Below, one piece after another: positions 1-64,000 of a stretch of 64,000 bases of DNA. The notes under the pieces were generated by a model. It had not been told where the DNA came from. It did not search any database and saw only the letters and a list, made by a program, of their open reading frames with translations. The stretch comes from Polyodon spathula (lineage: Eukaryota; Chordata; Actinopteri; Acipenseriformes; Polyodontidae): positions 72,334,413 to 72,398,412 of the forward strand of contig NC_054539.1 in NCBI RefSeq assembly GCF_017654505.1, read 5' to 3'. Numbering within the stretch: the first letter of the stretch is position 1; each line of letters opens with the position of its first letter. A program made the translations under genes and the position numbers.

Positions 1-360
1 GTGGCGCTCAATTGGCCGACCGCTGCTCAGGGGGAGGAAGGGCTAGGTCAGCCAGGGTGTCCTCAGCTCACCGCGCACCAGCGACCCCTGTAGTCTGGCC
101 GGGCATCTGCAGCCTTGCCTGTAAGCTGCGTTGTCCGCCGACGCAGTAGCTCTGAGGTGGCTGCATGGTTGGTCTGAAGTGTGTAAAGAAGTGGTCGGCT
201 GACGACACACGCTTCGGAGGACAGCGTGTGTTCGTCTGCGCTGCTTCCGAGTCAGCGCAGGGGAGGTTGCGGTGAGCTGAGCCTAAAAATAATTGGTCAC
301 TACTAAATTGGGGAGAAAATAATAAAAAATAATAATTGGCAACAACTAAATAAAAAAAAT
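1..360 (+). mobile_element. Long tRNA-derived SINE, copy 1 (head outside window)
   Basis: The stretch matches, block by block, the reverse complement of the copy at 33588-34068. Shared blocks include the run around 'gacccctgtagtctggccgg', the 'gtgtgtaaagaagcgg'-type block and the 'aaattggggagaaaataat' tail. The tRNA-like head with the B box seen in copy 2 would lie left of base 1. The tail ends in an A/T-rich stretch near 345-370. The open frame on the opposite strand here is a by-product of the GC-rich SINE, not a gene. Confidence 0.85.
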
Positions 361-3300
361 AATAAAAAAAGTAAGGAAGGATGTAAGTCCCAGTTTTTAA
401 ACAACTGGGGTACAACAATGAGGGCAAGAGAGGGGCTGTTGTCTGGCCTTTACTAGTGTAGTCCCAGTGTTGTTGAACCCCTAGCAATGCGCTACTCTTT
501 GTTATTATTATAACCCCCTATGGATGGAATGCCTTGCGAAGGGGATATTGTGGAGACGGTCATTCAGCTTCACACTTTACAATTTTCCACATACCTGGAG
601 AACAACTTATCCTATTGTGATGAAAATTTGGAATTGTTTTAATATTTACCATAAATTCTTGACTATCTGGTTCTGAGGATATAGGGCAGTGTCTGTGACT
701 GTCCATCCTTTTTCCATATATCTGGAGAATCTAATATCAAATTGTAATTAGTCATTACGGGTCTAATTCTTAATGTATACTTTACATACTGTTAATATAT
801 GCTATGGTCTAATTGTTAGTTCACAGCTTAGATGGAGGATGTATGCTACTGATATACTTGTTTTGCTTTGTGTGCGATTATATTATGTGAGTGTGCATGT
901 CTTAAACACACTGAATGCATTTGCAACAATGAAATGCTTAACTTTAATATGGTTTACTGTTTGCTTTTTTAGTTATCGTTGTTTTTTAAACAAGCATGTC
1001 AGTGACATTCATTCCTCTGTCATTGCTAGTAATACACACATGGAGCTTTCTGTAATGTGACAAAGTAGATCACCCTAACCTAAATACACTGTATGCACAT
1101 GCAAAATACTGTCACAGATTGTAATAAACTCAATAACTAGTTTAATCACAATTGGACATATGGTTATCTAAATATAACAATGAATGAGACAGAGAAGCCA
1201 TATACCCCTGATTTATTAAACTGTTTTGCTGATGTAGTCCCCTAGCATGTTTTAATCACTATAGGACAAGCAGTTCCAGATACATGCAAAACTGTCAAGA
1301 GTCACCACTGTGCTTCCCGTTGGGGATATGCACCCCCAGTGGAGGATAATTAATCGCACAGAGATTTCTCTCAGACTGTTCTGGTAACAGTTTCCTTGGC
1401 AACAAGGAGGCTGCAAAGTAGAATGCAAGGTTGTGATCTTTATTGGATGCATATCTGCCCAAAAGCAGTTACTACAAAACTGCCACATTAATAAATGCAG
1501 GGAATAATTGCACATTGTTTTCCTTCCTTGGCTTATTTATTGGTCAAAGCTGCATTTAGTTTGTATTATGTCTCTCCAAGTATTATTGAATGAGCACTAG
1601 GGTTAGTGGAAAAGAAAAAGGGTGGAGAGTAGAATATTAATATGGGTGAAATTTGTATGTTTAGTAGTAAGTAACACTTCCTCTGGCATGTTTGGCCAGA
1701 CTGACACTCCAGTCAGTAAGCAAGAGAAACCAACATTTACCAGCAGCAATTTATTTATTTATTTTTTAGTTTGTTTCTACATTGTGACTTGCATTGTGCC
1801 TTATCTGTATAGAGAGGCTGAATGGCTCCTCGCACTAGTGTGTTGAAATCTCAGCTGGTGCAGAAATTGTTATTCCAATGTGCACAGCAATGTTGGAGAA
1901 AGAAGAAAGGGAATGTCTGTTATACTTGTCCTTGAACACATGTTTGTAAGGCTCTTTTACTCACTCAATAGTTACCATACCATTGTATAGTAATGCAATG
2001 GTATAAACTTCTTCCATGTGCCTCATCAGTCGTGGGCCACGCACTCAGGTGCATGAACTAAGAAACAGGAATCCAATAAGTCACCTAGTTGCCCAATTAG
2101 TACATTTCAGCAAGTTTTATTTATTTTTGTCCAATGTGACCCAAACATTTCACATAAAGAACACTGTAGATCTTGAAACCTAAATACCCAGGCAGCCATT
2201 TACACAGTGGGTGTAGTGACAGGAATGCTCATAAGATACTGTGTGTAAAAATATCTTTAACAACATACTGTTTTATCTAGAATGAGGAAAATGTTAATTT
2301 GACAAAAAGCTTACATTCTGTACTGTCTGCTTCTCTTGTGACCTAGACATTCTGTCCTAGTGCTGCAGTGCATCATTGGCATGAAACATCTTGCAGTATA
2401 GTATATCTTAAGAAAGCATGTGTGCTATTTTGAGGAGATACCAAAAAACTGGGTTACAGTAACCTTGATTTTTAAAGAGTAAGCTGTTACAAAAAAAAAA
2501 AAAAAAAAAGAAAAAAACGTCGCTGTTTTTAATAGGCCATCCTCACTTGGCTTATTGCCGCAAACTGAACTCTGTGGTATCATATATATAGAAGAAAGAA
2601 GCCATGTCTAAATGATATATATATATATATATATATATATTATGCATATATATCTATATATATATTATATATATATATATCAATCTCTCTGCTGGGCAGT
2701 ACAGCGCAATCATATTGTGAACAAAGCACTTTGATGGGATATCAGTTGTTTTGTGTAGAGGAAATGCTTCTGACTGTGTCTGTCAGTCTTTTTCTGTCGC
2801 TGTTCAGTGGGCCATAGTGATTCTTTGATGTACACATCCTAATTAAGGGATTCATGCAACATATTGGCTGGGGGTGAGTCATGCTTTAGAACAGTATAGC
2901 AGGAGAGAGAATGAGCTTAAAGGATGCCTTCTTGTGCTCCTCTCCAGCTCAGTCACTGTGCTGAAATTGTTTCCTATTGTCCAGAATTTGTATTTTTTAT
3001 TTTTTTTTAGTGTAGTGAAAGTATAATAAAGTCATTGTTACAGACCAAGCTGTTTGTGGTGACACACAGGATAAGGCAGGCAGTAGCGTTTTAAACAGGA
3101 CTGAGTTAGCTACAGAATCTTTGTTGGTTGGATCTTGTTGCTAGGTGCAAAACCTACTCCACATGCAGTGTTATCTCTCCTGGAGCAAGAAACCGGGAGA
3201 TGCCTTTTCTGGTTACTATGGTTTCAGTAGATGGCTTTCTGTCTAAGGAGAGAAACAATTACACTTCATTTTTAAGCAGCACTTAAATCACTTGGAATAG

Positions 3301-3751
3301 TTTTGTAGTTTAATGAATACTGTACGGTATGCAAGAATCCTTGTGAATACCTTAATATTTCTTCTTTTTTTTTCGTATTCTTCTAATATTGCTTAAATAG
3401 CCCCATTGCCTAGACAATGTAATAAACTCTAGGTTAAAGCTGGATGGTCTCACTGAAGAGCTTGCCAGATTAAATGCAAAAGAGCCCTATGGGATGACTT
3501 CCGTGAAATTGTAGGTCATTGAAACAAAGTTTAAACCAAAAGAACAGTTTGTGCACATTGTGGCTCATTATGAAAAAAAGAGGAAAGGAACTATGAACTA
3601 AACATGCTGCTTTTTAAATTTTGCAGCATGTAAATATTAAATCTGTAGTTTTAATATTAAACTCCCCTGCCCCATGTCCACACATGGCCCTTTATTTACA
3701 CCTCTCTTTTTACAGACGGGAATATTTATAAAATGTTTTTCGACAAACTGC
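361..3751. other. Gene-free AT-rich stretch
   Basis: No coding exon, RNA gene or full transposon was recognised. Contents are short A runs (about 2490-2508) and a (TA)n array. Open frames are short, show no family resemblance and look like chance. Confidence 0.6.
2614..2680. repeat. (TA)n microsatellite
   Basis: Interrupted TA dinucleotide array with TATGCA and TATCTA interruptions, read directly. Confidence 0.95.
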
Positions 3752-4915
3752 TTATGCATTAGGGCTGCAACTAAGAGTACATTTTGACCTTCGAAGGTTC
3801 GGAACACATTAACGAAAGGAAGGTTCGAACCTTCGATGGTACTTATTTGCATAATTTAATAGTAATGTCATCATAGCTACTTCTTTAAATTTGATTGAAA
3901 ATCCTATTATTTTATGGGTAATCCATATACATGGAATAAAACGTTCATATGTAATTTAAAAATACGTTATATAGAACAGTAATCGTGTTTTTATAATTCA
4001 AATAAAAATACACATGGTTTATTTACATGTAATTGATGCTGCATGCAGTTGATTTAGGAAAAAAAAAAAAAAAAAACTTAATTTAACAGTCAACATTTGA
4101 AGGAGGTTATCAGTCACAGTCACATTTTTCTACGACTACTACTAATAATAATAATAATATGAATTTACAATTCTCAAGTGACCCCAGAGATTGGATGTGC
4201 CTCCATGATACATCAACAAACGCTTGCACAGTTTGCATTCAACTTTTTTTGGTCGTCTGGGCATTTAACAACAAAAAAAAAAAACCCTAAACAGCAGAAG
4301 GGTTTCGAGACACTTCTTTCAATACAGTTTACCCTGTACAGCGCTTTGCTGTCGAGATGTTGAATGAAGAAAGTTGCCTCTGGTTAACACAATCTGGAGG
4401 AGGGAGAGACGGACGGTGCTCAGTTTTTTCGAAATTAAAATTATTAGTATTAGCGTATATTTTTTATGTTTCAAACATATTCTACCATAGCATGTCTCTT
4501 ACACTGTCCTGTACACAAGTTATTCAGTACATATTTTGCTGAAGCAATACATCTGCTATAGGTACCCCGCCGCACGCCCCCCATGCTTTGGCATAATAAT
4601 ATAACCAGCTTCATACAGGACAGTGGCGCCATATAGAGTTGCTATGTATAACGATTTGGTAGCGGATTTTAATACAACAACTTTTGTATAAGTAATATGC
4701 ATTATACAATTCAAAAGATAGAATTTTGCATATGATTGACATTAAGTTTGTGATTTATAGTATTCACACATTGTCAAATGATTTCTGTTAACAGAAAAAA
4801 AAACAAACAAAAAAAAAAACAAATACAGTGCATGATTGCCGTCTGACGAAGGTTGAAAACAATCTTCGAATTCCTGGCTAGCGAACAAACCTTCTAGTAC
4901 AGCCCAATTATGCAT
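3752..4915 (-). mobile_element. Non-autonomous hAT element with perfect 8-bp target duplication
   Basis: TTATGCAT occurs at 3752-3759 and again at 4908-4915, directly flanking a 1148-bp body (3760-4907). The body begins TAGGGCTG and ends CAGCCCAA, near-inverted ends of the hAT type. Subterminal sequence contains palindromic CCTTCGAAGG-like motifs on the left and related CTTCGAA motifs on the right. An 8-bp duplication is the hAT superfamily hallmark. Only a BED-finger scrap of coding sequence remains, on the minus strand, so the copy is an internally deleted derivative. Confidence 0.85.
4161..4262 (-). pseudogene. BED zinc-finger remnant of hAT transposase
   Basis: On the minus strand one frame reads C-K-L-C, then GGTSNL, then GHLR, the layout of an N-terminal BED finger in hAT transposases (Cx2C...SNLxxHL). 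The final zinc-ligand His appears replaced by Asn (HLRIVN). It starts with an ATG at 4262 (MPRRPKKVEC) and soon runs out of frame. It lies inside the hAT element 3760-4907, which fixes that element's coding direction as minus. Confidence 0.65.
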
Positions 4916-6153
4916 AAACTGTTCGTGTCTACTTTGTTATTCAAATGATAGTGTATATTTTAAGAACAAACAACAGTTAATATTGTTTGGGATGTGCTGT
5001 GAGTCAAACCATCCACCTCTGGTTGCCTTTTGGTTTTTATTGGTAAAATAGTTGGTTTTTCAGGAGCAGCATTATAACAGGTGCATAGTAGAAAGGAAAC
5101 CCTGGCTGATGTATTTTCTTTGTCATTGGAAATCAAAGCATGTTTTGTCAATGGTTTTTATTGTTGTGCTGCTTTCATCTTTGAGGAGGGAATTTTATGA
5201 GACACCTGCTATTGTGCTTGTCCTACATCCTTTTTATTTAAAGGAAACAAATATGTGTAATTTCTAATGTTTTCACTCAAGAATGTTTCATTGGAACTGA
5301 AACATTCTGACCGTCAATATAGCAGATATTTTGTTGCGGTAGATTTCATGTATTATCCCTTTAAATATGTAAGAGTGTATGAATAGTCTACTTGCTGTAT
5401 AATATAGTATGTTGTACTTCTTTAATTGTCTAGACAAACCAGTTATTTTAAATTCCAGCACGCGCCTTTAAGCAATGGAGATTGCCTTTGACAAGCAATT
5501 AATTTACAATTTGCTGGGCAAGACTTCCATTCCTCTGTCATTTCTCAAAAGTAGCATTTTGTTTTTTTTAAGAACTGCGTTCGATCACTCCCCTAGAGCT
5601 TTCCAGACAGACAATCGGCAATATTTTATTCTTTCTGAATTGTCTGATTGTATACTACATTGGCACGAGTGATGCAGTAACCCTGTATTTAGCTTATTTA
5701 TTAAAGTTTTAAAAAAAACTTTACGTGTGTAATAGTGTTTTCCCTTGTCTGCACAAATGCAGTTCTGTTTTTTTTTTTGGTTTTACTGAAAACGGATTGG
5801 ATGTCAAAAACAGCTGAAAAGATTGGCCATCTGGTTCCTTGTTTCTGATTGTTCAAAAAATGTAGAGTCCAAAAGGATCCAAGTGATTCAGCATCAAGAG
5901 CATGACTAGGTAATCAATTCCATACACCCACTACTCTTGTGTATGAAGATGTGTCTCCACTGTCCTGAGAATATCAAGTTCCCCCTAATACTTCTTTGTT
6001 CTGGGCTAAATATATTCAGTTATTTCAGCATCTCTTCATAGCTCAGTCCTTTAAGTCCCATGGTTTATACGGTTGCTCTTTGTAGGACTCTTCACAACCA
6101 CAATGCCCTTTTGGTACTGCGATGACCAGTGCCAATTGAGGAAAGCTTTAGGG
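4916..6153. other. Gene-free stretch between two hAT elements
   Basis: AT-rich single-copy-looking DNA. No coding exon or recognisable element seen. Confidence 0.5.
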
Positions 6154-6205
6154 CAGCAGTTCTCAATCAAGGAACCAACATTCCAGGGGGGGTGCAGTGA
6201 ATGTT

Positions 6206-6240
<35 letters not shown>

Positions 6241-7330
6241 TAATAATAATAATAATAAAAATAAATTACAAAAATAACAATTTTGAAAACTTTAAATGTA
6301 CTTTTTACAGATTCACACCAATTAGTAGTATTATTATTTATTTTTATTTATTTGTTTACCGCGCTTAAAGCATCAGCACCAGCCACTTTGCACACTGTTC
6401 TGTACACAAAATGGATCGCTTTGTGGTGTGTGAAAAAAGGCAGAGCGATTGTGTAGTTTCATCCTCATCATCCAAAAAACAAAAATATGTTGAAGGAATT
6501 TGGATTTACCTTTGCTGGAACTGCAGGAGAACCACGTCCTCAGTGTGTTATCTGTGGTGAAGTACTGGTTAATGACAGCTTGAAGCCTTGAAAACTAAGA
6601 CGACATTTGGAGACTTGACATCATGGACTGAAGGATAAGCCGCTCTACTTTTTCAGAAGAAAACTTAAATCAGCAAAAGGGAGCTATAAGCAAGCGTTTC
6701 ACTGTGTCTGCCAAGTGTGTCAAAGCTTCTTATGCTGTGTCATACCACATTCCTAAACTTTGCAATCCACACACCATAGCTGAGACATTGATTTTCCTGG
6801 CAGCAAAGGGCATTTGTTCCATTATGTTTGGGGAAAGCTTTGCCGTGTAGATTGGTGAAATTCCATTGTCAAATGATACAGTGAATTGCTGAATTCCAGA
6901 ACTTGCCAGTGACGTGAAAAATCAACTGGTTAACTACATCAAGATGAGCACATTTTATGCCATACAACTTGACGAGACAACGGATATCGCTGGAGCTGCA
7001 CAACTGCTTGTTTACATCGGATTTGTACATGAAGAGACACTTCTGGAGGAATTTCTTTTTTGCAGACCTCCTTCCAACTCACATATGGTGAACAGATATT
7101 TGCAATGTTAGATTATTTCGTTTGTGAAGAAGGTATGCATTGGGATCAGTGCATTGGGATTTGCAGTGATGGTGCTCCACCCATGACGGGGAAGCAGAGT
7201 GGTTTAGGCACCGGAGTTCAGCAAGCGGCCCCCGGTGCTAAATGATACAGAGAAGCCTTGGCCGTGAATAAAATGCCTGAGCCATGAAGTCTGTTATGCA
7301 GAAATCACAACTTTCTTTAACATTCCTTGT
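6154..7330 (+). pseudogene. Decayed hAT (ZBED5/SCAND3-like) transposase and left end
   Basis: The left end 'cagcagttctcaatcaagg' at 6154 resembles the CAGTGGTTCTCAA terminus of Charlie-type hAT elements. An (AAT)n array follows at about 6207-6257. The coding remnant starts at ATG 6411 (MDRFVV), shifts frame near 6490, then reads a BED finger (QCVICGEVL ... RRHLET) with in-frame stops where Ser and Lys are expected. It continues through FYAIQLDETTDI, the usual site of the first catalytic Asp, to CSDGAPPMTG near 7165-7190. Several stops and shifts make it non-functional. No right terminus was found, so it is truncated. Domesticated relatives (ZBED5, FAM200) exist, but the breaks argue against that here. 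Confidence 0.8.
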
Positions 7331-9243
7331 GGGGAAAAAAACAAACTTTTATAGAAACTTGGCCTAAAAGGAGTGTGGTGGTCATTGATCAGCAACAGTC
7401 CTTGCAGCAATAGTTCAACAATATCCTTCATGTTTAATTAGTGTGTAAGATATATGACATCCCCAAAGCAAATCTAAATAAATGACTGCTGTATTACGAA
7501 CACATCACATCGCCTATTTGTTGATGGTGTTTTGAGTGCTTGATTTGATTTCATGATGTCATACTGTTTCCTCATAGACATGTTATAGGTGGATATGTAA
7601 TTCAGTGAGGGGAGTAATTGGCAATGCAAACAGAGGTTTACATAGGTGCATGAGAGGTTTACATAGGTACATCCCACGTTGTGTGTATTCCTGCTATGTT
7701 ATTCTTTCTGGTCCTTTGGCCTGGATAAACCTGCCACTCAATCACTAACTCCCAGACCACAGCTACCACTGCAAATCAATACATCCAGTTGTCGTCCTTG
7801 TCGTAACCTCCTTATGATTTATTTGTGAAGAGCATTTGTTGTAAAGCACCTTTTGGAATGAATGGGTTCTATTTAGTTATGTGCAAGTGATTGTAAAGGA
7901 AGCCATTGCAAGTACTGTATGCTAAAAATATATACTGTCAAACCAGTAGGGCAACGCACAGCAGAAATAGTAATCGGCATGCAGCAGTCTACTCCTATTC
8001 GTTTATCTGCAAATCAAGGTCCATATTGAAAAGACTGCAGGCTGCAGATCCCCAGTCTAAAAATGAGTTTTACTATGAAGGAATAAGAAGCAAGAGAATA
8101 AGAGCAATTCAGCTATTCACACATTTTTCTTCTGTGTTTGCAACAAAAAAATGTATATGTTTCCACTTTTTTATTTCTAGTTCACAGCCAAGTGCTTGAG
8201 CGTGAACTTCAGAGTAGAAATATTTAGAACAAAAAAACGTTTCATTATCTACCTTAGAACATTATGTTTTCTATGTTTAAAATTAAAAACAAAAATATAA
8301 ATAAATAAGTGGACTGAACCAATAGCCTTTTCAGTAGACAAGTAGAAGTCATGTTAATCACAAAGACTAGTTTATTGAACAGTGTAATATTTGTGGCACT
8401 TTGTGGCTTTACTTGTTGCAGAGATCTCAGTTGCATTGCCAGCATCTTAGTAGTACCGTCTGTAAACATGTCACCAAAGCCACGACTCGGAAAGAGATTC
8501 AGAAGATGGGGAGTATGTCAGTCTCAGCAGCAGTTACTGTCTGCAGTCATTAGTGAGAAACATATTTTCTATTTAAAATAGCATATTGCTGGCTGTTCTG
8601 CTACCCATTCTCACACAAATGATACAATATGATGCTGTACTTTCTTCTGCATGCTCTATATTTCTTAGCAATGCACTGAAGGGTGTTATTTACAGATGTT
8701 TAAATCATGAGTGTTTTTCCAAGTCTGTTTAGATGCCGTGAAGCTGATATTCATGAAACTGGTTTTGACTGATTTGCTAAACAAGCCAGCAACATCAGAC
8801 TTCTTTGAAATAAAATTAAGCAGACTTTTTATTTAGATAACTCATAAGCTAAAGCTTTGTGAATAAGGCTTATCAGGTGATTTAGCAAAGAATACGTGTA
8901 GGACTCACTTTACCCCAGTGAATTAACTACAAAACAAAGGATGCCAAATAACAGTTCGAGTTAGATGTCGTTTTGTTTATTCACGAAATAAATAGTACAT
9001 AAAGTTGACAACGCATTTTATTTCTTTTCTTTCCTTGCCATTGCCGTTTCTTCACAGTAAACATGAGGTTTACTTGTGCCTTTTTTGAACGTAACAAACA
9101 AACAAAGAAAAACAGAAATTTAACTTTTAACACTTCAAATAAAATAAACATGGAAATAGCATTGTAAAGTGAAGGGGGAAAAAACTCACCGTTTTGGTTC
9201 TCATTTATTACATTCCACAAAACAGTCACGAATAAACAAACAA

Positions 9244-9251
<8 letters not shown>
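7331..9251. other. Gene-free stretch
   Basis: No supported gene. Open frames of 67-97 codons have no recognisable family features. Confidence 0.5.
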
Positions 9252-9284
<33 letters not shown>

Positions 9285-9298
9285 TATATATATATATA
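9252..9298. repeat. (TA)n microsatellite
   Basis: TA array with one TAGA interruption. Confidence 0.95.
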
Positions 9299-10531
9299 AA
9301 ATCACTGCAGTACAGTTGGCACTGTATAAGCAAGGCATTTCAGAATGACATGCTTGGCTTTTTTCTGTCCCATGTGATTCTGACTCGCTCTAAAGCTTTT
9401 GTTTTCGAGATTAGAGACTATGTGTGCGCGCGCATAATCTGGTTTGTTTACAAAACAATTGTTTAACACTGCATGAGATGATAAACTGAAAATGCTGAGG
9501 ACACCATTTGTCATGACACCATATCTTTGCTATTCCCTTAAGAAGGAGTCGCAGTCATTAAGCATCTTATGTCTTCTGTAACAAGGTGCTTGTATGAATC
9601 ACTAGTGTTTCTATGGCCACAGACGCAAAAGCAATTACTTTTATCTCTAAGAATTTTTGCCTTACAAACTTTATACAATGCAGGTATAATATACACACTT
9701 GAGGGATTTGTTGGATGCCCTTGCCATTGTCCTCCTATTCAGAATGGCCTGGTTGTCATCTAAAAGGTTGTGTGGATTACTGTACTTTTTAATCTGAAGT
9801 ATGTTATTGTGATATACATATATGGGTTATTGATTTCTATTTGGATGTAGAGGCACCAGTATATCCCTTCCCATGCATGTAATCATACCTACCCACAATA
9901 CACTAATGACTGGGCTGCATGTACCCTGTTCACACGATACAGATGCTGGTAAAATTAGTTTGTGTTTAGAATGTACCGATAGGATAACACTTTCTTTTCT
10001 AACTCACTTTAACACCAGTACAAGACCGATACTGTTGCAATAGACCTGTCCACATTTAAGATGGTTTATATTGATACACTTGCATCAATATAATCTGATA
10101 TTCTGTATATTATACCACTTAACTCCACTGATTCTCTGTGGGGGACCTCCGTCATGCTATGTGCAAAGTGTTGAGATATATAGAGAGCTCAGGAGAAGAT
10201 TTTCTATTGACAGTCAATGGAGTGGTGTCAGATTGAGCTGCTTTGAGCTTATTTTATTGCTGTTTAATAATATAAAAAAAAAACTTGAAGTGTCTTTTAC
10301 TCTTGCCCAAATGTCTTGACAAAAAAAACATACCCCGTGGTAATGATGACATCGCGTAATCTGTACGGAAAATACATTTTTGTGAACGCCAGAGATGGCA
10401 CATGCTCAGAAAACAGATGCGTGTTTCACACAGTACTTGAGTAGGCGGGAGCAATTATAAAACTTTGGTATTGGCCGATTTATTGGTATTGGCCATCGGT
10501 TTCATTGTGTTTTTACTAGTGAAAATTGTAA

Positions 10532-10536
10532 ATATA

Positions 10537-10603
<67 letters not shown>

Positions 10604-10609
10604 TATATA
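10532..10609. repeat. (TA)n microsatellite
   Basis: Long TA array bordered by imperfect TAATATAATA and TATTATATG sequences. Confidence 0.95.
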
Positions 10610-10965
10610 CATTAATTAAACAAGCATGACCGAAGTAAAGAGTCAGTTTTCACTACAGGGAAATGCACCTTGTGTGATCATAAACACACAGTGAGTGTAA
10701 GGGAAGACTGTACAGTAACTGAATATGCCTCAAGAAGTTGATGAGTGTGTGTGGTCACATATCCCTGAATACCCATTTCAAAAGAGCTTGTGTAGTCTCA
10801 TCATTGACAATCATAGTGTGAAGAGGTAACCCATTGTGGACGCTGTTTCAAGGTTTGTTGTTGCTGAAAGAAACATTCAACCTCATGTTGAAGGTATTTG
10901 CCATTTAATTACATGAATCTGTTTGTTGGACGCAAGATGAATCCAGTTTAGTGGTTCCGTTGCAT

Positions 10966-10966
<1 letters not shown>

Positions 10967-11046
<80 letters not shown>
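10967..11046. repeat. (TA)n array at 3' end of LINE fragment
   Basis: TA array with one phase switch. It directly abuts the 3' side of the minus-strand LINE fragment, so it may be that element's simple-repeat tail or a site it integrated next to. Confidence 0.9.
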
Positions 11047-11050
<4 letters not shown>

Positions 11051-11595
11051 CAGGCAATAACAATGCAAAAAAATGCAAAACACATATATACAATATATAC
11101 AAAATAAATAGAAATAAAGGAAAATACAAAAAGATATATAAATAGGAATTTAAAGGCTGAATATGTGGGTTTTGAGAAGAGAACGGAAAGCAGTAAAAGA
11201 CTGAACAGTCCTGAGGTGAACTGATAGCTGGTTCCACCACAGGGGGACGATGGAAGACAAGGAGCGAGCATGGGAGGAAGGAGAGTGAAGAGAAGGCATA
11301 ACACATTGGCCAGTAGAGGATGAGCAGAGATGGCAAGAGAAAATATAAGGAGACACAAGGGATTTGAGATAGGAAAGGGCAGTATATGAATAGAGCAGTA
11401 GGCAGGAGCGAGGGTCTTAAATTGGATGTGAGCAGAGATAGGTAGCCAGTGGCGAGTGCAAAGCAGAGGGGAAGCGTGAGAGTAGAGAGGTTGGGAGAAT
11501 ACCAGACAAAGAGCAGAGTTTTGAAGAGGGTGACTAGCCGAAGCAGGGAGACCAGCGAGGAGAGTTATAATATTCCAATCTAGAAAGAACAACAT
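11047..11595 (-). mobile_element. L2-like LINE 3' fragment
   Basis: The minus strand, in shifting frames, shows the C-terminal signature of L2-type reverse transcriptase proteins: RHWLPISAHIQFKTL, then a region ending in WWNQLSVHLRTVQSF and FRSLLKTHIFSL. The usual family form is LHWLP..RI.FK.L ... LWN.LP..LR...S...F...LKTHLF. At least one frameshift separates the parts. It is strongly 5'-truncated, lacking the RT core and endonuclease. The 218-codon open frame on this strand is not a host gene. Confidence 0.7.
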
Positions 11596-11737
11596 CCCCA
11601 GCACTAAGATTTATAGTCTGAAGTGAAACAGTCTTTAAAATGAGTCACACTGACATGATATAAATATTCAGGCAATTATATGTTGATATTTAAATTCTGA
11701 TTTTCATGCACACGATCTTATCTGAAATATATTTTTC

Positions 11738-11815
11738 AATCAATCAATCTTTATTTTATATAGCACCTTTCATAGTGGAACACCATCACAAAGCGTTTTA
11801 CAAGATGATAACACA
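11738..11815. repeat. Short fish interspersed-repeat fragment
   Basis: The sequence 'tcaatctttattttatatag' followed by 'cacctttcatag' and 'caaagcgttttaca' resembles the widespread fish repeat 'TTTATTTATATAGCGCCTTTCATA...AAAGCGCTTTACA'. The parent family is not resolved from this fragment. Confidence 0.5.
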
Positions 11816-12251
11816 TGCTCGAATTCAGTGCTGGAAAATGCTGGAAAAACCCAAAATATCTAAATATGAATTGACATGTAGGAAGAGTACTTGTCTGATT
11901 CGTGTGTGTGTGTGTGTGTGTTCAGAATAATATGATGATCAATTTGTTGATGTGTTCAATGCTTTTTATATTTCCTCAGGAGCGTTTTAGTACCTGAAAG
12001 CAACAGTATGAGTAACAAGCTTCCCACTGTGAGCTGCCACATAGAAATTTATTTTCAAACTCTTGCCTTTTATCTTGTTCTGTATGCAGGGTCCAATTAG
12101 TCATCCTCAGTACTATAGAGATGTTTTTAAAAATTGTTTCTAAAAGTACAATACTAATATATCAAAAACTGTTTAACAGCTTATTAGGATTTTAAGTAGC
12201 TTGTGTGACTTAGGAATCGCCCTATCGTAACTGCTGTGTTCTTTATTTCAG

Positions 12252-12441
12252 AGGGTGACCCGCAGAAATGCCACCGGCAACCAATGAACTGGCAGCCTCC
12301 AAATGGACTCCTGCTCTGCCAGACCAGTGCAGTAACAATGATGCTTGCTGAAGGCATACTTGCAATCCTTCCTGCCTACCCTTGGCAAGAATGATTTATT
12401 CTGCTTAACTGCCCCCTGTTCAGGCCGGGGCCTCCATTGGT
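12252..12441 (+). promoter_or_regulatory. gpr63: GPR63 5' leader with splice acceptor and uORF
   Basis: A good 3' splice site (CTTTATTTCAG) ends at 12251, about 190 bases before the start codon, implying at least one upstream non-coding exon. The leader contains an upstream ATG at 12268 opening a 27-codon ORF that stops at 12349-12351, before the receptor ATG at 12442. Such a uORF would be expected to lower translation; this is inference only. Confidence 0.55.
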
Positions 12442-13635
12442 ATGTTAAATTCCAACAGTGATGGTTATTTGAACATTACTCCATATTCCAGGGTGCGTCT
12501 AGCACTGGTCGAAGGTTTATCAGAGAACAGTTCGCTACTGGCAGGCGTCTCCATGGAGAACTACACTGTGTCCCCTTACTTGCATGAGAGCTTTGAGGTC
12601 CTCAGCGCACCCTTGCAGGTATTCCTTTCCACCGTGATTATTTTCATCCTGCTGGTGTCTTTTGTGGGAAATGTGGTGGTCTGTTTGATGGTCTACCAGC
12701 GGGCTGCCATGCGTTCCGCCATCAACATTCTCTTAGCTAGCCTGGCCTTTGCAGACATGATGTTGGCTGTGTTGAACATGCCCTTTGCCCTGGTTAGTGT
12801 CATCACCACCCACTGGATCTTTGGGGAGGTTTTCTGCAAGGTGTCCGCTATGTTCTTCTGGCTGTTTGTCATTGAAGGAGTGGCTATCTTGCTTATCATC
12901 AGCATTGACCGATTCCTCATCATCGTTCAGAAACAGGACCGATTGAACCCCTATAAGGCCAAAGTGCTCATCGGTATCTCCTGGGCCTTTTCATTCTGTT
13001 TTTCCTTCCCCCTGGCTGTTGGCAAGCCAGACCTGCAGATCCCCTCCAGGGCCCCCCAGTGTGTGTTTGGCTATACCACAGAGCCAGGCTACCACACCTA
13101 CGTAGTGCTCATAATGCTAGTCTTTTTCTTCATCCCCTTCATGGTGATGCTTTACACCTTCTTGGGCATCCTGAACACAGTGCGCCACAATGCCATTCGA
13201 ATCCACAGCCACCCAGACAGCATCTGCCTGAGTCAAGTTAGCAAGTTGGGCCTCATGAGCTTGCAGAGACCCTTTCAGATGAACATAGACATGAGCTTCA
13301 AGACACGTGCCTTTACAACCATACTCATTCTGTTTACAGTGTTTACAGTGTGCTGGGCACCCTTCACTATCTATAGCCTGCTTTCCACCTTCAACAGTAG
13401 CTTCTACAACAAGGCAAACTTCTTTGAAATCAGCACGTGGCTGCTCTGGTTATGCTACCTCAAGTCTGCCCTCAATCCATTGATCTACTACTGGAGGATC
13501 AAGAAGTTTCGGGACGCCTGCCTAGACTTAATGCCCAAGTACTTTAAGTTCCTACCCCAACTGCCCGGCCACACGAAGAGGCGGATTCGTCCCAGTGCCA
13601 TTTATGTTTGTGGTGAGCACCGAACTGTGGTATAG
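12442..13635 (+). CDS. gpr63: GPR63, orphan class A G protein-coupled receptor
   Basis: Single-exon frame of 397 residues with all seven-helix landmarks: G76-N77 (TM1), D105 (TM2), C132 for the extracellular disulfide, D156-R157-F158 (DRY position) and W181 (TM4). Then C207 in extracellular loop 2, P232 (TM5), CWAP 304-307 (TM6) and NPLIY 345-349 (TM7). Three N-glycosylation sequons (N11, N29, N40) lie in the extracellular N-terminus. The tail reads RRIRPSAIYVCGEHRTVV, which is GPR63 rather than its paralogue GPR45; human GPR63 is slightly longer (419). The start is the first in-frame Met; the N-terminus varies in this family. The receptor is a brain-enriched plasma-membrane orphan, reported to respond to lysophospholipids such as sphingosine-1-phosphate. 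It lies head-away from the FHL5-UFL1 strand, as on human 6q16. Confidence 0.95.
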   Translation: MLNSNSDGYLNITPYSRVRLALVEGLSENSSLLAGVSMENYTVSPYLHESFEVLSAPLQVFLSTVIIFILLVSFVGNVVVCLMVYQRAAMRSAINILLASLAFADMMLAVLNMPFALVSVITTHWIFGEVFCKVSAMFFWLFVIEGVAILLIISIDRFLIIVQKQDRLNPYKAKVLIGISWAFSFCFSFPLAVGKPDLQIPSRAPQCVFGYTTEPGYHTYVVLIMLVFFFIPFMVMLYTFLGILNTVRHNAIRIHSHPDSICLSQVSKLGLMSLQRPFQMNIDMSFKTRAFTTILILFTVFTVCWAPFTIYSLLSTFNSSFYNKANFFEISTWLLWLCYLKSALNPLIYYWRIKKFRDACLDLMPKYFKFLPQLPGHTKRRIRPSAIYVCGEHRTVV

Positions 13636-13973
13636 CACTGAACTGAACTAAAAAAGCTAACCTTAAACTGCCAACGCAAATACCACTTACGTGTTTATGT
13701 GCAATGTAAATTGATCTATGGAAACAAGATTGTCTTTTTATAAATATCATACCGAAAGATGTTTTCAAGTACTATGTAATTGGTTTACATGATGTGTAAA
13801 TACATATGACCTCTAGGACACAAGTTTTGTTTGCTTTTGTTTAGTTTTTTGTACTAGTTTTGTTTTTTTCATGTTGGTGCCTACATGTTTAGTCCAAGAC
13901 AGACAGTTCGAGTGCTGCTATATTTGGTGAAGAAATGTGCAATTTCAGTGTACTGTATTTTTATCTTTAGGAA

Positions 13974-13979
13974 AATAAA
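13974..13979 (+). terminator. gpr63: Polyadenylation signal of GPR63
   Basis: AATAAA lies about 340 bases after the stop, followed by GT-rich sequence (TAGGTGTTTGTT). Best candidate for the 3' end. Confidence 0.65.
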
Positions 13980-14756
13980 ATGTAGGTGTTTGTTACATGG
14001 TTAGTCTGGCTGACTGTTTCAGTTATGTTAATGTGTATTCGTAAATGGGGACTGGTAGTCACACTGGTGCTGAGTGGAATATAAGACTAATGAACTACCA
14101 GGGGATGCCTTCTCAATGCCTCTAGGCTTCATGGCTTCTGGGAGTATCAGTCCTTAGCTGGTAAGAGAGTGGTAAACAGTACACTGATATGTTTTGTCTA
14201 ATTTACATTATAAAGAATTAATTAAGCCCAGTAGACCGCTGTTGAAAAATGTTTATAATTTTGGCTACTCTTAAGGAGTCTCAATTCTGTTTTCTTTTTG
14301 TTTTCTTTTCCTTCTGGAAATAACTGCTGAAGGTGTTAGACTCATTAACCTGCATAAACAGCAACGGCCTCATCCATAACATTACATGTACAGAAAACGA
14401 TTGTGTTTTAGTGCAATCTAGTAGTAAAATGCAATGTCACCTCAAAGGTACTACATACAGATATGGGTGGTGAAAATACCTGACAGTTGTAAATAAAATG
14501 TTCACTGTGAGATATAAAACCAGCCTCAGAGATGCCTGTATGCTTGCGTGGCAAAGTTATTTATTTGTGTTGTATGTTATGTGTAGTGTGTTAATGTTGG
14601 TCTATAGTCATTGGTACACAGGATATAAACGGGTCTGTGTAACATGAGGGTTTAAAAATGTATGTTTCTATTTAGGCACGAGGACTGCACAGCACTTCAC
14701 TTGCAGGTAAAATGTTATATGTGAGCACGGGGAATTGCACTTTTATTAATTCACGT

Positions 14757-14816
14757 GCAGTTGTACCGAGACTCCCATTGAATGATTGATTAGCAATCGA
14801 GTCTCGGTACAGCTGC
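14757..14816. repeat. 18-bp inverted repeat (hairpin)
   Basis: The arm GCAGTTGTACCGAGACTC (14757-14774) pairs with GAGTCTCGGTACAGCTGC (14799-14816) with one mismatch, which is a G-U wobble in RNA. The loop is 24 bases. A TATA-like CATAAAAG follows at once. It may belong to an unrecognised retroelement or LTR; no target duplication was found. Confidence 0.8.
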
Positions 14817-15815
14817 ATAAAAGCAGCATATTTTCACATACTTGGGGTTGTGTTTTCGGTGAGTGGAGAATGGGTGTGGAGAGGAGAAAGTAAAAACAAA
14901 AGTAAATAATTGTTTTGACTCACTGTGTTTGTTTGTCTGTTAGTCCACTGTTTGTTTAAGTGTTAGTCTGTTTTGTTTCATCTCTTTATTTTGGCTAGTG
15001 CCGTGTCCTGTCTTTTGTTTGTCTTGCAACTTTTTATCTTCTGCTTGTTTAATTATTAAGTGCTGAGCGGTAACAATCACTCAGCTTCACCAAACTCCAC
15101 CTCTCTGTTTATTTTGTGTTGGATCGTGGTTCTGGTCTGACATCACCCACTGCAGCTGTCTTTGTGGCAGCTTGTTATCTATAAAGTCATTTAAACTACC
15201 TAAGTGGGTGTAGGTTCTATAGGCATTGTCATCACAAATATATTGCAAATGTCATGAACTTTCCTATGTTATGTGTTTATGATGGTATATTATCAGGAAT
15301 CTACATTGAACGAACCTTAATCTAATTTGTCTAACTTTGCCTAGAGATAACGATCAACCTCACACCTTGAGTGCACCAGCCACTCAGGAAACAAATGGCT
15401 AATCAAAGCCGTGTCCGTGATTTAATTAACCCGTCTAGGGGGAGAGAGGTGGTTTAGCATAGGAGTCTGAAAAAGAGAGAAAAATGTCTTAAAAATTTAA
15501 GACAAATTTCACATAATGATTTAATGCCACTATGAGTACAAGATGCAAGCGTTTTTATTCTTAAATTGCCTAACAAGTATAGAATAACCCAAGTAATAAA
15601 CCCCTAAGAGAATTAAACTGTTTGTAATGCCTAACTAAAGTTGCAACCAGACATGTTTGGTGTCTAAAGAAATGTAATTTCTTATGGTAAAAATAACGAG
15701 AATGCAGAATAAAATCTGAATTATTTAGCAAAAGTTATGCATGTTTTAAAGTTTCCCCTTTCCGGATTATGATAATCAGACAGAGAAAGGGGGGTGAGCC
15801 CATGTGCTACAAAAT

Positions 15816-16497
15816 AGCCAATCGGAGCATGCGGCGGGAAATTCAAATAACCTCTTTGTTTGAAAAGTATAAAACCCCTGCTTTAGCCAAGCTCCTTGCT
15901 GCCCCAAACCTTTTGCTTGCTGCACCCTACCCTTTTGCTAGCTCCCTCGGACCTGCGATGGCCACCCAACCTTTTGCTTGCCACCCCAAACCTTTTGCTG
16001 GCTCCCCCGGACCTGCTAGCTGCCCCAAACGTTTGATGCTCCACTGGACCTGCTGGCCGCCCCAGACCTTTGATGCTCCCGTGGACCTGCTGGCCGCCCC
16101 AGACCTTTGATGCTGCACCCTACCCTTTGATAGCTCCCCTGGACCTGTTAGCTGCCTCAAACCTTTGAAGCTGCCTCAGACCTAAGAAGACTAAGAAACT
16201 AAAGACTGCACCTGGAGCCCTCAGCTCTAAGTATTTATCTATCAAGGTTGGGAGCCCTGACACTCAGAGAAATGCAAGGCAACGGAACACTGAAAGTGAC
16301 TACTTTTCAGGCTAGGTAACAATACTCTTAAAATATCTATTCAGGTATTGTGACCCCTTGTGTCATTATGTACTAGTATTTCTTTGGTGAATTGTCGTTT
16401 TAAAGCTTAGTTCTCATTGTAATACTTTTAATATGATATTTAATTGTGTAACTGTTTTGTGTGATTTTCAAACTTATTTTATTGCATGCTTAATAAA
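15816..16497 (+). mobile_element. LTR-like promoter-to-polyA cassette
   Basis: A CCAAT box (AGCCAATCGG, 15816-15825) is followed about 45 bases on by TATAAAA (15868-15874), then a C-rich tandem repeat, then AATAAA (16492-16497). This compact promoter plus polyA order is typical of a retroelement LTR. I could not define TG...CA ends or a target duplication, and no gag or pol sequence is nearby, so it would be a solo LTR at most. Confidence 0.35.
15893..16190. repeat. C-rich degenerate minisatellite
   Basis: About eight degenerate units of roughly 30-40 bases share GCTGCCCCAAACCTTTTG and CTCCCCCGGACCTGCT-like cores. Both strands stay open here (113 codons on +, 77 on -), which is a property of the repeat, not evidence of a gene. 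Confidence 0.7.
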
Positions 16498-16539
16498 TAC
16501 CATCTTTCTAAGAAGAGATTCCCAGTATTAAATCATTTG

Positions 16540-18875
16540 CTCATGTTGAACAAACATGATTCATGAACTTTGAACAGTCTGGAATGTGGTCTATTGTCAG
16601 CTTGTTGTAAAGTGTAAATCCGCCATCGTTTTCAGAGAGTGATATTAAAAACGGGTTTGTACATTACAATAGTACGCACAGCCCTAATTGGAAGTCCCAC
16701 CGAGATGTTGACTATTGAAGGTTCTTGGGGGTCCTTTAATTTATTGCTCTTAAGAAATGTTAAGTGCCCACAATAGTACCCACATGGGTAAATCATTCAG
16801 AGCAATGAAACCTGGCAAGTAGAGACACCTGATCACAGACATGAAGAAAGCACTTTAAGGGGCTTCATATTCCTTTCAAAATAAGTGTTAGGCACTGATC
16901 TTTATCTTAAGTATTGGAGGGTGTTAAAATATGAGTGTGTATGAAAACACAGACTAGACCTGCAGTCAGAACCAGATTTATAAACATTGTGTTTATGTGA
17001 GAGTCCACACCGAAATAAACTGATACACGCATTTAACTTTCATTACCACAAACGCAGGACAATCTGCTACACTTTCTAAGACAATGTTAAAGTATACGGT
17101 TTCACCCATATTTTAAATCTTAACACAAAACATCAGAACCTGAAACTACTTTAAGTTATTTTAACACCCCAATAAAACAGAATGGGGTCAAGAGGGTTAA
17201 ACCACTTCAAGCAGACTATCTTTGATATGACAAGATCCCCAGGAACTGAACACAGGCCAACCCCATTGCAGCGTACTAATTGGAAGATCCAGTTAATTAG
17301 TTTAACTGATCTGATCAACCGGCCAAGTTAGAGTGATCACGGGAAATAATCCATTGAGCAGTATACAGAGAACACAAACCAGGGTATTTGAATAATCATT
17401 TTCTGCGTGTTGTCATGCAAATACAATTATACCATATTATTATATCTATTCATTGTTTTCTTGTATTCTTTTTTAGCATTGACAGGATTTAAACTAATAC
17501 CTGCCATTTAAAATGCAAGTTGAATCTGTTCTACACCATGCCTGCTGTAAAATAGTGTACACTTGCAGGACAATGTACACACCCCCATTCCGCTCTGCGT
17601 GCAGGTTAATGATTTATAACCTGCTTGATTAAGGCTGTTTGATAGTCATACTTTCAATACTTAGTTGTACATTTGTTTGGTTTAAAATGCAAACATATTC
17701 CATCCAAACTGAAATTAATAATTGCTTAATTTGTATGGGACTATCAAGAATAAATTGTGTCTGATTTTTTGGTATATTTTAGTGAAAATTCACCTTTGTT
17801 CTGTTTATAGACTTAACACAGTTTGTTGTTATAGGTTTAAGCTCAAACAATATTACTATAAACTTTCCTCCCAGTCTACCAAGAGAAACACAAGGATCAA
17901 AAGAAGTGTACAACTCGAAAAGCATACAACTGCAGAAGCAAAGGTGTGTGATGGAATCTGTTTAAATGCTTCAATAACAGTCTGCTTATAGCCTTATAAT
18001 ACACATTTACATTGTTAATAAGTTGATAAAACTTTATAACACATTTTTTAAGTAACAGAATCTAGGGATACACTTTGTGGAGTCACCTGTCTTTTGATGC
18101 TTGTATCTCATGTATACTGTGGAGGTTTCACTGATTGTTTTAACTTCAGGGATATTTTTCATACTGACCTACTTGTTAGACACAGAATGTAACTGCAACA
18201 GAAAGTGAAAACTTCAGCGGAAATTTAGTTGAGGAGGTATTTGTTTAAGGTGAAGTCAAGGAAACATTTATTGCCGTGTATTCAGCGTGATTGTTCGGAA
18301 GGTGAGTGAATGAATACATTAGATTGTTCTAGTTTAATACTGTGAAACACCAGGACATATTTTTAAAAGGTATACCAGTAAGTGTCAGACCGTAGATTCC
18401 AGCATCACCTTATTTATCAAATAGAAAACAGACTTTTAAATGTATGAATCTATTTGTGGATATTCACCATCAAAGAGTATGAGATCCATTATAGGCTAGC
18501 CTGGGTAATGGAGGGAAAGATGATCCTAATTTCCCCATATAAACAAGGTTTAAGGTGAATCTTCACAGGTTTCACAGTAAGGAGGTTGATATTTTTAATC
18601 AGCATTCTCGCAGGGATTCATTATCCTGACAGCAGTGACTAATGAGATGTGTTCTGTGCTTTGAAGCTCCCCTTAATCACAATGAGGGCCACCATTACTA
18701 AGCAACATAAACTGGTGGGTGTCTCTGGAGAAGCCTGTTAGAAAAGAAAAAAATCAAACTATACGATATACGTTATAGTGTAGAATCGGTGAAAACACGA
18801 TAGGGTCGTGGCTCCCATTTGCTCCATAATGCCATTACAGTAACTCTTTCATACTCGTTATGAGGCGGAACACAA
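16540..18875. other. Gene-free intergenic stretch
   Basis: No coding exon or recognisable transposon was seen. The base composition is ordinary AT-rich. Confidence 0.5.
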
Positions 18876-18878
18876 ATA

Positions 18879-20526
<1,648 letters not shown>

Positions 20527-20537
20527 TATATATATTT

Positions 20538-20542
20538 ACCAA

Positions 20543-20640
<98 letters not shown>

Positions 20641-20652
20641 ATATGAATTGGT
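20538..20652. repeat. Palindrome with (TA)n core
   Basis: ACCAATTCATAT (20538-20549) and ATATGAATTGGT (20641-20652) are perfect inverted arms around a TA array of about 85 bases, so nearly the whole 115 bases is self-complementary. It follows the right end of the Tc1 element by 11 bases. Confidence 0.9.
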
Positions 20653-20659
20653 GAAACTT

Positions 20660-21274
20660 GGGCTTCTCAGGCATATGGCATCTCTTCTATCTGGGAAGCA
20701 TCAGAACAGCAATTTGGAGTTGAATGTACTGTTTTTAATATGTGGAAATTACACTGGAAACCTTATCTTGCCATTTGCTATTGTATTGTGTCCATTCATT
20801 GTATCATACTGGGGAAAAACATCTGACTGAAGTAATAAAGTGCCTTTTGGTAGGTAGCTTTTTTTCTGTGTCCCCCCTAAATATGCACTTCAAAATCAAA
20901 TTTACATTTGAAAATAAATTTGCTGCATGCTATTCAAATGTGCTTTTGCAATCAGTTTTGAAATGTAAATGACATTTGCTTTGTATAATGTCTTGATGTA
21001 CAAAAGCTGTGTCTAATAATGGCCTCTTATAAATACTGACTAAATAGGTGTGTATTTTTAGAACATGCTCAAGCTGAGCTTATATTTTTCCATGCAATGT
21101 TCTGGGTTTGCAGCTTTACATAATTTGAAAATCTAATCAACAACAATAATAGAAGCATTAACATGTGCAATATAAAAATGAAAACCACTTATGAAAGTGT
21201 TAATTATTTAAAAGTCGTATTGTAAATAAAATACAATTCAGTCGGTCAAATTGCAAAGAAGAAATAAAAACTTG
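20660..21274. other. Gene-free stretch
   Basis: Nothing recognisable seen. Confidence 0.5.
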
Positions 21275-21588
21275 TACAGCTTTGGCCAAAAGTTTTGCAT
21301 TCCCCTATAGAATTAACTTATTTTGCTTCATAAAATCGATTGAAACCTTCTGAGTAATGTTACGTTAACATATTGAATTGCACACCACTTTGTAATTTTC
21401 CATACACCTAGCAAAAAACTGACAAAAATAAAAAAAATGTGACATTTTGAAATCTAACATGAAATACTGTACTACTTGTATGGCTTCCGGTAGACTTTTT
21501 GCAATATCATTTTGCAGTTTCTTTGATTACATGATGTAAAATAAAAGATCTACATTATGGTTAGGTGACGCTAAACTTTCCTTTACAC
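21275..21588. mobile_element. Tc1/mariner-type MITE, copy 1
   Basis: Begins at a TA (21275-21276) with CAGCTTTGGCCAAAAGTTTT and ends near 21588 with a degraded inverted copy (GGTGACGCTAAACTTT). The interior (TTGCAGTTTCTTTGATTACA) is shared, reversed, with the piece at 62683-62915. About 310 bases, no coding capacity. Confidence 0.7.
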
Positions 21589-22207
21589 TAAAGTAAATGT
21601 TCTGTAAGTGTCACAAATCCTTGTCTTCAAGTTCAGCGTGAAGTCTGGATATTGTATATTGTTTTACTGAAGAGAAAGTACTGTAGGTGCTTAATTTGAA
21701 GTACTGTATGCCTCCTATTGTGTTCTTTCGCTACCAACATGCTACAATATGTAAGGGAAGGAGGTCAAGGTTTTTTACACCCTATTAACCACCCTGAACC
21801 ACGAGGAATGCATGTAAGGGATTCAGACCACTTAACAAACTCCTTAAACACAACCTGAAGTACTACTGAGGTCAATTTAATGAGGCTGTTAAGGTTTCAA
21901 AGTGCAAACAGATACAAGGTGTGGCTACTTTGGAATCCACTAGAAAGGAAGGGAACAATGGGTTTAGAAGATTGTGTCATCTTAAACAGTATGCACTATA
22001 ATCAAAACTTGAAGCAGCTACTGAGAAAGCACTGACAACCACCACAGTGCACAGACAGTTATGCATGACACTAGCAAGAATGACCTTATAGGGCTTTCTT
22101 ATCAAACATGTTTGATTCTGCAGCCTGTACACTGGCCCTCAGTCTTAAATCATGAATTGATTAATCATTTTGTATGTATTCATTTTCAATACAGTCTAAC
22201 AACAACA

Positions 22208-22212
<5 letters not shown>

Positions 22213-22282
<70 letters not shown>
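22213..22282. repeat. (TA)n microsatellite
   Basis: Uninterrupted TA array. An 81-codon frame running through it is an artefact. Confidence 0.97.
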
Positions 22283-22283
<1 letters not shown>

Positions 22284-22289
22284 CACAAC

Positions 22290-23340
22290 AATACAAGAGA
22301 AAATAAACAAATATTCCCAAAGTAACGCTCACCTAACCATTATTGATATCATGTTACATAATACAAGATTTCCTATTGTATCCATGGCACAAGTCCAGGC
22401 TGTTAATGTCACAGGATACCAGTAAAACGATATATCTGCAAATATTTTTCTCACAGTTGAGATTGATGGTGAAAACCTTGAATCAGCAAGCAATTGAATC
22501 GAGAAGACCACAAAATGGAGGCCACTTGGGACTAAAGATTTGTCACTGAGGGACATTGACAAACTACATGTGAGTTGGTGTCTTGCTGACCAAACTGGTG
22601 ACTGGAGCAGTTTGGGTCTGGAATTAATCTAATATTGAAACATTTGTATGGAGTTGCATAGTATAAAATATATTACCTTGTGTGCTGGGTTATATTATTA
22701 ATATAACTTCACAATTTGATAATAATTGATTTGTGCATTTATTCGAAGCATTGTGTTGCTGCATTGACACATTCTTGTTTATTGTCCTTGAACATCAGCT
22801 GCAAATCTTAATGCTTTGAAATTTAGAGTGACAGTACCTGTCATGGTTTTAGACAGCAGTGTTCTATGGTTGCTAAGTGTGTTGCTAGTGTCTTTGGGGA
22901 AAGCACTGTTTTTTTAGTGCATGTACAGCAGACTTTCTGCAAAGGAGTTTAAAAAAATAGCACCGCAGTTGACATTTCATGTTCTCAAATATAACCTCTT
23001 GTTAACTAATTGAATTCAGAGAATTACAGACACTGTTTATTGTCGCTTGCTGAGGATGATTCAGCCAATCAGAGCGCACGTTTTGCATGCTATGTTCACA
23101 GAGAAAACCAATTCATAACCTCAATTGTTTTTACTGCAGTGTACTCTCAATGGGTATGGTTAACGTGATTTGCTGTAAAATGTCGTCCACTTAAAGGTAT
23201 TCTCTTTTTCAACCTTTTCCTTTTTTGCAATAAAAATCACAATTGACTAAATAAAGTATGGTTATAAATGCAAAGCAAATATAGCTGGATTTTTTTTTTT
23301 TATTTGTATATTAACAATAAAGCACATAATAGAGTTATTG
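22290..23340. other. Gene-free stretch
   Basis: No supported gene or element. Confidence 0.5.
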
Positions 23341-23342
23341 GA

Positions 23343-23500
23343 CTACAGCAGTCTTCCTGTATAGGAACACCTCCTAAGAGAACACTTCGCCTAAGAGAAC
23401 ACCCTTGTGGTGAGACAGATTTTTCCGATTATAAATGCTCTGCCTAAAGGAACAGGAACTTCTCTTAAAAGAACACCTTTTTGTCAGCTCTAGTGACTCG
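23343..23500 (+). mobile_element. End fragment of a pogo/Tigger-like transposon, copy 1
   Basis: Starts CAGCAGTCTTCCTGTATAGG and carries repeated 'cctaagagaacac' motifs. It is homologous in reverse to 58230-58378 over about 140 bases, including CTTAAAAGAACACCTTTTTG. The short direct-repeat ends with 'agaacac' motifs recall pogo-type termini. Assignment to pogo is tentative. Confidence 0.5.
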
Positions 23501-24369
23501 TCACTCTGGGCATGCTAGCTAGTCGTTGATGGCTATTGCTATGTCAGTAGGGGATGAATGGATGTATGAATTGATGTTGCAGTGAACCGGCGCCCCATGC
23601 TTTCATAACTCCAGTCATTCTCCTAATAGTGGAACTCCTTAACTCATAATCAAGACAGATTTCCAATCTCGTACCACGTCTCTCACCATGTATTAATATT
23701 TGTAGTGTTTGAAAGGATGAGTGCACATGCGACTAGATTGCTGAAGAAGTCAAGCAGAAGTGGCTGCCACGATCTGAGAATTGGAGGCAAGCTGGAGCAT
23801 TGGAAGCTCTGGAGGAGGGCAGCTGTAGATTTAAACGGTAAACTAAAGCAACTTTTGCCTGCTGCAACAGTGAGCAGATCTGAAGAGGGAGCAGAGATCT
23901 GCTGTTGTGAGGAGCGATTAAGAGTAGAGCGTGGCATCTGCTGAGCAGTGCGGAGCTGTGAAGAAGTAAACAATGGAGTGCTGTCAATAGCGTGCAGTGA
24001 ATGCTGTAGAGCGTAGAGATCTGTTAAATGTGAATATTGGTCATTGAGTGTTAAGGTAGTTTAGAATGCAAAGATCTTAGGCCGCGCAGAACCTGAGGAT
24101 GAGGAATGTGTTGCTCTGAGGCTGCTGTGAAACCTATTGATTTGATCAGGAGCAGTCTATGATTGGGTTGTCCATTGAAGGGTAGGAGGGTGCCATGACT
24201 GAAATGTTGATAAGAGTAGGACATGGTTTCTGTATCCGACATGTGTCTCACAACGAATAAAATATTAACTTCTGAAGTAAAATTGATCCTGATTTGAAAA
24301 TGCATGACTTTCGCAGTGAAGGAGGACCTGCTAAAATGTATTGAACTTGTTGTGTTATCATGCCCTCTA

Positions 24370-24695
24370 CAGGTTATGATTAGAATAAAACCATGTGCCA
24401 GTGGGCACAGCGCTGGCTGAAGGTTGAGGAGCATTTACCAGTCGGTTTTCGTGTCTCTGCCGTAGCTCCAGGGCTAGCTGCAAAATGAAGTCCCTCCGAG
24501 TGATTGTGTTGCGGTGCACTCCTTGTACAAAACCAAAGCGTTGATGGCTGCCAGATCAAAAACATTACAGAAAACATCCACAGGCCACCTGCAAGTACCA
24601 CCTTTGACAGAATACAGACGTGCCATTTGATCCAGAATATTTGCACCATACTTTGTTGCATTGTAAAATGCAATAGTCTCTGGCTTTCATTTAGC
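24370..24695 (-). pseudogene. PiggyBac (PGBD-like) transposase C-terminal remnant
   Basis: On the minus strand one frame reads KPETIAFYNATKYG, then ANILDQM, RLYSVKGGTCRWP, VFDLAAINALVLYKE. This follows the family pattern KPE.I..YN.TK.GVD..DQM..YS....RRWP...F...D.A..NA..LY. After a frameshift near 24495 it continues TRRDFILQLALELR. The catalytic Asp of GVDxxDQM is Asn here (codon 24641-24639, AAT). The N-terminal two thirds are missing. Confidence 0.85.
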
Positions 24696-24817
24696 ATCAG
24701 TCCCGATGGTCACTGATCTGTGCAGAGAGCTTAGAATATGCACATTTTAATTATTTTTTAATTTTTTGCACCATCACACTCAGGGTGGCACAGTCATCTG
24801 CCTGAGAAATGTAGTGT

Positions 24818-24818
24818 C

Positions 24819-24882
<64 letters not shown>

Positions 24883-24895
24883 TCAAGTAATATTT

Positions 24896-24952
<57 letters not shown>

Positions 24953-24955
24953 TAT
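24818..24955. repeat. Two (AAT)n arrays
   Basis: Two ATA/AAT trinucleotide arrays separated by a short ATCAAGTAATATTTTT spacer. Confidence 0.95.
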
Positions 24956-24959
24956 GATG

Positions 24960-25984
24960 CGTAGAATGACTTTCATCAGTGTTTCAAGCACTTGACAGGA
25001 TTATAACATGTTATTTCACAATGACTTTACTTGATTTTATTACAAAGCCCAGACTAAATTAACGGCTTTATTGTATTGATTTCAATGTGCCACATAAACT
25101 GCAGGTATGCCGATTGAAGAAGCAAATGTTTATAACATTTTTACGATTCTGTAGCTGAAACACTGTGTGGGTACCTCCTGGCCATTATTCTAGGGCACAT
25201 CTGTCACAGACATTTGCAACACTGCAGTATGGGCCTCATACTTTTAACTCATAGTCATACTTTTACCAAGAATATATCCTGTACAGCATTTATTTTGCCC
25301 AAACCTCTCGATATTGATTGTATTGATATGGAGTGTTTCAGTGTTTTTATTTATTCCTACTAGATATTGGTTTGATTCTACTTGCTAATGCAATAAATGG
25401 AAATCCGACAGGGAATTTAAATGTGGTGAGATTCAGACTGTGAACTGCACAGTTTGAGTAAATGTATCTTTGGTGAGACTGACCTGTTGTTACTGTGGGT
25501 GAAGCTGTGAATCAGTTATAGATTGAAGTTCTGTCTTTCCTAACAGGTGATTATATTCCAGCAGCAACATATACGACAGAAAACAAATGCACAGATTATA
25601 ACAGAAGTACAAGAGGGTACCTAAAGCCAGCCGGATGCTGCGTCACGCTTCATATCATTTCATGAGCTGGCATTCTTTTAAAGAGTGAATAGAAAACTGT
25701 ATTTATTCAAAATCCTTTAGCCTTATATACAGGGCACACTCTTTAAAAACCTTGAACCACTAGAGATACAGTAGAAGCAAAAAGTGACAGGCATGAAATG
25801 TACACACAGTACACGACTTGCACAGTTTCCATGGTGATGCACAATAAAACACTGCAAATGCATTGAATCACTCCGGAAAGTACAATCCAGCCTCACCTTC
25901 CTAATGAGCCCCCTGTTAACTTTTATGATGTTATTGCATTCTTCATGCAAAGGTATTTTCAAGAATCAGTCCTTATGAGGGAGT
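24960..25984. other. Gene-free stretch
   Basis: Nothing recognisable seen between the AAT arrays and the PiggyBac MITE. Confidence 0.5.
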
Positions 25985-26611
25985 TTAACCTTTTGCAGTC
26001 CTATGTCGGACCAGGTCCGACATTACAATTTTCCCTTTTCAGTCCGATGTTGGACCCTGTCCGACATATCAAAAGATGTAAAGCACGCGTCTCTAGTATT
26101 TTTTTCTTTGGAAAAGCCGAGAAAACCTTTCAATGGTCGAGGGAGACTGATAGGAGCAGAAAACGCCGAAAAAAAGGGTGTATCTGAGCAATACAGGAAG
26201 CCCCTGCACCACAGAGATAACACGGACACAAGCAAAGGAGATAGCTGCTTCCGCATCCAGCGCTCAAAGAATATCACAGACATTTGTAGTGCTTTTTGAG
26301 ATGTTATGGTAATAAAATAATGACTTGGATCACATTATTGAGAAGTTTGGTGATAAAAAGAGTGATCAGGAGAGGATTTGTCAGTATGCAGGTCTATAAA
26401 GAGGTATGTGAAAAATGTAGCGATCACGGGTTGGGGCTTGGCTGGAGATGCAGTACTGATGTCCTTTAGCCATGCACTTCCTTTTAAACCTGTTTTACTC
26501 TGAAAAAAAAAAAAAAATTAAACAGCGCTTGTAAAATAAACACCGTGTGTGAAAATAAACTGGACCTGACGTGCCTGACAAGCACTGAATAAATTGAATT
26601 GAAATGGTTAA
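25985..26611. mobile_element. PiggyBac-type MITE flanked by TTAA
   Basis: TTAA at 25985-25988 and 26608-26611 bracket a 619-bp body starting CCTTTTGCAGTCC and ending GAAATGG. TTAA duplication with ends beginning CC is the PiggyBac signature. Close to the left end is the near-perfect hairpin ATGTCGGACC-A-GGTCCGACAT, repeated imperfectly about 45 bases on (GTTGGACCCTGTCCGAC). No transposase is encoded; the open frames of 80-98 codons inside are incidental. Confidence 0.75.
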
Positions 26612-28919
26612 AGAATAGCAGAGTGCCCTTATTCACACTCAATGATCATGAGACAAGGATATGTGTTATTAGGGCATGAGGCATGCTTTACAATATAAGG
26701 ATTTGAAACGTTTTACTAGCTGAAATACTGTTGTTTTTCAAAATGTAACTGAAGGCATCACGGAAGACAGTGTTAGGATTTCATTATGTATATTATAAAG
26801 ACAATGTAAAAATCATTGTAGGGAAACAAATCTAACTCTTAATCATAAAATCTGTTTTTTTTTTTTTTTTTTTTTTATTTGACCAAACTATATTAATTAA
26901 ATCTGTACTTTAATAATGTTTTAGCTAAATTCTGTGAACATTATGCAAATGTTTTATTTTGGAGAACTATGTTTGTAACTGCCTTTGAACTTCAGTGCTG
27001 TCAATAAGTTGAAATGCAGTGGTTTCTTTGTTAATATCAGACTGTGAACCCGTAGCAAAAAACGTCTTTGATACCTTGAAAAATGAACAGAAGAATTATT
27101 TTGGGCCAAACTAGAAAAACACAGTCAAATTTCAGTTCCAATGTTATAAGTCCGGATTTATTTATTAAACTTGAATTGACCTTTTCATTGTAACCATTTG
27201 ATGCTGCCACAACTTATCTGTGTGTCTATTGACTGATATTTTGGTTTTGGTTTGTTTATCGTGCGCTTGCAGATTAACATAATTTATTAATGTTATTTTG
27301 TGAAAACAATAAAATATTAATTAAAAAAAAAAAAAAAAAAAAAAGATTTTTGGCTGTCTACAAAAATCCTAAAATATTAGAAAAAATAAGTGCAGAAAAG
27401 GAAATACACGAACAAAAGTAACATATACTCCATATATAGTACAACAGTATAATTAACATTATAACTGTACCTTTATTCTTCCATTTTTACAGTCGAGAAT
27501 ACAATTTATTATCAACTTGTACCAATGAGGGTGCAAAACTGAACACTAAACACTCCTCAAAGTCAGGTTTAGTTTGAACCACATTATTCACAATTGTACA
27601 GAGTTAACAGAGGACAATCAGTCACTTCATTATTTGTTTTATTTTCTCCTTGGCTATAGCATTTATTGGTACATTTGTAATCCTGAAAATTCAGTAGGCT
27701 TGAATGCACACAACAATAATCAATTTCTACACAGTATGGTGAGATATTATAATTAAACGATTGGTTATTATGATTCCTCCAGGATAATCTTTTTTACAGC
27801 ACTGTATTATATCACCTTTTAGTTCAGAGTTATGGAGTAGGCCAGGACGTGCTGCTGTGTATGACAGTGCCGTGACGACACAATGAGTATTATAGGGAGT
27901 AATATATAAAAAGTCATTGTTGTTAAAACCTTTATTCCATGAGACCACCCCAGCTTCAGTACTTCGTCGGTACCAGTGTGTTATCACATTGATTTCACTG
28001 TACATTGTTTGTTCCAGATGCGTTGTGTTGCTGATGTGGCCTGCTAATGGTTCTCTTAAGATTTCTTCAGGTTATCCCAATGGTATTTTTCAGGGTCTTT
28101 GTCTTTTTTTAGTTTTCATGTCCCTGAATTAAATCTCAAGAGAAACATTGTATTTGTTTAATATATTCAAGAGAAACATTGTATTTGTTTAGTATATTCA
28201 ATTCCTGGTGTTAACTGAAATAATACAATTCCCAGATGCAATTACAGTATGGTAGAGCAATTGTGCAGCCTGGAGTGTATTTTGAATGCTTTCTTACAGT
28301 AAGTCATTCTGTGTATCGTTAAGTTTAGAGGAAAATGCAGACAGCAATATTTTCCATAGGGTTTACTGTTAGCGAGTTTAGCGAAAGAGCTCACTTTGAA
28401 GTTGCAGGCTCTTGGTTATTCTATGTTTAACCCCTTTATATCTGCAGCCTGTTACTCAAAGTGATTTGCACTGTACAGTACATATAGGTCTATGATGTGC
28501 AATTCTGAACAGGAAGCATGTGTTATAAAAAACATTTGACTCATTCACTAGGTGAGAAAGCTAGACTACATGTAAGCAAGGCCTACTTTCATGACTTGGA
28601 ACTTCTGGTAGCACTGAATTATTAATTTGGGAATTTCTGTTCTACCCAAACTGTTCTGACAGCCACTCACCCTAAACAACGGGTCAACTCCCTTATATTC
28701 CCCAAGCAGGTCTGGCACAGACAATCAATGGTAATCTTCCAATTATGACCAATTGCATATTTTCACAGACCTATCCTGTACCTATGTATCTTCACTATAT
28801 CCCCCTTTTTGGAGAATATCATTCCTAGTGGTAGATAATTTTTAATTCACTACACATAATGTAAATATTTTAATAAAAAAAAGTATTAAAAATGGTTAAC
28901 CAAACTATTTTTCTTTATA
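26612..28919. other. Gene-free stretch downstream of the TGFBRAP1-like gene
   Basis: Contains T and A runs and a 32-bp perfect-to-one-mismatch tandem duplication at 28135-28198 (unit starts TCAAGAGAAACATTG). No gene seen; a 92-codon minus frame at 28005-27727 has no recognisable features. Confidence 0.5.
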
Positions 28920-28933
28920 TTTATTTATTTATT
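28920..28933 (-). terminator. Polyadenylation signals of the TGFBRAP1-like gene
   Basis: Overlapping AATAAA copies on the minus strand (AATAAATAAATAAA), about 100 bases after the stop codon. Confidence 0.5.
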
Positions 28934-29031
28934 TACATAAGTTGACATTATAATGTGACATTGAATTCTATTAAGAAAAGACCTTGCCACAGTACAGAAA
29001 TCTATTGCAGATGCAACTTCATTTAGAACAC

Positions 29032-29187
29032 TTACTTCGGGTCGCTGTGTGTTTCTCTGCGTGCACAGTGTGTGTGCGTTAATATTCCACTCAGGCTCCA
29101 AAGAAATGTAGGTTCTGTGAAAGATTTGTGACACACTTGACAGGTCCTTTCTTTTGCTACTTTTACGATTCCTTCTGTAGCTTTAGC
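29032..29187 (-). CDS. TGFBRAP1-like coding exon 11 (last)
   Basis: Acceptor CTTTTCAG. Encodes CQVCHKSFTEPTF and GILTHTHC, the paired Cys/His C-terminal motif, ending in SDPK and TAA at 29032-29034. Confidence 0.92.
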   Translation of the reverse strand, partial: AKATEGIVKVAKERTCQVCHKSFTEPTFLWSLSGILTHTHCARRETHSDPK

Positions 29188-32100
29188 CTGAAAAGGCAGT
29201 AGAATGTAAATGTCAGCAATGTTGTCAGTGAAAGCAATTTATAGTCTAATTTAATGCTTATTCTTTGTTCAGTTTAAACAGATTTTACAGGAATCATTAT
29301 CTTGTGACCTTAATTCCTGGATTGCAGACCAATAGTTAGGACATCTCAAAAGCTCACAAAGAATTACCATTATGCATTTTTCATTTACAACAAGGGCAAT
29401 GTGAAAGGAATGATTTCTGACAAAAATATTATAAATCAAATGTTTTTGAAAGTTGCAAATGCATTTTTACTTACCACATACTACTTGGGAAAATTGCAAA
29501 GGAAAAAAAGGTAAAATAATTAGCTGAACTATTTACACACAGAACTAACTTTACACCATCAAATTAGCTGTTACACATACTCAAATACTTAGCAAATATT
29601 CCATTGCTCAGTAACCATTTACTCAAACCATTAACTGACTCTATGTAATCAGGCAGTGAGTAGAGGATAGTATAAATTTACTCAGCTTGAGAAGTACCCA
29701 ACGTAACTGTACATGCAATCACATTGCAATTAATTACACTAAACTGCCCACAACTTACCAGGAACATGCTGAGCATAACTGCTTGAAAACAGTTCCAGTC
29801 AAAATAATCATGATGCAATACCATTCTCATGCCAAACCTCACTTTCAAATAGAATTCTCTAGTAGAGATCTCTAATATACTGGCACCGATTCTGTCCCCA
29901 CTCCACACCACAACAATAACTCCTCTGGGCTTAACTGTCAGTGATGCACTCCTGTAGCAACTGTTCATATACCAGGGTACTGTCCACTGGGAGAATTACC
30001 TTAGCATTCAGTGGAAAGTCTGGAGACCTGCTTCACATCCTACACTGCAGGGTATCAGACAGGTATTCGGTCTGCCGCAATGATAGTACTTATTTAAAAT
30101 ACTGCGTCTACTGCAGAGTTTAGTTAGGATGAAGGGTAGGAGTGATGACATCAACGATGGGGGCTTCCACAGAAGCAGATTTGTCTTTAGTTCACTTCTT
30201 CTGGAATACAGTCAGCACTCTGATATCATTACCCAGATACACGTCAGTCACATTTTACCACCTTGTATATGAATAAAATTAATCCCCATATGCAGTTACA
30301 CAGCTCATCCTCCAGTTTCACCTGACGAAAATGCTGCCAAACAAAGCAAACTAGACAAGCTACCATACTGTAACGGTTAATTGTTAAACAGTTTTAGATA
30401 CTGTGATGTATTTTATTTTTTATCTGTGATCTTTTCTTGCTTTTGTGCATTTTCATTTGCAAGTGAACTGTGACTTTAGGGTCTTATCGAGCGCTATGTT
30501 CTGCAGTTTTGAATACTGACTTTCATTCTGGAAACAGTTTTTTTTTTTTTTTTTTTTTTAATCTTTTGGTTTTGCTTTTACGTTTTTACGCAGTTCCGTG
30601 CATGGATACCATTTAGATTTCATTTTGCTGTTAGGTCGTTAATGGGAAATTTTACATACTGCTACAATATGTATGGATTTAAAAGTTTGTTCTATATTAC
30701 CGTCCATGTGTCATCTCTTTAGTTTTGGCAAGTGATATTTTCAGAGTCATATCGTTATGAATTAAAATATTACTTCTGTTGAAAACATAGTACTGTACAA
30801 ACAAAACCAACAGTACATCTACGTGGAAGCCTACTTATTTTAAAACACAGTCCTTTCAGCTATGTATTTTTGAAATTGTGTCTTTTGGTGTTCCCTGAAA
30901 AATGGACAAGGGTTGGAACGGACCAAAATGAAATAATCAGTTATGTGTCACATGCACTTAACCCTCACTGAAGTCAAAATTGTATAGGGTTGGATATGTG
31001 AGTGCTGACTGTACAGTGCACAGCCATGCCAGTCCTTATATAGAGCCACCCTATGCACACCCCATAAGTGGTAGACTCATATTCACACTATGTGGTCTCG
31101 GCTACATAACCCCTAAAGAGAACAGTTATCCAGCCATAGTGATTGCATTTTACAAACAATCAGTTATAAGTTCTGGTTACACTGTTTAAACTCACCCTTG
31201 AATACCTGTACCTAAGGTGTTCGGCTTGAGCCAAACTCTTCTCCATGCTCTCCATTCTCCGGTAGTGTATACTGATTCTCATAGACTCAACCAGAAACCT
31301 GGATAGCAGCTGTAGTGACCAGGAATCAGGAAGTATTTGTAGGACACTGACGATGTCAAAGACAGCCACGTTATTGTTCAGCAGGTCCACTGCTGCAGTC
31401 ACTAGTTCATTTGTGTTGCAGGTGGTTGAATCCAGATAGATCTTTAGCAAAGTACAGAACAGCATGCTTCTAAAGGCCTTGTCCTTGCCTTGAGAATTTC
31501 TCTGACAGTACCTCTCTGCTGCTTGAAAATCCTGCTCTTTGTGAACCAAGTTCCACAGAGCTTTGTCATGCTTTCCTTGTTTGCTGTACAGAATTGCTTT
31601 TTCTGTGTGCAATTCTGTATCCAGTACTTTGTCTAAAAGTGAAAAACAGAAAGGGCTTCATTCCAACCATCAATAACGTATTCAATCAATTAAATAAATA
31701 TGAATGCACATTATCTTGCTTTATATATGAATTTACATTTCCAAATGTTTTTTTTTTTTTTCCTATTTGATTATGCTTTAATTAAATTAGGACTTGGTGT
31801 GCAAATGTAACAGGCATCGCTGGCTAGGAGCAAAAATATATAGAAAGATACAATGACAATCAAAATGCAATTGCCTAGCAGCCATCCTGAACTCATTGCA
31901 CCAACCTTGTATAACGGAAACATTGTAAAAGGAAGACTCATGAAGCAGGTCCTGCAATTTAGTCCTTGTTCCAAAGAAAGTTATTTTGTCCCTGTCATTC
32001 TTTTCCAGTAACTTCAGTACATGCTCAAGGTATGACATTGCTAAGAGAGTATGGTATCTCTCCTCCTAAATGACGAAAAAATGACGGGGGTAATCAAGTT

Positions 32101-35100
32101 GTATGCTTGGTTTACCTGATGCTAACAAGGGTGTTCCCATACAGTGCTATCAGTGGATATTATGTGAAAAAGTGACAGGATGGTTTGTACTAAACCTTGT
32201 TCAAAGCTCTTCTAACCGTCAATTTGAATTTATACTTTTTATAAATGCATTATGTACTTCTTATGTACTTGATAAATATACTACAATCAAAACGTTATTT
32301 CAAAGAGATTTTATGTAATGGAAAAGAAACGTAAAAGTGGAGGAGATACGGTATGACTGTGTCGGGATAGTTGCCACAGAGACTTGGCATCCCTGTGTTG
32401 CTGCTATTGATTTGATGATATGTAAACACAACAGCTACTCTTAGGCACATATTGATATGCAATTAAAACATATTGATATGCAATTAAAAACATTAAGGTT
32501 CACCTCACACTAAGAACAGTGGGGGAAAAAAAATGCAATAGAAATGATCTCAGGACTGTGACATTTCAAACCATTTCAAACAAATTATCTTGTGATCTTG
32601 ACATAATACATTTTTATAATTTTTTTCTCTAGTGTCCACTGTACAGGAGAAACACTGGGTAAAACAAACAGCTCTTCTCATGAGTCAGTTTTAAAATCCA
32701 TGGGTTCAGTGATCAGCAAAAAATCAACAGAATAGAGACATTATTTTGTGAACTAGGCTCTAAGAATACTACTATTCCACACAGGAAAGATTCTTACCTT
32801 TGAATTACGGGCAGTAACCAAATACTCAAGGTATAGCATTAAGGCCAGCTGGTATTGCTTTAAAAAACCAATGACTTCTTCATAACTGAAGGTTTCCTGT
32901 TCTCTCTGAGGACGCTTTGTGAAGATCTGTACTCCAACCTTTACAGAGAATGGAAAATAACTTTGGAAACAGTTGTTTCATTTTGTTCCCATAACCACGA
33001 CCCCTTTGCACTCAGCATCCTTATAGTTATGTAACTAAAAGTAACAAAAACTAAACGTTTTGGTCTTTTAAAGGATCTCATTCAATATAAACTAAACACT
33101 TACAAAAAGTAAACCTCAGCTTGGGCACAGATTCCTGTGTTTGATTCAGTTTTGCTGGTTTAGTTGGACAGCGTGGAAATGCACGCAATTTAATCAGCAG
33201 CAACAATAGTTCTGGTATTAGTTCATACTGAGTTGCTAAGACAGTCATAAGTTTATCATAGAACCAGTAGAAAATCCCAAAGCTCTTCTTTTCTCTCTGT
33301 TGGCACAACATACCAATTGTGGAGAAAATCTTGAGATTCAGAAGCCCCTATTGCTTGTACATTATGATGGTGGATTAAATCCATTCCCAGAATCACTTTA
33401 TTTACATTACACTAACCCCTGGTTTCACAGGCCCAGATTAGCACTAGTCATGAACCCTCTTAAGTAACATTATGTAGTCCAAGATTAATTTTGCTAATCA
33501 GGGTCTGTGAAGCTGAAGTGCCTGCAGACTGCAATGAGACAGTAATCACACACTAAGGCTTGTTTAGTTACACACAACATCCTTGTTTGCCAATTATTTT
33601 CATTGTTTTCTCCCCAATTTAGTAACGTCCAATTATTTTGGTAGGCTCAGCCCTCCGCTACCACCCCTGCGCTGACTCGGGAGGGGTAAAGACGAACACA
33701 GATGAACTGTCCTCTAAAGCATGTGCCGCCAGCCGCCCGCTTCTTTACACACTGCAGACTCACCATGCAGCCACCCAAAGCTACAGTGTTGGAGGACAAC
33801 CCTGGGCAGCTTACAGGCAAGCCTGCAGGTGCCCGGCCAGACCACAGGGGTCGTTGGTGCGTAGTGAGCTGAGGACACCCTAGCCAACCTAGCACTCCCT
33901 CCCCCCGGGTGGCGTTCGGCTAATTGAGCACTGCGTCCTGGGAGTTCCCGTCCTCGGTTGACAAAGGAATAGCCCTGACTCGAACCGACAACGTCCAGAC
34001 TATCAGGCGCATCCTGCACTCCACGAGGCGCACCTTTACTGGAAGCACCACTCAGGAGCCCCTCACAGCATCCTTGTTAAATACAAACATATCAAACAAT
34101 GGCAGTTTATTTCACTTTATCCATACTGCATGCATGTGACTGTATTTACAATGGCATTTTCTCTTTTAGTGATGTTAGCAAACTAAAAAAAAGAAAAAAC
34201 TTTTAAAACCTATTACAGCAAAAAGCTGAAAATAAAATAATCCCATATGATATAATGACAAAACAAGTTGCCAGCCACAGTAATGCAAATATAGTTTTTA
34301 TAAATGTATCTATCTTTTCATGCATCATGAGCCATACCCTACATCTTCAACAACATCATATCATAGTGATAAGTTTAGGTCTCCAATATTCTGTAAACAT
34401 TTAAAAAAAATAAAAAATACTATCCCAAAACTAGTCAAAAGCTAATGGATATATATTTGGTGCAGGAAAAACAGAACTTTAGAATACATACATAATAATA
34501 TTCAAATGTACTTTAAATTAATAAATACTCCACAAATGAAAAGAAAAATGAAATCCAAATTAAAAAAAAAAAAACAGTACTATAACAGCTTCCAAGTGAC
34601 TAAGAGATTAAAACAGAAGACAGCGGGTATGAGGTGACAATATACTACATATATGAGCAGTAATCTACAATTCAAACAGCCCTAAAATGATCACTTCGTT
34701 TTCAGAAATAGGTTTATCGAAAGTTCAATGAGGTTTGTCTCTACTGAACCAAAGGAATGTGTTCAGGGAATACTGTGCTGTGATCAGTTTGTACCGATGT
34801 TGTTAAATCTCCAGAACGTGTCCACTAGAGGGCACCAGCTACATGCTGAAGAGGAGTGGATTTTATTATTGAATAGGTTGTAGAACATGCTGGCATTTGA
34901 AACGTTTTATTTTTCGTTTCATTTGACATTTCCGTACAGGATTGACAGATATGCAGCATCTTATTTTCAGGGATTCTATTACAGTAGATGGTGTGGGAAT
35001 TTTAGCAATAATAATGGCCTGTCTAGTTTAGATTTTGTTTTGTATCAGGCATATTTCTAAAGAACTTACCTCCTGGTTCTTCTGCAAAGCCCAATCAGCA

Positions 35101-35278
35101 TATTTCCAGACAAGCTCTCTTTTCTGTTGAAAGCTAAGGAACTCCACTATATGCCTGTGGATATCTTTCTCTGTAGATTCATGAAGATAACCATCAGCAA
35201 TTTGAATCCATGTCTGCAATAACATAAAAACCAAGGCCATTATACAGTCTAATTGTATAGTCATACAGGAATTACTTG

Positions 35279-35368
<90 letters not shown>

Positions 35369-38300
35369 CTTGTCAAGGGACCCTGTCTAGTCAACAGTCT
35401 GACGCCTTGGACATCAAAATTGGAGTGAAATACATGTACATTGCAGACTGCGGACCGTAGTTAAAACCTCACTTTAAATACATGTTATAGCCAGTGTACA
35501 ACATGCAAAAGTCAAAATGGAAACAGTGTACAACATGCAAAAGTCAAAATGGAAACACCAAACATTAACAGCTACTGTACAACGAAAAGTCTGGTTAGGT
35601 TATTTATTCATCTATTCATCATATTTTATTGTAATTCAAAGCGTATTATATACTTTTCCTGTAAAACACCCACTCTGGAAATACTGGAAACTATGCCATG
35701 TTCGTCCTCAACTTTGCATGAGAAGATAACTGACAGGCAGGTACAGAGGATGTCTGGACAAAATGTTTGGATGGCTGATATTGTGGGGGGAAATCTAGAG
35801 AGACTGATAGCTGTATTTGCTGTCCAGTTGGTAAGCTGTGTTTCAGCTGAGGGAATTCATTGTCAGCTGTTCTAATTCTATCTCATTATTTGATGTAGCA
35901 AAATAATACTTTTTTTTTTCATAGATGGCTACCTACATACAAAAATGCATCCGATTTTCAGGCACTGTTCATTACCTGAATAGCATTGTAATCCTGGTCT
36001 TGGCTGTGATAAAGGAAGCCCAAAGCAAAGTATCTGGAAAATAAGACATGGTTTATATAAGTATCCCTCAATCACAGTAAGAGATAACATGGTCATTCAA
36101 ATCTTTTTTTTGTATAGCTGTCTATGGTGTCTGCAACCGTTGTGAGTGGGTGTGGGTTCTGGGGTGCTGCAATGCAGTTATTATAATGGTTTTGTAAATC
36201 CCACTTTCTTTTATCTTGCTTTGAGCTTGCCAGAACAACAAAGTGACTTTCATTCCAACAAAGTGACAGTGTAGCCTTTCCTATCTGCCAGTCCAGCCTA
36301 CTCTTTTCCTATAGAAAGGCAGAGCTGGGGGACTGGCAGAGCTGAAATATTGTGATAGAGTGAGGAAAGCTGTTCACTTAGTTTCAGATACATTTTGAGT
36401 GTTTTGATTGAGTGTTTGAAGTTATGAAGTGTTTAAAGATGTTGTATCTTGCTGAGTAACTTTCTTTTCTTTTATTTATTTTTTTTTAACCAGGACTAGA
36501 TTTGCTCACTATCACGAATACCCGATGACAGTTCATAAAGAAACGTTTCACAGTACTCCACGAACCTCTATTTACACACGTATGGTAACATCTAAACTAC
36601 AATAAAGAAATCCTACTTTAAATTGTTTTACGCATACATGTTATTATTCTGACACCCAAATGCCATTTCCTAACAAATTTTGGCGCAAATTAGATTAGTC
36701 CCAAAACCAAAGAATGGACACAGATTACACAGATACAAAAGATTTGCAATGTTAGCCAGATTAATGCTTCCAATTTGTGCATTCTTTTGTTTGAGCCTGC
36801 TATTTAATTATTAATTTTTTTAAGTGGAGCATTGCTAGTCAGTTCTTTGAAGGCTTACAGCTTGTTTAATACATAACATATTGTTACCTCTTGTGTTTCT
36901 CTAGACAGTGAACACACTCATTCAGCTGGCATGCATTGTTAGTGGACAGCAAGTGGATTAATTCTTCGCCTCCACTCTCTGCGTACAGCTTCAGCAGAGC
37001 ATTGTCAACCTGTTCCTTGTAGAGCTGCGCCTGCTCAGTCAGACGGATTGCACTCAAGAAATCCACAAGAAATTGTTTGTATCGCTGAAGCCTTTCAGGA
37101 TCTCCCTTTTTCATCTGATTGAGATCCTTAATGTTGCACACTGAGGGACGAGGCTGTTTAAAGGTTGTACTGAGAGGCGGGGAATCAGGATACAAGGCAA
37201 TGACTTCTCTGGGGTCAAGATGGCCTTTGCTGTAAAATACAATCACAAGCGTGTAATGCTATTTAATATTCCTGTAAAGTGCTTAAGAAAACAATATAGA
37301 CATAGATACTGAAGTGTTTGTTTATCCACAGAAGAGGCAGCATACTAGCAGGAACAGCACTGTGCAAGCTCCAGCATTGGGCAGATGTAATCTATCCAGG
37401 TAGCAGTAATCTAAAAAGGACTGACAGAGGATTACAGTGCAATTTCCATGGAGTCATTATTCCTGTAGGATGCCGATACAATACACAAGCTCAGCTTTGC
37501 AAAGCTGGTCTAAAGCGTTTTTATAGCCTCAGGAGGAATAGTGTCCTAGAGGTCTGATTTACACTTTTGTAAAAATAAAAGCTTACCTGGTGATGGAGAT
37601 ACAAAAAGTCTTTAAATGATTTGAAAACCTCACCTACAGCATCCTTGTACTGTGCAGCCAACACAAGTTCTACGATAATGGAATGATTGTACTGCATGTA
37701 CTGTATATGAGAACGTACAGTCCTATTTAGGTTTAAAAACACAATAACTTAATAAGCAATAATTAAATGGAAGAATGGCAGTGTAATGTGTGCTTTTCTG
37801 TCATAATTAAAGGTATCAATGCTATTTTAACTCCTTCATCACTTCCAAAGGGAAGGCTGACCCGTTTGACTTGGGACTGAGCCAATTTGGATGTTTCAAA
37901 CAGACAGTAAAACGCTTTTTTTTTTTTTAAATAATTTTCAAATCATTCTTACATGAAAAGTTCCTTGGCTTCAGAAAAGCATTCCTGGAAGAACTTTATA
38001 AATCCGGCTTGTTGAAGAACATACTGATACACTGCCTGCAAAATGAATATATACAGTATATGTATGTTATATTTAGACAAAAGTTATGAATGTGTTATAG
38101 AAATCATCAAATGAATACTGGTACATCAGGGATAACACAACTGACCACTCAGTGGAGATTGTAAAAAAATGCTTATTGAGGACTAATATTTTCTAAATAC
38201 CAACTTTTAACATTTTACAATTTCCATGAAGCACAAGCCGATATAGCAAAAGGTACACTGAGCATTTAGCCCCCGCTACACAGTACTGAACATGCCCAAA

Positions 38301-40641
38301 CAGCGACCCACATTTAAATATCCTGTGACAGCTCTGGTTAACCTATTCTCCACGGCTGCTGTCACCCATGTGATGTGACAAGCCTCCTGGACAGTACCTT
38401 GTATTTATTTTTTGGAATGACAGCCCGTGCTCCTTTGACAAGATCCAGAGCTTCAGAAGCCTGTTCTCTGCTCAGTAAGGTTTCGATTTGCTCTTCTATT
38501 TGAACTGGTATCAGGCTGTAGATTTCTCTGCTGGTCAATACAAAAACTCTTTCTATTGGAAAAAGAAATGAAAAGATAATTTATCTATCTCCCAAGACCA
38601 TTGAAACAGATGAATAAGTACAAATATATAAATAATTTTACCTCGTTGATGCCAGATTTACTGTATACAACTGTAGGGGATGTGATATTAGAATAATTTT
38701 TTTCTGTTTTAAACCGTTTGTTTTCTCATTCTATAAAAATAAAGTAACCTTTCTAAAAAATATGTCACCTATATAGTGTTGCATATTAAATATTTGCATA
38801 TTATACACACAAAAAGGATCAGGTGTATTATGATTGAAGCTAAGGTACCAAGAGAAGTGGACTGTTATCAGTCCAACGTAAGCCTTCAAGTGTGTTATTG
38901 AGCCTACAAAATGGTATATTATTATTGTTTTGGAACAGTGATTTTATTGGACAAGGCTTTGGAATGTCAGCAGCCAATCACAATGCAGGGACTTTCCAAG
39001 CCAATTTATAACCTGAAGAATAATACAATCAAAGAACCCAAATATCTTCAAAAGAAAATCAGAGCCATTGTTAATTGGAGGTAAGAAATGGTATTTTGAA
39101 CTATGGTTAGCATTCATTTAACAATCTCGGAATTTGGTCTCACCAATGTAACAAATGAGCTTTGCAAGGATGTCTTCATCAAGTAAGACATTGTTGTTGC
39201 CGGTAAATACAACTCAGGTGTAATGGTTCAAACTGACAATCTGGAGTTCATATTTACCTTGTGATGACACTAGAATACATCCTTTCTGAAAAGGGATGAG
39301 CTGTTTTTGTTGCTGGTCCAGAATACTATAAACTCTTAAAGCTTCACTGTCCAGTGTTACAACATATGGGAAATATACAGCAGCCATGTATATCTGCTCT
39401 GGCCATTGTAGAGGTGGACGCTGAGAAATGCCACAGTTTGTAACAAACATTCCTGCACAAGTAGAAGAAAAGAGATGTTATGAATGGTGTGGAGAGGCTG
39501 ATGTCACAGTCTGTTTTAAAGTTTCTTTAACCTGAGTTAAGAAGCTGTTCTTGATTTCTAATCACCAGCCATAGACAAATAACATAGTGTCTTCTGTTGG
39601 TAATCAAGAGATGTATCTTTTTACTGTCCTCTTAAAAAAGACAGTATATAAAATAAACTGAACATGCAGTTTGAAGCAATGTACTTTTCAAGTGTTATTC
39701 TGTAGGAAGGATATTGTAAGAATGGGCTTTTGAGTTAGAATGAAAAAAAAATAGAGAATGTTTAACCACACAGTAATTAGGTTCAGTGTGATTTCGACAA
39801 AAGCAAAAACATTATCTGTTAAGCTGTTATCAGTGAGAGTTTTACTATGATGTTGCAGGGTTCAAAGACCCCACAACATCTAATTGGCAATCAGTAAAAA
39901 ATAAAATAAAATAAAAAACAGTGATACTGCTGGTCTGTTGAACCTTTACTTACCCAAAGATCCTGGTCCATTCAAAAGAAATTCTCCTCTCCCAACCACT
40001 TTAATTATGGGGTTTTGTTTCACTTTATCATAAGGAAAAAGCTCTTGGGTAGTTCCATTCGTGTGCTTATGAAGGATGTACCGTTCTGACATTGCCACGC
40101 AGAGACAGCTCCTATCCACAGCCAGTGCCAAGGGCTCCTCTGGAAATGGCACTTCCTTCACACATTCCCATTTGTCAGTTGAAACAGCATAGATATAAAT
40201 GGCTTTCTTCTTTGAGGCCACAACAAACAGCTCAATGAACACTGGGTCTGTAAACGCAGCCATCTCATTGACTTCAAACAGTGCAACATTGCGGATTTTC
40301 TGCATGGTTTGGATGGGTTCTAGACTAAACATGTTCAGCACACTGACGGCACTGTCAGAGAGCACCAGCAGACGGGTCAGTATCGGTGAGGCCTTTAGCT
40401 GCCTGATCGGCTTCTTTGTCCCCAGGTGTCTCTTCTTAACCTCTTTTTGTTGTGGGCATGTTTTCTCATTCCCCGGTTGGCTCAAGTCAGGCAAAACAAA
40501 ATGGAGCACCAAACAATCTTTTGTTCCAACATACAGGTTTTTCCCACAGGATTCCAAGCAGCAAAAATTTAAATCATCCTTTTCATTTCCAGCAGGCTGG
40601 TTTTCAATTGTGAGCGTGAGGCTAAACACATCCAGGCTCAT
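29032..40641 (-). CDS. TGFBRAP1-like (Vps3-type CORVET subunit), 11 coding exons
   Basis: Coding exons, all with GT/AG borders: 40641-39954, 39452-39258, 38552-38398, 38035-37953, 37229-36888, 36033-35976, 35213-35070, 32938-32798, 32065-31906, 31632-31196, 29187-29032. They join in matching phase to 2559 bases (852 residues plus TAA); human TGFBRAP1 has 860. Residues about 20-300 form the CNH (citron) domain (YVGTKDCLVLHF, SILDQQQKQ). The middle and C-terminal helical part carries Vps39-type regions (ALLKLYAESGGE, ELVWKYADWALQK, AAVDLLNNN, VLQILPDSWS). A C-terminal zinc-type motif uses C817, C820, H839/H841 and C842. The family tethers early endosomes as a Rab5-effector CORVET subunit and was first found binding TGF-beta receptors and SMAD4. 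By eye it is well diverged from human TGFBRAP1. Position between GPR63 and FHL5 suggests it is the 6q16-block paralogue, not the 2q12 TGFBRAP1. Confidence 0.93.
31196..31632 (-). CDS. TGFBRAP1-like coding exon 10
   Basis: Acceptor TTCACTTTTAG, donor AAGG|GTGAGT. Encodes the second Vps39-type region: AILYSKQGKHDKALWNLVH, AAVDLLNNN, VLQILPDSWSLQLLSRFL. Confidence 0.93.
31906..32065 (-). CDS. TGFBRAP1-like coding exon 9
   Basis: Acceptor CGTCATTTAG, donor CAAG|GTTGGT (weaker than the others). Encodes EERYHTLLAMSYLEHVL ... KLQDLLHESSFYNVSVIQ. Confidence 0.9.
32447..32488. repeat. 21-bp tandem duplication
   Basis: The unit ACATATTGATATGCAATTAAA occurs twice, in an intron of the TGFBRAP1-like gene. 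It carries a TATGCAAT octamer-like core. Confidence 0.9.
32798..32938 (-). CDS. TGFBRAP1-like coding exon 8
   Basis: Acceptor CTCTGTAAAG, donor AAAG|GTAAGA. Encodes VGVQIFTKRP ... LMLYLEYLV. The intron before it holds a SINE. Confidence 0.92.
33578..34078 (-). mobile_element. Full-length tRNA-derived SINE, copy 2, with target duplication
   Basis: CATCCTTGTT at 33578-33587 and 34069-34078 is a perfect 10-bp target duplication around a 481-bp body (33588-34068). In minus orientation the head holds an A-box-like GAGTGGTGCTTCC and the polymerase III B box GGTTCGAGTC (complement of 33977-33986). A long GC-rich body follows, then an A/T-rich tail (AAATTGGGGAGAAAAC). It lies in the intron between coding exons 7 and 8 of the TGFBRAP1-like gene, in that gene's sense orientation. 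The open frames of 71-101 codons here are SINE by-products. Confidence 0.93.
35070..35213 (-). CDS. TGFBRAP1-like coding exon 7
   Basis: Acceptor TTATTGCAG, donor GAG|GTAAGT. Encodes TWIQIADGYLHEST ... ELVWKYADWALQKNQE. Confidence 0.93.
35281..35360. repeat. (TA)n microsatellite
   Basis: Uninterrupted TA array beginning 68 bases upstream (in gene sense) of coding exon 7. Confidence 0.97.
35492..35555. repeat. 32-bp tandem duplication
   Basis: Two identical units starting CAGTGTACAACATGC. Confidence 0.95.
35976..36033 (-). CDS. TGFBRAP1-like coding exon 6
   Basis: 58-base micro-exon: acceptor TATTTTCCAG, donor CAG|GTAATG. Encodes YFALGFLYHSQDQDYNAIQ. Confidence 0.9.
36888..37229 (-). CDS. 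TGFBRAP1-like coding exon 5
   Basis: Acceptor TATTTTACAG, donor AGAG|GTAACA. Encodes GHLDPREVIALYPD through NALLKLYAE to CLEKHKR, the first Vps39-type helical region. Confidence 0.93.
37953..38035 (-). CDS. TGFBRAP1-like coding exon 4
   Basis: Acceptor ATTTTGCAG, donor CAT|GTAAGA. Encodes VLQQAGFIKFFQECFSEAKEL. Too short for a usual ORF search; found by homology and phase. Confidence 0.9.
38398..38552 (-). CDS. TGFBRAP1-like coding exon 3
   Basis: Acceptor TTCCAATAG, donor CAAG|GTACTG. Encodes IYSLIPVQIEEQIETLL and ALDLVKGARAVIP, as in the linker after the CNH domain. Confidence 0.93.
39258..39452 (-). CDS. TGFBRAP1-like coding exon 2
   Basis: Acceptor CTTGTGCAG, donor CAAG|GTAAAT. Residues 230-294, end of the CNH domain with ISQRPPLQWPEQ and LDQQQKQ, both strongly family-like. 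Confidence 0.93.
39954..40641 (-). CDS. TGFBRAP1-like coding exon 1
   Basis: Starts at ATG 40641 (MSLDVFSLTL) and encodes residues 1-229, most of the CNH domain. Donor GGG|GTAAGT. The 192-codon frame on the opposite strand is its shadow. Confidence 0.93.
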
Positions 40642-41852
40642 TTTCTTTCTATTTTTATTATATTTTTCAATATGTATTGCAGATTTTAGCTATATGTGTT
40701 TGTTTACAAAAAAAAAAAAAAAAGATTCAGTTTATGGTAATACTACAATTTTTAGTCTACAATGTAAGTACAATTAATTGTTGATTTAAGGAGGATCTAG
40801 TCAGTGTTTTAATGAATTAAATCTCACAGCTAAATCCTCATTATTGTACTGAGTTCAGTCTCTTCATAAGCACAGTAGTGAAAATGTGCAGCTGATAAAA
40901 TAACCAGTTATTGTTGACACTCTCCAACACTAACGGTCAAAGCTGATCATTTTCAACATTTGCTAGTCATTGTCGACAATCCTCAAGCCTCACTTTTAAA
41001 AGCTGATAACAATTTTATTTCATTCTAGTTTAACCTGTTACTGTTAACTAGCCCAGAGACTTCAGACTTCAAATATTATCATTTGGTTTCATTTTTAGAA
41101 TTCCTAGTTATAACCACATTATCAACTTTAGTGGAAGAATGTTTATTTCCATTAACAAGCTGTTAACCAGTCATAGTGTTGGAGAGAGTTGGTCACTCCA
41201 TAATTTCCACTGAATGCCAATAATAATATTCAATCCCCACTTGTCAAATAATGCAAAGTAGCATACATATTTAAACTAGAAGCCAATACAAATAATACTG
41301 TAACACTTCAATCTAGACAAGAGCAAAATTCTATATCTACCCCAAGTTTTAGCAATGCTTTCCTGTAAACTGTAAAACACTTGTATTTTACAATGTTTAT
41401 GAATGGTACTTACCAGTACGTGCAACTCACACAAACTATGTTAAACAGCAGAGAGTTAACAAAGCCCTTGAAAAAACAGTGGTAGAAATGTGTATACGGT
41501 TTGTGTGGAGAACTCTAAACAGAAGTCATTTTCATTTCATTGTTATCTTGAGAAGTGTATTTTGACCCTGTCATGTGACTCTCTTCCTATTGGTAAGTCA
41601 GCAGTTAGACACTTTGCTAATCAGTAAAAGCTACAAGACAACAAAGACTGGATTCATGCCAGTAACCTAAACATTTCCTTAAAAGATTACACTAGGGGAG
41701 GGGGCAGCACATTGTCAACGACAGAAAATGTTATTTTTTTCTATAAGTGCCAGTGTGTTGACCAAATGTTTGGTGTAGAAATGTGTTCAATAATTGTAGG
41801 CCTGTTAGCTCAATCAGTCAGTGGAAAGGTCCCAAATGTGGCAAAAATAAAC
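40642..41852. other. Intergenic stretch, 5' side of the TGFBRAP1-like gene
   Basis: Should hold the promoter and possible 5' non-coding exon of the minus-strand gene. No CpG-rich block or clear TATA box was seen; position not resolved. Confidence 0.35.
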
Positions 41853-41864
41853 CACTCTGTGCCA

Positions 41865-41950
<86 letters not shown>

Positions 41951-41962
41951 TGGCACAGAGTG
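41853..41962. repeat. Palindrome with (TA)n core
   Basis: CACTCTGTGCCACTA (41853-41867) and TAGTGGCACAGAGTG (41948-41962) are perfect inverted arms around about 80 bases of TA repeat. The similarity of the arms continues outward with a one-base gap (GTTTA against TTTA). Confidence 0.95.
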
Positions 41963-42507
41963 TTTAAAAACACAGCGTGTCAATTAAACAGTGTCGAACC
42001 GCATAATAATATAATATTATTATGTACTACTAAATAAGTAATAAAGTAGTTTTAAGTGAGTTGAAGTACAGGCCTGTATCGTAATCATTATTTTGTAATG
42101 CACCAGCTATTTGAACCTGGCTCTTCTGAGCAGCGATCACTTGAGGAACACACCCAGTTCATGAGGGATTGCTTTTACTTTGTGTTTGTTTTATCATTTA
42201 CCCAGTGCACATTAATTGGTGAGCAGGATGGTTTGATGTTAATCCAGGCCAGAAGGCAGCACAGAGAGTCCATGCATGGATTGCTGGTACAAGCACAGAG
42301 TACATTTATTGAAGTAGGCAAATGCGTAAGACCATGCATAACCTAGTTCCATACATTTTTTAACATACTTATCACTTGTCACAGTGTCAGGTACTTCTAT
42401 TAATTAGCCTGCAAGTTAACCCACGTTACTCTAGCTACGAGGCACGCCTCCACAGATATTCAACAGAGACGTTTACAGAAAAAAGGATCATTACAGTACT
42501 TTGAGTA

Positions 42508-42513
42508 TTTATT
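42508..42513 (-). terminator. fhl5: Candidate polyadenylation signal of FHL5
   Basis: AATAAA on the minus strand about 430 bases after the stop codon. Another occurs at 42305-42310; the sequence alone does not decide between them. Confidence 0.35.
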
Positions 42514-42944
42514 TGCGTTGTTACCAAGTGTTCTTATAAGTATAGCTTCATTTACAATGATATAAAGAAAAGCATTTCCTAAAAGAGAACAAAGTTTAGT
42601 AACAAAACCATAGGCATTTTTTTAAATATTGTGGGGGAAGCGCATTCACTAAAATAGCTGCAAAATAAAGCATGCATTTTGGTACATTTGTATAGACTGG
42701 CTGCAAAACAAACACAATTACTGTAATATGATACATTGCTTTTTGGTACATGACTTATTTTCTATGATTTCAGTGAGTTATACTCTTTTGAAAACACAAG
42801 CTTTTGACATTATCTTAGTTCAAAAGCGCACATTCTAAAAAAACAAACTAATTAGCACACAAGTTAAAATTTAGTCCATATGTTGCACAGCCAAGACTAT
42901 ATCACTCAATAAACCCTTCTCGAAAAAGATCTAGACTTCTGCAT

Positions 42945-43096
42945 CTATTTCTCTCGTCCGCAATCTGTACACAGGGTATCATCCCGGTGCGTGAGGAATC
43001 CTCGTCCAACCAGAGACACGGAGCACTTCATACAGGTGAAGCACTCAGTGTGCCACTGCCGCTCTTCAAATGAGATGTACTTCACCCCACCCAGGC
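42945..43096 (-). CDS. fhl5: FHL5 coding exon 5 (LIM4, stop)
   Basis: Acceptor GTTTTTGCAG. Encodes LGGVKYISFEERQWHTEC, SVSLVGRGFLTHRDD and CTDCGREK, then TAG at 42947-42945. Too short for the usual ORF threshold; found by homology and phase. Confidence 0.92.
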
Positions 43097-46000
43097 CTGC
43101 AAAAACAGGAAGGGATTAACAGGAGCGTTACAAGCTGAACCACTGAAACCAGTGATACTTTCTCTATCGTGTGCGTTGCACTCTCCAGCGACAGGTTTTT
43201 TCCTAAACCGAGAGAAGTGTGAAATTAAATTATTTATTTAATTCTTTATTTTAAGGCCAATAACTCATAATGCACTTTTAATAATACATGTAATAGAAGT
43301 TAAAAAAAATATATATTTTTATTTGAGGTATTTACTATTACTGACACAATACATTAATGAATAAGGCTGACAGAGAACGATTAAGCTTTCTAACATTTCT
43401 TTCCAATTTATACATACTGCATTCTAGGTTACCTCTGCAAATGCTGCTGGCTTACACTCCTCTGCTTACTAATTAATATCTTGGTTTTCTTGGAATAGAT
43501 GCTCAATTTGCTATTCCAAATGTGGGGAAATCATTTTAATGAGCAATAGAGATCTGTACACTGTTAACATATTGGCAGTCACCAGTTTTTTGGGGTAAAC
43601 TCTTGGATCTCTGTAACTATACAAAAAAAAATGTTTAAAAAAAAAAAAAACAGTCGTACTTGTGATGGGCTTGGTGCAGCCCACACACTTCTTTGCATAG
43701 AGGCTGCTGAAGCAATCCAGGCAGTAAGAAAACTCATCTCTGGAGGTGAAGCGCTGCCCTGCCAGCTGCTTCTTACACCCAATGCACAGGAAGCACTCCC
43801 TGTGCCAGGGCTTGTCATGGTAAGTCACCCCACCAGCTGTTATGGCCTAAAAATAAAAAAGGACTTCAGAATGGGACAAAATAGGATTTGCTGATACCTT
43901 ACCTTAACAATTATCAATTCATGAGGTGGGAGCCCAGGCTAAGAGAATAGCTTGTTAGATCGTAGATTGGGTTGGTAAAGGAAAGACTTCTAGAGAAGTA
44001 AATAAGGGTTGTCATGAGGAGAGGCATGGCCTACAAGACCGTGCACAGCATCTCTGAGGATGGAACAGGTAGCAGATGCAAACCTGAATCCTTCGAAGAT
44101 GGAGTAGGTAGCAGATGCAAACCTGGCTATTGGAGAGTCACTCGCTGTGGGAGCGGAGAGCCTTCCCAGGGAGTTTCAAAACAGGTGGAAAGTAGAAGGT
44201 TAGTTAGGACATTAAGCACTAAACACATAGAAGGCTAAGGCCTAAGCAGAAATAGAAAGAGAGAGAACTGAGCCTCTGATTTTAGGTAAGTAATAGTGCA
44301 TGAGTTGCGAAAAGATAGGTGTGGCCAGGGATCCCTGCTGACTCATATGATGAGAGCCCCCCTTATCCGAAGGCAGAGGTGGCGTGTGTAGCCTGACTCC
44401 AAAAGAAGGACCCCCGGCTCCATAGAATTTCCTCAAAACCATGTGACAAACAAGAAAAAAGACCACGTGCCAACGCATAGGAAAAACATGCAAGACAACG
44501 ATAAAAGGGGGTTAGATAGATGTATGGATTATGTGTATGTATAACTATACCTATATCTCTCACTCAGTGGGGAGGAAACCTCTGGTGGTACCGGTGAAGA
44601 ACATAAGAACATAAGAACATAAGAACATAAGAAAGTTTACAAACGAGAGGAGGCCATTCGGCCCATCTTGCTCGTTTGGTTGTTAGTAGCTTATTGATCC
44701 CAAAATCTCATCAAGCAGCTTCTTGAAGGATCCCAGGGTGTCAGCTTCAACAACATTACTGGGGAGTTGATTCCAGACCCTCACAATTCTCTGTGTAAAA
44801 AAGTGTCTCCTATTTTCTGTTCTGAATGCCCCTTTTTCTAAACTCCATTTGTGACCCCTGGTCCTTGTTTCTTTTTTCAGGCTGAAAAAGTCCCTTGCGT
44901 CCACACTGTCAATACCTTTTAGAATTTTGAATGCTTGAATTAGGTCGCCACGTAGTCTTCTTTGTTCAAGACTGAACAGATTCAATTCTTTTAGCCTGTC
45001 TGCATATGACATGCCTTTTAAGCCCGGAATAATTCTGGTCGCTCTTCTTTGCACTCTTTCTAGAGCAGCAATATCTTTTTTATAGCGAGGTGACCAGAAC
45101 TGAACACAATATTCAAGATGAGGTCTTACTAGTGCATTGTACAGTTTTAACATTACTTCCCTTGATTTAAATTCAACACTTTTCACAATGTATCCGAGTA
45201 TCTTGTTAGCCTTTTTTATAGCTTCCCCACATTGCCTAGATGAAGACATTTCTGAGTCAACAAAAACTCCTAGGTCTTTTTCATAGATTCCTTCTCCAAT
45301 TTCAATATCTCCCATATGATATTTATAATGTACATTTTTATTTCCTGCGTGCAGTACCTTACACTTTTCTCTATTAAATGTCATTTGCCATGTGTCTGCC
45401 CAGTTCTGAATCTTGTCTAGATCATTTTGAATGACCTTTGCTGCTGCAACAGTGTTTGCCACTCCTCCTACTTTTGTGTCGTCTGCAAATTTAACAAGTT
45501 TGCTTACTATACCAGAATCTAAATCATTAATGTAGATTAGGAATAGCAGAGGACCTAATACTGATCCCTGTGGTACACCGCTGGTTACCACACTCCATTC
45601 TGAGGTTTTTCCTCTAATCAGTACTTTCTGTTTTCTACATGTTAACCACTCCCTAATCCATGTACATGTGTTTCCTTGAATCCCAACTGCGTTCAGTTTG
45701 AGAATTAATCTTTTGTGCGGGACTTTGTCAAAAGCTTTCTGGAAATCTAAATAAACCATGTCATATGCTTTGCAATTATCCATTATCGATGTTGCATCCT
45801 CAAAAAAATCAAGCAAGTTAGTTAGGCACGATCTCCCTTTCCTAAAACCATGTTGACTGTCTCCCAGTACCCTGTTACCATATAGGTAATTTTCCATTTT
45901 GGATCTTATTATAGTTTCCATAAGTTTGCATATAATAGAAGTCAGGCTTACTGGTCTGTAGTTACCTGGTTCAGTTTTGTTTCCCTTTTTGTGGATCGGT

Positions 46001-49000
46001 ATTACGTTTGCAATTTTCCAGTCTGTCGGTACAACCCCTGTGTCAAGAGACTGCTGCATGATCTTGGTTAGCGGTTTGTAAATTACTTCTTTCATTTCTT
46101 TGAGTACTACTGGGAGGATCTCATCCGGCCCAGGGGATTTGTTTATTTTAAGAGCTCCTAGTCCCTTTAACACTTCTGCCTCAGTTATGCTAAAGTTATT
46201 TAAAACTGGATAGGAACTGGATGACATGTGGGGCATGTTGTCAGTATCTTCCTTTGTAAAAACTTGTGAAAAGTAATCATTTAACATATTTGCTATTTTT
46301 TTTTCTTCCTCTATGATTTTGCCATTTGTATCTCTTAAACATTTAATCTCCTCTTTGAATGTTCTCTTGCTGTTGTAATATTGGAAAAACATTTTGGAAT
46401 TGGTTTTAGCTTCTTTAGCAATGTTCATTTCTATTTCTCTCTTGGCCTTTCTAACTTCCTTTTTGACTTGCATTTGCAGTTCTGTGTACTCTTTCTGTGT
46501 ACTTTCTTTTTGGTCCTTTTTTAATGCTCTGTAAAGTGCCTTTTTTCGCTGAATATTTTTTTTAATTGATCTATTAAACCATTTTGGCAATTTAGTTTTA
46601 CATTTAGATTTGTCTACTTTAGGGATATAATTGTTTTGCGCCTCTAGTACTACGTTTTTGAAGAACAACCATCCTTCTTCTGTGGGTGTTTTCTCTATTT
46701 TACTCCAATCTACTTCTGTTAGTCTCTGTTTCATGCCTTCATAGTTTGCTTTTCTAAAATTGTAAACCTTAGCTTTAGTCTTTACTTTTGAGGATTTAAA
46801 AAACACTTCAAATGAGACCATGTTGTGGTCTGAGTTTGCCAGTGGTTCTCTGACCTCTGTTTTAGTTATTCTATCTTCGTTATTTGATGTCAGAAATAGA
46901 AGAGCGAATGTACAAGTCAACTGCTGAAGAGGACCAGCGCCTTAATGAGATGCTGGTTGATTCTCGCCTTGGCTGCCGATATTGGCTGGTTGGCTGGTTG
47001 ATTCTCGCCTTGGCTGCCGATATTGACTGAATGGGAAGAATCCACGAACAGCGGGTCTGATGGGAGGAGGGGTTACCTACTGGAAGCTGGGGCTATGCTT
47101 TGGATTATTCCTCGCAGTATTGGATGGACTGCCGAAATAGACAGCAAGATGGGGGAAGAGACTGCCAATGAGCGATAGTGATATTGGCTCCCACTGATGT
47201 ATGATTTAGTTGTGCCTGGATCCAGATGGAGAGTCCCTTGCGTGAGCGATGAAAGCTAGGATCCAGCCTTGATTGAATGGAATAGGAAGAATCCGATTTT
47301 GAGCACAGAAGGCTGAATAGTAGTTTCAGCCTGTGGTGTAACATGACCTTGTGGATGGAGCGAGAGCTGAAGCCATGTAGTTTCTGATGGATTGAAGGAG
47401 CTTGGATATAGTTGAGTTTAGTTGAACACCAGTTGCTGGAATAATGGGACCTGCAATGGAACTGGAGCTGCTGCTGAGATCAGCTGGCGAAATTTGGTGA
47501 TTGTTGATGAGGTAGGTTATGAAAAACTGGTCTGGGAGATGTTCGAGAGCTTCAATCAGAGCTGGATTATTGGGACAGAAATTGTAAGCAGTTTTTTAGA
47601 ATATCATTTCTTGGGGATGGCTGGGCAAACTGACTGAGAGTGAGTGGGCATTGCTACAGTGGTTGCATATATGGAGATTCCTGCAAAGTTTGTATAAGCA
47701 GACAGAGGAATTGAAATTGGAACCAGCAAATCTGAGGTTATGACCATATTTATCTGTGTTGCTGAAAGAAGAAGGTGGAGCTGGTGCATGGCCTGCATGT
47801 GGAGCTGAAAATGGAGCTGCAGGAATGATTGCTGAAGCACGCCTGCGAGAAGGAGGGAACATGGGTGTAGCAGATATGAAGGTACAGTAAATATTGAACA
47901 GCACCATATGTTCACTTCCGGCAGGGATGTTGAAATTGTTATCATGCAGAGTTTGGCAATCCTTGTAAAATAGCTGCTCTGGAGGCTGAGCCTGCTGGTG
48001 CGGGCATTTTGATCATCGTAGTGCCTAGGCAGAAGGTCTGCTTGCTGGGTAGAGGTCGGCATAAGAAGTAGCAGGTACCGGGTTTCCATCGGTAGGTACC
48101 AGATGATGATTCACAGGAGCAGAAAGTTAGAAGGGCCCTAGCTTCCACCCCCTAAACGTCACTAAACATTACATCATTCATTTAGTTTTTAACACAATAT
48201 GACACTAATATCAAAGCCTTGACTTTTTACAATCTGTTCTGTGGCAACAATCAGCACTGGCTCTAGGTTTCAAGGTGTTTTCTTTAGACTGCTCTGAGAC
48301 ATCAAATGCCCATGTAAGTCTGCCTGTCCTCATTTGCAATGTGGAGCAAAATCCTTAAGGGACTGCATTTATGAGTGACAGAGCACAGCTCCCTGCAGAT
48401 AAGGGATTAGTGCTTGTGTTCAGTCTTCCAGGTGCTGTGCTAATGTAATCTATATGCCAATGTAATCTATATTACTTTATTAAAAATATTTTTAAAACAA
48501 ATATATAAAAAGATGTGTACTTTTTTACAGGAGTTGCACTGGTAAGCAAACTGCTTCTCAAAACATGGCACACAAAAGTAACCATTATCTTTCGGAATAA
48601 AAGACTTGGTTCCTATTGGCTGCTGACAGCGATGACATAAGAAGCAGGTTTCGTGCCAAGAATTTCCCTTGTACTCCATTTTGCGGGAACCTAAAAAAAG
48701 GGTGGAAAATACATATATATAGATTTAGAATAGGTGGGCTACAAGGTTACTGTTTGAACAAGGTTTAGGTGACATTATAAATCACAAAACCTTGAATAAG
48801 TCAACTGAACCCTGAGATGCATTACTAATAAAACAACTGTTAAACTGTTTAGGTTTAAAAAAAAAAAAAAACATAACAGCATGCTGTTTTAAAGTCATTA
48901 GGCTTTATGTTTTCAGAAGCTTGATAGGAGAGGCAGTTTTTGTTGTCATGGTAATAAATTCTAAACTGGCTTTAGTAAAAGAATTTCGAAACAGGACTCA

Positions 49001-49891
49001 AATTACCACAGATGTTTAAACTACAGAAGTTTGCAACAATTGTTAAAATGACATCCAGGTTTCAAATTATTTTGATGTGCATACTGTATGAAGAGGGAGA
49101 AAAGAAAGAAAACAAAACCTTGCAGTGATATAAACATTTAAAATGAATATGAGAAACAAAGATAAACTACAGAAATTCATCAAATCATTGTTCTCTAAAT
49201 AATAAAAATAATATAAATAATAATAAGAGTAATGTACCTGTGCTGGCCCTGCTGTCACAAAGTGAATAAACTAAACTAAACTGAAATGATATCCTCTCAT
49301 TTGCATTGCTTACCTGGCATGATGGTTTTCTTGCAGGTAAAGCATTTGGAGGAGTACTCGTGAGAATAGCAATCTGTGCAGAGAAGGCGCTCATCCTTGG
49401 CAGCAAAAAGCTTTTCCACTAAAGCCTTGCTGCATCGAGCACACTTGAAGCACTGTTCGTGCCAGTGGCGGTCCTTGTATGACAGATCCTTTAGGACAAC
49501 AAAGGGCAAAGGTTTGAAGTGTACTGTACTCGAAGAATGAGCACAATTGTTGATAAAGGATGTTAGCAGTATTTGAAAAAATGCATTAACGGGTATATAA
49601 GGACCTTTTTATTTTATTGTGTTACATTTTCCCATGTGTTGCTACATTTTTAGCACTTTTTTTAAACATTTAAATTGCATTTCCAGCCTCAAGACGGCAT
49701 CCCATGTACCCACATGGACCTCTCAGAACTACATTTCCCATCATCCTACTCACTGGTAAATCCCTCACTGGGGATTAAAACAATACAACAATACACACAC
49801 CTTATGTAAACAGTTGTAGTAACACAAGGGAACATGCAACACAATAAAATAAAATAGGTCCTTAAGTACCCTTTAAGATGGAAATGAAAAT

Positions 49892-49930
<39 letters not shown>

Positions 49931-51724
49931 TATATATATATATATTATATATATATATATTATAGATATATAGACATACACACACACACACACACATATT
50001 GCCACATTATTAGGACCAGGAACTAATATCAGGTTGGGCTACAATTTGCCCTGACAACAGCCTTGGCATTATGTGGCATAGACTCCACAAGAAAGTGCCT
50101 TGAGCGTAGGCGCTGGGTCTGTATCATTTTTGGTGATGCCCAGCCCCTATACTATCACCCCCCAGTCCGATAAAACAAAAATAAATAAAATAAAATAAAT
50201 AAATAATCACTACCGTAAGCAATTATTGCGTCGTACATTATTGTGAACTATCTATTTTATTATATATTATTGCTTTCGCATGATATACTGAGTTGGAGTA
50301 CATTGTCCTATAAAATGGTATATTAGAGGATAAACGACAAAGCTCTGCTGAATACGGTAACAAGCAAGTGCTGATGGACCCATAACCCACAAGAGCAAAT
50401 ACTTCCTAAAATTTAATTTAAAAAAATTATTTTATTTTTGCGATGTTCTAATTGTTCCCAAGTAAACTGACAAAGTTCTGTGTGGCTGCTCTGGCCTCCC
50501 AAACACTGCATTAAACTTTAAATGATTAAACCAGCAATCGAATAATTGGGTACACAAGTAAATATCGACGATTGTACCGCACACACTCATTTTCGCTCCA
50601 TTTCTCTCCCCGTGACATTATTATTTTAATATCATTGCTGTTATTGAGTAAAACCTTGTTTACAACAATTGAATGAAAGTGGTAATTACACCATGGTAGC
50701 GTCAGGATTAAAAACAAAACATTCGCTACAAGCCTAACAAGTTTAACATGCTACAGAGCTGTTACTAAAACATGTATTTAGTAATCTATATAAACTGGTG
50801 TCTAGTTTATATAGATTACATTCCAAAGTACTGTAATATATAAACTAGACACGTTTATATATATAAAAAAAAAAAAAAATAATAATAAAAAAAAAACGTC
50901 TTTGTATTTAGTGACAGCTGCAGCATTACACATTGCATTTTGTTAATACTGTACCACCTAACCTTCACTATCTGCGGAGCACACAATGCGGAAATCCCCG
51001 CCTAAAACATCATCATCATCATCATATTAACACTAATAATAATATTAATTACAAATACATTGGTTTATTCACCACAACATGCACACCTGCTATAGGTCAA
51101 GCTGATTGTTTCTCCAAAATTGCGTTTAACGCCGGTGATCGATTTTAACGTTATTGAATATTGTTAAATATTCATTATATAACAGTTCATTATGAAACTC
51201 CAAGGAAGAGCAAACTATACACAGTCAAAAAAAAAAAAAATATCGGCGCATGCAATTTTTTTGTGGGCACGGTACTTTTTTGTAGGTAGCTCAGATTGTC
51301 AGAACAACCAGCCACTTCTTGTTTGTTTGTTTGTTTCCATCGAGCACACAGAGTGGCTTTCTTACAAAGCATTTTCAAAACTGATTCACTGGTAGGATGG
51401 GACCAGCAAATCAGATGCTACTTAACACCAGCAGGAGAAGAACAGCACGCCCACTGCTTGTTGTTTTTTTTGTATTAAAGAATTGCAATGATTGTATTTT
51501 TGGTGTCAAAGTCCTTGCTGATTGTCAATATGATGGTAAATAATAATGAACCTTCAACAGCCTACCTTGCAGTTGCACCCAATAAGCTTCCCACAGTCTT
51601 CACAGCAGTTGGCAAACAGGTTTTCATAGCACTTGGTGCAGTACTGGGTTTCCTCTCTTAAGATATATTGTTTGCCCAGTAGAGAGATCTTGCAATAGTG
51701 ACAGTCAAAACGCTCAGCACTCAT
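42945..51724 (-). CDS. fhl5: FHL5, four-and-a-half LIM domain protein, 5 coding exons
   Basis: Coding exons 51724-51566, 49488-49314, 48690-48521, 43846-43660 and 43096-42945 join in phase to 843 bases (280 residues plus TAG); the family is 279-284 long. Order: an N-terminal half LIM (FDCHYC ... YCTKC), then four full LIM domains, each with paired Cx2C and Wx-H-x2-C zinc ligands (RHWHEQCFKC, SWHETCFLC, PWHRECFLC, QWHTECFTC). FHL proteins are actin- and nucleus-associated scaffolds; FHL5 (ACT) co-activates CREM/CREB in mammalian testis. FHL5 is preferred over FHL2 because of LVEKLFAAKDERLLCTDC, CVPCFEKQFAYQCNSCKK and KCSVSLVGRGFLT, and because GPR63 and UFL1 are its neighbours. FHL2 resembles it in places (GTKSFIPKDN), so a tree would settle this. 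Confidence 0.88.
43660..43846 (-). CDS. fhl5: FHL5 coding exon 4 (LIM3)
   Basis: Acceptor TTATTTTTAG, donor ATCACAA|GTACGA, also weak. Encodes AITAGGVTYHDKPWHREC ... LYAKKCVGCTKPIT. Confidence 0.92.
44056..44133. repeat. 39-bp tandem duplication
   Basis: Two diverged units sharing GGTAGCAGATGCAAACCTG, in the FHL5 intron beside the LINE. Confidence 0.85.
44600..46923 (-). mobile_element. CR1-clade LINE, 5'-truncated, long ORF intact
   Basis: A minus-strand frame (46920-44683, 745 codons without a stop) starts in the last part of the endonuclease domain (LANSDHNMVSFEV) and contains the whole reverse transcriptase: NKSPGPDEI, NYRPVSLTSI, QHGFRKGRS, VYLDFQKAFDKVPH (D392), GVPQGSVLGPLLF and the FADD catalytic box at 478-481. 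It ends LLDEILGSISY. The short 3' UTR ends in tandem TTATGTTC units (44600-44634 on +), the kind of octamer tail used by CR1 elements. The inferred Met is arbitrary because the 5' end is cut. It lies in the 4.7-kb FHL5 intron between coding exons 3 and 4, in the gene's orientation. The lack of stops suggests a young insertion. Confidence 0.93.
46924..48170. other. G/A-rich intronic stretch beside the LINE
   Basis: Purine-rich sequence with a tandem duplication at 46952-47025 (41-bp period, unit starting GCTGGTTGATTCTCG). The composition resembles 43950-44590 on the other side of the LINE, so the LINE may have inserted into an older repeat. The 161- and 103-codon minus frames look incidental. 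Confidence 0.4.
48521..48690 (-). CDS. fhl5: FHL5 coding exon 3 (LIM2)
   Basis: Acceptor TTTTTTTAG, donor AAAAAA|GTACAC, a poor match to the donor consensus. Encodes RKMEYKGNSWHETC ... CVPCFEKQFAYQC. Confidence 0.9.
49314..49488 (-). CDS. fhl5: FHL5 coding exon 2 (LIM1)
   Basis: Acceptor TTGTCCTAAAG, donor CCAG|GTAAGC. Encodes DLSYKDRHWHEQC ... YSSKCFTCKKTIMP. Confidence 0.93.
49895..49996. repeat. (TA)n-(CA)n compound microsatellite
   Basis: Interrupted TA array followed by ACATACACACACA repeats. Confidence 0.95.
49998..50110. repeat. Fish DNA-transposon fragment
   Basis: 'aggttgggctacaatttgcc', 'acaacagcc' and 'gtggcatagactccacaag' resemble a common fish repeat (GGTTGGGCC...TTTGCC, CAGAACAGCC, TGGCATGGACTCCACAAG). 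The family is not resolved; truncated copy. Confidence 0.4.
50785..50853. repeat. Nested inverted repeats (multi-stem)
   Basis: TAATCTATATAAAC (50786) pairs with GTTTATATAGATTA (50805). GTGTCTAGTTTATATAGATTACA pairs, with two bases unmatched, with TGTAATATATAAACTAGACAC ending near 50852. The two stems share a middle arm and are mutually exclusive. Confidence 0.8.
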
Positions 51725-51740
51725 TTTTCCGATGTACAAG
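51566..51740 (-). CDS. fhl5: FHL5 first coding exon
   Basis: Acceptor TTCATGTTAG at 51741, then 16 bases of leader, ATG at 51724, donor CAAG|GTAGGC. Encodes MSAERFDCHYCKISLLGKQ to CEDCGKLIGCNCK. The acceptor implies an upstream non-coding exon. Confidence 0.92.
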
Positions 51741-51741
51741 C

Positions 51742-54700
51742 TAACATGAAAAAAGAAAAAGGGAGATATGTGCTTCTTACCTGCGTGTATTATTGAGTGT
51801 ACCCTGCATATGCTTGTAGGACACTGTGCATATTGCATACTAATTTAGAACAAATGGAAATACTTACAATACAGTGTACTCAGCCCAAGTGTACCACCTG
51901 GTAGTAATTCAGCATTCTGACTGGTGAAAACGGTATATTAGATTCTTTTATGAGAGCAGTTGCATTGACACAATGGAATGAGACATTGGAGACCAGGGAG
52001 TGGAATGAAAGCAAACAGCTAATCCACATTCCATGGATCTTCTGAGACCTCAGGGTGGAACTGATACAGTATTTAAGGCTTATAGTGGTCAAAGCCAAAG
52101 AATGAGTGGTGCCAAAACTAACAGGCTGCTAAGTTCCACCTCGTAAAGAATGATGATTGAGCGAGCTGAGCCTTCATTGCCACTCTCTCAGAGCCGTGCC
52201 ATCCTTATCCTGCTTTGAGTTGGCTGTATCTGACCATGAGGCAAAACTGTAACTGTTGATAACAGTGTAATTCGATATGAATTACCACATGGTTTCCTAC
52301 GTGTATGTTTTGGTCATGCTTTATTTTAAAGAGGCACTTTACCAAGTTATGCCCATTAATCAGGGTTTTATTATGATTTAAAATATATTTTAAAAAATGA
52401 ATTACATATTTATCTCTCTTTGTATTTTTTGGCTTTCCATCTGTTTCATTTTTTTGTCTTGGTTTGCCTATGACAGCGCCCAGGAACTGAAACTGAAGAG
52501 TGCACCTTATAACAGTGTTATCTGTTTTGGTCATTGACAATTCATTTATTATATTTATTAACAATGCAATCAAACACAATCTCAAAGTAACGACCATGTA
52601 TCTGTTCATGTCTGCTTCTCAGGAACTCAACAATTACAGTGTAAATCAGCTAAGCATAGTGTACTTTCTGCAATAAATGTCAACAGAAGTTTGTGTTTTT
52701 AAGACTGACTGAAAGCTTTCTTTGTAATTATGTCCTTTAGCAAACATGCTATAAGATTTTAAAATGTTACTCTAACAATTACTGCTTAATATACATTATT
52801 GTAAAAGCCAAATACTGTGAATATTTAAACACTTACAACACCAGATTGTCCCATGTTTGTATCCTAGTAACATGCAGAGCAAACTAAAATATCTAGCTGG
52901 CTTTCTGAAAGACCTTCTGATTGACCTTCCCTTATGAAAGTTTACTACAGTGTGTATTTGAGACATTTTGCAGTTAAACATGCTTTCCCAGTAGTTCTAC
53001 TATGTATTACATTTTCTTTCCTGTGTTTTATCATGGTTGACTATGCTTTCACTGTTTTTATAAAGCTTTTCTTCACTCTGCTATACTTTTTACCACATTT
53101 TACCCTAGAAAACTTGTATAAGGGTTTACCCAATTTAAATTTGCAACAATAAAACAGTAACTCTGTCTTTTCTAGGTAGTAAAGAATAGGTTAATATACT
53201 AAACAGAATGTTGCAATAACTCCCTTTAAATTGTATGGTAGAAATACTTTAATAAAATCATTGCTGTAAAGAATCCCCTTACCTTTCAACAGAATCAACA
53301 AAAAAAAGTTAATGCACACATTATTTAATTTTAGCTACAAGCCAATACTGCTCAATGCTTATTTGTTTCAGCAAAAGCTCTCTTCAATGCAAAATCATGA
53401 AACATGTACCTTCTGTCTGATGATGTTACAAGGCTCTGTGGTGAGCTGTCACGGAGTGAGACATGCGTGCATGCAAAATATCATCTATAAATACTATCTC
53501 TCTAATTACCCTAAATCTCAGGGGACAGCAATCATGAACTGCTGTACATTTCTGTACCTTTTAAGGGAGAAATGTATTTAATCGGCACACTGAAACCTTA
53601 GCTGACCCAACAAGTAGCGTTTGTCATGTTCTCAAGTGTTCAGTGTGCATAAGATTGAATGCTGCTTGTTGGCAAGCAAAATAGGGCATTTAAACTGTAT
53701 TTGGGCTGAATCACTCTTTAAATAATGAGCACAGTATCAAAGGTAAAGCACATATTTTTGTAAACCTTTTCTTACCATGACAAGAATGATAATCAGACAG
53801 GAAGGAATATAAATGATAAAAAAAAAAAAAATTAAAAAATGCTCTAGCGAGTAGGGGGATCAGATGCAGTTAAGATTGTGATACTGGCCCCTACTAGGAG
53901 TACTGTAATCTTCACAACGTAAGACACACCTTGCAAGTTGCACACAATACTGAGCAGTTTCCTTTAACATCCTTGGTATAATACACAACCATTTTTCTGT
54001 ATACTGTGCACCCCATGTAAAATGTGCAGAGGTAAGAATAATACTATCATACTTTAAACTGTGTTTATTTATACTATTTTCTCACTGTATCAGTTAAGGC
54101 TAAACTGTATACTTGTGTAAAGAGATGTGTTTTTTGTATAGCATGCATCCTGTGCATAGCACGCTGCAATGCTTTCACATTTGGTAGGGTGTATTCTATA
54201 TTCTGGTTTGAGTAACTCACTCGGTACAGCACGGTTACATAATACACGTTCAATAATTGACTGTGCATTAGTCTTGTAGGATACAAAGCTTCTGAAATGT
54301 TTCTCTAACTCAATTATAAAGACAGCAGTCTCCTGGATTGAACACCCTCATAACAGCTGATGGTCTGTTTGCCTGTGACTTTTTGAATGATTGCTTTTTA
54401 TATTGGCTCTTGGACAGAAAGTAAACCTTTCCATCTATGGAATGGTTCCACCCTGTGAAACACAACAGGGCATCCTCGAATAACAAGGACTAGAACTTTT
54501 ATTTTTGGCTAACAAAAACAAAGCAACCCAGGGAGCATCATGAAAGGGAAATGAAGTACAATGAATGTGTGAAAAAGATCACTGTATCATTGATATATAT
54601 TTTTACTGGACAACAATTGTGTCCTTGTTTTGTCATATACCATGTTTCTATCTACCACTGGGACTGACATAAAAGCATTTTCATATCAGCAAGTCAAGAG

Positions 54701-56220
54701 GAAACCAAACTCAATGGTCAGCCACTGGATTACAAAAAAAAGTATAAGGCAAAATGGAGGACTCAATGAATTATACAATCAGGGAAATTATACTATACTA
54801 TACAATCAGGGAAAATATTGGAAGCTGGAGAATCTTTGCCCACTCATACAGATTGTAGATTGCAGACTGGATTGTAGACTACAGGTGGAACTGGAGGCAA
54901 TCCCACTTTGAAACTGTAATGAAGTGCTGTTGAGTTTATTCTTATTAGAATTTTTTTAACATACAATTCTTAGTCTAATTGTAATTAAAAGAAAGAGAAG
55001 ATGTGTTTAAGAAACACGCACAGCCAGTTTCATTGGTGTGGATTTAAAAGGCAGCTGTTATTAGGATTAAAACATAAGCACAACCCATACTCTCCAGTCA
55101 CTGTTGACCTTTATCAGCATGTTTGTATAGGGCTTTGTAATGAGGTCTGATAATAACTTCAACCAGTTCTGTTAGTAGAATGGAAAACAGGGAACGCTAT
55201 TCAGCATATTTAAGGCATGACGACCTCATATGGGGACGAATAATAATAATAATAAAAACTTGTCTAATCTTGACATGGGGACATATGGAAGACTCCAATG
55301 CATAATGACCGCATGTGAGGATGCTATTTCTTTATATACTGAAATGGAAAAATTAAAAAAATCTATTTATTATTCAGCTATCTTCAATATCACTTGCATG
55401 AAAGGGTTAAAGAGAGTCATCCACATCACACATTCCGGCAGAATCAGCACCATGTGAGACTGTCACCTTATTTTTTAAACTATCACATGAATGTGATATC
55501 ACTCACCTCAAACCAGAGTGCCACATAAAGATTAGTCAGTACAATACCGCAGGTGAAACATGCTGTGAGCATTTTTTGTCAGTCTTGTTCTTTAATTAGC
55601 TATTGATCAGCAGGACTGTTGTTTCTATTACTCTGTGTTTGTCATTTCAACAGGCAATCAGAACACCACTCTGTGAAACGCCATGCAGACATTAATGGGC
55701 TGCAGCTGCTCTAACCCTGCGTTTGCTATGGTGTGTTTTAATAACAGATGAACAGGATTAATCAAAATATCGCTATTCTGCCAAAACATAACGTAATCGC
55801 CATATGTAGGACTCCTGATTTTCCATTCTTGGGAATGGCAAATTCCGTTTATTTACGTTAACATCGTAATATGAACATAAATAACATGTTTACATAAAAA
55901 AATCTACTGAATTTTTTTTTTTTTAAGTCCCCAAAATACTGTAGTTTTCAGGAAAAATCTTTCTTAAAGTAGCCCACCAGTAACAATGTACTATAGGCCA
56001 GCTTATTGCTGGCATTACAATATACAGACTAGTCGAAAACGAGGGGCATTATTACAAAAATATACAATTTTCATAAAATCACAAATTAAATACAATGTTC
56101 AGAAAACTTCTCTCTCCCATCTGTAGTTTCATCTGCAACAGAGACTGGTTTATGCTGTACTTGCTGTAAAACTGCATGTGTTTCTCCTATACCCTGGACA
56201 GATAGAGTTGCCTTAGTTAG
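51742..56220. other. Intergenic/upstream stretch between FHL5 and UFL1
   Basis: Should contain 5' non-coding exon(s) and the promoter of FHL5, not resolvable from sequence alone. No coding exon was recognised; the 134-codon minus frame at 52609-52205 has no family features. Confidence 0.4.
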
Positions 56221-56222
56221 AG

Positions 56223-56720
56223 CAGGGCTCTTCAACTAGTTTTATAAATTAAAGGGGGTCAGATTGGAAAAAAAAGTTAGGAGTAGGCAGGCCAGAGTAA
56301 TTTATTCTGCACATTTTCAAGCAATTTAATGTTCATATATTGAGCAAGACTTACACATTTGACCATACGAATAGTACTTTAATAATAGAACAGTGAGAAT
56401 TTAACGGAGTATCATTACAATCATTTTAAAATGAATGCGACATATTAATAGTGTAACTGTTAAGAAGAGATCAGTGCTTCTGTTTTGAGCTGCTAACTAC
56501 TGTGCCCTCTGGATACGTATTTCCAAAAGCTCCTTGTTTGGTTTCAAAATGCCTTTTCATATTGTATTCCTTAACCGCTGACACACATTCACTGCACAAT
56601 AAACACCGGCTTTGCGTTCGGCACAGTTGATAAAATAAATATTACACCACTCATCATTGAATCTATAATGTTCACCATTTTCTGTTTTTACTAAGTAGAG
56701 TAGAGAGCGCCATGTTATAG
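56223..56720 (-). pseudogene. hAT (GTF2IRD2/ZBED-like) remnant, BED finger
   Basis: On the minus strand, YRFNDEWCNIYF is followed after a frameshift by SRCLLCSECVSAVKEYN and MKRHFETKQG. This is the usual RRF..EW...YFF ... CLLC...V..KEYN.KRHFETKH start of GTF2IRD2/ZBED-type hAT proteins. The sequence at 56223 (CAGGGCTCTTCAACTAG) resembles a hAT terminus (CAGGGGTCCTCAACTGG). Catalytic parts are missing, so this is a short internally deleted copy. Confidence 0.75.
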
Positions 56721-57839
56721 AAATATTAGCAAAAAAAAAAAACACTAAAAAGTCACTCTCAGTATGTGGTATTATTAAGGAGTTAATGATAAATTACAAA
56801 TAGTAAATTATAAAACTAACGGTTTCACCTCAACTACTCTGTTGTTTCTCTGTGTGGAACGGATTTGAGATAATAGCTAAATAAATACATTAATACATAA
56901 TTCAATTATGTTTTTGTTTTTTTTAATCGGAGAGTTGATGATCATTTTTTTCAGGTACTTTTCACTTTTCTGTATATACAACTCCAAAATTATTCCACAG
57001 AGCAAAAATTTCAAAACAGCTAGTTGCTTTTTTAAACCACACGAGTCACACAGCATAGAGGCAACAACGCAACAGCGATTTTCTCGTTATGCAATGATCC
57101 AAAATAAACATACACAAAACGTGTCAGTCCGTTCCCAATGCCTAATTCTGCGATTCCGTCCTTGATTCTGCGATCGTGGAAAATTAGTAGCTCTACATAG
57201 GTACACTGCCTGGAATCTTCATTAGGACCTATCTACCTGATTGGATTAGGCATCATCCTGGTGTGGGCATGTTCTCCTGATATATCCTGAGTCCTTTGAT
57301 TACTCTGGAAGGCTAAATTAATTCTGTTTTTTTTTTAAGCATCGTTGTGGATAACGTCCATCTAACTCGTACGCTGATGTCGATGGGTACTTGCATGACA
57401 ATAATACAAACATCCATGAACGGTTTGAGGAGCATCACAGAGACTTCAGGTATGACCATTAATACCTACGCTTGCACGGATTACATAAGTAACATCCCAC
57501 CTGAGAAATTCCAGCACCTTGTCGAGTTAATACCATGTCATGTAAAGACTGTGATCAGGGCAAACGTTGGTCCAAACCTATATTATGTACAAGCCGTAAT
57601 GAAGTGCCAGAAAGTGTGTGTTCCATGGTATAATGGAATGATTTGATATACTTTATATGGTCATATTAAAAAAAGTTTTAGCAAAACAACACAGGCCTGC
57701 AAGCAAGATGTCTCCAGACCTATCAAAAATATTAACAGGGTTCGGTGCCATATGATAAATTATAATGATAAAGTAACAGACAAACTAACTTTAATAAATA
57801 ATACCAAACTAAATTAACACCCCTACACATGTTAAAAAA

Positions 57840-58378
57840 TGCAGCAGCAGCAGCAGCAGCAGCTCTACATTCATTATGAATACCCGTACAGGAGCAATAT
57901 TCAACAGAATGGTGAAGCAACTGAACTCAACAGAAAACACCAAATAGTTTTTTTCAGGAATACTGAACAATTTCCAACGTTTTGAGGCAAGAGAAACAGC
58001 GGCGTGTTTCTCTGTTTGTTTACATGCCATTTTGTAGCGATGAGGTGCACTTGTGGAAATCAGGATACAAAACAAGGCAATGATACTACGACGGTTCTGG
58101 AAAGATTGAATAAACCAATCAAGACACTCACGATGACAAGTCACATTTGAAAAGATTGAATAAGCCATTTCAACTTAAGTTTGATGATGATGAGTTATCA
58201 GGTTAGAAAACAGTACTGTATCAGTTGTTAACAAATTGCTACCGGTGCCAAAAAGGTGTTCTTTTAAGTAAAGTTCCTGTTTCTTTAGGCGGAGCATTTA
58301 CAAAGGGAAAAATCAGTTTCACCACGAGGGTGTTCTCTTAGGAGGCATTCGTAAACACAGAGACTACTATACTTCCAA
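57840..58378 (-). mobile_element. Pogo/Tigger-like remnant, copy 2
   Basis: 58230-58378 is homologous, reversed, to the terminus at 23343-23500. Reading inward on the minus strand, a frame gives AVSLASKRWKLFSIPEK near 58020, which recalls the N-terminal DNA-binding start (KRKxLSxxEK) of pogo/CENPB-type proteins. The rest is degraded and the other end was not found. Confidence 0.45.
57841..57863. repeat. (GCA)n trinucleotide repeat
   Basis: Nearly eight GCA units, inside the possible pogo-like remnant. Confidence 0.95.
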
Positions 58379-58379
58379 G

Positions 58380-61300
58380 TTCTGCGTGGACCACTCTCTC
58401 AGAGCTAGGTGATAAGCTATGCCCAGATTCCAGAACTTTGTCAATCTGTCTGTTATTCAAAATAATCAATCAAGCAGAACACTATACTCACTATACAGGG
58501 GTGTTTAAGAGCCTGTGAAATACTATATCAATGCTGAAGACATTGAAATGGTCTCCTAGGGAATGGGCTCTCAATGCACTGTCTAAGCACCAGCTATTTA
58601 AGTGCTGGTGGCATGTGATAATCACAGAAGTGTGGAACTCAATCCATCTCTCTAGTGAGGACATTCTTCCAACAGTAGTTTAAAAACAAGTACAGTACTA
58701 GAAAATACAGTACATCCCAAAATAGATTTATTGTATAATTAGAATCCATTTTTATTTGCTAGATTTTAAAGTAGTGAAAGTATCTACTGCAATTGGCAAA
58801 AGTAATAGTTACATTCAAATCAGTAAGGGTTGCAATGCAATAGTTACTACATTGCTAAAATGTATTTTGTCTTTTTTTGAAAATCGAAAACACTATCTTC
58901 TTGATTGCCTGTCCTACATTCCACCTAGTGTCATGCTGGCTGATGTAACACATCTTATTTTCGCTTTATTCAGAGCAGTTGCAACAGTAGAGCTCCTATA
59001 CAGTGCCAATGTGCCTCCCAGCTGCCCAGCCTTACTGATGAGGCACATATCACACATTGGCAATGCTTTTCACACTTGCTTGACATTAACTGAGCAGCGA
59101 ATTCTCCAGTTCTACTAACTCCTCTTTGGAGCAAAGAGAAGCAACTGATCGCTTCTGACTGGGTTACCTTTAATGTTTGCAGTAATGCTGTGGTTACAGT
59201 AACTCAATCGTCTGGGAGCTCTTAGGCTCAGAAGTGCCAACTTGTTTGTGAGTCCTCTTCCTTATTAGACTGGCCTAACAATGAGAGCTGCATGGCTATA
59301 GCAGCAAATTGTATTCATTTCGACTGGCAGCCATTTAGCTTAATTGTGACCTTTTTAGTTAAGAAGGAGTAACAGTTGCACCGGCCAGCTCAATGCTGAT
59401 CTATTGCAGTTAAAGGATGGAGTAACGTAAGGAATGATTTTTGCTCCTTGGCAAAAAGGCCAATGTTAACCTAAACAAACATAAAAACTAAAACAATATA
59501 TTTTTTTTTACATTAAAAAAAATCTATTTACTGATAATATACTATATAAATATGACAATTGTCATGATATACGACATTCCTTAAGTGTTAAAAACAAAGT
59601 TTTAAAATAACTGTAAAACTTGCATCATGTAGTGTGATGAAAACAACATAAATTACTTTTGTCATTGTGACGTCAATCATGAAGCTTAATAACCATATGC
59701 ATGCTCACTAATTGAAATGTAAGCAATCCTTTTCTAGACATCATAGTGCTATAGACTACCACTGCACAGACTTGAATACTAAGGTTTCCAGGGGAACTCC
59801 AGTATTGTAGCCAATCCTCTACATGTTAACACAGATAAAATAGATTTCTAAATGCATTAAAGAACATCACATTTGTTGCTGTTTGTATGCTTTTGTCTTT
59901 AGTAAAGCAATTAAACACTACATTAACCATACTCTCATAGCACTATTAAATACAAGTGCAATCCATATTTTAAACTGACAAAGCTTAATAATAATAAAAA
60001 AAACCAAACAAAAAACATACCTTGGTTTTAACGTAAAATGACAATTAGATCCACAACTCCAAGCCCATAAAGCAACCCAGAATAAGCTATCCAAGGCAGA
60101 TATTCACATCATGGGGATAGTTTAGACTGGGGCAGTGACCACTATGTGAATTTTTTAATTCCCTTTAGTCAAGTGCAAGTAAATCACTTCTCTCCGTTAT
60201 TTCGTGGAATATGTTCACAGCCAGTGTGAAACAAAGTCCTAGATGGGAATTCTGAGTCAATGTCTACATATGCTTGGCTACACCCCAAAGTCTTGGTTTT
60301 GGAGATTCTTGGAGAGGGGAGAAAGATTGGAATGCAAGGCCTGACAGGAGATTGCAGACATGATCTGGATGGTTAAAGGAAAGTAAATAGTATTGCAAAC
60401 CCCTTTATATCGATACCATCTTTTTTTCATTGATTTTCAAGAAACTCAAAATAAAGAACAAGGGTCTATAAAATGGGAATAAAAGGGATGATGAAAAATG
60501 TAATATTTACTAAAGGATATTGCTTTTAATGAAACAATCATAGGGTATACAGCATTTGCAGAAATTAACATCTTATCTTTGTCTGTGTACAATGTAGACC
60601 CACATGTGCACCTTTGTTCAATTTATGGTAATTTATGCTACTTTGCAATCCAATTTTAATGGTGAGGGATCTAAATAAAGTAGCTCTAAGGTTTATTCAA
60701 ATTTAATTTCCATTCAATATGCATTCAGTTAATAATAACAAATTCTTTAGCTTATGGGTTCCTATTTGTATAAATAAAGAAGGCGGCAAATAGGTTTCCC
60801 TCAAGTTCAGCCTCTGTTGGAACCGTATCGGCTCCTGGTTACAATGAGACCCATTTATATTGGAGTTTGTACAGCAAGGTCCTATCCTATAATACATTGT
60901 TTATCTTAAGACAAACTACCTCTATTTGGATAATTTTTCATTCACCCACAGCTATTCTGACTTTGCTGAGCCAGTCCGAGGTAAAAAGAGAATTGTTAGA
61001 AGAAAATGAACACAGCTGCTCACAGAATTGTAATAATTTACAGGGGATGTGCATTACGAGCTATATGGTCAATGTCACTGCTTAATGCAAAATGACCTAA
61101 ATCCGGGGATATTTATTTTTCAATTTTATTTCTGAATACTACACTTGAATAATCATGTGCAGCAATGTTCTTTCAAATATTCAGATCGTTTCTCTACACT
61201 AAAGCAATTATTACTCCATTACTGCTGTTTTCACGTTGCCCTACAAGTCTTTCATTGATACAAAGCAGAATGGGAAGAGATTTGTGAAGCATGCCAAAAT

Positions 61301-62066
61301 GAAATCTGATTAGAATGAATCCTCGGCCAATCAACATATAGTGATTATACTGACATTAACGCTGGCCGATAGCAGCTAACAGAAAGTAGCATGAACTGCG
61401 CTGAATGAAAGCTGGATAGCAGTGCGGATTATGGTAAAGGTTGATTAAGGAGGGCTTGCTGGGGGGCTCCTGTTGCCGTACAGAATCCCACTGGTGGCCG
61501 CATTTCAGAAACATTGCACCAGAATATGCTTTGATAAAAGAATGACTGGATTTAAAACACACAATTGTTGTCAATCATTTAGTTAAAGAAAAAAAAAACA
61601 AACAGAAAAAAAACAACACATTGAGAATCTGAAGCTCAAATATGTTTACTAGGTTACGGAAAAGTTCCAAAAACAATGTTAGTTGCAATATGGGTTAAGA
61701 AAAACAACGCTAAAGTCTGGATGGTCAATTTTTTTTAAATGAATTTAAATAGAATACCATCTTAAGTAAAGCTTTATAATGTTTTACAATGTATGCCACT
61801 GGTATATACCAGAAACACAAAAGTGATACTACCACTATTATAACCAACTGACCTGGGGGTGTTTACTGTAAAATTGTAAAACAATATGAAACTTTTAAAT
61901 ATGTAACGTACAGTACAGTAGATACCAGAGAGGGCATTAATCAATGTGGCAGAAGATAATCACGTTTTTTTTATGCAATTTGTTGGTAATCATGTTATTA
62001 GTTCCCCAAACTGCACAGAGAATGTTAACCAAGCCACAGCATAATCTTTTAAATGAAATGTACAGA
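58380..62066. other. Gene-free stretch downstream of UFL1
   Basis: No coding exon or clear transposon seen. A 120-codon plus frame at 58756-59118 lacks family features. Confidence 0.45.
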
Positions 62067-62072
62067 TTTATT
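62067..62072 (-). terminator. ufl1: Polyadenylation signal of UFL1
   Basis: AATAAA on the minus strand only 28 bases after the stop codon, implying a very short 3' UTR unless a distal site is used. Confidence 0.5.
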
Positions 62073-62099
62073 AATTTATATTTTAAATATGGAACCAGT

Positions 62100-62312
62100 T
62101 CACTCCTCAGTTAACGATGTTTTCCTTGGTCTCAGGACAAGGTCCTTCACTTCTGAGGTCAGTGAGAGCAGCTCTTTCCGAACTGCATCTGATGCATCTT
62201 CCTCAGCCTGCTTCTCCTCAGAGTCCGCCCCCACCTGGCTGGCCTTCTGGTTCTGGCCCATGAGTTGCTTCACAACAAGACCTTGATACTTTGATAGAAG
62301 CTTGTGCTGATC
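62100..62312 (-). CDS. ufl1: UFL1 last coding exon (E3 UFM1-protein ligase 1), partial gene
   Basis: The acceptor TTCTATTGTAG is followed by an open 70-codon exon ending TGA at 62102-62100. It encodes DQHKLLSKYQGLVVKQLMGQ, then an acidic linker (ADSEEKQAEEDASDAV) and RKELLSLTSEVKDLVLRPRK, ending TSLTEE. This matches the C-terminus of vertebrate UFL1 (DQH.LL.KYQGLVVKQL ... RKEL..L...KDLVL..RK.S.TEE). UFL1 is the ER-anchored scaffold-type ligase that, with DDRGK1 and CDK5RAP3, attaches UFM1 to targets such as ribosomal protein uL24 (RPL26). All earlier exons lie beyond base 64000. The neighbour order UFL1-FHL5-GPR63 matches human 6q16. Confidence 0.93.
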   Translation of the reverse strand, partial: DQHKLLSKYQGLVVKQLMGQNQKASQVGADSEEKQAEEDASDAVRKELLSLTSEVKDLVLRPRKTSLTEE

Positions 62313-62682
62313 CTACAATAGAACAGAAATCAATTTAGAAATGTCAGCATCTTTCAATAATAACTCAAACCCCTGTTGGAGGATCCATATGGCTGGGCTC
62401 CGCTTGGACCGAGCACCAGTAGGGGTCGCTGTGGCAAAGAAATGAGAACTATCCCCAGCTGATACGTTAGCCTAATCTGTGGGAGCGCAAAGACCAATGC
62501 AGATGCTCCATGTGGGTCCCCAAGCCAAGATCAACACGATATCCATAAGTTTGGATCGATATAGCCTTTAGTAGTTCACCCAAACCGGTGTCACATTCAC
62601 AATATGTAAAACAACAGAAATCTGCAACATCTAAGTGTAACAAACCCTTATCCATAATAGTTAAAAAATGAGTTTCTACAGC
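62313..62682. other. UFL1 last intron, proximal part
   Basis: No exon seen. The intron continues to the right edge and holds the three transposon pieces listed next. Confidence 0.5.
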
Positions 62683-62915
62683 TATGGCTAAAAGTTTTGC
62701 ATCACCTAGAATTGTGTGAGATAATGAAAAAAACAAAAAAACAATGATATGAACATAATTTTGATCTTTTATTTAACATCATGTAATCAAAGAAACTACA
62801 AAAAGATATTGCTAAAGTCTACCGGGAGCCGTTATAGTAGCACAGTATTTCACGTTAGATTTTGAAATGTTAGTTTTCAGTTTTTGTCAGTGTTTCGTTA
62901 AGTAGATGGGAAACT
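62683..62915. mobile_element. Tc1/mariner-type MITE, copy 2 (truncated, reversed)
   Basis: Starts CAGCTATGGCTAAAAGTTTTG and runs through TGTAATCAAAGAAACTACA and TAGATTTTGAAATG, the reverse complement order of copy 1 at 21275-21588. The far end is missing: homology stops at a point matching about 21400 of copy 1. Confidence 0.75.
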
Positions 62916-62941
62916 AAAATGTAGTATGCACTTTAATATGT

Positions 62942-63113
62942 AAGGCTGTCAAATAATCGCAGTTAACTTCTGCGATTAACGCATTAATTTGTTTAATGTG
63001 CGTTAATCGCACTGCTGTGTCTTGAGCCCACCATACTTCAAACCACCAGTTTAGACAGAAATTTAGGATCGTTGCAAGCCAACAAATCAAGCTAAGTATG
63101 ATAGCAGTCACCT
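62942..63113. mobile_element. hAT-like terminus fragment
   Basis: AAGGCTGTCAAATAATCGCAG, followed by repeated GCGATTAACGC and GCGTTAATCGC motifs, is the pattern of the common AGGGCTGTCAAA...TTAACG hAT ends. Cut off at 63113 by the CR1 fragment. Confidence 0.55.
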
Positions 63114-63553
63114 CGCTACAAAAAGGATATTGCTGCTCTAGAAAGAGTGCTAAGAAGAGCTACCGGAATTATTCTGGGTTTAAAAGGCATGTCATATGCA
63201 GGCAGGCTAAAAGAATTGAATCTATTCAGTCTTGAACAAAGATGATGATGTGGCAACCCGATTCAAGCATTCAAATTTCTAAAAGGTATTGACAATGTCG
63301 ACCAAGGACTTTTTCGACCTGAAAAAAGAAACAAGGACCAGGGGTCACAAATGGAGATTAGACAAAGGGGCATTCAGAACAGAAAATAGGAGGCACTGGA
63401 ACCAACTCCCCAGTAATGCTGTTGAAGCTGACACCCTGGGAACCTTCAAGAAGCTGCTTGATGAGATTCTGGGATCAATAAGCTACTAACAACAAAACAA
63501 GCAAGGTGGGCCAAATGGCCTCCTTTTGTTTGTAAACTTTCTTATGTTCTTAA
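63114..63553 (+). pseudogene. CR1-clade LINE 3' fragment
   Basis: Starts KDIAALERV and matches the C-terminal 150 or so codons of the LINE at 44600-46923, in opposite orientation. It has a broken stretch near 63241-63300 (EQR followed by TGA) and loss of the FFTQRIVRV segment. It ends with the same AAACTTTCTTATGTTCTTA tail at 63534-63552. Confidence 0.92.
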
Positions 63554-63555
63554 TA

Positions 63556-64000
63556 TACATTTTAGACATTTTAAAAAATGTTGCAGGCTTTAGCTAATCA
63601 AAGCAAAATACTTATTGTGATGCTATGTTTGGGTGGGATCTTCCTCTCACCAACAAATCATGTGAAAGCCGCGTTTGATTGACATCCTGTGAGGCAGCTG
63701 GTGCGGATCCTTTGAAAGTCCCAGACGTTTCCATATTCCAACTTTATTTTAAATGTGCAGTTTTTTAAGCAAACTTGCAGACTAATTAGTAGTAGTGCAG
63801 CAGTCAACGTGGCAAAACAAATGAGTCTGTTTAATTGTTTTAAAAGTCAACGGAGAGATATCTGCAAATTATTAATTTCTATCAGCAGTAGAAATGGCAA
63901 CATGTGAAAATAAAATGTCAGAAGAGAAAATGACCAAAGCGACTGGATGATTTGTGTGTTACTTCATCTTTGGGGAAATGAACCAGGGAGCACTCTAATG
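63556..64000. other. UFL1 intron to right edge
   Basis: No exon or element recognised. Confidence 0.45.

Follow-up and report, generated by a model that had tools for sequence, protein, structure and literature searches.

A probable TGFBRAP1 ohnologue in the GPR63–FHL5 block of the paddlefish, apparently lost in tetrapods and most likely an alternative VPS3-type subunit of CORVET

The window analysed here is a stretch of 64,000 nucleotides of the 1.54-Gb genome of the paddlefish Polyodon spathula (C6:72334413–72398412). It carries on its minus strand a TGFBRAP1-type gene (29032..40641), whose model we rebuilt from the DNA, one splice junction being fixed by direct reading of the sequence. The gene is intact from ATG to stop, encodes 852 residues in 11 coding exons and has GT-AG boundaries in 10/10 introns; the presence of ten introns rules out a processed copy. 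According to the gene model, exon 1 (39954..40641) comprises the start codon and most of the N-terminal CNH domain, and it is followed by exons 2 (39258..39452), 3 (38398..38552), 4 (37953..38035), 5 (36888..37229, containing the start of the Vps39_1 domain), 6 (35976..36033), 7 (35070..35213), 8 (32798..32938), 9 (31906..32065), 10 (31196..31632) and 11 (29032..29187), the last of which holds a CxxC...HxxC motif and the stop codon. The rebuilt model and the Pfam matches agree with the preliminary description of this DNA, in which an intact 852-codon, 11-exon gene of the TGFBRAP1 family lay between GPR63 and FHL5.

The Pfam matches of the window protein comprise the N-terminal CNH β-propeller (53.4 bits for a cut-off of 26), Vps39_1 (70 bits for a cut-off of 22) and a clathrin-type region (41.2 bits for a cut-off of 29.6). 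The score for zf-Vps39_C, 22 bits, lies under the cut-off of 24.7; the CxxC...HxxC motif is nevertheless present, as it is in 69 of the 72 members of the clade to which the window protein belongs (the paralogues) and in 168 of the 177 members of the canonical TGFBRAP1 group (the orthologues). In a structure model, the sterlet orthologue of the window protein is predicted to be strand-rich at its N-terminus, and the best structural match of this model is the N-terminal domain of fungal Vps39. A sequence search of the Protein Data Bank with the window protein as single query gave one weak match. Rfam, run on the whole window, returned nothing at gathering scores, and ARAGORN in its bacterial setting found no tRNA there.

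The TGFBRAP1-type gene lies tail-to-tail with a GPR63-type single-exon receptor gene on the plus strand (12553..13632), recognized by its 7tm_1 match and its genome copies; a sequence search of the Protein Data Bank with this receptor matched distant receptors only. On the other side lies an FHL5-type gene on the minus strand (42960..51724), supported by an FHL LIM match and by exons located in tblastn and genome searches, with an incomplete model in which five LIM-coding exons were found. UFL1 exons matching PF09743 follow at C6:72412695–72419873 on the minus strand, 14–21 kb past the right end of the window. The names POU3F1–4, FHL1–3, FHL5, GPR45 and GPR63 are those that we assume for the paddlefish genes, the analysis itself giving families and identities; names are backed by data for FHL (PDB chains) and UFL1 (Pfam family). 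We take the human order to be GPR45–TGFBRAP1–FHL2 in 2q12 and GPR63–FHL5–UFL1 in 6q16.

A genome search with the whole protein retrieved the window gene, a canonical TGFBRAP1 gene on each of C9 and C15, and a further copy at C5:5243665–5253237. Both canonical genes sit beside GPR45, each on a GPR45-bearing chromosome, and they correspond to the full-length public proteins P0212 (C9) and P0210 (C15), of 862 residues each. These two proteins are 94.5% identical, and the window protein is 44% identical to P0210. The paddlefish thus has three intact TGFBRAP1-type genes, one more than the two Vps3-like subunits previously proposed for this animal, and a broken fourth on C5 between the copies of FHL5 and GPR63. 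In this C5 copy, exons 3, 5, 6, 7, 8 and 10 can be aligned to the window gene, exons 3 and 8 partially; exons 4, 9 and 11 gave no alignment on the fetched C5 stretch, and exons 1 and 2 would fall outside that stretch, the whole-protein genome search also finding nothing similar to them on C5. Three of the aligned exons (5, 7 and 10) are altered in length. Stops in the frame of the window gene number two in exon 5, one in exon 6 and two in exon 8, counted inside exons only since intron overhang gives stops in the intact window exons too. Over the six aligned exons, the C5 copy and the window gene are 87–93% identical (ungapped DNA); for the canonical pair, C9 and C15 are 95.7% identical over 1374 bases of exons 1, 2, 3 and 5. 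In view of the in-exon stops, the length changes and the similarity to the window gene, the C5 copy is a pseudogene, the sister of the window gene from the sturgeon–paddlefish duplication, while both copies of the orthologue have been kept.

The gene order on C5, UFL1(+), FHL5(+), broken TGFBRAP1-type gene (+), GPR63(−), is the mirror image of that on C6, and UFL1 exons were found in the genome on C6 and C5. Full copies of the receptor gene are 97% (C5), 62% (C9) and 61% (C15) identical to the window receptor, a broken partial copy sits in a duplicated stretch of C15, and the remaining receptors scored in the same genome search reach at most 35% identity. The preliminary description had claimed the order and orientation of both human blocks and had proposed to look for a separate copy near GPR45 and FHL2. 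The tail-to-tail arrangement of receptor and TGFBRAP1-type gene is indeed found in both the GPR63 block and the GPR45 block, and separate copies stand beside GPR45 on C9 and C15, but the FHL2-type genes of these two chromosomes lie 12–14 Mb from TGFBRAP1 and are not adjacent, in contrast to the human order given above.

At a larger scale, the genome search located FHL genes on C6 and C5 (FHL5-type), on C15 and C9 (58–73% identical, exon by exon), on C32, and on C7 with C20. The seven best Pou matches (133–137 bits, single open frames of 377–436 codons), which we take to be POU3-type, sit on C7 and C20, C9 and C15, C5 and C6, and C32. Each of four chromosome sets thus has a single POU3-type gene together with a single FHL-type gene, and 2/4 of these sets retain TGFBRAP1-type genes, a pattern given here as plain counts. 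The POU3-type gene is at most 170 kb from TGFBRAP1 on C9 and C15; it is about 16 Mb (C6) and about 65 Mb (C5) from the GPR63–FHL5 block, so that the POU3 link is there chromosome-wide only. This chromosome-scale pattern of POU3-type and FHL-type genes fits two rounds of duplication.

The protein tree comprised 35 rows, the window protein and 34 proteins picked from 248 database proteins. The window protein falls in a separate clade of 12 rows (support 100/100) containing the window, sterlet and gar proteins and nine teleost proteins, and not within the 2q12-type orthologue clade, the outcome that the preliminary description had named as contrary to its reading. The canonical proteins form a ray-finned clade (99/100; 13 rows, including reedfish, bowfin, gar and both paddlefish genes), a lobe-finned clade (96/95; seven rows, including coelacanth) and a shark clade (100/99; three rows). 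AU tests rejected three groupings of the paralogue: with the canonical ray-fins once reedfish is left out (p 0.011), with the Neopterygii among them (p 0.005) and with the Acipenseriformes among them (p 0.009). On the protein sequences, the duplication predates the ray-finned crown, a duplication inside the crown being rejected (p 0.005–0.011). Grouping with lobe-fins gave p 0.243, and paralogue with sharks is one side of a weak branch (66/27); in a reduced set, where the paralogue was represented by its two slow acipenseriform rows only, the shark position had p 0.18. As the shark, lobe-fin and ray-fin placements are not separable, we do not base a split older than the jawed vertebrates on the tree alone: it gives a limit only, before the ray-finned crown, and the earlier date is supplied by the chromosomes. 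Together, the separate clade and the chromosome blocks support the earlier proposal of an ohnologue from the early vertebrate genome duplications. These duplications would have produced the gene along with its neighbours GPR63/GPR45, FHL5/FHL2 and POU3F2-type/POU3F3-type.

Of the 248 database proteins and the window protein, 72 belong to the paralogue clade and 177 to the canonical group. The 72 comprise 70 proteins listed under the name of a ray-finned fish, one (P0081) listed without a name, and the window gene. Among the matches listed (120 of 235 and 120 of 230 matches, a word-filtered set), the paralogue clade contains no protein named as coming from a tetrapod, lungfish, coelacanth, reedfish or shark, and the same listings also miss canonical coelacanth, reedfish, bird and paddlefish proteins known to be in the database. 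Since the matches listed include no members outside sturgeons, gars and teleosts, an early duplication implies that the gene was lost several times independently, unless members escaped the searches. To judge from these matches, the paralogue was apparently lost in tetrapods, humans included, whereas many ray-finned fishes, from sturgeons to teleosts, kept both copies.

The window gene is a real, ancient and maintained duplicate. In a comparison of 13 species, picked because both proteins are listed for them, the paralogue diverges more than the orthologue in 78/78 species pairs, with a median ratio of 2.7 (range 1.2–3.9); between paddlefish and sterlet, the difference is 7.2% for the paralogue against 5.7% for the orthologue. 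The mean difference of the paralogue exceeds that of the orthologue by a factor of 2.5 in the propeller, 2.8 in residues 311–560, 1.4 in residues 561–800 and 2.5 in the C-terminal stretch. Conservation of at least 90% within each clade is found at 156 sites with a residue common to both clades and at 22 sites where the residue differs between them. The latter lie all within residues 1–560, 15 in the propeller and seven in residues 311–560, which suggests that the partners may differ.

TGFBRAP1, also named Trap1 and Vps39-2, is the mammalian VPS3-type subunit of the CORVET endosome tether. The window protein has the same CNH, Vps39_1 and clathrin-type solenoid and the same C-terminal CxxC...HxxC motif, and the Pfam domains of the paddlefish orthologues P0210 and P0212 are as in the window protein, whose zinc finger score is weaker. 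It differs from TGFBRAP1 by its chromosomal block and by the 22 differently fixed sites, and chimpanzee TGFBRAP1 is 46% identical to the window protein against 69% to the paddlefish orthologue. VPS39, a subunit of HOPS, has the same architecture as well; the VPS39-type loci of the paddlefish are probably the other two PF10366 matches, on C12 and C17, neither of which was matched by the window protein at E 0.01 in the genome search.

According to a study of the human proteins (PMC11066007), TGFBRAP1 and VPS39 share their binding region on VPS11, and an excess of TGFBRAP1 leads to less assembled HOPS. A second paper (PMC4935465) describes Vps3/Tgfbrap1 as the Rab5-binding subunit of CORVET and Drosophila as having no clear Vps3/Tgfbrap1 homologue but a four-subunit complex instead. 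As Drosophila manages without this subunit, it would be unsurprising if tetrapods had lost one copy out of two. We consider it highly probable that the window gene is a TGFBRAP1 ohnologue of the early vertebrate duplications, apparently lost in tetrapods, and its product is most likely an alternative VPS3-type subunit for the same place in CORVET. The CNH propeller of the paralogue would face the Rab5 membrane, whereas its solenoid and C-terminal zinc motif would dock on VPS11. The paralogue would compete for the shared core with both TGFBRAP1 and VPS39. A second form of CORVET, evolving faster than the first, would result, and the amount of the paralogue would influence how the core is divided between the CORVET forms and HOPS. 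The gene, its clade, its chromosomal block, the domains, the predicted fold of the sterlet orthologue and the long retention are shown by the data; docking, CORVET membership, division of labour and the loss in tetrapods are what we infer. More tentatively, and with somewhat less than even confidence, we propose that ray-fins have two VPS3-type CORVETs, one with TGFBRAP1 and one with the paralogue, whose altered propeller would confer a preference for another membrane or Rab, or a role restricted to certain tissues; the second form would be the one that tetrapods dropped.

Alternatively, the paralogue may have left CORVET for another complex or for a role as a receptor-associated adaptor, which we regard as unlikely, if the most serious of the competing explanations. 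The faster evolution of the paralogue in all 78 species pairs (median 2.7 times) and the confinement of the 22 differently fixed sites to residues 1–560 would fit such a departure, but the paralogue retains the same domains and zinc motif, the model of the sterlet orthologue has the same fold class, and 156 aligned sites that are at least 90% conserved carry the same residue in both clades.

A quite improbable origin is a later segmental event that took place on the ray-finned stem once lobe-fins had branched off, and that placed a second TGFBRAP1 beside GPR63 by chance. The AU test does not reject a grouping of the paralogue with all canonical ray-fins (p 0.355), the best tree of the reduced set has this grouping (76/76, unstarred), and no members outside sturgeons, gars and teleosts are found among the matches listed. 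However, the copy sits in the GPR63–FHL5 block, the counterpart of the chromosomes bearing GPR45, FHL2-type and POU3-type genes, and a later copy is unlikely to have landed there in the same tail-to-tail order with the receptor that the other block shows. That the window gene is a slowly decaying relic without function, as the broken sister on C5 might suggest, is very improbable: its open frame and splice sites are intact, it is 93% identical to the sterlet protein, and the clade has 70 named ray-finned rows. Finally, although the sturgeon–paddlefish genome duplication is plainly visible (C9 and C15 proteins 94.5% identical, GPR63 pair 97% identical), a recent origin of the window gene from it has next to no likelihood, and a duplication within sturgeons and paddlefish is refuted by the 44% identity to the C15 protein and by the rejected grouping with canonical acipenseriform rows (p 0.009), gar and teleost members existing besides and the true partner of the window gene from that event being the broken C5 copy.

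The paddlefish is losing the gene again after its own genome duplication, one copy being intact and its partner broken in place, whereas the orthologue is kept in both copies. Loss of the paralogue versus retention of the orthologue thus allows one to test, in a case that has occurred repeatedly, which of two duplicates of a complex subunit can be dispensed with. The loss of ohnologues in the human line is of a known kind, and databases already contain the gene, though under names that mislead. The window gene itself presumably belongs, by its record, to the P0001 cluster. A search of the open literature, with subscription journals, Ensembl and ohnologue databases outside its reach, found no description of the gene as a fish duplicate. 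In 9/9 species for which both NCBI product names occur among the matches listed (sterlet, spotted gar, Diretmus, Polymixia, Chanos, Hoplias, Denticeps, Alosa and Sardina), it is the paralogue that has the product name 'transforming growth factor-beta receptor-associated protein 1', the orthologue being labelled 'homolog'. Zebrafish and other fishes serve as models of human trafficking disease; because the paralogue bears the name of the human gene, knockouts or expression data may be assigned to the wrong gene. Five proteins (P0006, P0070, P0093, P0236 and P0239) are filed as si:ch211-266g18.9 and all fall in the paralogue clade, this teleost database name being a label of the same gene for part of the clade. 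The neighbouring gene of that clone, si:ch211-266g18.10, is named in one paper.

At the canonical TGFBRAP1/GPR45 locus of paddlefish chromosome C15, a segment of about 14 kb containing TGFBRAP1 exons 7–11 and part of GPR45 is present twice (G000:C15:7238178-7274117, loci L010-L014), the two copies lying about 21 kb apart and being 98.6 and 98.8% identical in the two longest aligned pieces. GPR45 is broken in the first copy. This repeat may correspond to a haplotype left unmerged in the assembly or else to a young tandem duplication.

The other two matches to PF10366 (Vps39_1) in the genome are located on G000:C12 (L001) and C17 (L002); these loci are probably a VPS39 gene pair stemming from the sturgeon–paddlefish duplication. 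In the sterlet, the paralogue found in the window is represented by two versions, the protein records P0001 and P0002, which differ at a few residues, P0002 lacking exons 5 and 11; this discrepancy may reflect an allele, the assembly version or a mis-annotation.

Within the window, two open pieces located between GPR63 and the TGFBRAP1-type gene (19293-20201, forward strand), the second of which matches DDE_3, look like a Tc1/mariner-type transposase. Finally, the FHL5-type gene has, in the interval separating two of its exons, a LINE-type element whose open frame is long: it runs to 752 codons (44686-46941, reverse strand) and includes a reverse-transcriptase domain that scores 131 bits against RVT_1.
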